From an uncultured Pelagibacteraceae bacterium (GTDB taxonomy: Bacteria; Pseudomonadota; Alphaproteobacteria; Pelagibacterales; Pelagibacteraceae), in assembly GCA_902602655.1 (NCBI GenBank), contig CACKRM010000002.1, forward strand, positions 1 through 64,000: a DNA stretch of 64,000 bases. Reading direction: 5' to 3'. Under the pieces are notes generated by a model, which ran no database searches, was not told the origin of the DNA, and saw only the letters and a program-made list of their open reading frames with translations. The stretch's first letter is position 1; each line of letters starts with the position of its first letter. The translations under genes were made by a program, and so were the position numbers. Below are positions 1 to 64,000 of the stretch, piece by piece.

Positions 1-1708
1 ATGTATATTTTAGGAATTCATAATGCCAGTGACTCTGGTGTCTGTTTAATAAAAAATAACCAAGTAATTTCTGCGTTTAATGAGGAGAGAGTTAATAGAA
101 AGAAAATGTATATTGGTTTTCCGCATAAAAGTTTAAAAAGAATTTTATTTGAAAACAGACTCACCTTAAATAAAATTGACTACATTGCATATGGATGGTG
201 TGGAAAAAAAAATGATATTTCTGATTATAATATCAAATTTTCTCAAAGAATGTTTGAAGAATGCAAAAGAGATAATAAAAATTTACTTTTAATTAATGAA
301 AGAGTTAAGACTGAAAATACAAGAGATAACTTAAGACGTATTCAATTTGACGATGAGTGTAAAAAATTAAAAATTAATCCAAAAAAAAATTATTTATCTT
401 GATCATCATCAATGTCATGCCTGGTCAGCTTTTAGCAGTTCACCTTTTGAAAAAAGTTTAGTTTTTACACTCGATGGAAGAGGCGATTTAAGATCAGGCC
501 TTGTTGCTTTAGCAGATAAAAAAAAAGGATTGATAGAAAAAGATTACTTGATTTCTGCTTTTGATGGTTTGGGTTTTCTCTATGGGCAGATTACATATTA
601 CCTAGGTTTTACACCACACAAACATGAAGGGAAAGTTACTGGTCTAGCAGCTTATGGGGACTACAAAAAAACAATTAAAGTTTTTCAAAACATTGTTAGT
701 TTTAAAAATGGCAAGATCAAATGTAGGCTTGGTCCCTACAGACCTTTTTACACCAACCTTTCAAAAGATCTTATTAAAAAACTTAAAAAATTCACAAAAA
801 AAGATATTGCGGCAGGCCTTCAAAAACATTGTGAGGATTTAATAGTTAAGTGGGTTAAATATTGGTTAAAAAAAAATAAAGGATTTAACAATATTTGTCT
901 CGCAGGTGGTGTTTTTGGTAATGTAAAAATTAATCAGGTAATTGCTGAGATTAAAGGGGTTAAAAATGTATATATTTTTCCACACATGGCTGATGGTGGG
1001 ATACCTTATGGTAGTGCTTCGCTTGGTTATTTTCTTAAAACGGGCGTTTCTAAAGTCAAGTTTGAAAATATGTACTCAGGGTTAAAGTTTTCAGATAAAG
1101 AAATTTTAAAAGATCTAAGAAAAGTAAAAAAATCTATTGTATTTAATAAAATTAAAAATAAATCAACTTATGTAGCTAAAAAATTATGTCAGAATAAAGT
1201 TATCGGTTTTTTTAATGGAAGAATGGAGTACGGACCAAGAGCCTTGGGTAACAGATCTATTTTAGTAAACGCTAGAGACAAAAATATTAATAAGTGGTTG
1301 AATAAAAGATTGAGTAGAACTGAGTTTATGCCGTTTGCACCAGTAACGCCTATTCAATATGCGAAAAGTTGTTATTTAAATTGGGAAGAAAATCAGATTG
1401 CGAGTAAATTTATGACTATTACATATAATTGCAGAGAAAAGTTTATTAAAAACCACCCAGCAGTTGTTCATATTGATGGTACTGCAAGACCTCAGATTAT
1501 TTCAAAAAACGACAATCCTGAATATTACGAAGTAGTAAAAAAATATTGTAATATGTCAGGAGATTCTGCTTTAATTAATACAAGCTTTAATCTCCACGAG
1601 GAACCAATTGTATGTTTTCCGATAGATGCAATTAAATCATTGATAAGAGGAGCAATTGATATTCTAATAATCGGAAATTATCAGGTAGTACTGAAAAATA
1701 AAAACTAA
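1..1708 (+). pseudogene. carbamoyltransferase, NodU/CmcH family (frameshifted)
   Basis: O-carbamoyltransferase of the NodU/CmcH type, which transfers carbamoyl groups to sugars or other small molecules. The N-terminal part (1-402) has the family opening (MYILGIHNASDSG, then EERVNRKK). The remainder runs in the next frame to 1708. Read in frame 2 the sequence at 389-430 gives IIYLDHHQCHAWSA, the conserved HHxxHAxSA metal/active-site motif, and the C-terminal YrdC-like part has GRMEYGPRALGNRS. The frame changes in an A9 run at 381-389; removing one A restores about 568 residues, the normal family length. The ATG is at base 1, so upstream context is unseen. Either a homopolymer sequencing error or a recent frameshift. 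Natural substrate unknown; surface polysaccharide is a guess. Confidence 0.85.
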
Positions 1709-2154
1709 TTTAATTTGTAAATCTCATAAGCTCTTTTTTCAAAAGCTTCGGCAATCTTATTTAGTCCGAGATTAAAAGATTTTTTCATAATTAAATTTAA
1801 AAAATTATTTTTTAATTCAAAATCAATGTCAAATTTTAACTGAGTTCCAGTATTTATTTCTTTAAAATTCCACTCATTCTTTAAATGCTTTAAAGGACCG
1901 TCTATATTGGTAACTATTATCTTATCTTTTTGTTTATAATACAAAATTAAACTGGTGTAAGTTTCATTTAAAAATTTTTTTCCCACTTTTAAATCTCCCC
2001 TCATTTCGATTAAATCCTGACTTTCTTTTTTATCATGAATCTTTCCACCTAAACACCAAGGAACAAACTCGGGATATTTTTCAATATCTAAAACCATTTT
2101 AATTAAATCTTTTTTCTTACAAGGGATAATTTTTTTTATTGAGGCAGATGACAT
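1705..2154 (-). CDS. RatA/COQ10-like START-domain protein
   Basis: A 149-residue START/SRPBCC-fold protein of the RatA/Coq10 group. Features seen are the opening with YPEFVPWC, the central strand-rich segment ([13 protein letters not shown]) and the C-terminal amphipathic helix ([19 protein letters not shown]). Family members bind ubiquinone and support respiratory electron transfer; E. coli RatA was also reported to act on ribosomes. In many alphaproteobacteria the gene lies just downstream of lipA, as here, where it overlaps the lipA 3' end by 19 bases, suggesting translational coupling. A quinone-chaperone role is the more likely one in this context. Its 3' end meets the convergent carbamoyltransferase gene at 1705-1708. 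Confidence 0.85.
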
Positions 2155-3074
2155 TCTAAATTTTTATTTCTAGTGTCTTGTAATTTTTTAAAATCTTCGT
2201 CTGCGTGATAAGATGATCTAGTTAAAGGAGAAGATGATATTAATAAAAATCCTTTAGTTTGAGCGATTGTTTTCAAATTTTCAAATTCATCTGGGTGATA
2301 GTAACGATGCAAAGGGTAGTGTTTTGGAGAGGGTTGTAAGTACTGACCTATTGTTAAAAAATCTACATCTGCAGATCTTAAATCGTCCATTACCTGAATA
2401 ATCTCATTTTTATTTTCACCTAATCCAACCATAATTCCTGATTTTGTAAAAACTTTCTTATTAAATTTTTTTGAATTTTTAAGTAGCTCCAAAGATCCAA
2501 AATATCTTGCTCCTGGTCTAACTTTTAAATATAAACTTGGAACAGTTTCTATATTGTGGTTAAAAACATCTGGATCAGCTTCTAAAACTTTTTTATAAGA
2601 CTCTCCTTTTCTCAAAAAATCTGGTGTTAAAACCTCAATTGTTGTATTAGGATTTTTTTTTCTTGTTGTAATTATAACTTTATTGAAATGCTCAGCTCCT
2701 CCATCCTTTAAATCATCTCTATCGACTGAAGTAATAACAACATGTTTTAAATTTAATTTTTTCACTGCATTAGCAATTTTTATAGGTTCAAAAATATCTA
2801 GTTCTTCAGGTTTTCCTGTCTTTACATCACAAAATGCACAAGCTCTTGTGCAAGTATCTCCCATGATCATAAAGGTAGCATGTTTTTTGCTCCAACATTC
2901 GGTGATGTTTGGACAGTTTGCTTCTTGGCAAACAGTAACTAACTTGTTCTGATTTATAACTTTTTTTGTTTCAAAAAAGTTTTGTGAGTCTGCTATCTTT
3001 GATCTTATCCATTTAGGTTTTTTCTTGATAGGGTTAAAAGGTTTGTTAATTTTTTCAGGGTGTCTAGGTTTCAT
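2136..3074 (-). CDS. lipA: lipoyl synthase
   Basis: Radical-SAM lipoyl synthase, 312 residues, inserting two sulfurs into protein-bound octanoyl chains to make the lipoyl cofactor of pyruvate and 2-oxoglutarate dehydrogenases and the glycine cleavage system. Both cysteine sets are visible: the auxiliary cluster ([12 protein letters not shown]) and the radical-SAM CxxxCxxC (CTRACAFC), and the C-terminal RSSYHAD motif carries the conserved RSSY serine. Length is normal. First gene of a pair with the START-domain gene. The upstream neighbour is ftsB, 4 bases away. Confidence 0.97.
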
Positions 3075-3078
3075 TTTT

Positions 3079-3375
3079 TTATCTTAGTTTTATTAAAATC
3101 TCATCTTTTTTTCCAAATTTTAATTTTTCTCTGTATAAAATATCTAAATAATCCAAATTCATTTTTTCTGACAGAAGAATATTTTTGTTTTCAAGGCTTT
3201 CAAGACTTTTGGATAAATGAAATTCTTTTTTTTTTAATTCTTTTTCAATATTTTTCTTCTCAAAATATGAAATTAAACCTCTCTCCCCACCTATTAAATT
3301 GATTATTACATACAAAGTAAGAAATATATTTAACAAGATAATTTTTTTATACTTCAAAACTTGAAAAAGCTTCAT
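3079..3375 (-). CDS. ftsB: FtsB/DivIC-type septum formation initiator
   Basis: A 98-residue bitopic membrane protein: an N-terminal hydrophobic helix at about residues 10-27, then a charged coiled coil (about 34-70) rich in Lys, Glu and Leu, then a short C-terminal [15 protein letters not shown] segment with the family's Y-x-R-E pattern. This is the architecture of FtsB, which joins FtsL and FtsQ in the divisome. It starts 2 bases after the eno stop, the usual alphaproteobacterial eno-ftsB arrangement, which supports the call despite weak sequence conservation. Confidence 0.85.
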
Positions 3376-3377
3376 GA

Positions 3378-4579
<1,202 letters not shown>

Positions 4580-4593
<14 letters not shown>

Positions 4594-5413
4594 TCTTTAT
4601 TAAATTATCGATCTCAACTAGTTGTCTTAATAAATTTTCCATCTCAGATAATGGAACCATATTTGGTCCGTCTGAAGGAGCATTATCTGGGTCTTGGTGA
4701 GTTTCAATAAATACAGCACTAACTCCAACAGCAATAGCTGCTCGAGAAAGATATTGAACAAATTCTCTTTGTCCTCCGCTCTTATCACCCATACCTCCTG
4801 GCTGTTGAACGGAATGAGTTGCATCAAAAACTACAGGATAACCGAATTTTGCCATTATAGGTAAAGATCTCATATCTGAAACTAATGTGTTATAACCAAA
4901 ACTTGCTCCTCGCTCGGTAACTAAGATGTTTTTATTACCAGAGTCTTCAATTTTTTTTATAACATTTTTCATATCCCATGGAGCTAAGAATTGACCTTTT
5001 TTTATATTAATTACTTTTCCTGTTTTGGCAGCAGCAACTAATAGATCTGTTTGTCTACACAAAAACGCGGGAATTTGCAAAACTTCAACATGTTTAGAAA
5101 CAATTTCACATTGTTCAGGAGTGTGAACGTCAGTTAAAATTGGTAAGTCTAATTCTTTTTTTATCTTATCAAAAACAGGAAGTGATTTTTTAAGACCTGC
5201 TCCTCTTTGACCTTTTAGACTAGTTCTATTAGCTTTGTCATATGAAGTTTTGTAAATTAAACCTACCTTAAGTTTTTGAGTAATTTCTTTTAATTTGCTT
5301 GCCATTTCAAGAGCATGTTTTTCGTTTTCAAGTTGGCAAGGTCCAGCAATTAAAGTAAATGGGCCTTTGTTCGAAATGTTTAATTTACCGCATTTTATTA
5401 ATTTATTTTCCAT
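4580..5413 (-). CDS. kdsA: 3-deoxy-8-phosphooctulonate synthase
   Basis: KDO-8-phosphate synthase, 277 residues, condensing arabinose-5-phosphate with phosphoenolpyruvate for the lipopolysaccharide inner core. Diagnostic stretches seen are IAGPCQLENEKHALEMA near the N-terminus, YKTSYDKANRTS, LPILTDVHTPEQC, the LCRQTDLLVAAAKTG segment, and DATHSVQQPGG. Full length. Located between pyrG (the ATG overlaps the pyrG stop by one base) and eno, the classical alphaproteobacterial order, so enolase would make one of its substrates from the same transcript. Confidence 0.97.
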
Positions 5414-7038
5414 TAGTTTTTCCTCAAATTTATATCTGCTGCTTTAATAAAAGATGAAAACAACGGATGTGGTGTTAAAGGCCTCGATTTAAATTCAGGA
5501 TGGAATTGAACTCCAACAAACCAAGGGTGATTTTTAAGTTCAATAATCTCAGGTAGCATTCCATTTGGAGACATTGCTGAAAAAATTAATCCTTTTTTTT
5601 CAAAATCTTTTTTATACTTTATATTAACTTCGTACCTGTGTCTGTGCCTTTCCTTAATTCTTTTTTTTGAATATATTTTAGATATTAAAGAATTACTCTT
5701 TAATATTGCATCGTATAAACCTAATCTCATTGTACCACCTAAATTTTTTTCTGTTCCTTTTATAATTTTTCTTCCTTTATGCCACTCTTCTAATAGTCCA
5801 ACTACGGGGGTGCAACTGTTACCAAACTCGCTGGTAGAAGCATTTTTTATATTGAGCAAATTTCTTGCAGCCTCAATGATTGCCATTTGCATACCAAAAC
5901 AAATTCCAAAAAAAGGTATATTGTTCAATCTTGCGTATTTTATGGCAGCAATTTTACCCTCACTGCCTCTTTTTCCAAAACCCCCTGGTATTAAAACGCC
6001 TGAAACGTCCTTCAACAAAGGTTTTATGTTTTCAGGTTTTAAATTCTCAGAATCTATTCTCTTTAAATTCACTTTTATATTATTTGAAATGCCTCCATGA
6101 ATTAGAGCTTCATCTAGTGATTTATATGCATCTTTAAGATTAACATATTTGCCTATTATTCCAATATTAACCTGTCCTTTAGGATTTAAAACTTTATCAG
6201 TTATATTTTTCCACTTAGAAAGATTTGGTTTTTTAAAATTCTTTATACCAAAGTAAGATAGAACTTGATCATCTAATTTTTCTTTATGAAAGCTTATAGG
6301 TGCCTCATAAATAGTTCTTACGTCAACAGTCTCAATAACATTGTTTATTTGCACATTGCAAAATAATGATATTTTTTTTCTTTCAGCTTTTGGAATTTTT
6401 CTTTCTGACCTGCATATTATAATATCAGGTTGAATACCGAGACTTCTCAGCTCTTTAACTGAATGTTGAGTAGGTTTTGTTTTTAACTCACCTGAAGCTT
6501 TCAAATATGGGACTAAAGTTAAATGAATAAATAAACTATTTTTTTTTCCAGTGTCATTTGAAAACTGTCTAATGGCTTCAAGAAAGGGTAAGCTTTCAAT
6601 GTCTCCGACGGTTCCCCCAATTTCACAAATAATAAAATCTTCATTTTTAACATTGTGTGAGATAAATTTTTTAATTCGATCAGTTACATGGGGAACAACT
6701 TGTACAGTGCCACCTAAATAATCTCCCCTTCTTTCTTTCTTTATAATATCGCTGTAAATACCGCCTGTAGTAATATTGTCTGATTGAGTTGCAGATATAC
6801 CTGTAAATCTTTCATAATGACCTATATCCAAATCTGTTTCGGCTCCATCGTCCGTTACAAAAACTTCTCCATGTTGAAATGGATTCATTGTCCCAGGATC
6901 TACATTTAAATATGGATCTAGTTTTCTAATTCTAACTTTGTATCCTCTTAGTTGAAGTAATGAAGCGAGTGAAGCTGAAGAGAGTCCTTTTCCAAGTGAT
7001 GAAACCACGCCGCCAGTTACGAATATGTATCGCGCCAT
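5413..7038 (-). CDS. pyrG: CTP synthase
   Basis: CTP synthetase, 541 residues, aminating UTP to CTP with glutamine. The N-terminal amidoligase domain begins [17 protein letters not shown] with the P-loop-like nucleotide site. The C-terminal class I glutaminase domain has the nucleophile cysteine in FFGICFGMQ and the His/Glu pair in [11 protein letters not shown]. Full length with no anomaly. Follows secG with a 39-base gap and reads into kdsA with a one-base stop/start overlap. Confidence 0.98.
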
Positions 7039-7077
7039 GGAAGTATGTTATATAAGATTTTTAAGTAAAAACAAAGT

Positions 7078-7380
7078 TTATTTTGAAGAATCTGGAATTT
7101 GTGGAAGACTACTATCTTGCTCTTCTTCTTTTTCAATTACTGACTGAACCTCTCTTAGTTCATCTCTTGAAATAGCAACTAAAATCACACTTGTTATTAT
7201 AAACAAAGTAGCAAGAATTGTTGTTGATTTTGTTAAAAAATTACCAACAGATCTACTAGACGTGAAACTTTCTTGTGAAACACCCAAGCCAAGCGCACCG
7301 CCCTCGGATCTTTGTAATAAAATTACTATAATAAGTAAAACAGCAAATATTATATTAATTACAATTAAAATATTTTCCAT
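7078..7380 (-). CDS. secG: protein translocase subunit SecG
   Basis: A 100-residue inner-membrane protein with two hydrophobic helices (about residues 3-22 and 52-70) separated by the signature loop VILLQRSEGGALG, which identifies SecG of the SecYEG channel. The C-terminal tail is acidic (EKEEEQDSS), as in other alphaproteobacterial SecG. Gene order tpiA-secG-pyrG is conserved in this class; the tpiA stop lies 5 bases upstream. Confidence 0.93.
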   Translation of the reverse strand: MENILIVINIIFAVLLIIVILLQRSEGGALGLGVSQESFTSSRSVGNFLTKSTTILATLFIITSVILVAISRDELREVQSVIEKEEEQDSSLPQIPDSSK

Positions 7381-7385
7381 AATAA

Positions 7386-8126
7386 CTATCTATAGTAATT
7401 CTTTATTATATCAATAAATTTCTTTGAAGATTTTGAAGCTCCACCTATCAAAAAACCATCTAAATCATCTAATGACTTAAAATTAATTACACTTGAACCA
7501 TCTACAGATCCGCCATAAAGAACTTTGGAATTTTTAAAAATTCTTTTTATAAAAGCAACTGTTTTTTCTAAATCATTTGATGTCGGAGTCTTCCCGGTGC
7601 CAATTGACCAAATAGGTTCGTATGCAACGATTGTATTATTCGAATTTGACTTTTTAGTTAAAACTCTAAGCAACTGTTTTTTCAAAACACTAAATGTCTT
7701 TTTTTTCGCTTTTTCTATTTTATTTTCACCAATGCAATAAATAATTTTTAAATTATTGTTCAAGGCAAAAGAAATTTTTTCCCTTAAGATCTTATCAGTA
7801 TCTCCATCTGCTCTGTTGTCAGAGTGTCCGATAATAACGTATTTTGCGCCGCTGACTTTAATCATATATGGACTAATTGCCCCAGTATATGAACCAAAGT
7901 TATCCTTGTGATAACAATTTTGAGCTCCAATTGTAATACTCTTCTTTTTATAATATCTAGAAAATGCTTCAAGAATTGTAAAAGGAGGTGTTATAACGAC
8001 TTTGTAATTTCTACTATTTTTTTTGTCTAATCTAACAAAATTATTTACTTTATTTAGTATTTTAATTGACTTAGGAACCCCAAACATTTTCCAATTTCCA
8101 ATAAAATATTTAATGTTATTTGCCAT
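7386..8126 (-). CDS. tpiA: triosephosphate isomerase
   Basis: Triosephosphate isomerase, 246 residues, linking dihydroxyacetone phosphate and glyceraldehyde 3-phosphate. The active-site lysine (NWKMFG), the catalytic histidine (VIIGHSDNR, where most homologues have SERR) and the catalytic glutamate followed by the flexible loop (AYEPIWSIGTGKTP) are all present, as is the phosphate-gripping LYGGSV. The HSD variant of the usual HSE is the only departure. First gene of the tpiA-secG-pyrG-kdsA-eno-ftsB run, divergent from the PpiD-like gene. Confidence 0.96.
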   Translation of the reverse strand: MANNIKYFIGNWKMFGVPKSIKILNKVNNFVRLDKKNSRNYKVVITPPFTILEAFSRYYKKKSITIGAQNCYHKDNFGSYTGAISPYMIKVSGAKYVIIGHSDNRADGDTDKILREKISFALNNNLKIIYCIGENKIEKAKKKTFSVLKKQLLRVLTKKSNSNNTIVAYEPIWSIGTGKTPTSNDLEKTVAFIKRIFKNSKVLYGGSVDGSSVINFKSLDDLDGFLIGGASKSSKKFIDIIKNYYR

Positions 8127-8187
8127 AATAAAAAAATTAATTTATAGGTGTACTTATAAATACAGATCGTTTTAATAAATTAAAATT
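8127..8187. promoter_or_regulatory. divergent promoter region tpiA / PpiD-like
   Basis: A 61-base spacer between two genes reading away from each other; it must contain start sites for both the minus-strand housekeeping run and the plus-strand chaperone-trp run. It is AT-rich with several TATAAT-like stretches (for example TATAAAT near 8153-8160), too many to choose one. No operator repeat was recognised. Confidence 0.5.
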
Positions 8188-9642
8188 ATGATTACATCAA
8201 TAAAAAAATTATTTACTTCATTTTTTGCCAAAGTTTTTGTTGGTATAATAATTTTACCATTCATTTTTTGGGGCATGGGTGATGTTTTTAGAACAGGCAA
8301 TCAAAACGTATTATTAACCATTAATTCTGAAAAAGTAAGCACTTCAGAATTTGCAAATTACTTAAACAGATTAAATCTTGACGAAAATCAAAGAAGAGAT
8401 TTAAAAAAAACTAATTTACTAGAGGAGATTGTTTACCAATATATTGGGAAAGAAATAATAGCTCTTGAGGTTAAAGACCTTGGGATAGTTATAAGTGATA
8501 AATCCTTACGTGATTATATTATTAACGATAAAACTTTCTTTAAAAAAGAAAAATTTTCAAGAATAAAATATGAAGAATTTTTATTAAAAAGCGGCTTATC
8601 TGCACCTGCTTTTGAAAAAAACTTTTCAGAACAAGAAAAGAAAAGACAATTACTTTCTTATCTGTCGAGTGGAGCAAAAATATCTAATTTTTTAGTCCAA
8701 AAAGAATTTAATAAAGAAAATCAAATTAAAGACATAAGTTATTTAGACTTAACAAAATTTTATGAAAAGCAATTAATTAGTGAAGAGGAAATACAAAAAG
8801 TCTTTAATGAAAACCATGAATTATTCTCTAAAGAAGTAAAATCTATAAGTTTTGCTGAGTTGTCTCCTTTAACTTTAACAGGACAAAATGAATATAACAA
8901 AAAATTTTTTAATGAAATTGATAAGATTGAAAATCAACTGATTGATGAAGTTGACATTCAGTCTTTAGCTAAAGATTATAATCTTAATCTAAACAACACG
9001 GGCGAGGTTGACATCGAGAAAAAAGATAATTCAGGTAAAAAATTTGATAGTATTAATGAAAAACTTTTCAAAAAGGTATACTCTTTAAATCAAACCAAAG
9101 TACCTAAGTTGTACAATATTGATAATAAATTTTTTGTAGCTGAAGTAACATCAGCAAAAAAAATAAAACCTAATATCAATGAAAAAAACGTAAAACAATC
9201 AATTACAAATCAAATAAAAATTAAAAACATATTTGAGAATAATACTAGAATAGCCAAAGAAATCTCTCTAGGAACTTTTAATAAATCACAAATGGTAAAA
9301 TATGCAAAAGAGATTAGTATACCTATAAATGAAACAAGAATTGAAAGTTTGAAAGGAAACAAAGTTTTTAACGAAGATATAGTGAGGGAAATTTTTAAAA
9401 CCGAAGAAAAAAAAATAAATTTAATTACTGATAGGACATTGTCTAAGAATTTTATTGTTTTTGTAAATAAAACTGAAAAGAAAAAATTAGATAAAAATTC
9501 AAAAACTTATGAAAAGTATAAATTAAAAGCTAAATTAAACTTATCAAATAAAATATATAAAACTTATGATGAAAGTGTTAACAATAAGTATAAAATAGAT
9601 CTTAATTCAAAAGTATTAGATCGAATAAAAAATTCACTTTAA
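8188..9642 (+). CDS. PpiD/SurA-type periplasmic folding factor
   Basis: A 484-residue protein with a short cytoplasmic N-terminus, one membrane helix (about residues 12-32, VFVGIIILPFIFWGMGDVF) and a long periplasmic part starting with a SurA-N-like domain (NSEKVSTSEFANYLNRL). This is the architecture of PpiD, an inner-membrane-anchored chaperone/peptidyl-prolyl isomerase near the Sec channel. The parvulin domain is hard to see, so enzyme activity is uncertain. Position between tpiA and trpE matches alphaproteobacterial order. The stop overlaps the trpE ATG by one base (TAATG). Confidence 0.82.
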   Translation: MITSIKKLFTSFFAKVFVGIIILPFIFWGMGDVFRTGNQNVLLTINSEKVSTSEFANYLNRLNLDENQRRDLKKTNLLEEIVYQYIGKEIIALEVKDLGIVISDKSLRDYIINDKTFFKKEKFSRIKYEEFLLKSGLSAPAFEKNFSEQEKKRQLLSYLSSGAKISNFLVQKEFNKENQIKDISYLDLTKFYEKQLISEEEIQKVFNENHELFSKEVKSISFAELSPLTLTGQNEYNKKFFNEIDKIENQLIDEVDIQSLAKDYNLNLNNTGEVDIEKKDNSGKKFDSINEKLFKKVYSLNQTKVPKLYNIDNKFFVAEVTSAKKIKPNINEKNVKQSITNQIKIKNIFENNTRIAKEISLGTFNKSQMVKYAKEISIPINETRIESLKGNKVFNEDIVREIFKTEEKKINLITDRTLSKNFIVFVNKTEKKKLDKNSKTYEKYKLKAKLNLSNKIYKTYDESVNNKYKIDLNSKVLDRIKNSL

Positions 9643-11099
9643 TGAAGTTAAATATTAGTTTTGTAAAATTCAAAAAAAACCACAAAAATAAAAAAAACCA
9701 AATTTTATACATTAAAAAGAGATGTAAAAATTACGAGAGAATTGAAAACCTTTTTCGGTTTCTCCTAGTTGAAAAAAACAGTTTTTTATTTGAATCAGTT
9801 GAAAAAGGTAAAATCAGAGGCCGCTATACAATTATAGGATTAAATCCTGATAAATTATGGGACATTAGTAAAAATAAAGTAGTTGTAGTCTCAGACGATA
9901 AAAAATCAACTTTGAGAACAAATCCTTTAAATTTTGTGAATAATTTAATTAAAAAATTTAAGATTAAAATCCCTAATGAACTACCCTCAATGGCATCTAT
10001 TTTAGTTGGTTATTTTTCTTACGACGTTATTAGATATGTAGAAAAAATACCTGACAAATGCAAAGATGATCTTAAAATTCCTGACATTAGAATATCAAGA
10101 CCACAGAATTTAATTATTTATGATAATTTAAAAAAAGAAATTTACTATATTCAAAATATTTTTTCAGATCTTAAAGTCAAAAATTATTTTGATAAATATC
10201 AGTCCATAAAAAATACTTTTAACTTATTTGAACATTATGAAAAAATTAAATTACCTGAAAAAATTACTTTTCAAAAAAATAAGAATAAGATTAAAAGTAA
10301 TATTTCTAAAAAAAGGTTTAAATCAATAGTTAAAATTGCAAAAAAACACATTGCTCTTGGAGATATCTTTCAAGTTGTTTTGAGCCAAAGATTTGAGAGA
10401 AAATTCGAAAAACAACCGCTTGAGATCTATAATAAATTACGAAAGATTAATCCCTCACCTTTCATGTTTTACTTTAATTATGACGATTTTAAAATTTTAG
10501 GAAGTAGTCCAGAAATATTAGTAAGATTAAGGAATAATAAAGTTACGATTAGGCCTATTGCAGGAACACGACCTAGAGGAAAAAATCGACTACAAGACTT
10601 AAAGTTTAAAAAAGAACTCCTTTCTGACAAAAAAGAACTTGCTGAACATTTAATGTTATTAGACCTTGGAAGAAATGATGTGGGAAAAGTATCTCAATCA
10701 AACTCAGTAAAAGTAACTGAAAAATTCAATGTTGAAAAATATTCTCACGTAATGCACATAGTATCAAATGTTATGGGACATCTTGATAAAAATAAATCAA
10801 TCTTTGAAACTCTTTTAGCAGGTTTTCCGGCAGGTACAGTAAGTGGTGCGCCAAAAATCAGGGCAATGGAAATTATAGATCAATTAGAAAAAAATAAAAG
10901 AAAGCTTTATGCAGGTGGAATAGGCTACTTTACATCTAACCAAGAGTTTGACTCTTGTATAGCTCTAAGGACAGCTTTAATTAAAAATAATAATTTTTAT
11001 GTTCAATCGGGTGCCGGTATAGTTGCAGATAGCAAAGCTGAAAAAGAATATATAGAAACAGTTAACAAAGCTAAAGCGTTAATGAGAGCGGTGGATTAA
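9642..11099 (+). CDS. trpE: anthranilate synthase component I
   Basis: TrpE, 485 residues, making anthranilate from chorismate with ammonia from TrpG. The N-terminal regulatory part contains the tryptophan-sensing ESVEKGKIRGRYTIIG region, and the C-terminal chorismate domain has IRPIAGTRPRG, LLDLGRNDVGKV, FPAGTVSGAPKIRAMEII and GAGIVADS. The feedback-inhibition segment (LFES) is present, so tryptophan control is likely. Next gene trpG starts one base after the stop. No leader peptide or attenuator is possible between it and the overlapping upstream gene. Confidence 0.96.
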   Translation: MKLNISFVKFKKNHKNKKNQILYIKKRCKNYERIENLFRFLLVEKNSFLFESVEKGKIRGRYTIIGLNPDKLWDISKNKVVVVSDDKKSTLRTNPLNFVNNLIKKFKIKIPNELPSMASILVGYFSYDVIRYVEKIPDKCKDDLKIPDIRISRPQNLIIYDNLKKEIYYIQNIFSDLKVKNYFDKYQSIKNTFNLFEHYEKIKLPEKITFQKNKNKIKSNISKKRFKSIVKIAKKHIALGDIFQVVLSQRFERKFEKQPLEIYNKLRKINPSPFMFYFNYDDFKILGSSPEILVRLRNNKVTIRPIAGTRPRGKNRLQDLKFKKELLSDKKELAEHLMLLDLGRNDVGKVSQSNSVKVTEKFNVEKYSHVMHIVSNVMGHLDKNKSIFETLLAGFPAGTVSGAPKIRAMEIIDQLEKNKRKLYAGGIGYFTSNQEFDSCIALRTALIKNNNFYVQSGAGIVADSKAEKEYIETVNKAKALMRAVD

Positions 11100-11666
11100 A
11101 TGAAAACTCTATTGATAGATAATTATGATAGTTTCACCTATAATCTTTATCATTATTTATCACACTTAAAATGTAAAGTTGATGTATTACGAAATGATGA
11201 AGTAAATTCTAAAATCATTTTAAAGAAAAAATATAAAAAAATCGTAATTTCACCTGGTCCTGGAAACCCTAATCAAAGTGGAAATTGTTTAAAAATTGTA
11301 AAAGATCTTCATAAAAAGATACCTATTTTGGGTGTTTGCTTGGGACATCAAATAATTGGTCAAGTATTTGGAGGGAAAATTATTCAAGCTAAAAACTTAA
11401 TGCACGGTAAGACTAGTAAAATCAAACATAATAAAAAAGGATTGTTTAAAAATATTCAGAACAATTTTACCGCAACAAGATATCATAGCCTAGTAGTCGA
11501 CCGTAAAAGCTTTCCTAAGGATCTAATAATTACTGCAGAAACAAAAAATAAGACAATTATGGCCCTAATGCATAAAAACTATAATATTCATGGCTTTCAG
11601 TTCCACCCAGAAAGTATTAGTACTAAAGTCGGTATTAAGTTAATAAAAAACTTTTTAACTAATTAA
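11100..11666 (+). CDS. trpG: anthranilate synthase component II (glutaminase)
   Basis: Class I glutamine amidotransferase of 188 residues supplying ammonia to TrpE. The triad is visible: cysteine in LGVCLGHQIIG and histidine/glutamate in GFQFHPESI. The N-terminus DNYDSFTYNL and the oxyanion segment ISPGPGNP are typical. This type of subunit can also serve aminodeoxychorismate synthase; no pabB-like gene is seen in the window. Lies in the tight run trpE-trpG-trpD-trpC. Confidence 0.95.
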   Translation: MKTLLIDNYDSFTYNLYHYLSHLKCKVDVLRNDEVNSKIILKKKYKKIVISPGPGNPNQSGNCLKIVKDLHKKIPILGVCLGHQIIGQVFGGKIIQAKNLMHGKTSKIKHNKKGLFKNIQNNFTATRYHSLVVDRKSFPKDLIITAETKNKTIMALMHKNYNIHGFQFHPESISTKVGIKLIKNFLTN

Positions 11667-11667
11667 A

Positions 11668-12663
11668 ATGAGTAAAATTATTGAAAATTTACAACAAGGT
11701 CAGAACTTATCTTTTGAAGAAAGTAAATCTCTTTTCTCAGATTTAATGGAAGGAAAATATGATGAAGCGTCAATAATTAAAATATTAGAGGCGCTTATAA
11801 ATAAAGGTGAAACCAAAGATGAACTGGCGGGAGGGATTTATGTTTTGCGAGATAAAGCAAGTAAAGTTAAAACTGATTCAAATACAATAGATACTTGTGG
11901 AACAGGCGGTGATGGTCAAAATTCCTTAAATATTTCTACAGCTGCAGCAATCGTATTATCGAGCATGGGAATAAAAGTAGCGAAACACGGTAATAAAGCA
12001 GTTTCCTCTAATTGTGGTTCAGCAGATGTTTTAGAAGCACTAAAAATAAATATTAATTTAAAATCTAATGAAGCTGAAGAAAATATAAAGAAATTTAATT
12101 TTGCTTTTATGTTTGCTCCTAATTATCATTCAGCTATGAAACATGTGGGTCCTGCAAGAAAAAAAATGGGCAAAAAAACTATTTTTAATTTAATCGGACC
12201 ATTAAGTAATCCTGCGCAAGTAAAAAGACAGGTTATAGGAGTATTTGATAAAAAATGGATGAAACCTTTCGCAGAGGCATTAAAAGAAAATGAAGTTATT
12301 CATGCATACATCGTACATAGCGAAGATGGAATGGATGAAATCTCTCCTTTTGCAAAAACTAATATTGTCGAATTAAAAAATGGCAAAATTAGTGAATTTT
12401 TAATTAACCCTAGCGACTTTGGCATTAAAGGAGGAAATAAAAATAATTTAAAAGGTAAAAATGCAGAATACAATTCTGAGAAAATAATTGAAATCTTTAA
12501 AGGTAAATCAAATGAGTTTTCTCAATCTGTATCTTTGAATGTGGCTGCTGGTCTAATAGTTTCAAACAAAGAAACTAACTTTAAACTTGCTTATGACAAA
12601 GCTAATAATCATTTAAATTCTGGAAATGTTTTTAAACATTTATTAAAAATGCAGTCAAACTAA
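11668..12663 (+). CDS. trpD: anthranilate phosphoribosyltransferase
   Basis: TrpD, 331 residues, joining anthranilate and phosphoribosyl pyrophosphate. The PRPP/Mg signature DTCGTGGDGQNSLNIST, the KHGNKAVSSNCGSADVLEA segment and the anthranilate-side MFAPNYHSAMKHVGPARK are all intact. One base after trpG and overlapping trpC by one base (TAATG), so it belongs to the same transcript. Confidence 0.97.
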   Translation: MSKIIENLQQGQNLSFEESKSLFSDLMEGKYDEASIIKILEALINKGETKDELAGGIYVLRDKASKVKTDSNTIDTCGTGGDGQNSLNISTAAAIVLSSMGIKVAKHGNKAVSSNCGSADVLEALKININLKSNEAEENIKKFNFAFMFAPNYHSAMKHVGPARKKMGKKTIFNLIGPLSNPAQVKRQVIGVFDKKWMKPFAEALKENEVIHAYIVHSEDGMDEISPFAKTNIVELKNGKISEFLINPSDFGIKGGNKNNLKGKNAEYNSEKIIEIFKGKSNEFSQSVSLNVAAGLIVSNKETNFKLAYDKANNHLNSGNVFKHLLKMQSN

Positions 12664-13457
12664 TGACAAATATTTTAGAAAAAATTATTCAAGATAAAAA
12701 AGAAAGCTTAAATAAATTAAAAAAAAATATTTCTTTAGATTCGCTGGAAAAAAAGGTTAAAAATTTACACTTTTTCTTTGACTTTAAAAATACTATTAAA
12801 AATAATAAAGGTATATCAATAATCGCGGAAATTAAAAAAGCAAGTCCGTCAGCAGGGATTTTAGTCAAAAACTTCGATCATTTAGATATTGCAAAAATGT
12901 ATATTAATAATGGTGCAACTTGTTTATCAGTTTTGACTGAAGAAAAATATTTTTTAGGTAAATTAGATTATATTAATGATATTAAAGAAAATTTTAAAAT
13001 ACCGGTATTAGCTAAAGATTTTTTTATTGACCCTTATCAAGTTGCATTATCCAAAAGTTATGGTTGTGATTGTATTTTAATTATCATTTCTGCCCTAAAC
13101 GGAAATCAAGCAGATGAGATATATGATGAGGCTTTAAAGCATAATTTGTCAGTAATTGTTGAGGTTCATGATGAAAAGGAAGCTGAAAAAGCTTTAAAGT
13201 ATAAAGAGGCTTTAATTGGAATTAATAATAGAAATTTAAAAACTTTAGAAGTCTCAATAAATAATTCGATATCAATTTTTGAGGTTGTTAAAACACATAG
13301 AGGCCCTATCATTTCAGAGAGCGGAATTAAAAATGAGATTGATGCTAAATATATTTTTGAAAAAACTGGAATTAAAAACTTCTTGATTGGTGAATCACTT
13401 TTAAAATCCGACAATCCTGCAGAGTTAATAAAAAGATTTATTCAAATAAACCAATAA
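12663..13457 (+). CDS. trpC: indole-3-glycerol phosphate synthase
   Basis: TrpC, 264 residues, a TIM barrel closing the indole ring. Seen are IAEIKKASPSAG with the catalytic lysine, VLAKDFFIDPYQV, IGINNRNLKTLEV and the phosphate-binding SESGI and IGESLL near the C-terminus. It is monofunctional, with no TrpF fusion, and ends the trp run. In many alphaproteobacteria moaC and moeA stand between trpC and lexA; here they are missing and lexA follows after 70 bases. Confidence 0.96.
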   Translation: MTNILEKIIQDKKESLNKLKKNISLDSLEKKVKNLHFFFDFKNTIKNNKGISIIAEIKKASPSAGILVKNFDHLDIAKMYINNGATCLSVLTEEKYFLGKLDYINDIKENFKIPVLAKDFFIDPYQVALSKSYGCDCILIIISALNGNQADEIYDEALKHNLSVIVEVHDEKEAEKALKYKEALIGINNRNLKTLEVSINNSISIFEVVKTHRGPIISESGIKNEIDAKYIFEKTGIKNFLIGESLLKSDNPAELIKRFIQINQ

Positions 13458-13490
13458 AACTAGGGCTAATTTTAAGTTGTAATTTAATTA

Positions 13491-13505
13491 GAACTTTTAT
13501 AGAAC
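13491..13505. promoter_or_regulatory. LexA box (SOS operator)
   Basis: GAAC at 13491-13494 and again at 13502-13505, separated by 7 bases. This is the reverse-strand reading of GTTC-N7-GTTC, the established LexA direct-repeat operator of alphaproteobacteria. It lies 22 bases before the proposed lexA start codon, as expected for autoregulation. Confidence 0.85.
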
Positions 13506-13527
13506 ATAGATGTACGAGGTTTGTTCT

Positions 13528-14202
13528 ATGCTTACAAAAAAACAAAAAAACTTGCTTATTTATATAAACAAAAAAATTAGATCTACTGGTGTTTCTCCAT
13601 CTTACGAAGAAATGAAGAATTCTCTCAACCTAAAGTCGAAATCAGGTATTCATCGTCTTATTTCTGCATTAGAAGAAAGGGGTTTTGTTAAAAGACTAGC
13701 TCATAAAGCAAGGGCTTTGGAAGTTGTAAAGTTGCCTGAAAACGCTAGTGCTAATGATATTTTTAACACTTTTACTCCGAGTATAATTAAAGGAGGGCTC
13801 GACAAATCTGAAAAAAAATCTACGAAAATTTCTGTTTTAGGAAGCATAGCGGCTGGTACCCCAATCGAAGCAATACAACAGGAAGTTGATAAAGTAGCTT
13901 TGCCTGAAGAACTCAGAAACAATGGAGAATATTATGGTCTCAAAATTAAGGGGGACTCAATGATAGAAGCAGGAATCAATAATGGTGACACAGTTATTAT
14001 TAAAAAAGTATCCTCTGCAGATAGTGGTGAAATAGCTGTTGTTCTAATAGACGATCAAGAAGCAACTTTAAAAAGAATACGAAAAAAAGGTAAAACAATA
14101 GCTTTAGAGAGCGCTAATAAAAACTACGACACTAAAATTTACGCATCTAACAGAATAAAAATTCAAGGTAAATTAATTTCTTTATATAGAAAATTTCACT
14201 AA
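13528..14202 (+). CDS. lexA: LexA repressor (SOS regulator)
   Basis: LexA, 224 residues from this start. The N-terminal winged helix (MLTKKQKNLLIYINKKI onward) is followed by a linker and the S24-type self-cleaving domain: cleavage pair Ala-Gly in GSIAAGTPIEA, nucleophile serine in KGDSMIEAGI, and general-base lysine in EATLKRI. I chose 13528 over an in-frame ATG at 13510 because a GAGG at 13516-13519 sits 8 bases before it and LexA proteins start at MLTKKQ. The operator at 13491-13505 indicates self-repression and RecA-dependent induction after DNA damage. Confidence 0.95.
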   Translation: MLTKKQKNLLIYINKKIRSTGVSPSYEEMKNSLNLKSKSGIHRLISALEERGFVKRLAHKARALEVVKLPENASANDIFNTFTPSIIKGGLDKSEKKSTKISVLGSIAAGTPIEAIQQEVDKVALPEELRNNGEYYGLKIKGDSMIEAGINNGDTVIIKKVSSADSGEIAVVLIDDQEATLKRIRKKGKTIALESANKNYDTKIYASNRIKIQGKLISLYRKFH

Positions 14203-14221
14203 AATAGTCTAATTAGGTCTA

Positions 14222-15610
14222 ATGACTTTTATTTGTAGGTTTGCACCCTCCCCTACTGGCCCACTTCATATTGGTGGAATCAGAACTGCTTTATTCAATT
14301 GGTTATTTGCAAAAAAAAATAATGGAAAATTTTATTTGAGAATAGAAGATACTGATAAAGAAAGATCTAAGGAAGAATTTAAAGAACAAATTATTTCATC
14401 ATTAGCATGGTTAGGCATCGAGCATGATGGTAAAGAATATATCCAGTCCAAAAATATTAAAAAACATATAACAATAGCCGAAGAACTTCTTAAAAAAGGA
14501 TTTGCATATAAGTGTTATTGTTCTGAACAAGAAATTAATGAACAAAAAGAAAAATGCAAGAAACAAGGTATACCTTATGTTTACAATAGAAAATGGAGAG
14601 ATGCAAAAGATCTTCAAGTTCCAAAAGATATAAAGCCTGTAATTAGATTTAAAAGTAAAATTTCAGGAAATACAATCATTAAAGATTTAGTGCAGGGAGA
14701 TAGAAATATTTCGAACTCTACTATTGAGGATTTTGTAATATTAAGAAAAGATAATACTCCAACCTATCAGCTATCAGCCACAGTGGATGATCATGAAATG
14801 AAAATAACTCATGTGATAAGAGGAGATGACCATATGATTAATTCTTTTAAACAAAAACAAATTTACGAAGCTATGGGCTGGAGTGTTCCAAACTTTGCAC
14901 ACATTCCATTAATCCACAGCGAACAAGGAAAAAAATTATCTAAGAGAGATAATGCCTCCACTCTTGAAGATTACATTAAAATAGGAGTTATATCAGACGC
15001 TTTAAGAAATTATTTATTAAGATTGGGATGGTCCTACAAAGATAAAGAAATTTTTACTAAGCAGGAGAGTATAGATTTATTTGATCTTAGTGGTGTTGGA
15101 AAATCACCTTCAAAATTGGATATGAGTAGGATTTATTCAATAAATGAAACATATATTAAAAGTATCGATGAAAAAGATCTTTTTAATTTCTTTAAAGAAT
15201 ATGTTTCGAAATATAAACAACCTATTGGTCAATCAAAAGAAAAGATTCTGTTAAAATCCATGAGTTTTTTAAAGAATAAAACAAAAACCCTAGAGGATAT
15301 TTGGAATAACGCACAGTACATAATTAACGATAAAATTGAAATTGGCGAAGATGATAAAAAACTAATTGACGATTTATCTAAGAAAGTAATTAACGACTTT
15401 ATTAGTGAATATGAAAAACTACCCTCTTTATCTAGAGAAGTTTTGGAGCCTTTAATTAAATCTTTAATAGATAAACATAAGACCAATTTTAAAGGTGTTG
15501 GGCAGCCTATAAGAATAGCGCTTGTGGGTTCAAGATTTGGACCAGGTTTATATGATTTGATTTTATCCCTAGATAAATCAGAGGTCGTAAAGAGGTTAAA
15601 GAGTATTTGA
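14222..15610 (+). CDS. gltX: glutamyl-tRNA synthetase
   Basis: Class I aminoacyl-tRNA synthetase, 462 residues. The HIGH-type motif is HIGG in APSPTGPLHIGGIRTA, and the KMSKS-type motif is KLSKR (residues 239-243). Alphaproteobacteria often have two GltX enzymes, one misacylating tRNA-Gln for the amidotransferase route; no second copy is in this window, so the specificity (Glu only or Glu/Gln) cannot be decided. Starts 19 bases after lexA and may share its transcript. Confidence 0.95.
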   Translation: MTFICRFAPSPTGPLHIGGIRTALFNWLFAKKNNGKFYLRIEDTDKERSKEEFKEQIISSLAWLGIEHDGKEYIQSKNIKKHITIAEELLKKGFAYKCYCSEQEINEQKEKCKKQGIPYVYNRKWRDAKDLQVPKDIKPVIRFKSKISGNTIIKDLVQGDRNISNSTIEDFVILRKDNTPTYQLSATVDDHEMKITHVIRGDDHMINSFKQKQIYEAMGWSVPNFAHIPLIHSEQGKKLSKRDNASTLEDYIKIGVISDALRNYLLRLGWSYKDKEIFTKQESIDLFDLSGVGKSPSKLDMSRIYSINETYIKSIDEKDLFNFFKEYVSKYKQPIGQSKEKILLKSMSFLKNKTKTLEDIWNNAQYIINDKIEIGEDDKKLIDDLSKKVINDFISEYEKLPSLSREVLEPLIKSLIDKHKTNFKGVGQPIRIALVGSRFGPGLYDLILSLDKSEVVKRLKSI

Positions 15611-15703
15611 ATATCATAAAAAAAATATATTCAAATCTTAATTAATTTTTACTGCGGCTATAAAGTTTATTGAAATTTTTCTCCTTATATTTATAAAAAA
15701 TTC

Positions 15704-16627
15704 ATGAAAAAGATATACGTTATACATGAAAATGATGAATGGTTAGATCCATTACGTGAAAGTTTTAAAAAAATCGACGTACCGTTTGTCGAATGGCATA
15801 TGGATAAAGAAGATTTTGATCTGACTAAAAAAAGTCCTGATGGTATTTTTTACAATCGAATGAGTGCTAGTTCTCATTCAAGAGGCCATAGATATGCACC
15901 TGAAAAGACTAAAGATGTTTTAGAGTGGCTTGAAAAAGATAAAAAGAGAGTAATAAATAATTCAAGAGCTCTTGAACTTGAGATAAGTAAATTAAAACAA
16001 TACGAAGAGCTTAAAAAATTCAAAATTAAATTTCCAAAAACTTTCTCAGCAAATAATAAAACTGAAATAATTGAAAAATCAAAAAATTTTGACAAACCTT
16101 TTATTACAAAACATAATAGGGGTGGTAGAGGGCTTGGGGTAAAATATTTTGAAAACTCTTTAGATCTCGAAAAATACGTTAATAGTAAAGAGTTTGAAGA
16201 TTCAATTGATAATATTACTTTACTCCAAGAATATATTTTTTCTGAAAAAAAAATAATAACTAGAGTTGAATTTGTTAAAGGAAAATATTTATACGCTGTG
16301 CAAGTTGATACTGCGGATGGTTTTCAGTTATGTCCAGCAGATCCATGTAATATTGAAGAAAAATTTTGCCCTTCTAACTCCGATGGAAACAAATTTATGA
16401 TTATAAAAGATTATCGAAATCCAGAAATACAAAAATATGAAAAATTACTTAAGGCCAATAATATAGAAATTGCAGGAATTGAATATATCGTTGATAAAGA
16501 TGGTATGCATTATACCTATGATATCAATACAAATACTAACTATAACTCTATAGCGGAAGAAAAAAGCAAAGTTAAAGGCATGGAAAGTATTGCTACCTTT
16601 TTAAGTGATGAGTTAAAACTGAACTAG
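15704..16627 (+). CDS. ATP-grasp family protein (RimK-like), function unknown
   Basis: A 307-residue ATP-grasp ligase-like protein. The nucleotide-binding lysine segment FITKHNRGGRGLGVKYF (about residues 130-147) and the C-terminal metal-binding segment YDINTNTNYNS support the fold. A small N-terminal domain (residues 1-90) resembles the pre-ATP-grasp domain of RimK and D-Ala-D-Ala ligases. Such enzymes join a carboxylate to an amine or thiol; the substrate is not evident. The gene is preceded by a 93-base AT-rich spacer and its 3' end overlaps the convergent lpxB by 35 bases. Confidence 0.75.
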   Translation: MKKIYVIHENDEWLDPLRESFKKIDVPFVEWHMDKEDFDLTKKSPDGIFYNRMSASSHSRGHRYAPEKTKDVLEWLEKDKKRVINNSRALELEISKLKQYEELKKFKIKFPKTFSANNKTEIIEKSKNFDKPFITKHNRGGRGLGVKYFENSLDLEKYVNSKEFEDSIDNITLLQEYIFSEKKIITRVEFVKGKYLYAVQVDTADGFQLCPADPCNIEEKFCPSNSDGNKFMIIKDYRNPEIQKYEKLLKANNIEIAGIEYIVDKDGMHYTYDINTNTNYNSIAEEKSKVKGMESIATFLSDELKLN

Positions 16628-17726
16628 CAATTTCAGTTGATTTTTCAGTTTTAAATTTACTGATTATTTCTTGAGTTTTAGTTACCTGATTTTCTAACTC
16701 AGTTTGATCTTTTAAAAGACGATCTACGGTCTCGAATATTTTTGAAGGATTACATTTAGATTGTAATAGTTCTGGAATTATTTCCTCATCAGCTGCAATA
16801 TTAATAATATTTGCAAATTTAACTTTTACTAACATCTTGACTATAAAAAAATTAATTATTCCCATCTTATAAATGATTACAGAAGGTATTTTAGCATTAC
16901 AAATTTCTAATGAAATTGTTCCAGATTTTGCAACTGCAAAAATAGATGATTGAAGCACATGAGCTTTTATCTTTTCGTCTCCAATGGCGCCGCAGTTTTT
17001 TAAACCTTCTTTAAGTAATAGATTTTGAATCAAATGAACATGCTCTGCCGTAGAATGAAAAACAAAAAATAAATCTTTGTGTTTTTCGTTCATTTTTTTA
17101 ACAAATTCAAATAAAATTGGGATTAAAATGTTAATTTCAGACAATCTACTTCCGGGATAAATAGAAAAAATTTTTTTGTTTTCTTTAATTATTTGAGAAA
17201 TATCAACTTTACTTTTGCTAAGATCTTCTAATAAAGGGTGGCCTGTAAATGTTGATTGTACACCCTCTTTATCAAAGTATTTTTTCTCAAATGGAAACAA
17301 TAATAAAATATGGTCTAAAAAAGATTTAAGTTTTTTAACTCTATTTTCTCTCCAAACCCAAACTTGCGGGGCGACAAAATGAATTGTTTGTATACTAGGA
17401 TCCTTTCTTTTAACTTCTTTTGCTACACGCAGTGTAAAATCAGGACTGTCTACGGAAAACAAAACATCAGGTTTAAATTTAAGTATCTCTTTGACGGTCT
17501 CATTAATTTTATTTTTGATTTTAAAGATGTTTAAAAAAACCCTTGTAAAACCTAAATAGGTCACTTCTTTTAAGTCATAAAGAGACTTGATTCCTAATGA
17601 TTTTAAATTTTCACCACCAACTGATAAATAATCAATATCTGATCTTGATTTTTTTAGTTGAGCAATAACTTTTGAAGCTAATTTATCTCCCGAAGGTTCA
17701 CCTGTTAATATAAATATCTTTTTCAT
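16593..17726 (-). CDS. lpxB: lipid-A-disaccharide synthase
   Basis: LpxB, 377 residues, a GT19 glycosyltransferase coupling UDP-diacylglucosamine with lipid X at the inner membrane. Seen are the start ILTGEPSGDKLASKVI, the SVDSPDFTLRVAKE strand, FVAPQVWVWRENRVKKLK, the nucleotide-binding SIYPGSRLSEI and the AVAKSGTISLEI motif. Full length. Last gene of the lpx run; overlaps the upstream sugar dehydrogenase gene by 4 bases and the convergent ATP-grasp gene by 35. Confidence 0.95.
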   Translation of the reverse strand: MKKIFILTGEPSGDKLASKVIAQLKKSRSDIDYLSVGGENLKSLGIKSLYDLKEVTYLGFTRVFLNIFKIKNKINETVKEILKFKPDVLFSVDSPDFTLRVAKEVKRKDPSIQTIHFVAPQVWVWRENRVKKLKSFLDHILLLFPFEKKYFDKEGVQSTFTGHPLLEDLSKSKVDISQIIKENKKIFSIYPGSRLSEINILIPILFEFVKKMNEKHKDLFFVFHSTAEHVHLIQNLLLKEGLKNCGAIGDEKIKAHVLQSSIFAVAKSGTISLEICNAKIPSVIIYKMGIINFFIVKMLVKVKFANIINIAADEEIIPELLQSKCNPSKIFETVDRLLKDQTELENQVTKTQEIISKFKTEKSTEIASSVLTHHLKR

Positions 17727-18784
17727 TTATACATTCTCCAAAGCTCTCCATTATCTGATAGCATATAGATTTCACCCGTTTCTTTGTGAATCTTTATATC
17801 TCTTATTCTTCCAATTTTATCTTTAAAAATAATTTCTTCACTAATAAATTCATTATCTTTAAACTTAATTTTTCTTAAAGATTGATCTTTTAGAGAAGTA
17901 ATTAATGCATCTCCGCTCCACTTTTTAAATGCCTCCCCTTTATAAATTGTCATTGCACTTACTGCTATAGAGGGAACCCAATATTTAATTGCCTTAGTGA
18001 AACCTGGTTTCCATTTAGGTCCAATTTTAGATCCAGAGTAATTTGTTCCGCCCCATCCTAAAATTTTCCAACCATAATTTTCTCCATGATTAGCTGTTCC
18101 AAACCAATCACCTCCTCTCGCTCCATGATTTGTCATATAAATTTTATTATCAAATGGAGACAAGGACATACCTTGAGGATTTCTTACACCGATTTGAAAA
18201 ATTTCGGGAAGCCAATCTTTTTTATTTTTAAATTTTGGGTTATCTTTTGGAATAGAGCCGTCAAGATTTATCCTAATTATACTCCCAGGATGTTGTGAAG
18301 CGTCTTGAGCTATCATTCCTTCTCCTCTTTCACCAGCAGTAATATAAAGATGATTATCTTTTATAACTAATCTTGAACCAAAATGATAACCAGAGTCGAT
18401 TGGAGGCTCAGCTCTAAAAATATTTTTAAATACAATTTTTTTTTGATTAAATTCACCCTTTGCAACTGAGGTACTCGTTTTCCAATCTCCTCTATTTTCA
18501 GAATACGAAATATAAATTTGTTCATTACTATATAAGATGTCTAACAAACCCCCTTGGCCAACTTCTAAAATTGAAAGATTATGTTTTATCTCCGAAATTT
18601 TTTTATTTATTAAGTTTAAAGTGTATAATTTTCCTGACTTCTCAGTGAATATAATATTTTCTTCATCAATAAAAGATAGACTCCAAGGTTTATCCAGTGA
18701 GTCTATTATTTTTTCTAATCTAATTTCTAGAGCATATAAATTGGAGGAGATAAAAAAAAATAAAAAAATAAATATCTTTTTCAT
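17723..18784 (-). CDS. PQQ-dependent aldose sugar dehydrogenase-like (YliI/GSDH)
   Basis: A 353-residue exported protein: signal peptide MKKIFIFLFFFISSNLYA, then a six-bladed beta-propeller of the glucose/sorbosone dehydrogenase family. Repeated blade motifs seen are LDKPWSLSFI, SGKLYTLNL, EVGQGGLLDI, YHFGSRLVI, GVRNPQGMSL, MTNHGARGGD and GENYGWKI; the GARGGD/ENYGW segments match the PQQ- and calcium-binding region. It would oxidise aldoses in the periplasm with PQQ. No PQQ synthesis gene is in the window. Sandwiched between lpxI and lpxB with 4-base overlaps on both sides. Confidence 0.88.
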   Translation of the reverse strand: MKKIFIFLFFFISSNLYALEIRLEKIIDSLDKPWSLSFIDEENIIFTEKSGKLYTLNLINKKISEIKHNLSILEVGQGGLLDILYSNEQIYISYSENRGDWKTSTSVAKGEFNQKKIVFKNIFRAEPPIDSGYHFGSRLVIKDNHLYITAGERGEGMIAQDASQHPGSIIRINLDGSIPKDNPKFKNKKDWLPEIFQIGVRNPQGMSLSPFDNKIYMTNHGARGGDWFGTANHGENYGWKILGWGGTNYSGSKIGPKWKPGFTKAIKYWVPSIAVSAMTIYKGEAFKKWSGDALITSLKDQSLRKIKFKDNEFISEEIIFKDKIGRIRDIKIHKETGEIYMLSDNGELWRMYK

Positions 18785-19575
18785 TTAACTGTAATAAACA
18801 TTTTATTTTTATTAGCAAAACTGATGCATTTTTTTCTTTCTAAAAAAATATTCTGCTTACTTTTTAACACGATACCTTTTAGCCCAGCTGATTTACATTG
18901 CTTTAAAGTTTTAAGACCGACTGTTGGTAAATCAATTCTTAGATCTTGTTTTTTCTTTGGAAATTTAACTAAGACACCTTTGTTTTTAAATTTTTTACTT
19001 TTACATCTTTTAAGCATTTTTTGGGTACCTCCTTTACCTTCGATGGCAATTACTTTTTTATTTCTAACTACTGCTCCTTGACTATATGTATATTTACCAA
19101 GTCGGTATAAAGTTTTTACTGCCTTGATTATATCTGCTTTATCTTCTTTGTTAGGTTTTAATTTTGAATAGTTTCCTTTTTTTAAAGTCAATTCGGGATT
19201 AAAACTTAATGAACTAATGGTTCTTATTCTTTCTTTATTTAATATTTTAATTATTTCTTTTAATATTGCTGCATCTCCAAGCTTAGCACTTTTAATAATT
19301 CTAGGCATGTAATAAACTCCTTTTAAATCTAATCGAAGTTTAGAAAATCTAGGTTTTTTTACTTTTCCTGCAAACAATACTTTTTTACATTTATTTTCTT
19401 TTAGTATTCTGATTATTTTACCAAATTGTCCAATGCTAACTATAAAAGAGTGGTTATAATTTTTAAAAATCTTTGTTTTAGTTAAATCAATGATTAAATG
19501 ATTAATTCTTCTTTTTTTAATTTTTTTTAAAATTTCTCTTGGAAAATTTGTTTCTCCAAATATTAATCCAATCAT
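18781..19575 (-). CDS. lpxI: UDP-2,3-diacylglucosamine diphosphatase LpxI
   Basis: LpxI, 264 residues, hydrolysing UDP-2,3-diacylglucosamine to lipid X; it replaces the unrelated LpxH in most alphaproteobacteria. Family stretches seen are the N-terminal GLIFGETNFPREI, the central GKVKKPRF and GDAAIL, and the C-terminal active-site region with AIEGKGGTQKML, LRIDLPTVGLKTL and GIVLKS. Located directly after lpxA (one-base overlap), the usual lpxA-lpxI-lpxB order here interrupted by the sugar dehydrogenase gene. Confidence 0.92.
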   Translation of the reverse strand: MIGLIFGETNFPREILKKIKKRRINHLIIDLTKTKIFKNYNHSFIVSIGQFGKIIRILKENKCKKVLFAGKVKKPRFSKLRLDLKGVYYMPRIIKSAKLGDAAILKEIIKILNKERIRTISSLSFNPELTLKKGNYSKLKPNKEDKADIIKAVKTLYRLGKYTYSQGAVVRNKKVIAIEGKGGTQKMLKRCKSKKFKNKGVLVKFPKKKQDLRIDLPTVGLKTLKQCKSAGLKGIVLKSKQNIFLERKKCISFANKNKMFITVK

Positions 19576-20357
19576 TATTTAGACATTGGCACACAAATAG
19601 GTCTTTTTTTATCTTTCTCTATAAATTTTGTAACCTCTAGTACCAATTCATTTCCTTTATATTCGCCATTTATTTTATTTAAATTTTCATGAAGTTTGCT
19701 TGAAGAAAATATCTTTTTGTAAGCATTATCAAGCTCAATAATTTTTTTATTTTCATATTTCTTTCTTCGTAACCCTATTAAATTAATTCCTTGTAAATAA
19801 TTTCTATTACCGAATGAAAGACCAAAAGGAATTACATCTTTTAATACCCCGGTCATTCCTCCAATCATTGCTAATCTTCCAATTCTAGTAAATTGTTGGA
19901 CAGCTGAGTTTCCACCAATGACAACTGAATCCTCGATAATTACGTGACCACCTAAGGGAACATTATTTGCTATAACAACATTATTTCCAACTTTGCAATC
20001 ATGTGCTATATGAGATGAAATCATAAACAAACAATTGTTTCCAACTACTGTTACTCCTCCTCCTCCAGCAGTTCCTGGATTAATAGTCACATATTCTCTT
20101 ATTAGATTGTTCTCGCCAACAACTATACTATTTGCTTCTCCTTTATATTTTAAATCCTGAGGCATGGTTCCAATGCTTGCAAAAGGAAATATTTTTGTTC
20201 CTTTTCCAATTATTGTATTGCCTTCTATATGTACATTAGAAATTAATTCTACGTTTTCAGAAAGTTTAACATTAGGACCGACATAACAAAAAGGTCCGAT
20301 CTTTACTCCTTTTTCAATTTTGGCTTTTTTGTCTATTATACTAGAACTATGTATCAT
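19575..20357 (-). CDS. lpxA: acyl-[ACP]-UDP-N-acetylglucosamine O-acyltransferase
   Basis: LpxA, 260 residues, first step of lipid A synthesis. Left-handed beta-helix of hexapeptide repeats in residues 1-180 with the catalytic histidine in SHIAHDCKVGNNV, the GGHVIIEDSVVIGGNSAVQQF segment, and the C-terminal helical part after GLNLIGLRR-like text (INLIGLRRKKY). Length normal. Between fabZ (no gap) and lpxI (one-base overlap). Confidence 0.97.
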   Translation of the reverse strand: MIHSSSIIDKKAKIEKGVKIGPFCYVGPNVKLSENVELISNVHIEGNTIIGKGTKIFPFASIGTMPQDLKYKGEANSIVVGENNLIREYVTINPGTAGGGGVTVVGNNCLFMISSHIAHDCKVGNNVVIANNVPLGGHVIIEDSVVIGGNSAVQQFTRIGRLAMIGGMTGVLKDVIPFGLSFGNRNYLQGINLIGLRRKKYENKKIIELDNAYKKIFSSSKLHENLNKINGEYKGNELVLEVTKFIEKDKKRPICVPMSK

Positions 20358-20810
20358 TTATTTTTTATCAACTATTGTGGCTGACCATTGCGCATCGGCC
20401 ATTTTTTTTTCTCCAACTTTAGCAATGCCTTTATATTTCCAAACCCTACCGTGGGATCTCACTGCTTCTATTTCTAAGTGAAGCTCACAATCAGGTAAAA
20501 CGGGATTTCTGAATCTTGCTTTCTCTACACTCATTAAATAAACTAATTTATTTTCATACTCTTTTGGGTCAATTCCATGGGCTGTTAGGGCAGCTGCAGC
20601 TTGGCCAAAAGCTTCAACTATAAGAACTCCTGGCATTACTGGTTGTCCAGGAAAATGACCTTGTACAAAAAAACTATCTTTTTTAACATTTACAATTGCA
20701 GTAGCAGACTTAAGATGAACAATCTTTGTTAGTTTTTCAATAAGTAGCATTGGTTCTCTATGAGGGAGAAGATTTTCAATTTGTTTTCTGTTAATTTCAT
20801 TTTTACTCAT
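20358..20810 (-). CDS. fabZ: (3R)-hydroxyacyl-[ACP] dehydratase FabZ
   Basis: FabZ, 150 residues, a hot-dog-fold dehydratase of fatty acid elongation. The active site is visible as GHFPGQPVMPGVLIVEA (catalytic His and Glu), preceded by LLPHREPMLLIEKL. It competes with LpxA/LpxD for hydroxyacyl-ACP, which fits its position between lpxD (4-base overlap) and lpxA. Confidence 0.97.
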   Translation of the reverse strand: MSKNEINRKQIENLLPHREPMLLIEKLTKIVHLKSATAIVNVKKDSFFVQGHFPGQPVMPGVLIVEAFGQAAAALTAHGIDPKEYENKLVYLMSVEKARFRNPVLPDCELHLEIEAVRSHGRVWKYKGIAKVGEKKMADAQWSATIVDKK

Positions 20811-21781
20811 GATTTTTTCTCCTTAAGAAATTTTTTTAGTGGAACGGCTGGATAACCCATGACTATTGAATTGTCAGGAATGTCATCCACTACACCGCTC
20901 CCTCCTCCAATTCTTACATTATTTCCAACTTTTAAATGTCCAGATACGCCTGCTTGTCCCCCTATTGATACATTGTCGCCTATTACACTACTTCCGGCAA
21001 AACCTACTTGGCCAGCTATCATACAATTTTTTCCAATTTTAACGTTGTGAGCCATGTGTACTTGATTATCTAAAAAAGTATTTTCCCCGATAACTGTATC
21101 GTCTAAAGAACCTCTATCAATCGTACATCCAGCTCCGATCTCTACATTATCTTTTAAAATAACTTTTCCAACATGTGGAAATCTTAAATTTTTTCCCTTT
21201 AGAGGTATAAATCCAAAACCTTTTAGGCCAATTTTACTACCATCTTGTATAACTACATTATTACCAATTAGTGAATTTTTAATCATTATTTGTGAACCTA
21301 TTAAACAATTTTTTCCTACAGTAACATTGCTCTCAATTATAGTGTTGCTTCCAACAACTGTGTTTTGTCCTAATTTAACATTTTTTCCAATTAAAACATT
21401 ATTTCCAAATTTTACCTTGGAATACTTAGGTGATTTGACACTTTTTAAATTTTTATCTAGATAATCTAAATCTGCAGTGGGGTAAAAGTTACTTAAAATT
21501 TTAGCTGTTTCAAATAATACATTTTTAACAATTATTTTTACACAACTATTTGGTAGATATTGTTTCAATCCTTCAGTGGTGATGCAGCAGGAAGCTTTTG
21601 TGGATAAGGCATGTTCTTTATACCTAATGGAGTCAAAAAAAGTTAAGTCTTTTTTATTAGCATTTTGTAAAATCTTAAAGTCCTGTATCAATAGATTTTG
21701 ATCAAAAGAATTATTGCCTTTAAACAATTTTTTAAGCTCAAACGGTCCCTTTTTTTTAAAAAAGATATTTTCTGACATCAA
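20807..21781 (-). CDS. lpxD: UDP-3-O-(3-hydroxyacyl)glucosamine N-acyltransferase
   Basis: LpxD, 324 residues, third step of lipid A synthesis. An N-terminal uridine-binding domain (KKDLTFFDSIRYKEHA) is followed by about ten hexapeptide coils and the catalytic histidine region HMAHNVKIGKNCMIAGQVGFAGS. Ends with GYPAVPLKKFLKEKK, the usual C-terminal helix. Six bases separate it from the Skp-like gene upstream. Confidence 0.96.
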   Translation of the reverse strand: MMSENIFFKKKGPFELKKLFKGNNSFDQNLLIQDFKILQNANKKDLTFFDSIRYKEHALSTKASCCITTEGLKQYLPNSCVKIIVKNVLFETAKILSNFYPTADLDYLDKNLKSVKSPKYSKVKFGNNVLIGKNVKLGQNTVVGSNTIIESNVTVGKNCLIGSQIMIKNSLIGNNVVIQDGSKIGLKGFGFIPLKGKNLRFPHVGKVILKDNVEIGAGCTIDRGSLDDTVIGENTFLDNQVHMAHNVKIGKNCMIAGQVGFAGSSVIGDNVSIGGQAGVSGHLKVGNNVRIGGGSGVVDDIPDNSIVMGYPAVPLKKFLKEKKS

Positions 21782-21787
21782 TAATTA

Positions 21788-22306
21788 TTAATTAAGATTT
21801 AATGATTTAAGTTCTTTATTTAATTCTTTTATTACTTCTGAAGTAATTTCTAAATTAGTATCCCCCAGTAATACCGCCTTCTTATCAATTACAAGCCTTA
21901 TTTTTTTTTCTTCCATGTATTTTTTAATTATTGGATTTAATTTTTTTAAAAGTTCTGATCTTGCTTTATTTCTTTTATTTGCAATATCATTGAAAGATTC
22001 CTGTTTGTTTTTTTGTAATGAAGCAACTTTTTTTCTAAGAGACTCCACTTTTTTTTGATACTCCTCATTGGTAATAAGTTTCTTTTGCGAAATTAGTTGA
22101 GACTCTTCTTTTCTTAAATCTTCTTCTTGTTTTTTAAACTTTTTTGACTCTGTTTCTAATTTTTTTTTTAAAAAAACTTGAGCTTTTTTTCCAGCATCAC
22201 TTTCATTAAGTACTTTTGAAAAATCAATAAAATGGGTTGAGTCTGCTGATAAATTTGTGAAAATTAGTATTGAAGTGAATATTAAAGTAGTTAAAAATTT
22301 TTTCAT
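21788..22306 (-). CDS. OmpH/Skp-family periplasmic chaperone
   Basis: A 172-residue exported protein of the OmpH/Skp family, which holds unfolded outer-membrane proteins. Signal peptide MKKFLTTLIFTSILIFTNLSA, then two long Lys/Glu-rich coiled-coil helices (about residues 45-120) and a C-terminal strand (IRLVIDKKAVLL) typical of the family. I chose the ATG at 22306, one base after the bamA stop, because the signal peptide begins there; an in-frame ATG 45 bases upstream lies within bamA. Located between bamA and lpxD as in most Proteobacteria. Confidence 0.9.
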   Translation of the reverse strand: MKKFLTTLIFTSILIFTNLSADSTHFIDFSKVLNESDAGKKAQVFLKKKLETESKKFKKQEEDLRKEESQLISQKKLITNEEYQKKVESLRKKVASLQKNKQESFNDIANKRNKARSELLKKLNPIIKKYMEEKKIRLVIDKKAVLLGDTNLEITSEVIKELNKELKSLNLN

Positions 22307-22307
22307 T

Positions 22308-24530
22308 TTAGAAGGTAGTTCCAAGTCTAAAATTAAAAGACTCGGTTGCATCAGTATCAGCCTTACTTAAATTTGTTGCAAATATAAATGACATTGGTCC
22401 AACTGGAGATAGCCAACTTGTATTTACACCTGCTGCTGATCTTATTTTATCGGATTCGTCTACCCCGCTTCCATAGTCAACACCCCAAACATTACCGATG
22501 TCTAAAAATAAACCTACCTCCGTTTTGGTGCTTTCTGGTAATAAATTAGGTAAATTTGTCTCAAAATTTATAGCTGTGTTATAATTTCCTCCTACATAGT
22601 CATTTCCATCTTTGGGTCCAACTTTTCCTCTTTCAAATCCTCTTAACCTACTCGATGGAAGATGTAATCTTTTACTCAATCTAACATCTTTATTATTAAA
22701 ACCATTTATAGTAGCAGCATAAAACTTAAAGGCGCCAATTACATTTGGTGTTATTGCATTGTAAGCACTGAAAGAATAAGCGTTTCTTAAATAAGGTGCA
22801 TCAGCATATAAAGGTAATGCTTGATTAAAAGATGAAATATAACCGTCCGTAGGCATAAAAGCTTTATCTCTATTATCCAATTGAATTCCATAATCAAAAG
22901 ATAGGTCTGTAAAAGTACCAGCTTGTTTTTTTAAAGCGCTTGAAGCACTATCAATAACTGATAAATCGTCGTGTGTAAGGCTCAAAGATGGTGAAAGATA
23001 AATATTATTGTACTGTTCAAACCTAGTTCCTATTCCTGTCGCCATTATAGTATTTTCATATCCTGAGTCTGGTTTATCGTTTTGAATACTCTTAAAATTG
23101 TAACTTAATTCATTTCCACTAAAATTATAATTTGGGTTTCTAACATCAATTTCTCCCTTAATTGATTCCTCTGTTAGATCAACAAATGCTGAGAGTTTAA
23201 TTCCTTCACCCAACCAGTTATTTTCCGATACGTTAAAAGATACAGATCCACCGCTTGTTCCTACGCCTGCACCAGCCATAATTTCGCCCGTCGGTTTTTC
23301 TTCAACAAATATATCAATAACTTTTAGATCCGGTGATGATCCATCGAATACTTTCTTTTTAACTTGGCCAAATAATTTTCTAGCTTTTAACTTCGCTATT
23401 GATTTATCTAATTTTAAAGAATTGTAAGGATCTCCCTCATCAATCAACAATTCGCCTCTTACGACGGACTCATTAGTAACCGTATTACCTTTTACATTAA
23501 TTCTTTCGACTAGTTTTTTTGAACCTTCATAAATATTTATTGTTATTGAAATAGAATCTCCTTCTAAAGTTTCACTTACTGAATGTTCGATAAATTGTAA
23601 GTTGTTGTTTGCTATTAAATTATCAAGTGATTCTAAAACTTTCTTAACTAAGAAAGGGGAATAATACTTTCCTATTACTTTTTGAAATTCTTTATTGAGA
23701 GGGTTAAAGACGTTTTTATCTAGAACAGGATTAATATCTGTAGCAATTTTTGTAATTCTATATCTGTTACCTGCATCAATATTATAAGTAAGACTAGTTT
23801 TGTTATTTATAATTTCAGCGTTACTTGAAAGCACTTGAACATCGTAATACCCTATAGACTTATAATAATTTTTTATTAATCTTTTATCTAGTTCAATATT
23901 TTCATTATTTAAATTTGTATTTTTCGATAGAAATTTCCAAAATTTAGATTCCTCAGATGCAATAATATCTCTTAGTCTTCTGTCTTTAACTTTTTTATCA
24001 CCTATAAAATAAATATTTGTAATTTTAGTTTTTTCTCCTTTGTTAACAAAAAATACTAGATTTAATCTATTTTCACTTATTTTTTCAATTTTAGGTTCTA
24101 CTTCTGTAAAATTAAATCCTATTGATCCATAAAGTTTTTTAATTAAATTTATGTCCTGATTTAGGTTACTTTTAATAAATGAGCCGTTTTCTTTTAAAGT
24201 TATTTTTTCTAGAATAGCTTCAGTAATTCTATCAGTAGGTTCACCATCAATTATGATTGAGTTAATTATAGGGTATTCTTTTACGGATATTTTTAGAACA
24301 CCTTCGGTTAAATTAATATTAATATCCTCAAAAAAATCAGTTGAATTTAAGTTGTTTATGATTTTGTTAATATCTCCACTTGATAAATCAGAATTTAATT
24401 TAATATCACCGTAAACTTTAATAGTTTCTTTACTTATTCTCCCGTTACCAGTGATTTCGATTTTGTTTACTATTTCGGCAAATGCATTGCTGTATAAAAA
24501 AATAAATAAAAAACACAAATATTTTTTCAT
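22308..24530 (-). CDS. bamA: outer membrane protein assembly factor BamA
   Basis: BamA, 740 residues: signal peptide (ends NAFA), POTRA repeats over about residues 20-340, then the Omp85 beta-barrel. Seen are the GERGKV-type motif RLRGFERGKVGPKDG, the DIGNVWG strand, and the C-terminal strand ending in aromatic Phe (FNFRLGTTF). Central to outer-membrane protein insertion. Follows dxr with one base between the genes; the site-2 protease gene rseP, commonly placed between dxr and bamA, is absent. Confidence 0.96.
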   Translation of the reverse strand: MKKYLCFLFIFLYSNAFAEIVNKIEITGNGRISKETIKVYGDIKLNSDLSSGDINKIINNLNSTDFFEDININLTEGVLKISVKEYPIINSIIIDGEPTDRITEAILEKITLKENGSFIKSNLNQDINLIKKLYGSIGFNFTEVEPKIEKISENRLNLVFFVNKGEKTKITNIYFIGDKKVKDRRLRDIIASEESKFWKFLSKNTNLNNENIELDKRLIKNYYKSIGYYDVQVLSSNAEIINNKTSLTYNIDAGNRYRITKIATDINPVLDKNVFNPLNKEFQKVIGKYYSPFLVKKVLESLDNLIANNNLQFIEHSVSETLEGDSISITINIYEGSKKLVERINVKGNTVTNESVVRGELLIDEGDPYNSLKLDKSIAKLKARKLFGQVKKKVFDGSSPDLKVIDIFVEEKPTGEIMAGAGVGTSGGSVSFNVSENNWLGEGIKLSAFVDLTEESIKGEIDVRNPNYNFSGNELSYNFKSIQNDKPDSGYENTIMATGIGTRFEQYNNIYLSPSLSLTHDDLSVIDSASSALKKQAGTFTDLSFDYGIQLDNRDKAFMPTDGYISSFNQALPLYADAPYLRNAYSFSAYNAITPNVIGAFKFYAATINGFNNKDVRLSKRLHLPSSRLRGFERGKVGPKDGNDYVGGNYNTAINFETNLPNLLPESTKTEVGLFLDIGNVWGVDYGSGVDESDKIRSAAGVNTSWLSPVGPMSFIFATNLSKADTDATESFNFRLGTTF

Positions 24531-24531
24531 A

Positions 24532-25707
24532 TTAATTCCTATTTTTTATTACTCCGAATGTTGTTTCTCTGGACCATTTGTCGATCATATATATTTTTTT
24601 TAAGTTTGATGGGACTTGTATAGCATATTTTTTATAATTTTTATCTCTTAAAACTGAAAATAAGTGTCTAATAATTGAATTAAAACTTATTTTTCTTTTT
24701 AAAAATTGATCAACTAATATTTCATTAGACGCATTTATAATTATTGAAGCTGAAGGATGCTTGTTCAATTTGGGTATCAAGCGCATTACAGGAAATCTTT
24801 TTTTTTCTACTTTCAAAAATTCAAGATTTTTTATCTTTTTATTTGTAAATTTATTTAAATAAGAAAACTCATTTATATTATTTTTTATATTAAAAATAGC
24901 ATTTGAAATAGGAATCGCCATATCAGGCTCGTGATATAAGAAATTTGTTAGCCCATTTTTAAATTTAACTATTGCATGAACTAAAGATTGAGGATGAATT
25001 ATAATTTCATACTTGTTTCGACTGAAAGGAAAAATTTTTTGAGCTTCTATTAACTCTAAAATCTTATTCATAAGAGTAGCTGAGTCTATTGAAATTTTTT
25101 TTCCCATTTTCCATTTAGGGTGTTTTAATGCATCTTTAGGTCTAATTTTAGAAAACTTTTTAAAAGGAAGTCTTAAAAAAGGACCACCAGAAGCTGTAAT
25201 ATATATTTTGTCTATTTCGTTATCTTTGTAATTTTGTGTCAATTTATAAATCGAAAAATGTTCAGAGTCTAAGGGTATAATTTCTGTGCGATACCTTTTA
25301 GATATTTTTTTTATTATATTCCAACCACATATAATTGATTCTTTGTTTGCTATAAGAATTTTTTTACTTTTTTTTGTGTAATCCATTGTAAATTGTAAAC
25401 CATTAATTCCTGGAATAGCTGCAATAGTTAAATCAACTTTTTTTTTCTCCTTCGGAATCTCAGAATAATGATTGAATATCTTTGTCTTGCTCTTTCTAAA
25501 TTTTTTCTTAATTTTGTTAAAAACTTTTTTATCAGTTATAACAAAGTGCTGAGGCCTATAATTTAATATTTGATTACAAATTTTATTGTAATCAGAGTTT
25601 GCGATTAATGTTATTACTTTAAATAACTTTTTTTTACTTGAAATTATTTTTAAAGAACTTTTCCCTATTGAACCTGTCGAACCAAGTATGACAATTTTTT
25701 TTTTCAT
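24532..25707 (-). CDS. dxr: 1-deoxy-D-xylulose-5-phosphate reductoisomerase
   Basis: DXR, 391 residues, second step of the non-mevalonate isoprenoid pathway. NADPH-binding start KKIVILGSTGSIGKSSL, the ANKESIICG segment, active-site IIPLDSEHFSIYK and ITASGGPF, the DSATLMNK metal-binding motif and HPQSLVHAIV are all present. Normal length. Between cdsA (2-base gap) and bamA. Confidence 0.97.
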   Translation of the reverse strand: MKKKIVILGSTGSIGKSSLKIISSKKKLFKVITLIANSDYNKICNQILNYRPQHFVITDKKVFNKIKKKFRKSKTKIFNHYSEIPKEKKKVDLTIAAIPGINGLQFTMDYTKKSKKILIANKESIICGWNIIKKISKRYRTEIIPLDSEHFSIYKLTQNYKDNEIDKIYITASGGPFLRLPFKKFSKIRPKDALKHPKWKMGKKISIDSATLMNKILELIEAQKIFPFSRNKYEIIIHPQSLVHAIVKFKNGLTNFLYHEPDMAIPISNAIFNIKNNINEFSYLNKFTNKKIKNLEFLKVEKKRFPVMRLIPKLNKHPSASIIINASNEILVDQFLKRKISFNSIIRHLFSVLRDKNYKKYAIQVPSNLKKIYMIDKWSRETTFGVIKNRN

Positions 25708-25709
25708 TA

Positions 25710-26363
25710 TTATTTTAAGTGACCAAATTGGTAAATTATTAAAGCTAGAATGACAACAAACATCAAACCATCTATACGATCAAATATTCCCCCATGGCCT
25801 GGTAAAATTCTACCAGTATCCTTAATATTTTCTTTTCTTTTTAGATAGGAAATCGATAAATCTCCTAATTGTGAAACTGTAGAAAAAACAACTGCTAATA
25901 ATACTCCAGGAACAAAATAAAGACGACTGATATTTAAATTTGCTTCGGATAAAAATTTGTTGAAAACAACAAGTGTTAATATAGAAAATAAATAAGAACC
26001 TATTACACCGGATAACGTTTTATTAGGGCTTATTTTTGAAATTTTTTTCCATTTAAAAGTTTTCCCAAAAATATAGCCTCCAATATCCGAACTTATACTT
26101 ATTGATATTGCGAACCAAAGTAAAAAGTTGGATAGAAAAGTTTCCCTTTGTAGAAAATAAATTGAGTATAAAGATGTTGTTAAAATTATTAACAAATAAA
26201 ATTTTGATGACAATTTTTTGAATGAATTAAAAACTTCATAAACACCTATTAATAAAATAATAGTTAAAAAAAACTTTAATTCATTACCGCCTAAAATTAA
26301 AAAATAGAAAGAAAAGGGTAAAAGAAGCACGGATGTTAAAATTCTTTTAGTTAAATTTGACAT
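25710..26363 (-). CDS. cdsA: phosphatidate cytidylyltransferase
   Basis: CDP-diglyceride synthase, 217 residues, an integral membrane enzyme making CDP-diacylglycerol from phosphatidate and CTP. About seven hydrophobic helices are visible; the C-terminal signature SQLGDLSISYLKRKENIKD followed by ILPGHGGIFDRIDGL is diagnostic. It is shorter than E. coli CdsA (about 285 residues) because N-terminal helices are missing, common in small genomes. Normal partners frr and uppS upstream are not present; a methyltransferase gene is there instead. Confidence 0.94.
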   Translation of the reverse strand: MSNLTKRILTSVLLLPFSFYFLILGGNELKFFLTIILLIGVYEVFNSFKKLSSKFYLLIILTTSLYSIYFLQRETFLSNFLLWFAISISISSDIGGYIFGKTFKWKKISKISPNKTLSGVIGSYLFSILTLVVFNKFLSEANLNISRLYFVPGVLLAVVFSTVSQLGDLSISYLKRKENIKDTGRILPGHGGIFDRIDGLMFVVILALIIYQFGHLK

Positions 26364-26367
26364 AATT

Positions 26368-27045
26368 TTATCTGATAATTTCTATTAGATTTTCACTTTG
26401 AACTAAATTCATAAATTTTTCATGGTTTGTAAAATAATCCTTAAATTTAAGTTTTTTAAAATTTTTAATTTTAGTTTCCAAAATACTTCGATTTGGTCTT
26501 TTTATAATTATACCTATTCCATGGTCCGCAACACAAGTGTAAGTATCCAAATCCTTATAGGTTCTAAACTCAACTAAAGCTTTCCACACATCGCCATTCC
26601 AGTGTCCATAAAGCCTTGGAACAATCTGATTCCAAATTTTTTTTGGCAAGCAATCGTGTATTAAAATTATTCCTTTTGGGTTTAATGCGTTAAGTGAATT
26701 CTCTATATCTTTTTTAACTTGTTCGTATGTATGTAAACCATCAATGAAGATAATATCAAATTTTGATTTACTCTTTTCAAAAAAAGAATCGCTTGTCATT
26801 CTGTGTGTCCCTCCTGAATTGGGATCGACTCCAATTTTTTTATTTATAGTTATATTTGAGAAATTTTTATTTTGGTCGCAGCCTATTTCTAAATACGAAT
26901 TGTATTTTTTAAAGTCTATAATTTTTTGAATTATTTGAAATCTTGAAGGATAGTTTGACCAATTATAACTCAATCTTTTATAAAATTTTTCACCATAGAA
27001 ATAATATAAAAATCGCTTAATAAAAAAAAAATATTTTGATTTCAT
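26368..27045 (-). CDS. class I SAM-dependent methyltransferase
   Basis: A 225-residue protein with a Rossmann-type methyltransferase core: motif I YLEIGCDQNKNF, motif II IGVDPNSGG, and the FDIIFIDGLHTYEQVKKDI segment with GIILIHDCLP, which is the pattern of the Methyltransf_24 group often found in polysaccharide or lipopolysaccharide loci. The extra C-terminal part holds a conserved-looking NGDVWKALVEFR. Substrate unknown. Starts 4 bases upstream of cdsA in the same direction; upstream is the tRNA gene, so this gene opens the envelope run or is an insertion at its head. Confidence 0.8.
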   Translation of the reverse strand: MKSKYFFFIKRFLYYFYGEKFYKRLSYNWSNYPSRFQIIQKIIDFKKYNSYLEIGCDQNKNFSNITINKKIGVDPNSGGTHRMTSDSFFEKSKSKFDIIFIDGLHTYEQVKKDIENSLNALNPKGIILIHDCLPKKIWNQIVPRLYGHWNGDVWKALVEFRTYKDLDTYTCVADHGIGIIIKRPNRSILETKIKNFKKLKFKDYFTNHEKFMNLVQSENLIEIIR

Positions 27046-27057
27046 AATATAGCCTTT

Positions 27058-27134
27058 TGGTAGCGAGGGGCGGAGTCGAACCGCCGACCCCAGGCTTATG
27101 AGTCCTGTGCTCTAACCAACTGAGCTACCTCGCC
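27058..27134 (-). tRNA. tRNA-Met (anticodon CAT)
   Basis: Full cloverleaf on the minus strand, 77 bases including an encoded CCA. Acceptor GGCGAGG pairs with CCTCGCT (one G-T), D-arm GCTC/GAGC, T-arm GGCGG-TTCGACT-CCGCC, discriminator A. The anticodon loop is CTCATAA with anticodon CAT; the last anticodon-stem pair is an A/G mismatch. The non-initiator first pair and the body resemble elongator Met; an Ile2 (lysidine) tRNA also has CAT and cannot be excluded by eye. Confidence 0.93.
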
Positions 27135-27187
27135 ATTATAGTTTTAACTGATTTATAATAGTTTCTAAAAGTCTTTCAATCAACTTT

Positions 27188-28291
27188 TTAATTAAATTTC
27201 AACTTTTCTCTTAGATCTTTTAAATTTATCTTTAGACTTCCTTGTTGATGGAAAGATGTAGATTCTTTTGAGTCTCCAAAAATAAAATTATATTTAAGTT
27301 TATTTTTTTTCGCAAGATTTCCTATAACTTCTCCAGTTGTTTTTGCCTTGAACTCAATAATATTAGTTTCAGGTTTACAAAAAACTAGATTTGCAAAACC
27401 TGCTCCATGAAGACCTACTATACAGTCTGCATTATTAAAAATTTTTATCTGATCTTTAAAATGAAAATTTGTCAAACATATACTTTGAAAATCTTGGCTT
27501 TCTAAATATTCTTTTATTTGATTTTCGTTAACAATAAATCTTAAATTTTTATTTGTATCACTTCTATCTATATAAATTTTTTTTGGGAAATTTTTATTTT
27601 TTGATATTGAATTATCATTTAAAAGTTTTTTCTTTAACCAGTTAAATATCCATATAGGAATTTTCTGCATATCATTAAACTGATCATTGTTTATTACATA
27701 AGGATGGTTAGTAGAAAATAATTTATTAGTTTCTATGTGTCTATAAATTTTGCTTGATAGAACTTTTTCTTTATTTATTCCTAAACTTTGCAGACTTTCT
27801 ATTTGAAAGTTTTTATTATCATTTGGAACTAAAAAAAAATCAATCTCACTAATATTATATACTTCGCTTACAATTTTTATTCTTGGCAATACGTCGAATA
27901 ACCAATGCCAATAATTTTCATTTCCGCCTCCCCCAGTTAACAATGACAGCACATTTCCATCAACTTTTTTTTTTAATCTTGGCGTACCTTTTCTCAGTAC
28001 TATGTTTTTTTCACAAATATCATTATTGTTGTTTCTTAATTGGAAAGAAGGTCCATTGATTATTTTTTTTTCTAATATTATAGCTGTATCATGAATTGTA
28101 TCAGTATAAAGTCTTCCTGACTCAACTGTAAAAACTTTGTAAGAAACATTGTCCAAAGTAACTTTGTCAACTTTAATTCTTTTGTCATCTTCAGGATTAA
28201 TTATTTTATTAACTTTTCCGTACATTAAAAAAAATATTTGAGAAGTAATAAATTTAAAAATTCTTTGTAGAGATTTTTTCAATATACCCAT
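27188..28291 (-). CDS. GT61-family glycosyltransferase (copy 1)
   Basis: A 367-residue glycosyltransferase of family 61 (DUF563). Diagnostic stretches are GGGGNENYWHWLFDVLPR, KKIYIDRSDTNKNLR and the nucleotide-sugar motif GLHGAGFANLVFCKPE. Such enzymes add sugars such as xylose or GlcNAc, in bacteria usually to surface polysaccharide. The N-terminal hydrophobic patch (residues 10-25) may anchor it in the membrane. The first 60 residues are almost identical to the next gene (28300-29397), whereas the remainder has clearly diverged. Eight bases separate the two genes. Confidence 0.88.
   Translation of the reverse strand: MGILKKSLQRIFKFITSQIFFLMYGKVNKIINPEDDKRIKVDKVTLDNVSYKVFTVESGRLYTDTIHDTAIILEKKIINGPSFQLRNNNNDICEKNIVLRKGTPRLKKKVDGNVLSLLTGGGGNENYWHWLFDVLPRIKIVSEVYNISEIDFFLVPNDNKNFQIESLQSLGINKEKVLSSKIYRHIETNKLFSTNHPYVINNDQFNDMQKIPIWIFNWLKKKLLNDNSISKNKNFPKKIYIDRSDTNKNLRFIVNENQIKEYLESQDFQSICLTNFHFKDQIKIFNNADCIVGLHGAGFANLVFCKPETNIIEFKAKTTGEVIGNLAKKNKLKYNFIFGDSKESTSFHQQGSLKINLKDLREKLKFN
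28099..28279 (-). repeat. near-identical 5' segment, copy A (pairs with 29202-29382)
   Basis: 181-base segment forming the 5' end of GT61 copy 1; it matches 29202-29382 with 2 mismatches that I could count, spaced 1103 bases apart in direct orientation. The abrupt loss of identity on the 3' side of the coding sequence points to recombination or gene conversion between the tandem paralogues. Confidence 0.9.
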
Positions 28292-28299
28292 AATTATTA

Positions 28300-29397
28300 C
28301 TAAATTTTTTGTTTTAAAATTTCTAACGGAATTTCTATTCCACCATCTTGAGACCTTGAAAAAGAAACTTCAGAGCTGCCTTCTAAAAACTCATAATCGA
28401 GTTCATTTGTTTTTGCAAGATTTTCAATAACTTTTGAAGTTGTTTTTGATTTTAATTCTAAAATTTTAGTATTTTTATTACAAAAAATAAGATTTGCAAA
28501 ACCTGCGCCGTGCAAACCAATTATATAGTTAGCATTATTAAAAAAAGTAATTTGATCTTTTAGACTTAGATTTTCTAATTTTACTGGAACAAATCCTTGT
28601 TTGATTAAAAAATTCTTTACCAAGTCATCGTTTTTAATAAATCTCACGTTTTTGAACTTTGAATTTGATCTGTCTATATAAATTTTTTTTGGTGAATTTT
28701 CAGAATTATGATTTATTTTTTCTAGAAGAGATTTTTTTAACCACAAAGAAATCCACTTTGGTATTTGTTGTATTGCTTTTGGTGCATCATTATTAAAAAT
28801 GTAAGGATGTGAAGTAACAAAGAGTTTTTCTGTTTCAATATGTCTGAATTTTATACTTGATATCATTTTTGAAAGCGGAACATTTAAAAGTTCTAGACTT
28901 TCTTTTTGGAAATTTGTTGTAAAGTCAGGTAATAAAAAATTATCGATTTCTTTCTTATCCAATACTTTTTCAATTATTGCAAATCTAGGAAGAACTTCAA
29001 AAATCCAATGCCAATAATTATCCAAGCCAGATCCTCCATTTAAAAATGATGCTGTCATACCTTTAAGTTTTTTTTTCAATCTTGGAGTTCCGTTTATCAG
29101 AACTTCATTTTCATCAATTTTAGCTAAGTTATTATTTCTTATTTGAATCGAAGCTTCATTTACCAAACTTTTTTCTAACAAAACCGCTATATTTGAAATT
29201 TTATCAGTATAAAGTCTTCCTGATTCAACTGTAAAAACTTTGTAAGAAACATTGTCCAAAGTAACTTTGTCAACTTTAATTCTTTTGTCATCTTCAGGAT
29301 TAATTATTTTATCAACTTTTCCGTACATTAAAAAAAATATTTGAGAAGTAATAAATTTAAAAATTCTTTGTAGAGATTTTTTGATTTTTTTTTTCAA
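28300..29397 (-). CDS. GT61-family glycosyltransferase (copy 2)
   Basis: A 365-residue GT61/DUF563 glycosyltransferase, paralogue of the downstream gene at 27188. It shows GSGLDNYWHWIFEVLPRFA, PKKIYIDRSNSKFKNVRF and GLHGAGFANLIFCNK. The first about 60 codons differ from the other copy by two bases in 181, but beyond that the proteins share only scattered motifs. First gene of the pair, divergent from the double winged-helix regulator at 29552, which might control it. Acceptor unknown. Confidence 0.88.
   Translation of the reverse strand: MKKKIKKSLQRIFKFITSQIFFLMYGKVDKIINPEDDKRIKVDKVTLDNVSYKVFTVESGRLYTDKISNIAVLLEKSLVNEASIQIRNNNLAKIDENEVLINGTPRLKKKLKGMTASFLNGGSGLDNYWHWIFEVLPRFAIIEKVLDKKEIDNFLLPDFTTNFQKESLELLNVPLSKMISSIKFRHIETEKLFVTSHPYIFNNDAPKAIQQIPKWISLWLKKSLLEKINHNSENSPKKIYIDRSNSKFKNVRFIKNDDLVKNFLIKQGFVPVKLENLSLKDQITFFNNANYIIGLHGAGFANLIFCNKNTKILELKSKTTSKVIENLAKTNELDYEFLEGSSEVSFSRSQDGGIEIPLEILKQKI
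29202..29382 (-). repeat. near-identical 5' segment, copy B (pairs with 28099-28279)
   Basis: Second copy of the 181-base direct repeat, forming the 5' end of GT61 copy 2. One of the two differences is silent (GAG/GAA); the other changes Asn to Asp in the KVNKII/KVDKII stretch. Confidence 0.9.
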
Positions 29398-29490
29398 AGT
29401 ATTCGTTTTCTTTAATTATACTATGAATTTTGAAAATTTTCCCCTTAAATTAATAATAAAAAATTATAAATTTTTAACTGTTCAGTATTG

Positions 29491-29539
29491 ACTAAATTGA
29501 CCCAAATTGGATAAGGTAACCCAGTTTGAGCAATTTAGT
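29491..29539. promoter_or_regulatory. inverted repeat before the double-wHTH regulator
   Basis: Perfect 9-base inverted arms ACTAAATTG (29491-29499) and CAATTTAGT (29531-29539) with a 31-base spacer, in the 154-base divergent region between GT61 copy 2 and the regulator at 29552. A shorter direct repeat AATTGGAT occurs at about 29505 and 29541. Candidate operator for the adjacent regulator; function is inferred. Confidence 0.5.
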
Positions 29540-29551
29540 AATTGGATTTAA

Positions 29552-30508
29552 ATGAAAACTTTAAATGATTTAGACATAGGAAAAATAAAATCAACATACA
29601 AAAATAACTATAATCAAATTCAAGGAGTTTTTCTTAATGTTCAAAGTTCCTTTTTGTCCGGTATATATGATCGATATTGGAAAGATTTAGATAGTGCAAA
29701 TATAGTTTTATTTTTTGCCAAAAATTTACATCATGAAATTTTAAGACAAAAGGATCTAGATTTAAATCATAGTGTGTCGTTTGAAAACTTTTGGAAAAAT
29801 CATGAAATGACAAAACAAAATAATTGTAAAATAGTTGATATAGCAAATGAAACTGGTTTACCAAAAGAAACTGCTAGAAGAAAAATATTAACCCTAATTA
29901 AAAATAAAACCTTATCTAAGTCAAATGAAGGTTTGGCTTGGTCTCCTTCTTTGGATCAAAAAAAAACTTATAATAATATCATCGCTGATGAACTTGGACA
30001 GATATCAAAACTTATACAGCTTTTGGCTAATACTTTAGAATTAAATATTTCAAAAGACAAAATTGTTAATGAATTAAAACAAAATTATTCTTTCTACTGG
30101 TTTCACTATCTTAAAACTCAACTCAAATATCTTAATTTTTGGCAAAAAAAAATTAAAGATTTAGAACTTTTGTTGATAATTATTCAGTGTGCAATACAGG
30201 CTTCTAATGAAAATATAAGAGAATCTTTGCAGGATAAAAAGAAAGTCCAATCAAAGAAAGCTGGAGACATAAGTGCTACTTCCATTTCTGAAGTTACTGG
30301 AATACCTCGTGCGACTTGTATTAGAAAACTGGAGAAATTACTTTCACTTAAATTAGTAAAAAAAAATATCGATAATAAGAGGTACTTTTATGACAACAAT
30401 CTAAACAATAATAGTATAAATTTTAAAGAAATAAATAGTAAGACTATTGATATTTTTAGTGAATTTTATTTAATAATATTAAAGTCTTTGAATAGTGAAA
30501 AAAGGTAA
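29552..30508 (+). CDS. putative regulator with two winged helix-turn-helix motifs
   Basis: A 318-residue protein I cannot place in a named family. Two DNA-binding-like segments are visible: residues 94-125 (KIVDIANETGLPKETARRKI, then LTLIKNKTL) and residues 246-277 (SISEVTGIPRATCIRKLEKL, then LSLKLVKK), each a helix-turn-helix followed by a short wing, similar to each other (GLPKETARRK and GIPRATCIRK). The N-terminal and middle helical regions may mediate dimerisation. It probably acts as a transcription factor, possibly on itself or on the divergent glycosyltransferase genes. The weak AATTGG before the ATG is a poor ribosome site. Confidence 0.7.
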   Translation: MKTLNDLDIGKIKSTYKNNYNQIQGVFLNVQSSFLSGIYDRYWKDLDSANIVLFFAKNLHHEILRQKDLDLNHSVSFENFWKNHEMTKQNNCKIVDIANETGLPKETARRKILTLIKNKTLSKSNEGLAWSPSLDQKKTYNNIIADELGQISKLIQLLANTLELNISKDKIVNELKQNYSFYWFHYLKTQLKYLNFWQKKIKDLELLLIIIQCAIQASNENIRESLQDKKKVQSKKAGDISATSISEVTGIPRATCIRKLEKLLSLKLVKKNIDNKRYFYDNNLNNNSINFKEINSKTIDIFSEFYLIILKSLNSEKR

Positions 30509-30512
30509 ATTC

Positions 30513-30701
30513 TTACAAAGTTAAAATTATTCCAAAAACAGCTACGGCTGAAAGAGCAGCAGCAGAGATAATCATATTATTTTTTCTCTCTTTTTTCTTT
30601 TCAAATTCTAGTCTTTTAACTAGATCAGTAAGATTTACTCTTTTGTTTGAAATGTTCATTTCAGTGACGTTGTTATCTTTATATTTAGGTTCAGCACTCA
30701 T
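30513..30701 (-). CDS. small single-pass membrane protein, unknown
   Basis: A 62-residue protein with a polar, charged N-terminus (RVNLTDLVKRLEFEKKKERK) and one C-terminal hydrophobic helix (about residues 43-62, IISAAALSAVAVFGIILTL) that ends at the stop, so it is tail-anchored in outline. The regular charge pattern and clean helix favour a real gene. No function recognised. Ends 4 bases from the convergent regulator. Confidence 0.6.
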   Translation of the reverse strand: MSAEPKYKDNNVTEMNISNKRVNLTDLVKRLEFEKKKERKNNMIISAAALSAVAVFGIILTL

Positions 30702-30731
30702 ACTTCATTAATTAATTTAGTACATTTAAAA

Positions 30732-30803
30732 AAAATGAACTACTTGATAAGAGGCCAAAATGGGTGAAAAAAACCCCTTATAGTAGATCTAGCAGTTCAT
30801 TTT
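30732..30803 (-). terminator. long nested stem-loop downstream of ald
   Basis: Perfect 10-base inverted arms AAAATGAACT (30732-30741) and AGTTCATTTT (30794-30803), with an inner pairing CTACT..ATAAG..GG against CC..CTTAT.AGTAG. On the minus strand the right arm is followed by a run of T (about eight, ending near 30728), so it works as a Rho-independent terminator for ald. Its size and a T7 loop segment are unusual for a plain terminator; a regulatory leader for the small protein gene is an alternative. Confidence 0.65.
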
Positions 30804-30825
30804 GAGATTAATTAATTAAAATAAA

Positions 30826-31938
30826 TTATAAAGTTTCTTCTGCAGGCGTATAAGGTATTTTAAAAGCATCTGCTACACCTTTGCAGGTTATTTTTCCATT
30901 CGAAATATTAAGTCCAGAAAGATAGTTTTTATTTTCTACCAAAGTTCTTTTATATCCTCGGTCTGCTAATTTGACTAATAATGGCAATGTAGCTTTGTTT
31001 AAGGCCATAGTTGATGTTCTTGGGACTCCTCCTGGCATGTTTGCAACACAATAGTGGACCACATCATCTACTATATATGTAGGGTTCGAGTGAGTTGTTG
31101 GTTTGCTAGTTTCAACACAACCACCTTGATCAATTGCAACATCTACCACCACTGAACCTCTTTTCATGGATTTGATCATATCTTTTGTAACTAATTTAGG
31201 AGCTTCTGCTCCAGGTATTAAAACCCCACCAATAAGAAGATCGCAATCAGAAATTAATTTTTTTAAATCAATACTCTCACTTAGAATTGGTTTTATTTTA
31301 TCTCCAAAAATATTTTGTAACTGTTTTAATCGCTTTTCTGATTTATCAACTACATGAACGTTTGCTTTCATTCCTGTTGCTATCAAAGTTGCGTTTTCTC
31401 CAACAACTCCTCCTCCCAAAATTACTACTTTTGCTGAACAGACTCCTGGAGCCCCTCCTAAAAGTAAACCTCTTCCTTTTTGATTTTTCTCTAAAGAATG
31501 TGCGCCTGCTTGTATTGACATTCTTCCTGCTACAGCGCTCATGGGAGCAAGAAGGGGTAATCTACCTTCATCATCAGTTACAGTTTCATAAGCAATACAA
31601 ACAGATTTTGATTTAATTAATCCTTCTGTTAATTCTCTAGCAGCAGCTAGATGTAAGTAAGTAAAAATTATTTGATTTTCTCGTATCATTTTTACTTCGT
31701 TTAGCTGAGGCTCTTTTACTTTAACTATAATCTCGGCATCGTTAAATATATCTTCGGCTTTATGAACAATTTTTCCACCCGCTTTTTCATAGTCACTGTC
31801 ATCAAATCCCGCCTCAAATCCACCTTTCTTTTGAATTAAAACTTTGTGACCTTTATCGGTTAAAACCTTAACGCTTTCAGGAGTAAGACCAATTCTATGC
31901 TCTTGCTCTTTAATTTCTTTGGGGACACCAATTAACAT
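30826..31938 (-). CDS. ald: alanine dehydrogenase
   Basis: NAD-dependent L-alanine dehydrogenase, 370 residues. Start LIGVPKEIKEQEHRIGLTPE, catalytic His region FTYLHLAAAREL, Rossmann motif VVILGGGVVGENATLIATGM and the DVAIDQGGCVETSKPTTHSNP segment are all canonical. One base downstream of the class III aminotransferase, so both are co-transcribed: the aminotransferase would convert pyruvate to alanine, and Ald would return pyruvate and release ammonium. This pairing is known from taurine degradation loci. Confidence 0.97.
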   Translation of the reverse strand: MLIGVPKEIKEQEHRIGLTPESVKVLTDKGHKVLIQKKGGFEAGFDDSDYEKAGGKIVHKAEDIFNDAEIIVKVKEPQLNEVKMIRENQIIFTYLHLAAARELTEGLIKSKSVCIAYETVTDDEGRLPLLAPMSAVAGRMSIQAGAHSLEKNQKGRGLLLGGAPGVCSAKVVILGGGVVGENATLIATGMKANVHVVDKSEKRLKQLQNIFGDKIKPILSESIDLKKLISDCDLLIGGVLIPGAEAPKLVTKDMIKSMKRGSVVVDVAIDQGGCVETSKPTTHSNPTYIVDDVVHYCVANMPGGVPRTSTMALNKATLPLLVKLADRGYKRTLVENKNYLSGLNISNGKITCKGVADAFKIPYTPAEETL

Positions 31939-33282
31939 TTAAGACTTTGTGTAATTTGAAATACCTTTTCTAAGTTTATCGATTATTTCATCTATGTGTT
32001 TTTTTTCACATATGAATTGAGGGGCTATTATCAAAGTATCACCAGTATTTTTAAAATTAACCCCTGCATCATAGCAATGTTTAAAAGTTTGAAACCCTGA
32101 TTTTCCAGGTTTATCTTTCATTTTCATTTCTATTCCGCCCATCATCCCATAGCCTCTGATACTTACAACTTCTTTCAAATCTTTTAAAGAATGAAGACCG
32201 TCTTGAAAATAAGGTGTCATTTCTTTAGCTCTTTTGAAAATTTCCTCTTTATCAAATATATCTTGAACAGCTAATGCAGCTGCAACTGCAACCGGTATTC
32301 CAGAGTAAGTGTATCCGTGAAACAACTCTGGTGTTCCTTCAGGATTTTTTGAAGAATCAAGAACAGAGTCATAAATTTCTTCCTTAACTGCTACAACACC
32401 CATCGGAACTACTCCATTTGTCGTAGCCTTAGCCATTGTCATTATATCAGGTGTAACACCAAATTCTTGAGCTGCAAAAGCAGACCCTGTTCTGCCCCAT
32501 CCTGTTATAACTTCATCAAATATTAAAAGAATTCCGTGCTTATTACATATTTCTCTTAATCGTTTTAAATATCCTTTTGGTGGCACCAAGGTCCCAGTTG
32601 ATCCAGCTATTGGTTCAACGATGCATGCTGCAATGTTTTCTCCTCCAAAATTCATTGCTATTCTCTCTAAATCTTCAGCCATTTCAGATCCTGTCTCAGG
32701 TTGGCCTTTTATAAACTTGTGTTCTGGTAAATGTGTATGTCTCATATGTTGTACACCAGGCATCAGAATGCTTGCAAAAGTTTTTACATTATTTATCATT
32801 CCTCCAACTGTTGTGGCTCCAATATTCATTCCATGATAACCCCTTTCTCGACCTACAAATCTAAATCTTTTCGAGTCACCTTTTGATCTATGATAAGCTA
32901 TAGCAATTTTAATCGCGGTTTCCACAGCTGTAGATCCACAAATTGTATAAAAAATTCTATTAATACCTTCAGGGGTTTTTTTTGCTATTCTTGTTGCAAG
33001 TTCAAATGAGCCACCAAAGCCTTGATTAAACGGTTGACAGTAGTCTAATTTGTCTAATTGTTTTGAAACGGCTTCGGTAATTTCTTTTCTTCCGTGCCCC
33101 AATGGATTACAGAATAATCCGGAGCTAGCATCAATCATTTTTTTACCTTCATGATTTGTAAGATAAACACCCTTGGCATCAGTTATTAGTCTAGGATTTT
33201 TTTTGAAATGCTTATTGTCAGTGAACGGCATCCAATGCTCGTTTAAAGAATTTGGAATATTTGTTCTAGATGATGAGCTCAT
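31939..33282 (-). CDS. tpa: class III aminotransferase, probable taurine-pyruvate aminotransferase
   Basis: A PLP-dependent omega-aminotransferase, 447 residues. Seen are HWMPFTDNKHFKKNPRL near the start, the PLP-phosphate binding GSTAVETAIKIA, the aspartate in LLIFDEVITGWGRTG and the Schiff-base lysine in TMAKATTNGVVPMG. The family covers beta-alanine, GABA and taurine donors. I assign taurine because the gene is divergent from tauABC, adjacent to ald, and xsc and pta are nearby; the product sulfoacetaldehyde is the Xsc substrate. Specificity is context-based. Confidence 0.82.
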   Translation of the reverse strand: MSSSSRTNIPNSLNEHWMPFTDNKHFKKNPRLITDAKGVYLTNHEGKKMIDASSGLFCNPLGHGRKEITEAVSKQLDKLDYCQPFNQGFGGSFELATRIAKKTPEGINRIFYTICGSTAVETAIKIAIAYHRSKGDSKRFRFVGRERGYHGMNIGATTVGGMINNVKTFASILMPGVQHMRHTHLPEHKFIKGQPETGSEMAEDLERIAMNFGGENIAACIVEPIAGSTGTLVPPKGYLKRLREICNKHGILLIFDEVITGWGRTGSAFAAQEFGVTPDIMTMAKATTNGVVPMGVVAVKEEIYDSVLDSSKNPEGTPELFHGYTYSGIPVAVAAALAVQDIFDKEEIFKRAKEMTPYFQDGLHSLKDLKEVVSIRGYGMMGGIEMKMKDKPGKSGFQTFKHCYDAGVNFKNTGDTLIIAPQFICEKKHIDEIIDKLRKGISNYTKS

Positions 33283-33324
33283 AATTTTTGATTAGTAGAC
33301 TTTTGTCTAATTAAATCAAGAAAT

Positions 33325-33336
33325 ATTGTATACAAT
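33325..33336. promoter_or_regulatory. 12-base palindrome ATTGTATACAAT, candidate operator
   Basis: Perfect palindrome in the 160-base divergent region between tpa and tauA. A second TTGTATA follows 17 bases later (33343-33349), in the same orientation. TTGT-N2-ACAA palindromes are typical targets of FadR-type GntR repressors. No such regulator is encoded next to it, so the binding protein is unknown. Confidence 0.5.
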
Positions 33337-33442
33337 TATTAGTTGTATAGCAATTGTGACCCAATTTAAAGTTTCTTCTTGTTTACATACCCTTAAATTT
33401 CATTTTAAATCTAGCTTATTAACAAACTATATAGGGAGAACT

Positions 33443-34381
33443 ATGAAAAAAATAATAAGCACAGTTCTTGGGATGATTTTGGCATTTTCTCTTTTCTCTT
33501 CAGCAGCAAATTCTGCAGCTAAAGAAGTTAGAGTTGCGTACTTTTTAGAGTGGCCATCTCCAAATCTTGAGGACATGAATAAAAAAGCATACGATAAAGC
33601 TCTTGGTGTTCCTGTTAAATGGACAAATTTTACTAATGGTGTAGCAATGACAGACGCTATGTTAGCGGGAGATATTGATATCTCTTACTCACAAGGATTA
33701 ATGCCTTACATTAATGCTGTTAAAGCTAAAGCACCTATAAGTTTAGTAGATGTTGCTATGGAATACGGTATGGGAGGAACAACATGTGTTACTTCTAATA
33801 AGTCTGGTATAACTAAAGCTAACGCTTCTGAGCTTGAGGGTAAAAAAGTTGCAGTTCCTTTAGGAACTATGGCTGAGTACGTTTTTACAGAAAGTATGAA
33901 GATAGTTGGTGCTGACAGAAAAAAAATGGAAATTATTGCAATGGACCCTGAAGAAGGAGCTGCTGCGCTAGTTAGCGGTGATGTAGTAATGGCATGTTTG
34001 TTTGGAGGTAACTCTATCAAATCTGCTACATCTGTTGGAAAAAGACTTTTAACAGTAGATGAAGCACGTGCTGGCGGTATTATGGGTATAGATATCGTTT
34101 CTGTTACAAATAAATTTATGAAAGAAAATCCAGGAATGGTAAAGTCTTTCGTAGAATTGTCACACGAAGCTAACGAGAGATACAGAAATGGAAAAAGTGA
34201 TTTAAAAGCTATGGCTAAAGAGTCAGAAATGAAAGTTGCTGACATGAAAGATACCTTAAGTGGCTTTAAATTTTTAACTCCAAAAGAGACTAAAAAATCT
34301 ATGAAGAGTGGAAATCTTTCAAAATTTTTGAAAGGATTTGATACTCCAAGAGGTACAGTAACTACTAAGTTTTTACCGTAG
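33443..34381 (+). CDS. tauA: taurine ABC transporter substrate-binding protein
   Basis: A 312-residue periplasmic binding protein of the TauA/SsuA type. Signal peptide MKKIISTVLGMILAFSLFSS ending near NSAA, then EVRVAYFLEWPSPNLE and the ligand-cleft segments LAGDIDISYSQGLMP and LEGKKVAVPLGTMAEY. I start at 33443, not at an upstream in-frame ATG at 33326, because an AGGGAGA ribosome site precedes it and the signal peptide begins there. Followed by a terminator and then tauBC. Divergent from the tpa gene, which supports taurine as ligand; other sulfonates are possible. Confidence 0.9.
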   Translation: MKKIISTVLGMILAFSLFSSAANSAAKEVRVAYFLEWPSPNLEDMNKKAYDKALGVPVKWTNFTNGVAMTDAMLAGDIDISYSQGLMPYINAVKAKAPISLVDVAMEYGMGGTTCVTSNKSGITKANASELEGKKVAVPLGTMAEYVFTESMKIVGADRKKMEIIAMDPEEGAAALVSGDVVMACLFGGNSIKSATSVGKRLLTVDEARAGGIMGIDIVSVTNKFMKENPGMVKSFVELSHEANERYRNGKSDLKAMAKESEMKVADMKDTLSGFKFLTPKETKKSMKSGNLSKFLKGFDTPRGTVTTKFLP

Positions 34382-34399
34382 TTCTTGATAATAAAATTA

Positions 34400-34435
34400 T
34401 AGGCGCCAATTAAATCAATTGGTGCCTATTTTTTT
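34400..34435 (+). terminator. Rho-independent terminator between tauA and tauB
   Basis: Stem TAGGCGCCAATT (34400-34411) and AATTGGTGCCTA (34417-34428), 12 pairs with one G-T, loop AAATC, followed by a T7 run. It sits 18 bases after the tauA stop and 26 before tauB, so it would reduce read-through and give more binding protein than transporter. Confidence 0.93.
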
Positions 34436-34461
34436 GAAAAAATATCTAATATAGTTATTTT

Positions 34462-35259
34462 ATGAGCGATTTAATTTCAAAAAATCTAAACATGATTTTT
34501 AAAACTCCAAAAGGAGAGACGGTACACGCTCTAAAAGATTTAAATTTTACTATAAAAAAAGGACAGCTACTTACCGTGCTAGGTCCTTCAGGTTGTGGAA
34601 AAACAACATTATTAAATATTACAGCAGGATTTATCCGACCAACTTCAGGAACAATTATTCTCGGAGATAAGGAAATTAGTGGCCCGGGAGTTGATAGAGG
34701 AATGGTTTTTCAACAAGGTGCTTTGTTTGAATGGTTAACAGTCGAAGAAAACGTAAATTTTGGATTAAGGATGAAGGATAAAGATCCAATTGAAACTCAA
34801 AAAAAAGTAAATGAATGGTTAGATATAGTTGGATTGAAAGGTTTTGGAAACACTCCTACCTATCAATTATCTGGCGGCATGCAACAAAGGGTGGCTTTGG
34901 CAAGATGTTTAATAAACGACCCAGATTTAATTTTAATGGACGAACCTCTAGGTGCTCTTGATGCACTAACTAGGGAAAAAATGCAATCTTTAGTTCTAAA
35001 AATTTGGAAAGAAACTGGAAAAACAATAATCCTAATAACACACTCAGTAGAAGAAGCGCTGTTACTTGGAGAAAAAGTTTACGTCATGGCACCGAGGCCA
35101 GGAAGAATTCATAAAGAGTATAAATTACCTTTTGCCGCGATGGGGTTAAAAGGAGATTTAAGAGAAATTAAAAATAATAAAGAATTCGTGTCTAAGAGAG
35201 AAGAAATACTCTCAATGATTTGGGATATGGAAGAAGAAATTATGGGAAAAGAAATTTAA
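34462..35259 (+). CDS. tauB: taurine ABC transporter ATP-binding protein
   Basis: ABC ATPase of 265 residues in the nitrate/sulfonate/taurine group. Walker A GPSGCGKTTLLN, Q-loop MVFQQGALFEWLTVEENV, signature LSGGMQQRVALARCLI, Walker B DLILMDEPLGALDALT and the switch histidine in ILITHSVEEALLLGEKV are intact. The C-terminal about 50 residues include LPFAAMGLKGDLREI, typical of TauB/SsuB proteins. Directly abuts tauC. Confidence 0.95.
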   Translation: MSDLISKNLNMIFKTPKGETVHALKDLNFTIKKGQLLTVLGPSGCGKTTLLNITAGFIRPTSGTIILGDKEISGPGVDRGMVFQQGALFEWLTVEENVNFGLRMKDKDPIETQKKVNEWLDIVGLKGFGNTPTYQLSGGMQQRVALARCLINDPDLILMDEPLGALDALTREKMQSLVLKIWKETGKTIILITHSVEEALLLGEKVYVMAPRPGRIHKEYKLPFAAMGLKGDLREIKNNKEFVSKREEILSMIWDMEEEIMGKEI

Positions 35260-37170
35260 ATGATTACAGCTTTTCTAACATTTTTATTCTTCTTTGCTAT
35301 AATTGGAGCAATTTTATACGGAAGAAAACTTATCAAAACAGAAAAGGTAGATGCTGTTTTTGGAAATCCTGAGCGAGCAAAAGGCGGTGTTCATTGGGTG
35401 ATCGTAGGTAGTAGTTTTTTACTTTTAGTTTGGCTTTATTATTCATGGGATATAGCTAAATCATTCTTTCCAAAATCAGCTAACGAACTTTGTCAAGTAG
35501 GAAAAGTTAATGAATCCTTGCTTTCTCTAAAATACCTTTTTCCAATACATGAACGTCAACTTAAGAGTACGTCAGTTATTGAGACTGAAACAGAAAACTT
35601 AAAGAGAACAATTTTAGAAATAGAAAAATCTAATAAAGTTAGTAGTGAAGATAAAAGCAAGCTAATTAATTTTGTCTCAAAAACCAAGAATACAATTCCT
35701 TTACTTACAAATGAAAAACTTTTGAATAATGAAACAAAAGATAAAATTAGGATAATAACTGAGAAGATTAATATTTTATCAAAGGATTTTGCAAGAGTTG
35801 ATTATCCAAACGAGAGTTCTGAAGATGAAATGAAAAGAATAGAGGCATCAAAAAAAGAAGGTACTTGGAGTGCTTCAAGTACTTCGGTTGAAAACACTAT
35901 AGAAATTCCGTCTATACCAAAAACAAAACGAGGTTTAAAATTCCAAGCTGCAGCAGTAGAGTTAAATTTTATTAGTGATGAATTCTTTGAACTTCGAAAT
36001 CATAATGAACAATATTCTTCTGCAATAGGAAATCTTAAAAAGGAAATTAAAGATTTCAGATCTCAATTAAGCTCATCGGAAGAAATTACTTCCTCTTTTG
36101 CAAAAGATATCCTTAAAATTGCAAGAAGAATTGAATACGCAAGTATATTTCCACCTAATACGTTAAAAGATATGCAGGCATCTATAGTAAACTTTGACAA
36201 GGTTCAAAAAAAAGAACAAGGGGGTCTAAGATGGGTTGATATTTTTTTATTCCCTTCTGGAACAATTATCTCTAGTGGGCCTAGTTGTTCAGAACAAGGC
36301 TCTGGCAGATGGTTGCCGAAACCTTCAGATACGGTGAACAAATTTGCTTTGATGTTAAATCCAAATGTTGGTTTTAAACAAATCCCCTTAATTTGGTATG
36401 AAATGATGGATGTAAGTAAAATAGTTGGTTTTCTTCTCCCTGATTGGATTGCAGATATTTTACCTGGAAAATATCCAGTCCATAATGAAAAAGGTGAAAT
36501 TAAACCAAACTTTAAAAGTAGTGTTTTAAGTTTTGTAACAGGAGACTTTGAGTTTTTTAAAATACCAATTCCAACTGGACATATTTGGGATTCTTTTTTA
36601 AGAGTTTTTCTTGGTTTAGTTGCTGGAATAATAATTGGTGTTCCTTTAGGACTATTCATGGGCCTTAATAGATTTGCCAAAGGTTTTTTTGATCCATTAA
36701 TAGAGTTGTATAGACCTGTTCCACCTTTAGCGTGGGCTCCGTTAGTAATTTCAGTTTTAGGTATTGATAATCTCGGAAAGGTATTTTTACTATTTATGGT
36801 GTCTTTATCAATCATGATTATATCCGCAAGAGCTGGCGCATCTGGAACTCAACTATCTAAAATACATGCTGCACACTCTCTTGGTGCATCAAAGTGGCAA
36901 ATATTAAGACACGTAATATTTCCTAATTCTCTTCCAGAAATACTAACTGGAATTAGAGTCGCAACTGGTATGTGTTGGGGGACTTTAGTAGCTGCAGAAT
37001 TTTTGGCAGGAACTACTGGAGTCGGTTTTGTCGAAAATGTCGCAAAAAAATATTTTCAATATGAAGTAATCTGGATAACAATATTTATTATGGGAATGCT
37101 TGGTTTATTGTTTGATATCACTATTCGAAAAATTATTGATAAAACAATACCTTGGAGAGGTAAAGGATAA
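35260..37170 (+). CDS. tauC: taurine ABC transporter permease with long N-terminal extension
   Basis: A 636-residue protein, more than twice the usual TauC length (about 270). Residues about 435-636 form the permease domain with five to six helices and the EAA loop (HAAHSLGASKWQILRHVIFP). The extension has a helix at about 2-20, another at about 47-65, then a hydrophilic, Lys/Glu/Ser-rich helical region to about 320 and a link with tryptophan- and proline-rich text. It may form a periplasmic coiled coil. Reading frame is continuous and codon use unchanged, so this is a true long form, not an artefact of two joined genes that I could detect. Confidence 0.88.
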   Translation: MITAFLTFLFFFAIIGAILYGRKLIKTEKVDAVFGNPERAKGGVHWVIVGSSFLLLVWLYYSWDIAKSFFPKSANELCQVGKVNESLLSLKYLFPIHERQLKSTSVIETETENLKRTILEIEKSNKVSSEDKSKLINFVSKTKNTIPLLTNEKLLNNETKDKIRIITEKINILSKDFARVDYPNESSEDEMKRIEASKKEGTWSASSTSVENTIEIPSIPKTKRGLKFQAAAVELNFISDEFFELRNHNEQYSSAIGNLKKEIKDFRSQLSSSEEITSSFAKDILKIARRIEYASIFPPNTLKDMQASIVNFDKVQKKEQGGLRWVDIFLFPSGTIISSGPSCSEQGSGRWLPKPSDTVNKFALMLNPNVGFKQIPLIWYEMMDVSKIVGFLLPDWIADILPGKYPVHNEKGEIKPNFKSSVLSFVTGDFEFFKIPIPTGHIWDSFLRVFLGLVAGIIIGVPLGLFMGLNRFAKGFFDPLIELYRPVPPLAWAPLVISVLGIDNLGKVFLLFMVSLSIMIISARAGASGTQLSKIHAAHSLGASKWQILRHVIFPNSLPEILTGIRVATGMCWGTLVAAEFLAGTTGVGFVENVAKKYFQYEVIWITIFIMGMLGLLFDITIRKIIDKTIPWRGKG

Positions 37171-37177
37171 TAATTTT

Positions 37178-37615
37178 ATGAAAAATACGTATTTAATAAT
37201 TTTAATCTTGTTAATTCCTAGTTTTGTTATAGCCAGTGAAAAGGTGAAAGAAAAAAGAATTGCGAAATATATAATGGAAAATATCCAAAAAGATTATTTG
37301 GATTGTTATAGTTTTTATAAAGTAGCAGCTGAAAGTTTTAAAAAAGCAGGTAAAGAAAAAAGCGTTGTTTCAGGTTTGGAAAATAGTGCGGATGTTTCTT
37401 TAAAATATAATTATGATTTAGGTGAAATTATGGGATTAAATCCTAAAGTTATGGCAGAGATGACAAAGGATAAAGTAAGTGAGTTTGTAAAATTAGCTAA
37501 TAAAGATTTTTCATCTTTGGCCCAAACTTATGGTCTTATGTGTAAAGGTTTAGTTGAAAATCCTGAACAGAGAACTCGTTATTGGGAAAACAAAGGCGCT
37601 AAAATAATTAAGTGA
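37178..37615 (+). CDS. small exported protein with two cysteines, unknown
   Basis: A 145-residue protein with signal peptide MKNTYLIILILLIPSFVIAS and a largely helical mature part. Two cysteines (LDCYSFYK and LMCKGLVENPEQ) could form a disulfide. The start at 37178 is 8 bases after the tauC stop; the longer frame upstream is inside tauC. Overlaps the next gene by 4 bases (GTGA). General outline resembles the exported protein at 41607-41987 (two cysteines, similar length), but I cannot show homology. Position suggests a link with sulfonate uptake. Confidence 0.75.
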   Translation: MKNTYLIILILLIPSFVIASEKVKEKRIAKYIMENIQKDYLDCYSFYKVAAESFKKAGKEKSVVSGLENSADVSLKYNYDLGEIMGLNPKVMAEMTKDKVSEFVKLANKDFSSLAQTYGLMCKGLVENPEQRTRYWENKGAKIIK

Positions 37616-38622
37616 AAAGAAAAGAATTAACGATATACCTTCAGAGAATTTTTGAAAATCATAATCTTTCTAGAAAACATTCAAAAATTTCGGCTAAATA
37701 TTTGGTAAAGGCAGAGCTGATAGAAGCTAAATCCCATGGTGTCGCAAGATTAAAAATGTACTGTGATAGGATTAAAAAAGGTCTAATTAATCCAAAACCA
37801 AAAATTAAAATAAAAAAATTAAGTACTTCAATTTTTCATATTAATGCTGACAATAGCATTGGCTTTGTAGCCGCTGACTTAGGTATTCAATACGCGATTA
37901 AAAGCGCAAAAAAAAATGGTATAGGTCTTGTAGCTATAAAGAAAAGTGGTCATTATGGATTATCGAGTTTTTACGCCGAGCAAGCAGTAAAAAAAAAATT
38001 AGTAGTATTTTGTTTTACAAATGCTCCTCCAGCATTAGCTCCTCATGGTGCAAAAAAATCATTATTTGGTACTAATCCTATTTGTTTTGGAGCTCCAACT
38101 GGTAAAGTTCCTTTTTTGTTTGATACGTCAGTCTCAATAATAAATAGAGGCAAAATAAGAAGAGCTGATAAACTTGGTTTAAAAATTCCCTTTGGTGTGG
38201 CTCTTAACAAAAAAGGGAAAATTACAACTAATGCAAAACAAGCATTATTAGGTACACAGATTCCTATAGCTGGATATAAGGGTTCTGGTTTAGCTTGGAT
38301 GGTAGATATTCTCAGTGGTGTTTTAACAGGTAGTAGTCACGGTGGAAAAACAAAAGATCCATTTGATAATTTTTCTGGACCACAAAATGTTGGTCATTTG
38401 TTTATTACAATTAATCCAAGTTTTTTTTCAGGAAATAATTTTATAAAAGAAATGCAAGAAAATATAAGATTAGTTAAAAAACTTCCAAAAGCTAAAGGTT
38501 TTAGCTCAATTATGTATCCTGGAGAAAGAAAAAATAAGATATATAAAAAGAATTTAAATAAAGATATATCTATACCATCTAAAATACTTAAAGAAATGAA
38601 AGACCTTAATGTTATCAAATAA
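37612..38622 (+). CDS. Ldh2/malate-type dehydrogenase, possible (R)-sulfolactate dehydrogenase
   Basis: A 336-residue NAD(P)-dependent oxidoreductase of the malate/L-lactate/ureidoglycolate dehydrogenase family. The active-site segment GHYGLSSFYAEQAVKK, then NAPPALAPHGAKKSLFGTNP and the C-terminal GYKGSGLAWMVDILSGVLTG are diagnostic. ComC, (R)-sulfolactate dehydrogenase, belongs to this family and goes with suyAB, which lies 16 kb downstream; that makes sulfolactate/sulfopyruvate a reasonable substrate, but malate or other 2-hydroxy acids are equally allowed by sequence. Starts with GTG overlapping the preceding stop and overlaps pta by 14 bases. Confidence 0.75.
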   Translation: MKRKELTIYLQRIFENHNLSRKHSKISAKYLVKAELIEAKSHGVARLKMYCDRIKKGLINPKPKIKIKKLSTSIFHINADNSIGFVAADLGIQYAIKSAKKNGIGLVAIKKSGHYGLSSFYAEQAVKKKLVVFCFTNAPPALAPHGAKKSLFGTNPICFGAPTGKVPFLFDTSVSIINRGKIRRADKLGLKIPFGVALNKKGKITTNAKQALLGTQIPIAGYKGSGLAWMVDILSGVLTGSSHGGKTKDPFDNFSGPQNVGHLFITINPSFFSGNNFIKEMQENIRLVKKLPKAKGFSSIMYPGERKNKIYKKNLNKDISIPSKILKEMKDLNVIK

Positions 38623-39517
38623 AAAAATAATTTGTCCGAACAACCTTTTAAAAATAGCTAAAGGTAAAGGACCTATAAAAGCTGTTATAGTTAATGCAGT
38701 TAAAAAAGTTGCGATAGAGTCCGCAAAACAAGCAGTTGAAGCTAACTTGATTACACCTGTATTCGTTGGAGATAAACTTATAATAGAAAAAATTTCAAAA
38801 GAAATTAGTTGGGATATTTCAAAATATGAAATTGTTCATGAACCGATGGAAAACAATACAGCTCCGATTTCGGCTAAATTAGCTAGTGAAGGTAAAGTCA
38901 AAATCATTGTAAAAGGGCACATTCATACCGATGTTTTAATGAAAGCAGTTTTAAAAAGAGATTTAAACCTTATTGGTAAAAAAAGATTAAGTCATATTTG
39001 GCATATGACATTGGGAGAAAATGATAAGCCATTTATAATTACAGATGGAGCATTAAATGTACTGCCTAAATTAGAAACTAAAATGCACATACTAAAAAAT
39101 TCAGTAGAGTTTGCAAATAGAATAGGTATAACAAAACCTAAAGTGTCTATTTTATCTGCTACAGAAGAAGTATTAGGCAGTATTCCAAGTTCAGTTGAAG
39201 CAAAAGAATTAACTAAAAGGGCAAAAGAAGAAGGTGTAGAGGCAGACGTTTTTGGTCCTATGGCCTTTGACAATTCAGTTTCTGAAGAAGCCGCACAAAT
39301 TAAAGGAATAAAAAATAATGTTGCTGGAAAGACAGATATTTTATTAGTCCCCAATGTAGAAGCTGGAAATGGTCTAGTTAAAATGATGATATTTTTCATG
39401 GGAGCGTGTGCTGCGGGAGTAGTTGTAGGTGGAAAAGTACCAGTTGTTATAACAAGTAGAGCCGACAATACTGAAGCAAGACTTGCATCAATTGCTGCAG
39501 CTGTAGTTGCGCTTTAA
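38609..39517 (+). CDS. pta: phosphate acetyltransferase (Pta/Ptb family)
   Basis: A 302-residue phosphotransacylase of the short PTA/PTB type, transferring acetyl between phosphate and CoA. Seen are LITPVFVGDKLIIEK, KGHIHTDVLMKAVL, the KMHILKNSVEFANRIG helix and C-terminal LVPNVEAGNGLVKMMIFF with ITSRADNTEARLASIA. Xsc releases acetyl phosphate, so this gene provides the next step to acetyl-CoA; butyryl specificity cannot be excluded. In the tau-operon direction, overlapping the dehydrogenase gene. Confidence 0.88.
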   Translation: MLSNKKIICPNNLLKIAKGKGPIKAVIVNAVKKVAIESAKQAVEANLITPVFVGDKLIIEKISKEISWDISKYEIVHEPMENNTAPISAKLASEGKVKIIVKGHIHTDVLMKAVLKRDLNLIGKKRLSHIWHMTLGENDKPFIITDGALNVLPKLETKMHILKNSVEFANRIGITKPKVSILSATEEVLGSIPSSVEAKELTKRAKEEGVEADVFGPMAFDNSVSEEAAQIKGIKNNVAGKTDILLVPNVEAGNGLVKMMIFFMGACAAGVVVGGKVPVVITSRADNTEARLASIAAAVVAL

Positions 39518-40224
39518 TGAAACCTTTAAAAAACTGGGATAATAAAACTTGGCTTTCTTCTGAAAAGTATATTTCTGATTTTCATAAATTTTTAAAAACT
39601 AAAATTTTATTAAATAAAGATACTAAGGTTCTAGATATTGGTTGTGGTAGAGCCAATATAATAAGTTTTCTTCAAAAAAAATATAGATTTAAAACAACCG
39701 CTGTGGGTGTTGACATTCAAAAAAATAAAAATATTAAAAAAAATATATTATTTAATAAATTAGACGCAATACAGTTTCTCAAAAAGGGAGAGAAATTTGA
39801 TTTAATTTTGATTAAACAAACGATCCATTTTTTTTCTAAAAATAAATTAATCTCATTATTAAATTTTGCTAAGAAAAGCCTTAATCCCAAAGGAACAATA
39901 TTAATTTTTTCTCTAAAAACTAAAAAAAATAAAATACCATGTTTTAAAAAAATGAAACATCAACTAAATAGTAGTTTAAAAAAAGATGAGCTTTTGTTTA
40001 GAATAATAAGAAAAAATTTAAGAAAAATTAAAGAATCAAGCTTTAATTATAAGGTCAGTGTTTCTAAAAATAAGTATATAAATATGTTAAAAAGTAGATA
40101 CATTTCTTGCCTTTTAAATCTAACTAAAAAAGAAATTGATAAAGGTATCGATGAAATTAAATTAAAATATAACAATCAAATCAAATTCACCGATACCCTA
40201 AAATGTATAAGCTTTAGAAAATAA
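39517..40224 (+). CDS. class I SAM-dependent methyltransferase
   Basis: A 235-residue methyltransferase with motif I TKVLDIGCGRANIISFL, motif II VGVDIQKNKN and the FDLILIKQTIHFF and LNPKGTILIFSLK strands. The C-terminal 90 residues are strongly basic (Lys-rich). Overlaps pta by one base (TAATG), so it is the last gene of this plus-strand run; substrate unknown. Abuts the convergent GYD-domain gene at 40225 with no gap. Confidence 0.8.
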   Translation: MKPLKNWDNKTWLSSEKYISDFHKFLKTKILLNKDTKVLDIGCGRANIISFLQKKYRFKTTAVGVDIQKNKNIKKNILFNKLDAIQFLKKGEKFDLILIKQTIHFFSKNKLISLLNFAKKSLNPKGTILIFSLKTKKNKIPCFKKMKHQLNSSLKKDELLFRIIRKNLRKIKESSFNYKVSVSKNKYINMLKSRYISCLLNLTKKEIDKGIDEIKLKYNNQIKFTDTLKCISFRK

Positions 40225-40548
40225 TTATTTTCCTGGCTCTTTATAAGTACTAGCCATTTTTTGTGCTGTTTTAGCTATTTCGTTAAGATCAACATCTTCT
40301 AAAATAGTAAAATCAGATACAGCTCCACTTGATACAGCAACCATTGCTGCAGCAGCGGCTTGTTCAAATGTACCTTCAATTTCAGCCATAAAATCATACT
40401 TACCTCTTAAGCCAGCGTAACGAGTTACTTTAGCTCCTCCTGCAGCAGCAAGCGCAGATGTTGCAGCTTTTCTGTCTGTAGATGGATTGCTGACAAACCC
40501 GCCGAGTCCTTTAGCCGTGTAAACTCCAAGAGTTATGAATTTTGCCAT
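40225..40548 (-). CDS. GYD-domain protein
   Basis: A 107-residue small protein with the GYD alpha+beta fold: MAKFITLGVYTAKGL, GGAKVTRYAGLRGKYDFMAEIEG and the Ala-rich helix EQAAAAAMVAVSSG. GYD proteins resemble dimeric alpha/beta-barrel proteins; function unknown. A strong GGGAGGAAAAT ribosome site precedes the ATG. Fifth and last gene of an operon that has two similar small proteins (40564-40857, 41299-41589). Confidence 0.85.
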   Translation of the reverse strand: MAKFITLGVYTAKGLGGFVSNPSTDRKAATSALAAAGGAKVTRYAGLRGKYDFMAEIEGTFEQAAAAAMVAVSSGAVSDFTILEDVDLNEIAKTAQKMASTYKEPGK

Positions 40549-40563
40549 ATTTTCCTCCCTGTT

Positions 40564-40857
40564 TTATTTTTCTACTATTATTGTTCCCGAGTGTGGGTCA
40601 GTAACTCCTAACTCTGGAGACAATTCTTCTAAAGTATGCCTAGCTTTATCCAAAAATTCAATCATCTTTGGTCTTGCTTTAGCTATATCATCTTCAGAAT
40701 TCCATTCGCCAATCATAAAAAATTCGTTTGGTTTTGTTTCAACAAACTTTGCTGAAATTTGCCCATCGAATTTCGGCATTTCATTAATTATTTTTAAGTA
40801 TTCTTCCCTGCTTGAAGATTTGACTTTACATCTAACTATATTCATAAATTTTGCCAT
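40564..40857 (-). CDS. small dimeric alpha/beta-barrel (ABM-like) protein
   Basis: A 97-residue protein starting MAKFMNIVRCKVKSSSREEY and continuing with FDGQISAKFVETKPNEFFMIGEWNSEDDI, the strand-helix-strand pattern of ABM/EthD-type dimeric barrels. I use the internal ATG at 40857; the longer frame to 40950 would overlap the membrane protein gene and start with unrelated hydrophobic text. Such proteins often act on reactive small aromatics or act as stress monooxygenases; no activity can be assigned. Confidence 0.75.
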   Translation of the reverse strand: MAKFMNIVRCKVKSSSREEYLKIINEMPKFDGQISAKFVETKPNEFFMIGEWNSEDDIAKARPKMIEFLDKARHTLEELSPELGVTDPHSGTIIVEK

Positions 40858-40867
40858 TATACCTAAC

Positions 40868-41284
40868 TTAAACGTAAATCTTATCAGCCAAACCGTAACA
40901 AAGAACTGCACTAATAAATACAAGAACAAGTGGCGCGTATATCCCATCATTTCTTGTTTTTTTAGTTAAACCTGTCTTATCAATTTTTAACGTATAAAAA
41001 TTTACAGCTAATATTGAAACATTAATTATAAAAACTAAGTTAAAGAATGCCCAAGTAGCATCTAAACCACCCGGTCTTACAAAGGCTACATAGATCGCCA
41101 TTAAAACTATTGCAACCATAAATGAACCAGCAAATCTAGTGATTAAAGTAGCTGTCTTATCTACTCCTCTACCTTTAAGAAATTTTTTAGTATCAAATAC
41201 TAGTTGGTACGCGTAACTTCCAACTATAATGAAATGAGCTAAGTAAATTATTAAATAAAATGCGTTTCCAAATTTATCTATCAT
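40868..41284 (-). CDS. four-helix membrane protein, unknown
   Basis: A 138-residue integral membrane protein with four predicted helices (about residues 8-28, 49-69, 78-97 and 115-134). A conserved-looking GRGVDKTATLITRFAG stretch lies between helices 1 and 2, and His17 sits in helix 1. Function unknown. Ten bases upstream of the small barrel gene and 14 after the next one, so it belongs to the five-gene operon. Confidence 0.75.
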   Translation of the reverse strand: MIDKFGNAFYLIIYLAHFIIVGSYAYQLVFDTKKFLKGRGVDKTATLITRFAGSFMVAIVLMAIYVAFVRPGGLDATWAFFNLVFIINVSILAVNFYTLKIDKTGLTKKTRNDGIYAPLVLVFISAVLCYGLADKIYV

Positions 41285-41298
41285 ATTAATCCTTTTAG

Positions 41299-41589
41299 TT
41301 ATCCTTTATATTGTTCTAAAAGATCTTCACTCATTAGAGTTGTAACAGATTTCTCTAAGACTACTCCAGCTGCTGCTCTTTCTTTATGAAGTTCCTCATC
41401 AGCCTTAAAAGCTTTAAGACCATCCATTGTATCAAATCTAATAATGGTAGTGATTTTTGAGTCATTATCTTTTTCTGTTCCAGCATAAAGAAATGTCATA
41501 CCGTATTTTTTAATCTTTTCTGAATTGCTGTGAACCATCGCTTTCCACTTTGCAAAAGTAGCAATTGGACTTTCTATTTTTACTATCAT
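41299..41589 (-). CDS. small alpha/beta-barrel-like protein, unknown
   Basis: A 96-residue protein with the beta-alpha-beta pattern of dimeric alpha/beta barrels: MIVKIESPIATFAKWKAMV, KYGMTFLYAGTEKD and TTIIRFDTMDGLKAFKADEEL. No cysteine and no clear active-site signature. Second gene of the five-gene operon, 17 bases after the exported protein gene; ATG preceded by a GGAGTAAAAC-type ribosome site. Confidence 0.75.
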   Translation of the reverse strand: MIVKIESPIATFAKWKAMVHSNSEKIKKYGMTFLYAGTEKDNDSKITTIIRFDTMDGLKAFKADEELHKERAAAGVVLEKSVTTLMSEDLLEQYKG

Positions 41590-41606
41590 GTTTTACTCCT
41601 GTTAGT

Positions 41607-41987
41607 TTAATAAATTCCAGATTTTACCAGTTTATCAATTTCCGCTTTAGCTTCAGGTATTAGTTTATAAATATATTTATCGCAATCACCTGTTTTTTTT
41701 TTATCATATGGTTTTCCATAAAGTTCATCTATAGATTTATTTAATTCTTTATTAATAAAATCTTCTTTGACTCCCTCTTTAATTAAATATGATGTTAAAA
41801 ATTTCTTGGCAGCAATAGAATAAACGATCTTATCTAATTCTAAAGTACCCTGAGGTATCATGCTGTTTGCATAATAAAGTCCAGTACATTCTAGAGTGGC
41901 TTTTTTATCTTTACCACTCAAGTGTCCGGCAGCTATAGCATTGCTAAAGTATAAAAAAATAAAAGTAACTAATAAAATTTTTTTCAT
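41607..41987 (-). CDS. small exported protein with two cysteines, unknown
   Basis: A 126-residue protein with signal peptide MKKILLVTFIFLYFSNAIAA, then a helical mature part with cysteines in LECTGLYYANS and TGDCDKYIYK. First gene of the five-gene operon. Function unknown; the length, cysteine count and periplasmic location resemble 37178-37615 near tauC. Confidence 0.75.
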   Translation of the reverse strand: MKKILLVTFIFLYFSNAIAAGHLSGKDKKATLECTGLYYANSMIPQGTLELDKIVYSIAAKKFLTSYLIKEGVKEDFINKELNKSIDELYGKPYDKKKTGDCDKYIYKLIPEAKAEIDKLVKSGIY

Positions 41988-42087
41988 AATATCCTTATTT
42001 TAAATTAAATTATTTTAATTTACCTATGCTTAATTTTGATTGCAGTTATGCAAATTGTCTACAACCTAAAGTATAATAAATACTATT

Positions 42088-42801
42088 CTAATTGCTTTTA
42101 AATATGGTGGTTGGGCCTACTTTTTTTAAAATGGAAAAACCTAAGTTATTAAGATGTGTAAGAATTTTTTGATATTCTTTAATTTCAAGGCCATCTACAT
42201 AATGTGTTTCTATTGCAACTAATTTTGTTTTATATTTTTTGAGATCAATTTGCTTTAAAACTTCATAATCTAAACCTTCTACATCAATATTAATAAAATC
42301 AATTTCTGAGAATGCAGGATTGTCTTTAAGTATATCTTGAATACTTCTTGCTTCAATCTCATATGTTTTTAAATCTTTGAAGTAAACTTCTTTTGATTTT
42401 TTATAAAAATCTATATCTAAAGTGTTTACTGAACTAAATTCTCCATCATAATAAACTTTAACTGTTTTTCCTTTTTCAGAAATAGCAGAACAAATATTAA
42501 TATCTCTCGATCTTGCTATATTAAAAAGGTCTATCGAAACTTGATTCAAATCAATGTTAATTCCTTGCCAGCCTTTTCGATATAATAAGAATGTATTGTT
42601 AAATAAAAAAGGATGAAAGCATCCAACATCAATAAACTTTCCAACTTTTGTATCCTTAAAAAAATCCTGTATTTCAAGATCTTCTCCCCATTGAGAATAT
42701 CTTTTTTTTTTCAAAAAACCTCTGTGTCTTAAATAAAGATTATAATAAAGATACGTCTTGTAAGTAGGTTTCCACCTAAAAAAAAATTTTTTTAGTGACA
42801 T
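42088..42801 (-). CDS. FkbM-family methyltransferase
   Basis: A 237-residue SAM-dependent O-methyltransferase of the FkbM type. Motif I is GKFIDVGCFHPFLFNNT, followed by WQGINIDLNQVSIDLF and the typical IDFINIDVEGLDYEVLK. These often methylate sugars in surface polysaccharides. It is the last gene behind the DHPS operon, 5 bases after the SDR gene, so probably co-transcribed, although no link with sulfonates is evident. Confidence 0.85.
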   Translation of the reverse strand: MSLKKFFFRWKPTYKTYLYYNLYLRHRGFLKKKRYSQWGEDLEIQDFFKDTKVGKFIDVGCFHPFLFNNTFLLYRKGWQGINIDLNQVSIDLFNIARSRDINICSAISEKGKTVKVYYDGEFSSVNTLDIDFYKKSKEVYFKDLKTYEIEARSIQDILKDNPAFSEIDFINIDVEGLDYEVLKQIDLKKYKTKLVAIETHYVDGLEIKEYQKILTHLNNLGFSILKKVGPTTIFKSN

Positions 42802-42806
42802 TAGTA

Positions 42807-43553
42807 TTAATATGTGGCTCTACCACCGCTTATATCAAAAACAGCTCCAGTAGAAAAAGAATTTTCATCACTCGATAACCAGGTAACCATTGATGCAAGC
42901 TCATCTAGACCTAGGTATCTATTTCTTGGAACTTTTGACAACATAAAATTTACGTGTTTTTTTGTCATTTGTTTTAAAATTCTCGTTTTAGCAGTTGTTG
43001 GTGTAACTACATTAACGGCTATATTTTTGTGTGCTAATTCTTTTCCGAGAGATTTTGTAAGACCTATTACTCCAGCTTTAGCAGTGCTATATGCGCTGGC
43101 ATTTGCATTTCCCTCCTTTCCTGAAATTGAGGAAACGTTCACGATACGTCCATAATTATTTTTTATCATTTGAGGAATTATTGCTTTACAACAGTAAAAA
43201 GTTGAATTTAGATTTATATCTAAAACTTTACTCCATTCAGTATTTGGGTACTCCCAAACTTTAGCATTTTTTCCAGTTATACCAGCGTTATTGACTAAAA
43301 TATCGATCTTTTTTTTTTTTATTATTTTTTTCACTGTATTTTTTATCTTAGAAAAATTTGTGATATCTAGAACTGAAAAAGATAGTCGTTTACTTTGAAT
43401 TTTTTTTACCGCAAGATTAATAGCTTTTCTATCTATATCCCAAATAATAACTTCTGCCCCGGACTTTATAAACTTTTCTGTGATAGCTAAACCAAATCCT
43501 TGAGCGCCACCTGTAACAATAGCAACTTTACCACTTAAATTATATTTGTTCAT
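42807..43553 (-). CDS. short-chain dehydrogenase, possible DHPS-pathway oxidoreductase
   Basis: A classical SDR of 248 residues. NAD-binding TGGAQGFGLAI, the LVNNAGITG motif, catalytic serine (NVSSISGKEG) and YSTAK (YxxxK) are in place, and a C-terminal TGAVFDISGGRATY closes the fold. The ATGA overlap with hpsN and the TRAP genes suggests work on DHPS: interconverting its enantiomers through hydroxyacetone sulfonate is a known role for extra dehydrogenases (HpsO/HpsP) in such loci. This role is inferred from position only. Confidence 0.82.
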   Translation of the reverse strand: MNKYNLSGKVAIVTGGAQGFGLAITEKFIKSGAEVIIWDIDRKAINLAVKKIQSKRLSFSVLDITNFSKIKNTVKKIIKKKKIDILVNNAGITGKNAKVWEYPNTEWSKVLDINLNSTFYCCKAIIPQMIKNNYGRIVNVSSISGKEGNANASAYSTAKAGVIGLTKSLGKELAHKNIAVNVVTPTTAKTRILKQMTKKHVNFMLSKVPRNRYLGLDELASMVTWLSSDENSFSTGAVFDISGGRATY

Positions 43554-44839
43554 TTATTTGAAAAACCGTATTTTCTAAGTCGAATATCTGCTGTTCTTGC
43601 ATGAGCTTCCATTCCTTCCGCTCTTCCAAGTCTTGCTGCTGTTGCACCTACTACTTTTGTGGCCTCTTTTGTCATCCTTTGGAAAGTAAGAGTTTTTATA
43701 AATTTTCCTACAAATAAACCACCGGTATATCTTCCACCACCTTTTGTAGGTAAAATATGATTTGTTCCTGAACATTTGTCACCATAAGCAACCGTTGTTT
43801 CTTCTCCTAAAAATAAAGAGCCATAATTTCTTAATCTTTTTAACCACCAGTCTAAATTTTCAGCATGAACTTCTAAATGTTCTGATGCATATCTATCACT
43901 CACTTCTGCCATTTCTTCGTTAGTATCGCATAATATTACTTCTCCATAATCTTTCCATGCCGCGGTAGCATTGACTTTTGCTAATTCGGGTAATTCATTT
44001 ATTAATTCAGGAACTCTTTTCATTGTGAAGTCAGCTAAAGTTTTATCTGTAGTAAATAACCAGCCTGGAGAATTATAACCGTGTTCTAATTGACCGACAA
44101 GATCTACTGCAACTATTTCTTTATCTGCGGATTTATCTGCAATGATAGCTATTTCAGTTGGACCTGCAAATTGGTCAATGCCTACTTTTCCATAAACAAT
44201 TCTCTTAGCTTCAGCCACATATTGATTGCCAGCTCCAACCAAAAAATCAACTGGTGGATTATTGAAACATCCGTGTGTCATTGAACCTATGGCAGCTACA
44301 CCACCTAAATTCATTATTACATCAGCGCCACAATGATTAGCAGCAAAAATAATTCCAGGATTAGCTCCATCCTTATCTTTTGGTGGACTTGCGCAAATAA
44401 TTGTTTTAACCCCTGCTACTTTTGCTGGAGTAATTGCCATAACAGCTGATGATATATGAGCGTAACGCCCTCCAGGAATATAACATCCTGCTGTATCAAC
44501 TGGGATCAGTCTTTGTCCAGCAAATAATCCTTTTGACAATTCAACCTCAAAATCATTATTCATGCTTTTTAATTGATGTTCGGCAAATTTTCTAATTCTA
44601 TCGTGTGCAAACTTTACATCATCTTTAGTTTTTTGATCAACTTTCTTAATCGCCTCCTCAATTTTGTCCTTGGAAACAATTACTTCTCCATCATATTTAT
44701 CAAATTTTTTATTTAATTCTTTTAACGCTTCTTCTTTTCTTTTTGCTATATCGTTAAGAATATCCTGCACTGCTGCTTGAGTTTTGTGATCGTCCGTTTC
44801 AGGAGTTTTAGCTGCTTTTTTTATATATTTAACTGCCAT
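43550..44839 (-). CDS. hpsN: sulfopropanediol 3-dehydrogenase (HisD-like)
   Basis: A 429-residue histidinol dehydrogenase homologue that I call HpsN, oxidising (R)-2,3-dihydroxypropane-1-sulfonate to (R)-sulfolactate. Zinc ligand Gln/His in VGQLEHGYNSPGWLF, catalytic Glu-His in SEHLEVH, the aspartate in AYGDKCSGTNHILPT and the C-terminal histidine in EGMEAHARTADIRLRKY are all present. True HisD would sit in a his operon; here the gene is between TRAP transporter genes and an SDR, and suyAB for sulfolactate is in the window. Overlaps the dctM-like gene by 11 bases. Confidence 0.85.
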   Translation of the reverse strand: MAVKYIKKAAKTPETDDHKTQAAVQDILNDIAKRKEEALKELNKKFDKYDGEVIVSKDKIEEAIKKVDQKTKDDVKFAHDRIRKFAEHQLKSMNNDFEVELSKGLFAGQRLIPVDTAGCYIPGGRYAHISSAVMAITPAKVAGVKTIICASPPKDKDGANPGIIFAANHCGADVIMNLGGVAAIGSMTHGCFNNPPVDFLVGAGNQYVAEAKRIVYGKVGIDQFAGPTEIAIIADKSADKEIVAVDLVGQLEHGYNSPGWLFTTDKTLADFTMKRVPELINELPELAKVNATAAWKDYGEVILCDTNEEMAEVSDRYASEHLEVHAENLDWWLKRLRNYGSLFLGEETTVAYGDKCSGTNHILPTKGGGRYTGGLFVGKFIKTLTFQRMTKEATKVVGATAARLGRAEGMEAHARTADIRLRKYGFSNK

Positions 44840-46163
44840 AAAGTAATGTTGGTAGCCACAATGCTATTTGTGGAAATAATACTATTAATACTAATCCAAT
44901 AATTTGCAAGACCATAAATTGCATCATTCCGTAATAAATATCTTTTAAATCCCACTCTGGCACTACTCCTTTTAAAAAATATGCAGAAAGGGCGACAGGT
45001 GGAGAAAGCCAGGCGGTTTGAAGATTAACAGCAACTAATATAGCAAACCAAGTTAAATTAAAACCCAATGCCTCTACCAAAGGTAAAATAATCGGGATGA
45101 TAATCATTACTATTGGGACCCATTCTAAAGGCCAGCCTAATAAAAATATCATAACCATTATCATTGCTAAGATAAGATATTTATTCATTTCTAATCCAAG
45201 TAGGAATTCAGTTAACAATGTTGGTGTCCCTAATCTTGCAAAAACTGCTCCAAAAAAATTTGAGGCTGCAACTAAAACCATTATTAGTGCTGTGATCTCT
45301 AAAGTTTTAACTAATGCCTCTTGTAATTTTGGTAGTGTCAACTTTTTATATGCAAGAGATAAAAGTAGTGCGCCCATAGCTCCGCATCCCGCTGCTTCTG
45401 TTGGGGTAGCAAATCCAAATAAAATACTTCCAAGTGCTGCGAAAACTAGGGCTGCCGGCGGTACTAGTCCTAGAAAAAATTCAATCCACACTTTTGACAT
45501 ACTAGTAGCATGCATGTCTTTTGGTAAAGGAGGACCTAGTTTTGGATCCATCATACATCTTATTGTTGTGTAAGCTGCGTATAAAGTTGCAAGAAGAATT
45601 CCTGGAAAAATTGCTGCTGCGAATAAATCTATCACAGGGATTTCCATTATTGGTCCCATCACTACAAGCATAATGCTTGGTGGTATTAAAATACCGAGAG
45701 TCCCTCCTGCAGTAATTGTTCCTGCTGCTAGTCTTACGTTATATCCTGATCTGTTCATTGATTTTGCAGCCATTATTCCTAAAATTGTTACAGAGGCTCC
45801 AACAATTCCTGTCGCTGCTGCAAATATCACTGAAACAAATAAAACTGCATAATAAAGTGATCCTCTAACTCTGGCTAACATTAATTGAAATGCAGAAAAT
45901 AATCTCTCCATCAAACCAGCTTGTTCCATCATAATTCCCATAAATACAAAGAGTGGAACGGCTGCGAGAGTTTGTTCGGTCATTACCATCGAAAACTGCA
46001 GTGTCATTAAATAAAAGACCAGTTTGCCAAATCCTAAATAACCAAAGACAAAGCCCAAAAATATTAGTGTAAAAGATATCGGAAAACCCACGAATATTGC
46101 AAAAAGCATTACCCCAACTAAAATAAAACCTAATATGGCTGGATCAATTAATTCAGCGATCAT
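44829..46163 (-). CDS. TRAP transporter large permease (DctM family)
   Basis: A 444-residue, roughly 12-helix permease of the DctM type, using a sodium or proton gradient. Seen are FVGFPISFTLIFLG, VPLFVFMGIMMEQAGL, GTLGILIPPSIMLVVMGPI and the GFATPTEAAGCGAMGALLL signature. I start at 46163, where the ATG overlaps the DctQ stop by 4 bases; an in-frame ATG at 46181 is possible. With DctQ and DctP in the hpsN operon the cargo is likely DHPS or a similar C3 sulfonate. Confidence 0.92.
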   Translation of the reverse strand: MIAELIDPAILGFILVGVMLFAIFVGFPISFTLIFLGFVFGYLGFGKLVFYLMTLQFSMVMTEQTLAAVPLFVFMGIMMEQAGLMERLFSAFQLMLARVRGSLYYAVLFVSVIFAAATGIVGASVTILGIMAAKSMNRSGYNVRLAAGTITAGGTLGILIPPSIMLVVMGPIMEIPVIDLFAAAIFPGILLATLYAAYTTIRCMMDPKLGPPLPKDMHATSMSKVWIEFFLGLVPPAALVFAALGSILFGFATPTEAAGCGAMGALLLSLAYKKLTLPKLQEALVKTLEITALIMVLVAASNFFGAVFARLGTPTLLTEFLLGLEMNKYLILAMIMVMIFLLGWPLEWVPIVMIIIPIILPLVEALGFNLTWFAILVAVNLQTAWLSPPVALSAYFLKGVVPEWDLKDIYYGMMQFMVLQIIGLVLIVLFPQIALWLPTLLYGS

Positions 46164-46774
46164 TTTTTTTCTCCAGGCCACTCACCTTTTTTTGATGCCC
46201 AATAACTTTTTAATAATTCTGAGATGCCTTGTATTAGAAGAAAAACTATTCCAATTAATAAACAAGTTTTAATTGGCCACATATATGGCATCCAAGTTGT
46301 ATCCATTCCTCTCTCTCCTCGAGATATAGACTCCCCTACATAACCGATAGTCATATAAAGAAATACTAATAATCCAGGAAAATAAAATATGATATATAGC
46401 CAGAAATCTATTAACCCTTGGTTTTTAACTTTAAAATTTCTATATAAAAAATCTGCTCTTATATGTACTCCTCTTGAAAGCGCGTAACCTGCGCCTAGCA
46501 TAAATAATGCTCCGTATAAAAATCTACTTATATCGTAAGCCCATATTGTGGGTGCTAGAAACAATTTTCTCATTATGACTTCATAAGTCATTGCCAAAAT
46601 TAAAGGCATTAATATCCAACAAACTACATTTCCAACTATTTTACTAAATCTATCAATCGATACGATAGTTTTTGACATCCAAGAAGGCATATCAGGAGGC
46701 ATTTTGCTTACGCCACCACGTCTTTCGGCTATCATTTCGTCTGAAATATCAAGTTTTGATGATTTGTTAGTCAT
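46160..46774 (-). CDS. TRAP transporter small permease (DctQ family)
   Basis: A 204-residue protein with four hydrophobic helices after a charged N-terminus; the first helix region FSKIVGNVVCWILMPLILAM and the RGVHIRADFLYR segment are characteristic of DctQ subunits. It pairs with the adjacent large permease to accept ligand from DctP. The N-terminal extension of about 35 residues (KLDISDEMIAERRGGVSK) is hydrophilic and of unknown purpose. Confidence 0.9.
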   Translation of the reverse strand: MTNKSSKLDISDEMIAERRGGVSKMPPDMPSWMSKTIVSIDRFSKIVGNVVCWILMPLILAMTYEVIMRKLFLAPTIWAYDISRFLYGALFMLGAGYALSRGVHIRADFLYRNFKVKNQGLIDFWLYIIFYFPGLLVFLYMTIGYVGESISRGERGMDTTWMPYMWPIKTCLLIGIVFLLIQGISELLKSYWASKKGEWPGEKK

Positions 46775-46792
46775 AATTTAATTTTAAAAAAC

Positions 46793-46819
46793 TAGAGCGG
46801 ACTTAAAAAGTCCGCTCTA
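46793..46819 (-). terminator. terminator between dctP and dctQM
   Basis: 12-base-pair stem TAGAGCGGACTT / AAGTCCGCTCTA around an AAA loop, followed on the minus strand after two bases by a T6 run (46791-46786). It lies 21 bases after the dctP stop and 18 before dctQ, and should lower read-through, as the tauA-tauB terminator does. Confidence 0.9.
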
Positions 46820-46840
46820 TTTATTTTATAGTTTATTTTA

Positions 46841-47935
46841 TTACTTTAATGTCGCTGCGTGAGCCATACCTAGCTTAGCATTTGACATTTGAGCACCTGC
46901 CCAGAAAGGAACAGCTATATCAGCAAACTCTTTCATAGAGTCATAAACTTCTGCAAAAAATTTGTTATCTTTAGCATTTTTATTCAAAGTTTTCTTTGCT
47001 GCTGCCATATATTCCTTAAAGTAGTCTGTTGGAGTATCTTCAAGAATTACTCCGTGCTTAGTAGTTAATTCTCTTAAAGCTTTTCCATTTTCATAGATTC
47101 TATAGCTTAGAGATTTAGCCAATGAAGCGTTAGCAGCTACTTCAAGAGATTTTTTCTCATGAGCAGTCATTTTATTATAAGTTTTTCCAGTAATATAAAA
47201 ATCAGCATTTACCACTACTTGGTGTAAACCTTGTAGATAGTAGTGTTTTAATACCTTCTGAAAACCAAATGTTAAATCAGGTTTAGGGCAACACCACTCT
47301 GCTGCATCGATTGTACCTGCTTGTAGAGCTGGCAGAATATCTCCACCACCCATCGCTACAGATGCAATACCGATATCTTTATATGTTTGACCAGGTATTC
47401 CTGGAGGTGTTCTGAATTTATATTTTCTAAAGTCAGCCATGTTTTTAATTGGTTTTGGAAACCATCCTAAAGCTTCTGGTCCAACTGGTTGAAGCATAAA
47501 TCCTTTAATGTCTCTTCCCATTTCTTTCCAAAGACGGTCGTATAACTCTTTACCACCACCGTATTGAAACCAAGATAAGAAGGCTAGGTTATCTATACCT
47601 ACTCCGCCGCCTGCTACTGGAGATCCAAATAACATGGCCGCAGGATGATCGCCTGACCAGTAGTGTGTCCAAGCAAATCCACAGTCAATTAATCCTTTGT
47701 CAACTGCGTCTAACGTTTCTTTTACTCCTACAACAGCTCCCGCTGGTAAAATTTCAAATTTTAATGAACCATCAGTAAGCGCTGTTACAGTGTCAGTAAA
47801 GTCCTTTAACATTTTAACTTCATCAGCTTTAGTGTTAAGAACGGTCTGACATTTTAATGTTTTAGCATTTGCAGTACCCATTGAAAATCCAACAAATACA
47901 GCCAAACTCAAAACAACAGTTAATAATTTTTTCAT
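46841..47935 (-). CDS. TRAP transporter substrate-binding protein (DctP family)
   Basis: A 364-residue periplasmic ligand-binding protein. Signal peptide MKKLLTVVLSLAVFVGFSMG ending ANA-KT, then the DctP fold: FEILPAGAVVGVKETLDAV, the ligand-carboxylate arginine region KYKFRTPPGIPGQ and TIDAAEWCCPKPDLTFGF. The WCCPKPD text recalls the YaaA/alpha-keto acid subgroup of DctP proteins, so the ligand is not certain to be DHPS. First gene of the operon with dctQ, dctM, hpsN, SDR and FkbM; highly expressed gene expected. Confidence 0.92.
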   Translation of the reverse strand: MKKLLTVVLSLAVFVGFSMGTANAKTLKCQTVLNTKADEVKMLKDFTDTVTALTDGSLKFEILPAGAVVGVKETLDAVDKGLIDCGFAWTHYWSGDHPAAMLFGSPVAGGGVGIDNLAFLSWFQYGGGKELYDRLWKEMGRDIKGFMLQPVGPEALGWFPKPIKNMADFRKYKFRTPPGIPGQTYKDIGIASVAMGGGDILPALQAGTIDAAEWCCPKPDLTFGFQKVLKHYYLQGLHQVVVNADFYITGKTYNKMTAHEKKSLEVAANASLAKSLSYRIYENGKALRELTTKHGVILEDTPTDYFKEYMAAAKKTLNKNAKDNKFFAEVYDSMKEFADIAVPFWAGAQMSNAKLGMAHAATLK

Positions 47936-48072
47936 TATTCCCCCGTTTTATTATTGATAAAAAATAATTAAACCTCTTTAGAAAATCAGAGTCAAATAAT
48001 AGTATTAAAACTATAGGTTGAATTTCAAGCATTGGCAATTAAGTGTTTTAGACCTATAAGGTATATTTATCT
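47936..48072. promoter_or_regulatory. divergent promoter region dctP / GMC oxidoreductase
   Basis: A 137-base spacer between two operons. It has an imperfect inverted pair TATAGGT (about 48014-48020) and ACCTATA (about 48052-48058), and a smaller TTGAATTTCAA palindrome between them. These are candidate sites for control of the DHPS operon. No promoter hexamers can be singled out by eye. Confidence 0.4.
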
Positions 48073-49680
48073 ATGGAAGATTTTGATTACATAATAATTG
48101 GAGCTGGTTCTGCAGGATGTGTTTTATCGAATAGGTTAACAGCTAATAAAAAAAACAAGGTTCTTTTATTAGAAGCCGGAGGTAAAGATACTTATCCGTG
48201 GATTCATATTCCAGTTGGTTATTATAAGACTATGCATAATCCAAAAGTTGATTGGTGTTTCCGAACTGAAAAAGACGAAACTATGAATAACAGATCTATT
48301 CCTTATCCTAGAGGAAAAACTCTCGGAGGAAGCTCTTCTATTAATGGATTGCTTTGGATCAGGGGCCAAAGTAATGATTATGATAACTGGAGACAACAAG
48401 GAAATTCTGGATGGGGATGGGATGATGTGCTTCCTTACTTTTTAAAATCAGAAAATAATGAATTGGGGAAAAGTGAATTTCATAATGATAAAGGGCCAAT
48501 TACTGTAACTAATAAAAAAATTAATTTAAAAATGTTAGAAGAATTTTTAAATGCTGCTGAAGAGTTTGGCATTCCAAAAACTAAAGATTTTAACACTGGT
48601 GACAATTTTGGAATTGGATACTTTCAATTTACTACAAGTCGTCAAAGTTTTTTAAAGTTACGATGCAGCGCAGCAAAAGGATATTTGAATCCTATTAAAA
48701 AAAGATCAAATCTAAAAATTACTGTAAATGTTCATGTACAAAGAATAAATTTTGAAGGAAAAAAAGCTGTTAGTGTTAGTTTTTATATTAATGGAGAATT
48801 AAAAACTGTTAAAGCAAATAAAGAAATTTTGCTTTCAGCTGGATCGGTTGGTTCACCTCATATTTTGCAAGTGTCTGGCATTGGTGATGAAAAAAAATTA
48901 AAAAAACATGGAATTAACGTCGTTCATGAATTGAAGGGTGTTGGAAAAAATTTACAAGACCATTTAATGTTTAGACCTGTCTACAAAGTTAAAAATTTAA
49001 AATCTCTGAATGGTAAGATTAATAGTCTGTTTGGAAATTTTTTAATAGGTTTAGAATATATTTTCAATCAAAGCGGACCTATGACGATGGGAGCAAGTCA
49101 AGTTTGTGGTTTTCTAAAAAGTGATTCTTCAAGAGCAACTCCAAATTTACAATTCCACGTTCAACCTATTAGTACAGACATATTAGGTGCCACTAAAATG
49201 CATGACTTTGATGGTATTACTCCTACTATTGCAAATATAAGGCCTACAAGTAGAGGAGAAATAAATATCATAAGTAAGGATACAAGAGATAATCCAAAAA
49301 TTAAAATGAACTACTTGTCTACACAAGAAGATAGAGATGTTGCAGCGAAAGGTTTGAAAATTGTCAGAAAAATAATGTTAGAAACAGAGGCTTTTAAAAA
49401 ATATCAACCTGAAGAGTATAGGCCTGGAATACACATTACAGATAATGAAGAGTTAGTTAAGGCTGGAAGTGAACATACTCAAACAATCTTTCATCCAGTT
49501 GGAACATGTAAAATGGGTAGTGGAGACGAATCAGTAGTTGATGAAAAATTAAAGGTTAGAGGATTAAAAAATTTAAGAGTTGTTGATGCTTCAATTATGC
49601 CAAATATTACTTCTGGCAACACTAACGCACCAACTATAATGATTGCTGAAAAGGCATCAGACATGATACTGAGTGAATAG
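48073..49680 (+). CDS. GMC-family FAD-dependent alcohol dehydrogenase
   Basis: A 535-residue glucose-methanol-choline oxidoreductase. FAD-binding start FDYIIIGAGSAGCVLSNRL, the GMC signature GKTLGGSSSINGLLWIRG, AGSVGSPHILQVSGIG, and the C-terminal active-site His/Asn region HPVGTCKMG to SGNTNAPTIMIAEK. Close to choline dehydrogenase/AlkJ-like enzymes acting on primary alcohols. It starts divergent to the DHPS TRAP operon, so a role on a sulfonated alcohol is possible, but choline or other alcohols fit as well. Two bases before the TerC-family gene. Confidence 0.88.
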   Translation: MEDFDYIIIGAGSAGCVLSNRLTANKKNKVLLLEAGGKDTYPWIHIPVGYYKTMHNPKVDWCFRTEKDETMNNRSIPYPRGKTLGGSSSINGLLWIRGQSNDYDNWRQQGNSGWGWDDVLPYFLKSENNELGKSEFHNDKGPITVTNKKINLKMLEEFLNAAEEFGIPKTKDFNTGDNFGIGYFQFTTSRQSFLKLRCSAAKGYLNPIKKRSNLKITVNVHVQRINFEGKKAVSVSFYINGELKTVKANKEILLSAGSVGSPHILQVSGIGDEKKLKKHGINVVHELKGVGKNLQDHLMFRPVYKVKNLKSLNGKINSLFGNFLIGLEYIFNQSGPMTMGASQVCGFLKSDSSRATPNLQFHVQPISTDILGATKMHDFDGITPTIANIRPTSRGEINIISKDTRDNPKIKMNYLSTQEDRDVAAKGLKIVRKIMLETEAFKKYQPEEYRPGIHITDNEELVKAGSEHTQTIFHPVGTCKMGSGDESVVDEKLKVRGLKNLRVVDASIMPNITSGNTNAPTIMIAEKASDMILSE

Positions 49681-49682
49681 AC

Positions 49683-50258
49683 ATGTCAGAACAAATAATA
49701 ATATTTTCACAAATTGTTTTTATTGATCTTGTTTTAGCAGGTGACAATGCAATCATTATTGGAATGGTTGCCTCAAAATTTCCTCCTGCACAAAGAAAAA
49801 AAGTAATTTTTTGGGGTATAGGTGGAGCTGTAGTTTTAAGAATAATTTTGACTTTGTTAACAGCTTATCTGCTTCAAATTACAGGATTAAGATTAATCGG
49901 GGGAATTCTTTTACTCTACATAGTTTACAAACTTTATGTGGATGTCATTAAAAATGCAGATACCAGCAATAAGGATATTAAAGTGGATAACTCAAGTTTA
50001 TTAAAAGCTATTTGGACAGTTTTACTTGCAGATTTTACAATGAGTTTAGATAATGTTTTAGGTGTAGCTGGTGCAGCAGGACATCATTATCATTTATTAA
50101 TTTTTGGACTAGTTTTATCAATAATTTTGATGGCAGTTGCAGCTAATTTGATATCAAATTGGATTAAAAAATATAAGTGGATTGCCTGGGTTGGTTTATT
50201 AGCTATATTAATAGTGGCAATTGATTTAATTTATACTGATATAAAATTAATTATTTAA
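49683..50258 (+). CDS. TerC-family integral membrane protein
   Basis: A 191-residue, about six-helix membrane protein of the TerC/YjbE type. The paired acidic motifs DLVLAGDNAIIIG (near residue 15) and DFTMSLDNVLGVAG (near 120) are characteristic. Members influence metal ion (manganese, tellurite) homeostasis or protein export-linked metalation. The gene lies in the GMC-TerC-SDR-M23 run with gaps of 2 and 7 bases; manganese supply to exported enzymes is a speculative link. Confidence 0.88.
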   Translation: MSEQIIIFSQIVFIDLVLAGDNAIIIGMVASKFPPAQRKKVIFWGIGGAVVLRIILTLLTAYLLQITGLRLIGGILLLYIVYKLYVDVIKNADTSNKDIKVDNSSLLKAIWTVLLADFTMSLDNVLGVAGAAGHHYHLLIFGLVLSIILMAVAANLISNWIKKYKWIAWVGLLAILIVAIDLIYTDIKLII

Positions 50259-50265
50259 ATATAAA

Positions 50266-51033
50266 ATGTACTTAAAAAAATACAATTTAAAAAATAAAGT
50301 TGCAGTGATCACTGGCGCTGGAAAAGGATTGGGCAAAGCTTGTGCTATAGCATTTGCAGAAGCAGGCTCTAATATAGTTATTATAAGCAGAACTCAAAAA
50401 GATTTAAATCAAGTTTCTAAAATAGTTAAAAAGCTTAAAGTTAAATGCAAAAGTTACGTGTGTGATCTCACAGACTACAAGCAAACTGAGTTTATAGTAA
50501 ACAAAATTCCAAAGATAGATATTTTAGTAAATAATGCAGGAACAAATTTTCCTGAACATTTTACAAAAGTGAAAAGATCAAACATGGAATATATGGTCAA
50601 GATTAATAACGTTGCTGCCTTCAATTTTGCTCAACTTTGCACACTCAAAATGCTAAAAGCAAAAAATAGAAAAAAAATAGGTGGAGCTATCATAAATATG
50701 TCCTCACAAATGGGACATGTTGGTGGTCCAATTAGAAGTGTTTACAATATGAACAAACATGGTTTGGAAGGACTTACAAAAGGTATGGCTATTGATTTAG
50801 CTAAATATAATATCAGGGTTAATTCTGTTTGCCCAACTTTTGTCGTCACACCACTGACTTCAAAGTTTTTAAAAAATAAGTCTTTTAAAAAAGAAACTTT
50901 AAACAATATTCCCCTTGGCAGGTTTGCAGAAATGTCGGAAATTGCCTCTACTGTTGTATTTCTTGCATCAGATGCTGCTTCTATGATAACAGGTACTTCA
51001 TTATTGGTTGATGGTGGATGGACAGCAAAATAA
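50266..51033 (+). CDS. short-chain dehydrogenase (gluconate 5-dehydrogenase-like)
   Basis: A 255-residue classical SDR: TGAGKGLGKACAIAFAEAG, LVNNAGTNF, catalytic serine in NMSSQMGHVGG and YNMNKHG (YxxxK), with GTSLLVDGGWTAK at the C-terminus. Resembles glucose/gluconate dehydrogenases and 3-oxoacyl-ACP reductases. No substrate is certain; position next to GMC oxidoreductase suggests sequential oxidation of an alcohol. The M23 gene starts 16 bases before its end. Confidence 0.85.
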   Translation: MYLKKYNLKNKVAVITGAGKGLGKACAIAFAEAGSNIVIISRTQKDLNQVSKIVKKLKVKCKSYVCDLTDYKQTEFIVNKIPKIDILVNNAGTNFPEHFTKVKRSNMEYMVKINNVAAFNFAQLCTLKMLKAKNRKKIGGAIINMSSQMGHVGGPIRSVYNMNKHGLEGLTKGMAIDLAKYNIRVNSVCPTFVVTPLTSKFLKNKSFKKETLNNIPLGRFAEMSEIASTVVFLASDAASMITGTSLLVDGGWTAK

Positions 51034-51824
51034 TAAAAATAATATTAATTTATTTTTTTCTTTTTTCAAATACTTCAGGAACTGAATTTAAAGGTAAATT
51101 TGAACAAGGTTCATTTATTTTAGGTAAAACTGAACCAGGTTCAAAAGTATTTGTTGATAACAGAGTGGTAAGAGTCTCTCAAGGTGGCTTTTTTGTATTT
51201 GGTTTAGACCGGGATCGAAAGAATGATATTTTAATAAGAATCATTAAAGATAAAAATATTAAAGTTATTGAAAAAAAAGTTTTTAAAAGAAAATATAAGA
51301 TTCAAAGAATAGATGGTCTGCCAGAAAAAAAAGTTACTCCACCAAAAGAAGTTTATGATCGGATAAAGAGAGAAAATAAACTAATTGGAGATGCAAGGTC
51401 AATAAATAGTAATTTGTCATTTTTTAAAAAAAAATTTATTAAACCAATAGATAATGCAATTGTAACTGGAGTTTATGGAAGTCAAAGAATATTGAATGGA
51501 AAACCGAAGTGGCCTCACTATGGAATTGACTTCGCGGCTAAAGAAGGGACTAAAATAAAAGCAATGTTAGACGGAACAGTTACCATGGTTGAGCCTGATT
51601 TATTTTATACTGGTGGCACTTTAATATTCGATCATGGTCATGGAATTTCAACATTATATATGCACATGAAAGATATCTACGTTAAAAAAGGTCAAAAAGT
51701 AAAACAAGGAGAAATAATTGGAACAGTTGGTTCAACTGGAAGATCTACTGGACCTCATTTGGACGTTAGACTTAATTGGTTTGACGTAAGATTAGATCCT
51801 GCAACAGTTTTGAACTTAAATTGA
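51018..51824 (+). CDS. M23-family metallopeptidase (LytM-like)
   Basis: A 268-residue exported protein with a signal-like N-terminus (IIKIILIYFFLFSNTSG) and a C-terminal LytM domain acting on peptidoglycan cross-links. Zinc motif HYGIDF (HxxxD) is seen, the middle histidine is in LYMHMK, but the last motif, normally HLH, reads GPHLDVRLNW, with Asp where the zinc-binding His should be. I recall the same HLD in other alphaproteobacterial members, so it may be a subfamily trait. Overlaps the SDR gene by 16 bases. Confidence 0.87.
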   Translation: MDSKIIKIILIYFFLFSNTSGTEFKGKFEQGSFILGKTEPGSKVFVDNRVVRVSQGGFFVFGLDRDRKNDILIRIIKDKNIKVIEKKVFKRKYKIQRIDGLPEKKVTPPKEVYDRIKRENKLIGDARSINSNLSFFKKKFIKPIDNAIVTGVYGSQRILNGKPKWPHYGIDFAAKEGTKIKAMLDGTVTMVEPDLFYTGGTLIFDHGHGISTLYMHMKDIYVKKGQKVKQGEIIGTVGSTGRSTGPHLDVRLNWFDVRLDPATVLNLN

Positions 51825-51841
51825 TTTTGATTATTTTATAA

Positions 51842-52732
51842 CTACTTGTAATAGAGAAATGAAAAATTACCTAATTTTAAACCTATTGTAAAAAAATTTG
51901 GAAAATTAATTTTTTTTTTAAAAACAGCCATTATTAGATGTTTTAATAAAAATCCAAAATTAAAAAAATTAACTGTTTTTTTTATAAATTTTTTATTACA
52001 TTTTAATTTTAAGAATGCTTTATTAATGGTTGTTGGATTGAATAGATGTGGGTGTTGTAAACGATAAGCAGGCCATCTATTTCCTAAAATCTTTGCCATC
52101 ACAGATTTTTCATCATGAACTACACCATATATAAAACCTCCTTTTTTCAATTTATTTTTCAATATTTTTAAAAATCTTAAAAAATTAGGAACATGATCAA
52201 AAACATGAATTGCTACTATCAGATCAAATTTTTCATTTTTAGGAACTTTTTTTATATCGTTGTAAACTTTATTTGTTAAGGACTTAAGTTTTTTATGCAT
52301 TCTTTTATTGGGCTCAACTACAATAGACTTTACTTTTGGATTAGTTTTTTTTACCAAGCTTAAAAAATTACCGTTATCAGCCCCTATTTCCAAAAATTTT
52401 AAATCTTTTTTTTTATATAATATATCTTTAAGTTGATTTAGATATCCGTTTTTTGTTTTAATATCATTTTGAACATCTTCACCTGAATGAACATTGTCAC
52501 TCATATCAGAATAAAGATGTTTTAACATTTTTTCTTTTAAAAAAATTTTATTAGTTAAAAGACCACATTGGCATCTATGATAAGGAAAAAAAATTCTCTC
52601 ACTCTGAAAAATAGTCCATAATTTTTTTCTAATTTTTAAAGACTTTAATGGATCTATATCTGGTTTTATAATAGCTTCGTTTTTAATATTTGATTTACAA
52701 ATTGGGCAGTTTTGAATTTTAAAATCTTTCAT
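51842..52732 (-). CDS. class I methyltransferase with N-terminal cysteine cluster
   Basis: A 296-residue protein. The N-terminus has CPICKS and a later CQCG, a probable zinc-binding pair as in the sugar C-methyltransferase group. The SAM-binding core follows: LKFLEIGADNGNFLSLV, IVVEPNKRM, FDLIVAIHVFDHV and GFIYGVVHDE. Similar proteins are found in O-antigen and other glycan loci. It is a lone gene ending convergent with the M23 gene, 32 bases from xsc. Substrate unknown. Confidence 0.8.
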   Translation of the reverse strand: MKDFKIQNCPICKSNIKNEAIIKPDIDPLKSLKIRKKLWTIFQSERIFFPYHRCQCGLLTNKIFLKEKMLKHLYSDMSDNVHSGEDVQNDIKTKNGYLNQLKDILYKKKDLKFLEIGADNGNFLSLVKKTNPKVKSIVVEPNKRMHKKLKSLTNKVYNDIKKVPKNEKFDLIVAIHVFDHVPNFLRFLKILKNKLKKGGFIYGVVHDEKSVMAKILGNRWPAYRLQHPHLFNPTTINKAFLKLKCNKKFIKKTVNFFNFGFLLKHLIMAVFKKKINFPNFFTIGLKLGNFSFLYYK

Positions 52733-52763
52733 TATTTACAGGTAGAATATTTCCTTAAATAAA

Positions 52764-54545
52764 TTAGTTTAAGCCTTTTTGAGGCTTCATATCCTCTTTT
52801 TTAATTCCTGCAACAGATACAGGTTTTTTCATTGCATCTCTTCTAAAAGGTTCGCCTAGTTCTTGGTTAAGAATAACTTCTATAAATGTGGTAATGCCTT
52901 TTTTTTGATCCTCACAAGATTTTTTAATTGCTTTTGTTGTTTCTTCCATAGTTTTGACTGTAACACCCTTTAAACCACATGCATCAGCTACTTTTGCGTA
53001 ACTTAACTTTGGATCAAGTTCAGTTCCTACAAAGTTATCATCGAACCATAAAATTGAATTTCTTTTTTCAGCTCCCCATTGATAGTTTCTAAATATCACC
53101 ATAGTTATTGCTGGCCATTCCTCTCTAGCACATGAGCTCATCTCATTCATGCTTATTCCAAACGCCCCATCTCCTGCAAAACCGATTACTGGTGTTTTTG
53201 GGCAACCAATTTTTGCACCTAGAATTGCTGGAAAACCATAACCACATGGCCCAAATAATCCTGGAGCAAGATATTTTCTTCCTTTCTCAAAAGTTGGATA
53301 GGCATTACCTATTGCACAGTTATTTCCTATGTCACTTGACATGATTACATCCTCAGGCATTCCAGCTTGAATAGCTCTCCAAGCTTGTCTTGGTGATAAT
53401 CGATCTTTATCTCGTTCCCTTGCTTCTTTATTCCAAACTGTTCCTGGATCATCTTCTTCGTGATCTAAGCTTGCAAGCATTTGTAGCCATGCAGATTTAG
53501 TTTGATGAATTAAATCTTTCCTTTTTTGTCTGTCTTTATCTCCAGCGTTTTTTGATAATTTTGATAAAAGTTGCTGGGATACTAATTTTGCATCACCGCA
53601 AATCCCTACAGTAACTTTTTTTGTTAAACCTATTCTATCAGAATTTAATTCTACTTGGATTATGTTTGCTTTTTTTGGCCAGTAATCAATACCATAACCT
53701 GGTAAAGTTGAGAATGGATTTAGTCTTGTTCCTAAAGCTAAAACTACATCAGCTTTTGAAATTAATTCCATTGCAGCTTTAGAACCATTGTAGCCTAAAG
53801 GTCCAACAGCCAAAGGATGGCTTCCTGGAAAACTATCATTATGTTGATATCCTGAGCAAACTGGAGCATCTAATTTTTCAGCAAGTTTTTTACAATCTTC
53901 TATAGCGTCTCCAATCACAACTCCTGCTCCAGAAAGTATTACTGGAAATTTAGAGTCTGACAATAGTTTTGCGGCTTTTTCAATTGCTGAACTACCACCT
54001 GCTTGTCTTTCAAGTCTGATAATCGGTGGAATTTCTATTTCAACAACTTGCGTCCAATAATCTCTTGGAACGTTAATCTGTGCTGGGGCTGAACCTCTAA
54101 TAGCTTTTTCAATAACTCGATTTAAAACTTCTGCAATTCTACTTGGGTCTCTAACTTCTTCTTGGTAACAAACCATATCTTTAAACAAATTCATCTGTTC
54201 TACTTCTTGAAATCCACCTTGTCCCATAGTCTTGTTTGCTGCCTGTGGAGTAACTAATAAAAGAGGAGTGTGGTTCCAGTAAGCTGTTTTTATTGGTGTG
54301 ACTAATCCAGTTATGCCTGGTCCATTTTGTGCAATAACCATTGACATTTTTCCGGTTGCTCTTGTATATCCATCTGCAATTAAACCGCCATTCGTCTCAT
54401 GGGCAACATCCCAAAAAGTAATTCCGGCTTTAGGAAATAAGTCAGAAATTGGCATGAAAGCTGAGCCTATAATTCCAAAAGCATGTTCTATACCATGCCT
54501 TTGAAGCACCTTAATAAAAGCTTCTTCTGTTGTCATTTTTCCCAT
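52764..54545 (-). CDS. xsc: sulfoacetaldehyde acetyltransferase
   Basis: Xsc, 593 residues, a thiamine-diphosphate enzyme splitting sulfoacetaldehyde with phosphate into acetyl phosphate and sulfite. The start MTTEEAFIKVLQRHGIEHAF, then WDVAHETNGGLIADGYTRA with the catalytic glutamate, MGQGGFQEVEQMNLF, and the thiamine site GFAGDGAFGISMNE with the matching Asn in FRNYQWGAEKRN are all close to characterised Xsc. It supplies sulfite to the Apr enzymes and acetyl phosphate to Pta. Divergent from suyAB across 74 bases. Confidence 0.97.
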   Translation of the reverse strand: MGKMTTEEAFIKVLQRHGIEHAFGIIGSAFMPISDLFPKAGITFWDVAHETNGGLIADGYTRATGKMSMVIAQNGPGITGLVTPIKTAYWNHTPLLLVTPQAANKTMGQGGFQEVEQMNLFKDMVCYQEEVRDPSRIAEVLNRVIEKAIRGSAPAQINVPRDYWTQVVEIEIPPIIRLERQAGGSSAIEKAAKLLSDSKFPVILSGAGVVIGDAIEDCKKLAEKLDAPVCSGYQHNDSFPGSHPLAVGPLGYNGSKAAMELISKADVVLALGTRLNPFSTLPGYGIDYWPKKANIIQVELNSDRIGLTKKVTVGICGDAKLVSQQLLSKLSKNAGDKDRQKRKDLIHQTKSAWLQMLASLDHEEDDPGTVWNKEARERDKDRLSPRQAWRAIQAGMPEDVIMSSDIGNNCAIGNAYPTFEKGRKYLAPGLFGPCGYGFPAILGAKIGCPKTPVIGFAGDGAFGISMNEMSSCAREEWPAITMVIFRNYQWGAEKRNSILWFDDNFVGTELDPKLSYAKVADACGLKGVTVKTMEETTKAIKKSCEDQKKGITTFIEVILNQELGEPFRRDAMKKPVSVAGIKKEDMKPQKGLN

Positions 54546-54619
54546 AAAAATTTCCTTAATTTTTTTTCTTATCTACCTTCCAATATATCAAAATTTAGTC
54601 TATATCCATTAAATACTTT
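54546..54619. promoter_or_regulatory. compact divergent promoter region xsc / suyA
   Basis: Only 74 bases separate the start codons of xsc and suyA, so their promoters must overlap or nearly so, allowing shared control by one operator. The region is T-rich with a CTATAT near 54600 that could serve as a suyA -10 box. No palindrome like the one at tpa/tauA is visible. Confidence 0.5.
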
Positions 54620-54907
54620 ATGTCACAGCCTGATCTAATAATACACGATGAAAAGGATAATGTTGGTGTCGTAGTTATTGAATCCACAAAAAAAGGTCAA
54701 GAATGTAGCGCTTGGATAATGGAAAATGATAAAACAATCAAAGTTAACTCAACAAATGAAGTTCCTTTAGGGCACAAAATTGCATTAAAAGATCTTAAAG
54801 AAGGTGATACAATTTTAAAATATGGTCACGATATCGGCAAAGTCGTTAAATCAATTAAAAAAGGTGAACATGTTCATGTTCATAATGTAAAAACAAAGAA
54901 ATGGTAA
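54620..54907 (+). CDS. suyA: sulfolactate sulfo-lyase, small subunit
   Basis: A 95-residue SAF-like domain protein of the UxaA family N-terminal type: QPDLIIHDEKDNVGVVVIES, the LGHKIALKDLKEGD segment with the KYGHDIG motif, and the His-rich HVHVHNVKTKK tail. With SuyB it forms (2R)-sulfolactate sulfo-lyase, eliminating sulfite to give pyruvate. Altronate dehydratase is the alternative for the family; small split subunits near xsc and apr genes favour SuyA. Five bases before suyB. Confidence 0.88.
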   Translation: MSQPDLIIHDEKDNVGVVVIESTKKGQECSAWIMENDKTIKVNSTNEVPLGHKIALKDLKEGDTILKYGHDIGKVVKSIKKGEHVHVHNVKTKKW

Positions 54908-54911
54908 TTAG

Positions 54912-56078
54912 ATGGAAATCCCAAAAAGTTTTTTAGGTTATAGAAGAGAGAATGGCAGAGCAGGAACGAGAAACCACGTCATCATTCTTCCGGTTGATGA
55001 TATTTCAAATGCTTGCGCTGAAGCAGTGGCAAATAATATTAAAGGGACTATTGCACTACCTCACTCATATGGAAGATTACAATTTGGAGCAGATCTAGAA
55101 CTACATTTTAGAACAATGATAGGAACTGGGAAAAATCCAAATGTGGCGGCAGTAATAGTCATTGGGATAGAGCCTAAGTGGACAAAAAGAATTGTTGATG
55201 AAATAGCAAAAACTGGAAAACCCGTAGAAGGTTTTCATATTGAAAGAACGGGTGATATTGGAACAATTATGAAAGCATCTAAAAAAGCTCAAGAATTTTC
55301 TCAATGGGCTTCAGAGAAACAAAGGGAAGAATGCCCATTAAGTGATTTATGGATTTCAGTTAAATGTGGAGAATCTGACACTACTTCTGGATTAGCTTCA
55401 AATCCGACAGTTGGAAATTTGATGGAAAAATTAGAACCATTTGGTGTTCATTTATGTTTTGGAGAAACTTCAGAACTGACAGGTGCAGAGACGGTTTGTG
55501 CTGCTCGAGGGGCTACTCCAGAAGCAAAAGAAAAATTTATGAAAACATGGAGTTCTTACAACGACTTTATTTTAAAAGAAGCGACAGATGATCTTTCCGA
55601 AAGTCAACCTACTGCTGGAAATATTGCTGGTGGTTTAACCACTATAGAAGAAAAGGCTTTTGGAAATTTTCAAAAGATTGGTAATTTAAAGTTTATTGAT
55701 GTCCTGGAACCTGCTGAAGAGCCAAAAAAAGGTAAAGGGTTATACTTTATGGACACTTCGTCCGCAGCTGCTGAATGTGTTACTTTACAAGCGGCTGGTG
55801 GATTCAATATACATTTATTTCCAACTGGACAAGGAAATATTATTGGAAACCCTATTGAACCTGTAGTTAAACTTACGGCCAATCCTCTAACTGCAAGATT
55901 AATGAAAGAACATGTAGACTGTGATGTTTCAAAAATTTTATCTAGGGAAATGAATTTATCACAAGCTGGTGATGAATTGATTAAAACAATGTTAAGGGTG
56001 GCAAATGGTAGACTTACTTGTGCTGAAGCCTTAGGTCATAAAGAATTTGTTATGACAAAACTTTATAGAAGTGCTTAA
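54912..56078 (+). CDS. suyB: sulfolactate sulfo-lyase, large subunit
   Basis: A 388-residue protein of the UxaA/GarD C-terminal family: [60 protein letters not shown], and the [12 protein letters not shown] and [20 protein letters not shown] stretches. The catalytic cysteine and the iron-binding histidine segments of altronate/sulfolactate lyases are recognisable. Substrate choice follows context. Ends one base from the convergent unknown gene of the apr operon. Confidence 0.9.
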
Positions 56079-56079
56079 C

Positions 56080-56430
56080 TTAGAAAATTGTAGCGCCAAA
56101 AACTTTTACTTTATCGTCTTCAACACCCAAAACTAAGCGACCTAAGTATTCACCAGGAAATTTATCACTAAATTGTTTATAGAGAACAGTAACATGTAAG
56201 TTTCTTCTCAAACACCCAAGAACTTCTTTTTTGTCGGACAAGCTTGTAATTAATTTATTATTTGCCCATTGTTTACCAAGTTCAACTTCATTTGCTCCGT
56301 ATAACATCTCTGAAGAAAAATCTCTCGTGAATCCACCATAGTCTTTTATATTTGATGATTTTACCAAATTTTCCCATATTGGATTTGCGATTTCTATGAT
56401 TTCTTTATCTGACTTCTCAAGAAGCTCCAT
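56080..56430 (-). CDS. unknown protein at the end of the apr operon
   Basis: A 116-residue cytoplasmic-type protein without recognised motifs. The N-terminus is acidic and helical (LLEKSDKEIIEIANPIWENL), followed by YGGFTRDFSSEML, which reminds me of SnoaL/ketosteroid isomerase-like proteins, and a C-terminal beta pattern (YLGRLVLGVEDDKVKVFGATIF). It is 14 bases behind aprA in the same direction. A role in sulfite handling is only suggested by location. Confidence 0.65.
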   Translation of the reverse strand: MELLEKSDKEIIEIANPIWENLVKSSNIKDYGGFTRDFSSEMLYGANEVELGKQWANNKLITSLSDKKEVLGCLRRNLHVTVLYKQFSDKFPGEYLGRLVLGVEDDKVKVFGATIF

Positions 56431-56444
56431 TAATAAATCTTATC

Positions 56445-58304
56445 TTAAGAAACCTTCTTTTTCTGTTTGTCGTCCACTATGTGATAAACGGGCATTTTTT
56501 CCATCGTAAATTTACCAGTATTAGGATCTCTTCTTGAAACAGTTAAACAATGCCAGTTTTTATCATCAAGTTTCAGTTTGTCTCCACGATAATAGTATCC
56601 TGGCCATCTAGTTTCTTCTCTAAATAAAGTGTGCTCTGTAACACATTGGGAAGTTAAAGCCCTGTGTTTTAGCTCCCATGCTCTCATTAATTGGTGGTAA
56701 TCTTCTGCGCCAACATGTTCTAAGTCTTCCTGTAACCAGTCTAAAAGTTCTAAGCCTTTTTTAAGTAAGTTGTCATTAGTCATATAATTTGCTGTTATAC
56801 CTCCGACGTATTCATCCATAATTTTTTGTAAACGCTGTAAGCCTTGTATAGGAGAAATATAACTTGGTGAAACTGTTCCGCCAGTTATCTCATTTCTGCC
56901 AACGGTGTAATTTTCTAGAGGTTTATAAATAATTTTTTTTAATTTTTCACATTGGTCATCGCTTACTTTAATGTTTTTAGCTTTTTGATCTTCAATGTAT
57001 TTTACCGCTGCTTTAGCCGCTAGTCGCCCTTCTGTAAAAGAGCCAGATGAAAATTTGTGAGCGCTACCACCAACTGTATCGCCTGCTCCAAACAAACCTT
57101 CTACAGTTGTCATTCTATTGTACCCCCAAAAGTATTCAGGGGGAGAAATATCCTCAGGACCACTAACCCATGCTCCTGAGCATGTTGCGTGTGATCCCAT
57201 AACATAAGGTTCAGAAGTTGTTAGCTCAGGATTAGTATATTTTGGATCAATGTTTTGTGATGCCCAAACCACCGCTTGACCCACTGTCATTCCTAAAAAA
57301 TTTTCCCAACCAACTGTCTCTAAATGTGGATCTTGGAAAGCTTCTTTTGTAACCATATGTATTGGTCCTCCGCCAGCCATTACTTCTTGGATAAAAGCAT
57401 GATTTCTTAGACATGTTGGGACAGGATGATGGTCAATATACTCTCCAACCAATTTTTTTGTTTGATCATACCATTTTTTTTCATAATTCTCGCCATTGGC
57501 ATTTTGTGTATAAGTTTTTAAATGTAAAAAATAAGCTCCAACAGGACCGTAACCATCTTTAAATCTACACAAAACTATTCTATTTTCCATTTGAGTCATT
57601 TTAGCGCCAACTGCTATTGGTAATGCGTACGCTGAACCATTGCTCCAGGGAGCATACCAAGTTCTGCCCATTCCTTCTCCAACTGATCTTGGTTTAAAAA
57701 TATGTGATGCACCACCAGCAGCTACTATAACAGTTTTAGCTCTAAAAACGTGATAATCCCCTGTACGCATATTAAAACCTACTGCTCCACCTACTCTATT
57801 ATCTTTTTCTTCGTCCATTAATAAATGCGTGATCATAATTCTATTATAAATTTTATCTGCAGATTTTTTTGCAGCCTCAGCAACAATTGGTTTGTAACTT
57901 TCGCCATGTATCATGATTTGCCACTTTCCTTCTCTTTGATACCTTCCAGTTTTAGGATTCTTCATCATTGGCAAACCCCATTCATCAAACATGTGAACTG
58001 TTGAGTCTACATGTCTTGCCATGTCATAACCTAAATCTTCTCTCACTAATCCCATTAAGTCGTTTCTAGCGTAAAGAACATGATCTTCCGGTTGGTTTTC
58101 ATTCCATTGCATACCCATATAGCAATTTATTGCATAAAGTCCTTGGGCTACTGCACCACTTCTATCTATATTAGCTTTTTCTACACAGATAATTTTTAAA
58201 TCTCTTCCCCAATGCCTTGCTTCAAAAGTCGCTCCAGTTCCTGCCATACCTCCTCCTACAACGAGAATATCGCAGTCTTCAAGATGAGTTTTGTTTTTTG
58301 CCAT
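56445..58304 (-). CDS. aprA: adenylylsulfate reductase subunit alpha
   Basis: AprA, 619 residues, the FAD subunit of APS reductase. In SAR11 and other sulfur-oxidising lineages it runs in the oxidative direction, sulfite plus AMP to APS. FAD motif CDILVVGGGMAGTGATFEA, then KANIDRSGAVAQGLYAINCYMG, WGLPMM and RFKDGYGPVGAYFL, and the TVEGLFGAGDTVGGSAHKF segment. The start overlaps the aprB stop by one base. No ATP sulfurylase gene (sat) is in the window, so the fate of APS must be handled elsewhere. Confidence 0.97.
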   Translation of the reverse strand: MAKNKTHLEDCDILVVGGGMAGTGATFEARHWGRDLKIICVEKANIDRSGAVAQGLYAINCYMGMQWNENQPEDHVLYARNDLMGLVREDLGYDMARHVDSTVHMFDEWGLPMMKNPKTGRYQREGKWQIMIHGESYKPIVAEAAKKSADKIYNRIMITHLLMDEEKDNRVGGAVGFNMRTGDYHVFRAKTVIVAAGGASHIFKPRSVGEGMGRTWYAPWSNGSAYALPIAVGAKMTQMENRIVLCRFKDGYGPVGAYFLHLKTYTQNANGENYEKKWYDQTKKLVGEYIDHHPVPTCLRNHAFIQEVMAGGGPIHMVTKEAFQDPHLETVGWENFLGMTVGQAVVWASQNIDPKYTNPELTTSEPYVMGSHATCSGAWVSGPEDISPPEYFWGYNRMTTVEGLFGAGDTVGGSAHKFSSGSFTEGRLAAKAAVKYIEDQKAKNIKVSDDQCEKLKKIIYKPLENYTVGRNEITGGTVSPSYISPIQGLQRLQKIMDEYVGGITANYMTNDNLLKKGLELLDWLQEDLEHVGAEDYHQLMRAWELKHRALTSQCVTEHTLFREETRWPGYYYRGDKLKLDDKNWHCLTVSRRDPNTGKFTMEKMPVYHIVDDKQKKKVS

Positions 58305-58774
58305 TAGTAATAAACTCCCTTTTTAAAAGAGTTTTTATCTAATGTAGGTAGGTCTTTTTTTGTATTTAAACCATTAGGCTCTGAATAAAGTATTTGAGAA
58401 TTTATTTCCCCTTGATTTGGTTTATCAGCCTCAGAAAGTTTTGGTATATATTTTCCCCAAGGTTTAGTTGTAATCGGTGAAACAAAATCTTTTTCGGTAC
58501 CATTTCTAAATTTTATTTTCCAAGAAATTGTTCCTTTTTCCTCTTCTCTTCTAACTCTTACGCTGTGGCCCATAGGTGCGAAGTCAGCATAACCTCTTAC
58601 ATCGATAGCATGATTAGGACATGCTTTTACACACGAATAGCATTCCCAACAAAAATTTGGCTCAATATTTTTTGCTCGACGGATAGTTTCGTCAATGTGC
58701 ATTATATCTGATGGACATATATCAACACAATGGCCACATCCATCACAACGAGTCATATAAACATAAGTAGACAT
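58304..58774 (-). CDS. aprB: adenylylsulfate reductase subunit beta
   Basis: AprB, 156 residues, carrying two [4Fe-4S] clusters. The ferredoxin motifs CDGCGHCVDICP and CWECYSCVKACP are complete, and the C-terminal tail (about 90-156) that wraps the alpha subunit includes GTISWKIKFRNG. First of the aprB-aprA pair. Upstream by 54 bases is the gene for the membrane anchor. Confidence 0.97.
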   Translation of the reverse strand: MSTYVYMTRCDGCGHCVDICPSDIMHIDETIRRAKNIEPNFCWECYSCVKACPNHAIDVRGYADFAPMGHSVRVRREEEKGTISWKIKFRNGTEKDFVSPITTKPWGKYIPKLSEADKPNQGEINSQILYSEPNGLNTKKDLPTLDKNSFKKGVYY

Positions 58775-58828
58775 AATTTATTTTTTCCTTTTTTTTTTGT
58801 CATCAGTTTAGTTTTATTCATAGTAATT

Positions 58829-59629
58829 TCAATAATGTTTTGGTTGTTCACGTTTAATTCCTAAGCCAAATTTCTCAGGTGCATCAGCTGGAGGTGGCAA
58901 ATTGTCCCTAGACCCATCAGCTTCAGCCAAGTTTTTTTGAAGGGCCGCACCTGGCTTATAAAACATATGAGCAAATTTTGACCAATAAACTCCTCCAAAT
59001 AAAGTGAGGTTTGAAATTATAAATAAAATTAAAAAGAAAGTATCATCCCATCTGTTTAAGTTGAGAGATTGTAAAAACGACCAAATAAGTCCAAATGCAG
59101 AAGATGCTAAAAGAGCTAAAACAAACAAATCTGCTTTAATTATTCTGTACCATGGGTGAGCCTCTGCATAAACATCAACTCTTAAAAACAGCCAAAACCA
59201 TAGGCCTCCTACACAAGTCATTATAGCCCCTAAGTGCCATAAAATAGGCCACACAATAGGTGTATCAGCACTTGATGATGAAAAACAAAAAATCATAATT
59301 ACAGAAGCCGACCAAAAAAATATTGTTCCATACATTCCTAAAAGATGTGCAGCTCTTCTTTTCCCTGCTCCCAATTCCGAAGTTGTAAGAATATCCTGAG
59401 CTACAGTTTTAATTACTACAGAAGTTTTTTCTTTTGTAGATAATGTTTTTTTTGCAGATTTTTTTGCTTTTTTTGCGTTTTCAAAAAAATATTTTACGTT
59501 TTTTTTATGAATTATATCTACTAAAGTCCCTATAATAACTAATGTGATCATTAAAATTACAAAAGATTGCATAAATATTGGGGCCACAGTTTTTGCCAAT
59601 TCAGAAAATGGATTTAAGGTTATCATCAT
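58829..59629 (-). CDS. aprM: membrane anchor of APS reductase (AprM-type cytochrome b-like)
   Basis: A 266-residue integral membrane protein with about five helices and histidines in or near helices (RRAAHLLGMYG, ILWHLGAIM, WSKFAHMFYKPG) that could bind heme b, as in nitrate reductase gamma-type subunits. Placed before aprBA, it matches AprM, which takes the role of QmoABC and would pass electrons from sulfite oxidation to quinone. Residues 44-75 form a Lys-rich cytoplasmic loop. The assignment rests on fold and position. Confidence 0.85.
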   Translation of the reverse strand: MMITLNPFSELAKTVAPIFMQSFVILMITLVIIGTLVDIIHKKNVKYFFENAKKAKKSAKKTLSTKEKTSVVIKTVAQDILTTSELGAGKRRAAHLLGMYGTIFFWSASVIMIFCFSSSSADTPIVWPILWHLGAIMTCVGGLWFWLFLRVDVYAEAHPWYRIIKADLFVLALLASSAFGLIWSFLQSLNLNRWDDTFFLILFIISNLTLFGGVYWSKFAHMFYKPGAALQKNLAEADGSRDNLPPPADAPEKFGLGIKREQPKHY

Positions 59630-59664
59630 TTAGTATTAATTAAGTTTTTTAATAATTTAAGCAT

Positions 59665-59694
59665 TATAGACGGTTTATTATTAAACCGTCTATA
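59665..59694. terminator. perfect hairpin between the CADD-like gene and aprM
   Basis: 13-base-pair perfect stem TATAGACGGTTTA / TAAACCGTCTATA with loop TTAT, 24 bases past the stop of the minus-strand CADD-like gene. There is no long T run next to it, so it may be a factor-assisted terminator or an mRNA 3'-end stabiliser. Confidence 0.7.
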
Positions 59695-59718
59695 GTTATA
59701 TGCTCAAATTAAAAATGA

Positions 59719-60390
59719 TTAAGCAGCGATTTTTCTCACTAAATTGTGTTTTTCAGCGATACCTGATAAAAAATTCCACAAATACTTAGCAGTAGAGATA
59801 GCGGCTTTTTCAGCTTTTTTCTGCTCTTTTGCAGATAAACTGTCTAATAGTTTTTCACAAGCTTTTCTGTGATGTACGTCTGCAGCTTTATGTACTTCGA
59901 AAAACTCAAGTCCTTTTTTTGAACTTACTCCATAAAATCTTTTTAAACCTCTAATTTTAGTTTCTGCGATTTCTGGTACTTGTCTCTCGTAAGTATATAA
60001 AGAACCTAGACCTTCTGCATAAGAAGATCTACCGTTTTTAAAAAAGTTTTTAATTAGATTCTTAGTAAAGCTATATTGCTTTACATTTTCTATTTTCTTT
60101 TTATCTGCTCCCATAGCGATAGCAAAATTTTTCCACAACTTTGGGTGCTCTGCTCCTTTTTTTTCTTCATCTTGCAAATTTTCTAAAAGGATTTTTCTTT
60201 TTTCAATGTCATGACATATCGAGTGCGTAGCACTAATATATCTTGGAAAAGCTTTAACGTGATGAAAATATTGCTCGGCATAATCTTTAATAATTTCTCT
60301 GTTTAACTTTCCCTCATTCCAAGATTTATAAAATGGATGTTTTAATAAATGAAACTCGTCTAACTTTCGATTTAGTCTTTTTGAAAACAT
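59719..60390 (-). CDS. CADD/PqqC-like protein, probable para-aminobenzoate synthase
   Basis: A 223-residue heme-oxygenase-fold protein of the Chlamydia CADD group. From memory of CADD, its metal ligands and special residues all have counterparts: Tyr21 (HPFY), Glu75 and His82 (LQDEEKKGAEHPKLW), Glu135 and Lys145 (YERQVPEIAETK), and His167-Asp171-His174 (VHKAADVHH). CADD makes p-aminobenzoate from one of its own tyrosines with a dimetal centre, bypassing PabABC. PqqC-like or TenA-like functions are less likely given the residue match. A lone gene between apr and the MFS gene. Confidence 0.82.
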   Translation of the reverse strand: MFSKRLNRKLDEFHLLKHPFYKSWNEGKLNREIIKDYAEQYFHHVKAFPRYISATHSICHDIEKRKILLENLQDEEKKGAEHPKLWKNFAIAMGADKKKIENVKQYSFTKNLIKNFFKNGRSSYAEGLGSLYTYERQVPEIAETKIRGLKRFYGVSSKKGLEFFEVHKAADVHHRKACEKLLDSLSAKEQKKAEKAAISTAKYLWNFLSGIAEKHNLVRKIAA

Positions 60391-60503
60391 AACTTCTCCT
60401 TTTCTTTTATTTTTTTTGTAATTAACAGTTTAAGTGAAAATAAATTAAAATTGAGTTAAATGAAAGTGAAATTGTTAACAACGCACAACTTTAAATTGTA
60501 TTT

Positions 60504-61733
60504 CTATGTTATGACCTGTGACCTTTCGAGCCTATTTTCGTCAATTGGTAAATGAACTAAAGTTGCGAATATGGATAATAAGATAGATATATACCAAGCG
60601 TAATCATACGATCCATGTAAATCATAAAAATATCCTCCTAAGTATGCTCCAAAAAAAGAACCAATTTGATGACTAAAAAAAACTATTCCAAAGAGAGTGC
60701 TCAAGTACTTGGTGCCAAAGATTTGAGCAACAATACCATTAGTAGGAGGAACAGTTGACAACCATAACATGCCAAAAGTAATTCCAAATAATATTGATGT
60801 TAAGTTTGAAATAGGTAAGAAAATAAATAAAGAAATAATTATAGCTCTAAAAAAATATAATAAACTTAACAAAATTTTTTTACTGTATTTAGTTCCTAGA
60901 TAACCCATTCCAAGCGTACCAATAATATTAAAAAATCCAATTAGAGCTAAAATAATTGGAGCTGACCAATCAGATAATCCTTTTTCTTGCATATATCCAG
61001 GAATATGAGTAGCGACTAATGTAATTTGAAAACCACAAACAAAGAACCCTGCAACAAGAAGTAAGTACCCCTTGTGTGAAAAAGCCTCTTTTATGGCTTC
61101 AAAAAATTTTTGATTATCATTGTTCTCTGAAATACTTGATTGAGTTTTTTGTTTCGGTATTAGAAAAATTGAAGCTATTAAACCAAATAGTATAAAATAA
61201 AGATAATATAACAATGTATTTTCCCATCCAAATTCAATTAGACTAAATTTAGTAAATAATGGAGTTAAAAAGTATCCGATCGATGCGGATGCTGTAACTA
61301 TACCGGTTGCTAAAGTTCTTTGTTCATTTGAAAAATGTTTTCCTACTTCAGAAACAGGTACGCTCATAGCTGTTGCCCCTAAAGCTGTACCAATTAATAA
61401 ACCTAAACTAAGTTGAAAAAAAATTCCTGTATTAGGCCCTGAATAAAGAAAATAAATACCAAAGGCAAATATTATGAAACCTATAAAGACTGCCTTATTG
61501 CCCCCGAACTTGTCTGCAAGAATTCCAAATAATGGAGCGGTCAATCCCCACATAAACATTTGAATACCTATTGCTAAACCAAATTCTGTTCTTGATACTA
61601 ATAACGCCTCTTCAAATACATTAAAAAAAAGTCCGAAAGTTTGCCTTAAGCCCATCGAGACCAAAATTATAGAACAAGCAGATAAAAGAGCTATTAAAGC
61701 TATTCGGTTTTGAATAAATTTTTTTTCCATCAT
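60504..61733 (-). CDS. MFS transporter
   Basis: A 409-residue, 12-helix major facilitator of the monocarboxylate/oxalate-formate type: LVSMGLRQTFGLFFNVFEE at the start, the loop-2 motif GILADKFGGNKAVFIG and a second half beginning near residue 210. Cargo unknown. The gene overlaps metC by 4 bases (ATGA), so export or import of a sulfur amino acid or its product is a reasonable but unproven idea. Confidence 0.85.
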   Translation of the reverse strand: MMEKKFIQNRIALIALLSACSIILVSMGLRQTFGLFFNVFEEALLVSRTEFGLAIGIQMFMWGLTAPLFGILADKFGGNKAVFIGFIIFAFGIYFLYSGPNTGIFFQLSLGLLIGTALGATAMSVPVSEVGKHFSNEQRTLATGIVTASASIGYFLTPLFTKFSLIEFGWENTLLYYLYFILFGLIASIFLIPKQKTQSSISENNDNQKFFEAIKEAFSHKGYLLLVAGFFVCGFQITLVATHIPGYMQEKGLSDWSAPIILALIGFFNIIGTLGMGYLGTKYSKKILLSLLYFFRAIIISLFIFLPISNLTSILFGITFGMLWLSTVPPTNGIVAQIFGTKYLSTLFGIVFFSHQIGSFFGAYLGGYFYDLHGSYDYAWYISILLSIFATLVHLPIDENRLERSQVIT

Positions 61734-62908
61734 TTAATTTTTTTTATTGCATTTTTGAGATCTGATATTAAGTCTTTATAATCTTCTAAGCCAATATGCA
61801 AACGTACAAGGTGTTCATTTTTCTTAAGTTTAAAAAAATTTCTCTTTCCAAGCTCAGTAGAGGTATTAAAAACTACTAAACTTTCAAAACCTCCCCAGCT
61901 GTACCCTATGCCAAATAGTTTTAAAGAATTAACGAATTTATATACTGAAGATTTCTTTTTTGAATTTATTATTATACCCAACAATCCTGAAGCTCCAGAA
62001 TAATACTTTTTCCATAATTTATAATTTTTTGAATTTCTTTTATAAGGATATAAAATTTTAGTAATTTTTTTTTGGGTTGAAAGCCAACTAATTACTTTAA
62101 GCGTATTTTCATAATGTTTTTTAAGTCTTAAATCTAAAGTCCTTAAACCTCTAATAACCAAATATGCATCATCTGAAGATAAACGATACCCTGAAACATT
62201 GTTATACCACTTTACTTTATTAAAAGCTTTTTTACTCACTGCTAAAGTTCCTGCCATTACATCTGAATGGCCTGAGTAATATTTAGTCGCAGAAGTTATT
62301 GATAAATCAAATCCAATTTTAATTGGTTTCATAAAATAAGCAGTTCCCCATGTGTTGTCTATTGCTGTGTAAATATTTCTTTTTTTTGCAAAATTAACTA
62401 TCTTTTTTAAATCTTGAAATTCAAAAGTATTACTCCCAGGATTTTCAACATATATAAGTTTTGTTCTTTTATTAGTTTTTTTTTGTAAATCTCTCAAATC
62501 ATTTGGATTGTACCAAACTGCTTTAACATTAAACTCTTTAAGTAATTGTGAAACTAGTTTTTGTGTTGGGCGATATACACAATCTGAAATTAGTATTTCA
62601 TCTCCTGGTCTACAAATACTCATTATCGCAAGAGCTACTGAAGCAAAACCAGTTTGAGTTAAAAAAACGTGATGGGCCCCCTCTAATTCTTTAAGAATTT
62701 TTTGTAAAACAATAGTCGTTTGTGAGCCTTGTCGTCCATAATCGTAAAAGGCTACAGTTTTGTTTTTGTTGATTTTTTTCTGATGTTTTCTAAGTTCTTG
62801 TACTGACTTAAAAAAAATTGTTGAGGCTCTTACAACAGCAGGATTGGCTGATCTATTGACTGTATCTTGACCTGCATGTTTTAAAAATGTGTTTGTGGAC
62901 TTTTTCAT
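61730..62908 (-). CDS. metC: cystathionine beta-lyase (MetC-like)
   Basis: A 392-residue Cys/Met-metabolism PLP enzyme. FYDYGRQGSQTTIVLQ near residue 55 is the MetC form of the PLP-phosphate loop, the Schiff-base lysine is in SATKYYSGHSDVMAG, and VENPGSNTFEF and GIGYSWGGFESLVV are typical. It would cut cystathionine to homocysteine, pyruvate and ammonia; other C-S lyase activities cannot be excluded. Divergent from the microprotein gene across 72 bases. Confidence 0.9.
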   Translation of the reverse strand: MKKSTNTFLKHAGQDTVNRSANPAVVRASTIFFKSVQELRKHQKKINKNKTVAFYDYGRQGSQTTIVLQKILKELEGAHHVFLTQTGFASVALAIMSICRPGDEILISDCVYRPTQKLVSQLLKEFNVKAVWYNPNDLRDLQKKTNKRTKLIYVENPGSNTFEFQDLKKIVNFAKKRNIYTAIDNTWGTAYFMKPIKIGFDLSITSATKYYSGHSDVMAGTLAVSKKAFNKVKWYNNVSGYRLSSDDAYLVIRGLRTLDLRLKKHYENTLKVISWLSTQKKITKILYPYKRNSKNYKLWKKYYSGASGLLGIIINSKKKSSVYKFVNSLKLFGIGYSWGGFESLVVFNTSTELGKRNFFKLKKNEHLVRLHIGLEDYKDLISDLKNAIKKIK

Positions 62909-62980
62909 AAAATAAGTATAATCAAATAATTATTCTGTATATATATATTTAACAAATAAGTGCAAAATAAGGAGACAAAA
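62909..62980. promoter_or_regulatory. divergent promoter region and strong ribosome site for the microprotein
   Basis: A 72-base spacer with TATATATAT near 62938-62949, a plausible -10 area on either strand. AAGGAG at 62969-62974, six bases before the ATG at 62981, is one of the best Shine-Dalgarno sequences in the window. Confidence 0.6.
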
Positions 62981-63064
62981 ATGGGTTACCCAAAGAAGCA
63001 TCGAGGTAGAAGAAAAATTGGCTCAAAAAAAAGAAGAGCTAGAAAAAGAAACAAAAGAAAATAG
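62981..63064 (+). CDS. 27-residue extremely basic microprotein (ribosomal-protein-like)
   Basis: ATG GGT TAC CCA AAG..., ending TAG: 27 residues, of which 16 are Lys or Arg and one His (MGYPKKHRGRRKIGSKKRRA then RKRNKRK). Preceded by AAGGAG at ideal spacing, and followed after 21 bases by the next gene. Composition and size recall small ribosomal proteins such as bTHX and the basic tail of the mitochondrial mS38/COX24 group; I cannot prove membership. Very likely an RNA-binding, ribosome-associated protein expressed at high level. Confidence 0.75.
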   Translation: MGYPKKHRGRRKIGSKKRRARKRNKRK

Positions 63065-63085
63065 CCTTAAGTAAGAATTATATCT

Positions 63086-63781
63086 ATGAAAGAGATTGCA
63101 CAAATCCGAAGGTTGAGTTTGTGGATTTTTCTTATTCCATTGTTAGCAATAAATTTATGTTTAATAATTTCGCAAAACCCTGAATTGCTCGAAAATACCA
63201 TTTTCTCAGTTGATCAAATTGGACGATCTGGTTTTTCTATACCTTATCTTGATGGTAGTTTATCAATAAGTAGAGCCTCTAGAACATATCCTCAATATTT
63301 GATTTTTAAGCCTGCAATGTTTTTAACTGCTGCTCTTTTGTTTTTTTACTGGAAAAATAATAATCAGTTAGTAAATAATCTTAATTCATCTAATTATAAC
63401 TATAAATTTAAAACATTTGGAATTTTATCTGCGGTTTTTTTAGTAATTCACTCTATATTGCTTGGTGTAAAATTTGATATTCAAATTTATAAGCTTTTTA
63501 GAAGAGTTGTACTTTTGCTGTTTATTATATTTGAAATAATTGCTCAGGGAATTTTGGTTTACCACTTTTATAAACTCAAACTTAAATTAGAAAAATTAAT
63601 CTATAAAAAAGTTTTAACTTTAAAGATTATTTTGGTAATTATACTTTCCTCAGTAGGAATTTTAAGTCTCCCTATTTTGGTAACTAAAGGGAACACACAC
63701 TTCAAACATGCGTTAGAATGGAATTATTTTGTTGGTGTTGTAACATTTTATTTGTTTTCAAGGTTTTTTTGGAAGAAGTGA
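63086..63781 (+). CDS. six-helix membrane protein, possibly Frag1/PGAP2-like
   Basis: A 231-residue membrane protein with helices at about residues 10-30, 72-90, 108-128, 138-160, 176-198 and 209-228, and a long loop after helix 1 (31-71) bearing IGRSGFSIPYLDGSLSISRASRTYP. A conserved-looking FKHALEWNYFVG lies before the last helix. Layout (six helices, large first loop, HxxEW-like motif) resembles the Frag1/DRAM/Sfk1 family, which is a guess. Starts 21 bases after the microprotein gene and may be co-transcribed. The stop overlaps the A-run that forms the end of the structured RNA on the other strand. Confidence 0.7.
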   Translation: MKEIAQIRRLSLWIFLIPLLAINLCLIISQNPELLENTIFSVDQIGRSGFSIPYLDGSLSISRASRTYPQYLIFKPAMFLTAALLFFYWKNNNQLVNNLNSSNYNYKFKTFGILSAVFLVIHSILLGVKFDIQIYKLFRRVVLLLFIIFEIIAQGILVYHFYKLKLKLEKLIYKKVLTLKIILVIILSSVGILSLPILVTKGNTHFKHALEWNYFVGVVTFYLFSRFFWKK

Positions 63782-63782
63782 A

Positions 63783-63960
63783 AAACTCACAGCTTCTATC
63801 CTTTTCAGGATAGAAACGTGAAGTTTTGGTTCGTCGTTGTAGGCGCTACCGCCGAACCTTCCCGATCAACCATTTTAGCGCTACTCAGTTGATCTTTCTG
63901 CCCTTTAAGCTTGAACCTCTCGGTTTTTCCTTAAATGGCCAGTTAAGAGTTGCCTCTTAA
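63783..63960 (-). ncRNA. candidate structured small RNA
   Basis: Read on the minus strand the region folds into five successive hairpins: TTAAGAG-GCAA-CTCTTAA (63943-63960); an arm with AACC-GAGA-GGTT at its tip (63914-63925) within 63902-63938; GATCAAC..GTTGATC (63864-63894); GGTTCG..CGAACC with inner GGCG/CGCC (63828-63858); and TTCTATCC..GGATAGAA (63794-63815), followed after GCTGTGAG by T5. Two loops are GNRA only on the minus strand (GCAA, GAGA), which sets the strand. TTGGAT-N17-TATTAA at 63989-63961 is a possible promoter, though its start point would fall inside hairpin 1. I do not recognise 6S, SRP, tmRNA or RNase P. No protein reading frame explains it. Confidence 0.65.
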
Positions 63961-64000
63961 TTAATATGATTAAAACATAGTTAATCCAATAATTAAATCA

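Follow-up and report, generated by a model that had tools for sequence, protein, structure and literature searches.

Which product is encoded by a very short, strongly basic reading frame in the window (the whole stretch of 64,000 nucleotides analyzed here), and what would a cell use it for? Few cells on Earth are more abundant than SAR11 bacteria, and this product, one of their most strictly conserved proteins, matches none of the family libraries that were searched. The protein-making machinery probably includes it as a small component that has so far been missed. A sequence-only reading of the window had described a frame of 27 residues with a stop codon and about 60% Lys/Arg, preceded by AAGGAG six bases before the ATG, and both are present (K/R is 16 of 27 residues, or 59%). 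The features of the locus are as follows.

62909..62968, no strand assigned: intergenic region between divergent genes, presumed to hold the promoter; no motif exceeds chance
62969..62974, + strand: Shine-Dalgarno site AAGGAG, 6-nt spacer to the ATG; GGAG in 35/35 same-genus loci
62981..63064, + strand: basic microprotein gene, 27 codons, product MGYPKKHRGRRKIGSKKRRARKRNKRK, stop TAG; kept in the order under strong purifying selection
63086..63781, + strand: downstream neighbor gene, 231-aa membrane protein, weakly Frag1/DRAM-like (17 bits, below the Pfam cut-off)

A metC-type gene (cystathionine beta-lyase-type PLP enzyme) is divergent and starts 72 nt upstream of the microprotein gene. The sigma-70-like promoter match upstream of the microprotein is no better than in shuffled sequence. 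The proposed tight link with the next gene is true of the window, where 21 nt separate the stop codon from the start of the Frag1/DRAM-like gene, but at other loci this gene adjoins the microprotein often and not always.

Comparison of 35 loci from the same genus confirmed that the 27-residue frame is a real gene. Residue 26 (R or K) is the only one that varies in the protein, while 23 of the 27 codons vary in the DNA. Pairwise codon differences amount to 4764 synonymous versus 264 nonsynonymous, against a ratio of 49:194 expected for random single changes; these pairwise counts are not independent of each other, but their direction is overwhelming. Nonsynonymous change within the genus runs at about 1–2% of the synonymous rate. 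The adjacent Frag1-like protein has a mean identity of 74%, whereas the microprotein is near-invariant. Only the genus of the window and some of its relatives have the Shine-Dalgarno site; several other genera and families lack it, so that it cannot serve to define the microprotein family.

The microprotein was found in 219 of the 297 sampled genomes of the order, in 126 of the 150 that are of high quality, and in 6 of 11 genera. Among the matches listed from a named collection, the identical or near-identical contigs are titled Pelagibacteraceae. The C-terminus of mnmA is the usual neighbor of the gene in this family. Absence in close relatives, which the sequence-only reading had named as grounds for rejecting the gene, was looked for and the gene was not refuted: eight family genomes without the frame were tested by profile, and none of the eight has the microprotein and none has a complete mnmA C-terminus (one of them has a contig that breaks off within mnmA). 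Because the adjacent mnmA end is missing as well, the eight genomes seem to lack the frame through incomplete assembly. Where the locus is assembled, practically all SAR11 (Pelagibacter family) genomes encode the microprotein. The sister family f2 of the same order (G025–G036) differs: no microprotein was found in its sampled genomes, though mnmA is present in 4 of the 5 tested, and there is no divergent copy or similar small frame downstream of mnmA. If the protein binds rRNA, this family offers a natural contrast for locating the contact.

Outside SAR11 the protein is patchy. A Pseudomonadota-wide sample gave 2 matches in 399, both of them SAR11. A profile search of the class added three further alphaproteobacterial families (f30, f23, and f127), in which the conserved block is identical. 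A Gemmatimonadales bacterium was among the matches listed from a pattern scan of named genomes, and a profile search of that second phylum found the microprotein in 5 of 249 genomes; these loci are GC-rich, with a G-rich, Shine-Dalgarno-like sequence before the start. The gene neighborhoods are unrelated between bacterial lineages, and none of the bacterial loci examined has the microprotein beside a ribosomal-protein gene.

Copies are also carried by viruses, among them marine phages. A pattern scan of 2.9 million IMG/VR contigs found the block on 26 viral contigs (L249–L274), in versions of 28–40 aa. When the pattern was loosened (H7 plus residues 12–14, or Y3-P4) the same contigs were returned with one chance match that has an early stop; since no real viral copy was added, the invariance of the viral block is not an artefact of the search. 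In one viral group the capsid module is related to that of pelagiphages HTVC023P and HTVC027P (capsid identity of 66–68%), the hosts of phage contigs being assigned by gene similarity only. Here the microprotein gene lies within the virion structural module and its start overlaps the stop of the preceding gene. The same group also carries a GroES-like gene. Other inspected viral contigs encode terminase, integrase, nuclease, DNA ligase or T4-like baseplate genes, as judged by reading the sequences, and the terminase on L252 was confirmed by PHROGs. Cultured phage records gave no copy, whether searched by tblastn with low-complexity filtering or at the DNA level, and the six relatives inspected lack it as well. 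On L267 the microprotein stands next to a 194-aa phage protein (6668–7253) whose N-terminal part resembles the RNA polymerase alpha C-terminal domain, by eye only, and whose PHROGs matches fall mainly over the C-terminal half.

Alignment of 23 bacterial and phage variants revealed 14 identical residues: M1, Y3–K12, G14, S15, and R18. Residue 19 is R or K, residue 13 and all positions after 19 vary, and the length ranges from 27 to 40 aa. The tail from residue 16 is basic and variable in both sequence and length. We define the family as M[GSAP]YPKKHRGRRKxGSxxR[RK] opening a frame of 27–40 aa, which describes the window microprotein and its relatives, and MxYPKKHRGRRKxGSxxR[RK] is retained in all copies. 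The predicted fold is an irregular arm at the N-terminus that leads into a single helix beginning at S15; the AlphaFold2 model built from nine sequences places the helix at residues 15–34 (mean pLDDT 82, pTM 0.40), which for a free basic peptide is a hint only.

Searches of Pfam, NCBIfam, PHROGs and PDB sequences gave no match to the microprotein, and a literature search for the motif YPKKHRGRRKxGS returned nothing. The sequence-only reading had likened the product to bTHX or to mS38/COX24, and this likeness was not supported. The bTHX models (PF17070, TIGR04560, and NF011339) do not match at the frame, with Thermus Thx as the positive control, and neither do the COX24_C/bS22 models PF08213 and NF047430. 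Pairwise comparison against composition-preserving shuffles placed no ribosomal family, including bS22, mS38, eL41, bTHX, and bL37, above its controls; the reference sequences for these five had been verified with PDB chains. When profiles were compared with column shuffles as controls, the new family was not linked to bS22, eL41, bTHX or bL37, and hhalign agrees. Comparison sequences of bL34, bL35, and bL36 were used in both kinds of shuffle test; a resemblance of the window sequence to bL35 (p = 0.003) was dropped, given some 90 tests and its absence from other members of the family. The absence of a library match is in itself weak evidence, because the Pfam and NCBIfam models, which do find Mycobacterium bS22 and Thermus Thx, also miss the structurally proven bS22 of Flavobacterium and Borrelia. 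For bTHX the likeness consists of a length of 27 aa, a start with MG and a basic character, with no HMM match and nothing beyond composition. Likewise eL41/eS32 is a single helix of 25 aa made nearly all of K/R, but it is without the N-terminal arm motif, and sequence and profile shuffles give nothing beyond composition.

We favor, at roughly even confidence, the explanation that the microprotein binds RNA as a small structural protein, most likely as a supernumerary component of the ribosome that represents a new sequence family. The invariant arm, the unrelated neighborhoods, the occurrence in two phyla and in phages, and a size and charge like those of bS22 and bTHX suggest a fixed, universal RNA partner. 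The earlier suggestion of an overlooked RNA-binding or ribosomal-type microprotein is well supported in its general form by conservation, distribution, and phage carriage, but is not supported in its bTHX or mS38/COX24 identity. Counting against a ribosomal role are the lack of a shuffle-passing relation to any ribosomal protein and the lack of ribosomal-protein gene neighbors at the bacterial loci examined. If ribosomal, the protein is an accessory part, because most sampled Pseudomonadota, the sampled genomes of family f2 and most of the second phylum do without it.

The closest competitor, which we consider unlikely, is that the microprotein is a true but highly diverged member of the COX24 family at the bS22/mS38 site, its signal lost in a Lys/Arg-rich composition. 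Proteins of the bS22 (COX24_C/AURKAIP1) family are 28–33 aa long with about 60% K/R, values much like those of the microprotein, and come from short unannotated genes; they have an N-terminal segment followed by a main helix that opens near an S/T residue, as is predicted for the microprotein. The Borrelia bS22, with 28 aa and 61% K/R, remained without annotation until density for it was observed (PMC10618245), and it resembles the microprotein in size, K/R content (61% vs 59%) and failure of annotation. A relative of 33 aa (L222) aligns by eye to Mycobacterium bS22 without gaps, and 41 relatives have no COX24_C match over the cut-off; Flavobacterium and Borrelia bS22 also escape Pfam and NCBIfam. 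Because structurally proven bS22 fail the same models, sequence is no bar to the bS22 site. However, the YPKKHRGRRKxGS block occurs in no bS22, and the profile test joins the Actinobacteria/mS38 and Bacteroidota/Borrelia branches of bS22 (p of about 0.02; hhalign P 0.0017) but not the new family to either branch (p 0.16 and 0.44). Judged by sequence, the microprotein is not filed under bS22, eL41, bTHX or bL37.

It is quite unlikely that SAR11 and other lineages have domesticated an arginine-rich RNA-binding regulator from phages, such as an antiterminator or RNA chaperone. Such an origin would account for the arginine-rich motif, the diverse phages and the patchy occurrence outside SAR11, but invariance over two phyla and phages with unrelated neighbors suggests a universal target, and in the streamlined genomes of SAR11 the gene is near-universal and under purifying selection. 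A small DNA-binding, nucleoid or protamine-like peptide is improbable: despite the high charge and the position in the virion structural module of one phage group, non-specific charge neutralization needs no invariant Y3, P4, H7, G9, G14, and S15, and other phage groups carry the gene among those for replication or nucleases. A secreted antimicrobial or toxin-like cationic peptide shares only the cationic composition and is barely credible for a chromosomal, near-universal gene that is invariant rather than diversifying and whose surroundings showed no leader, export or immunity gene.

For a supernumerary ribosomal protein, the following mode of action may be proposed. The known proteins bTHX, bS22, and bL37 neutralize rRNA phosphate, and the invariant arm would act in their manner, threading into a universally conserved RNA pocket that is most simply rRNA, while the helix would pack along an rRNA groove. 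The first candidate site would be the small-subunit pocket used by bS22/mS38/eL41, which for bS22/mS38 is formed by h2/h27/h44/h45 of 16S rRNA. The phage copy may supply or exchange a subunit during infection, comparable to bS21. Phage-encoded bS21 and bL12 become part of ribosomes and are likewise host-like small basic proteins in pelagiphages and others (PMC6375957), where bS22 and bTHX are not mentioned among phage-encoded ribosomal proteins. The microprotein differs in that its block is that of no known ribosomal protein, and its ribosomal role is inferred. More tentatively, with somewhat less than even confidence, we propose an unrecognized ribosomal protein family that is near-universal in SAR11, common to a second phylum, and carried by marine phages for supply or exchange in host ribosomes. 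A ribosomal role would mean that the SAR11 ribosome is incompletely described by current models and that phages have an unrecognized translation gene; the block shared with a second phylum would then point to a common RNA site.

The window also contains an IMES-2 RNA motif (Rfam RF02035, 160 bits) at 63826–63967 on the − strand, between the Frag1-like gene and mnmA. Genus g9 has it in the corresponding position and g5 in a different one, and it was not found in the rest of the genera tested. A link between the motif and the microprotein was considered and dropped, as IMES-2 is found in three genera only and in one of them lies far from the microprotein gene. The motif can now be assigned to defined SAR11 genera.
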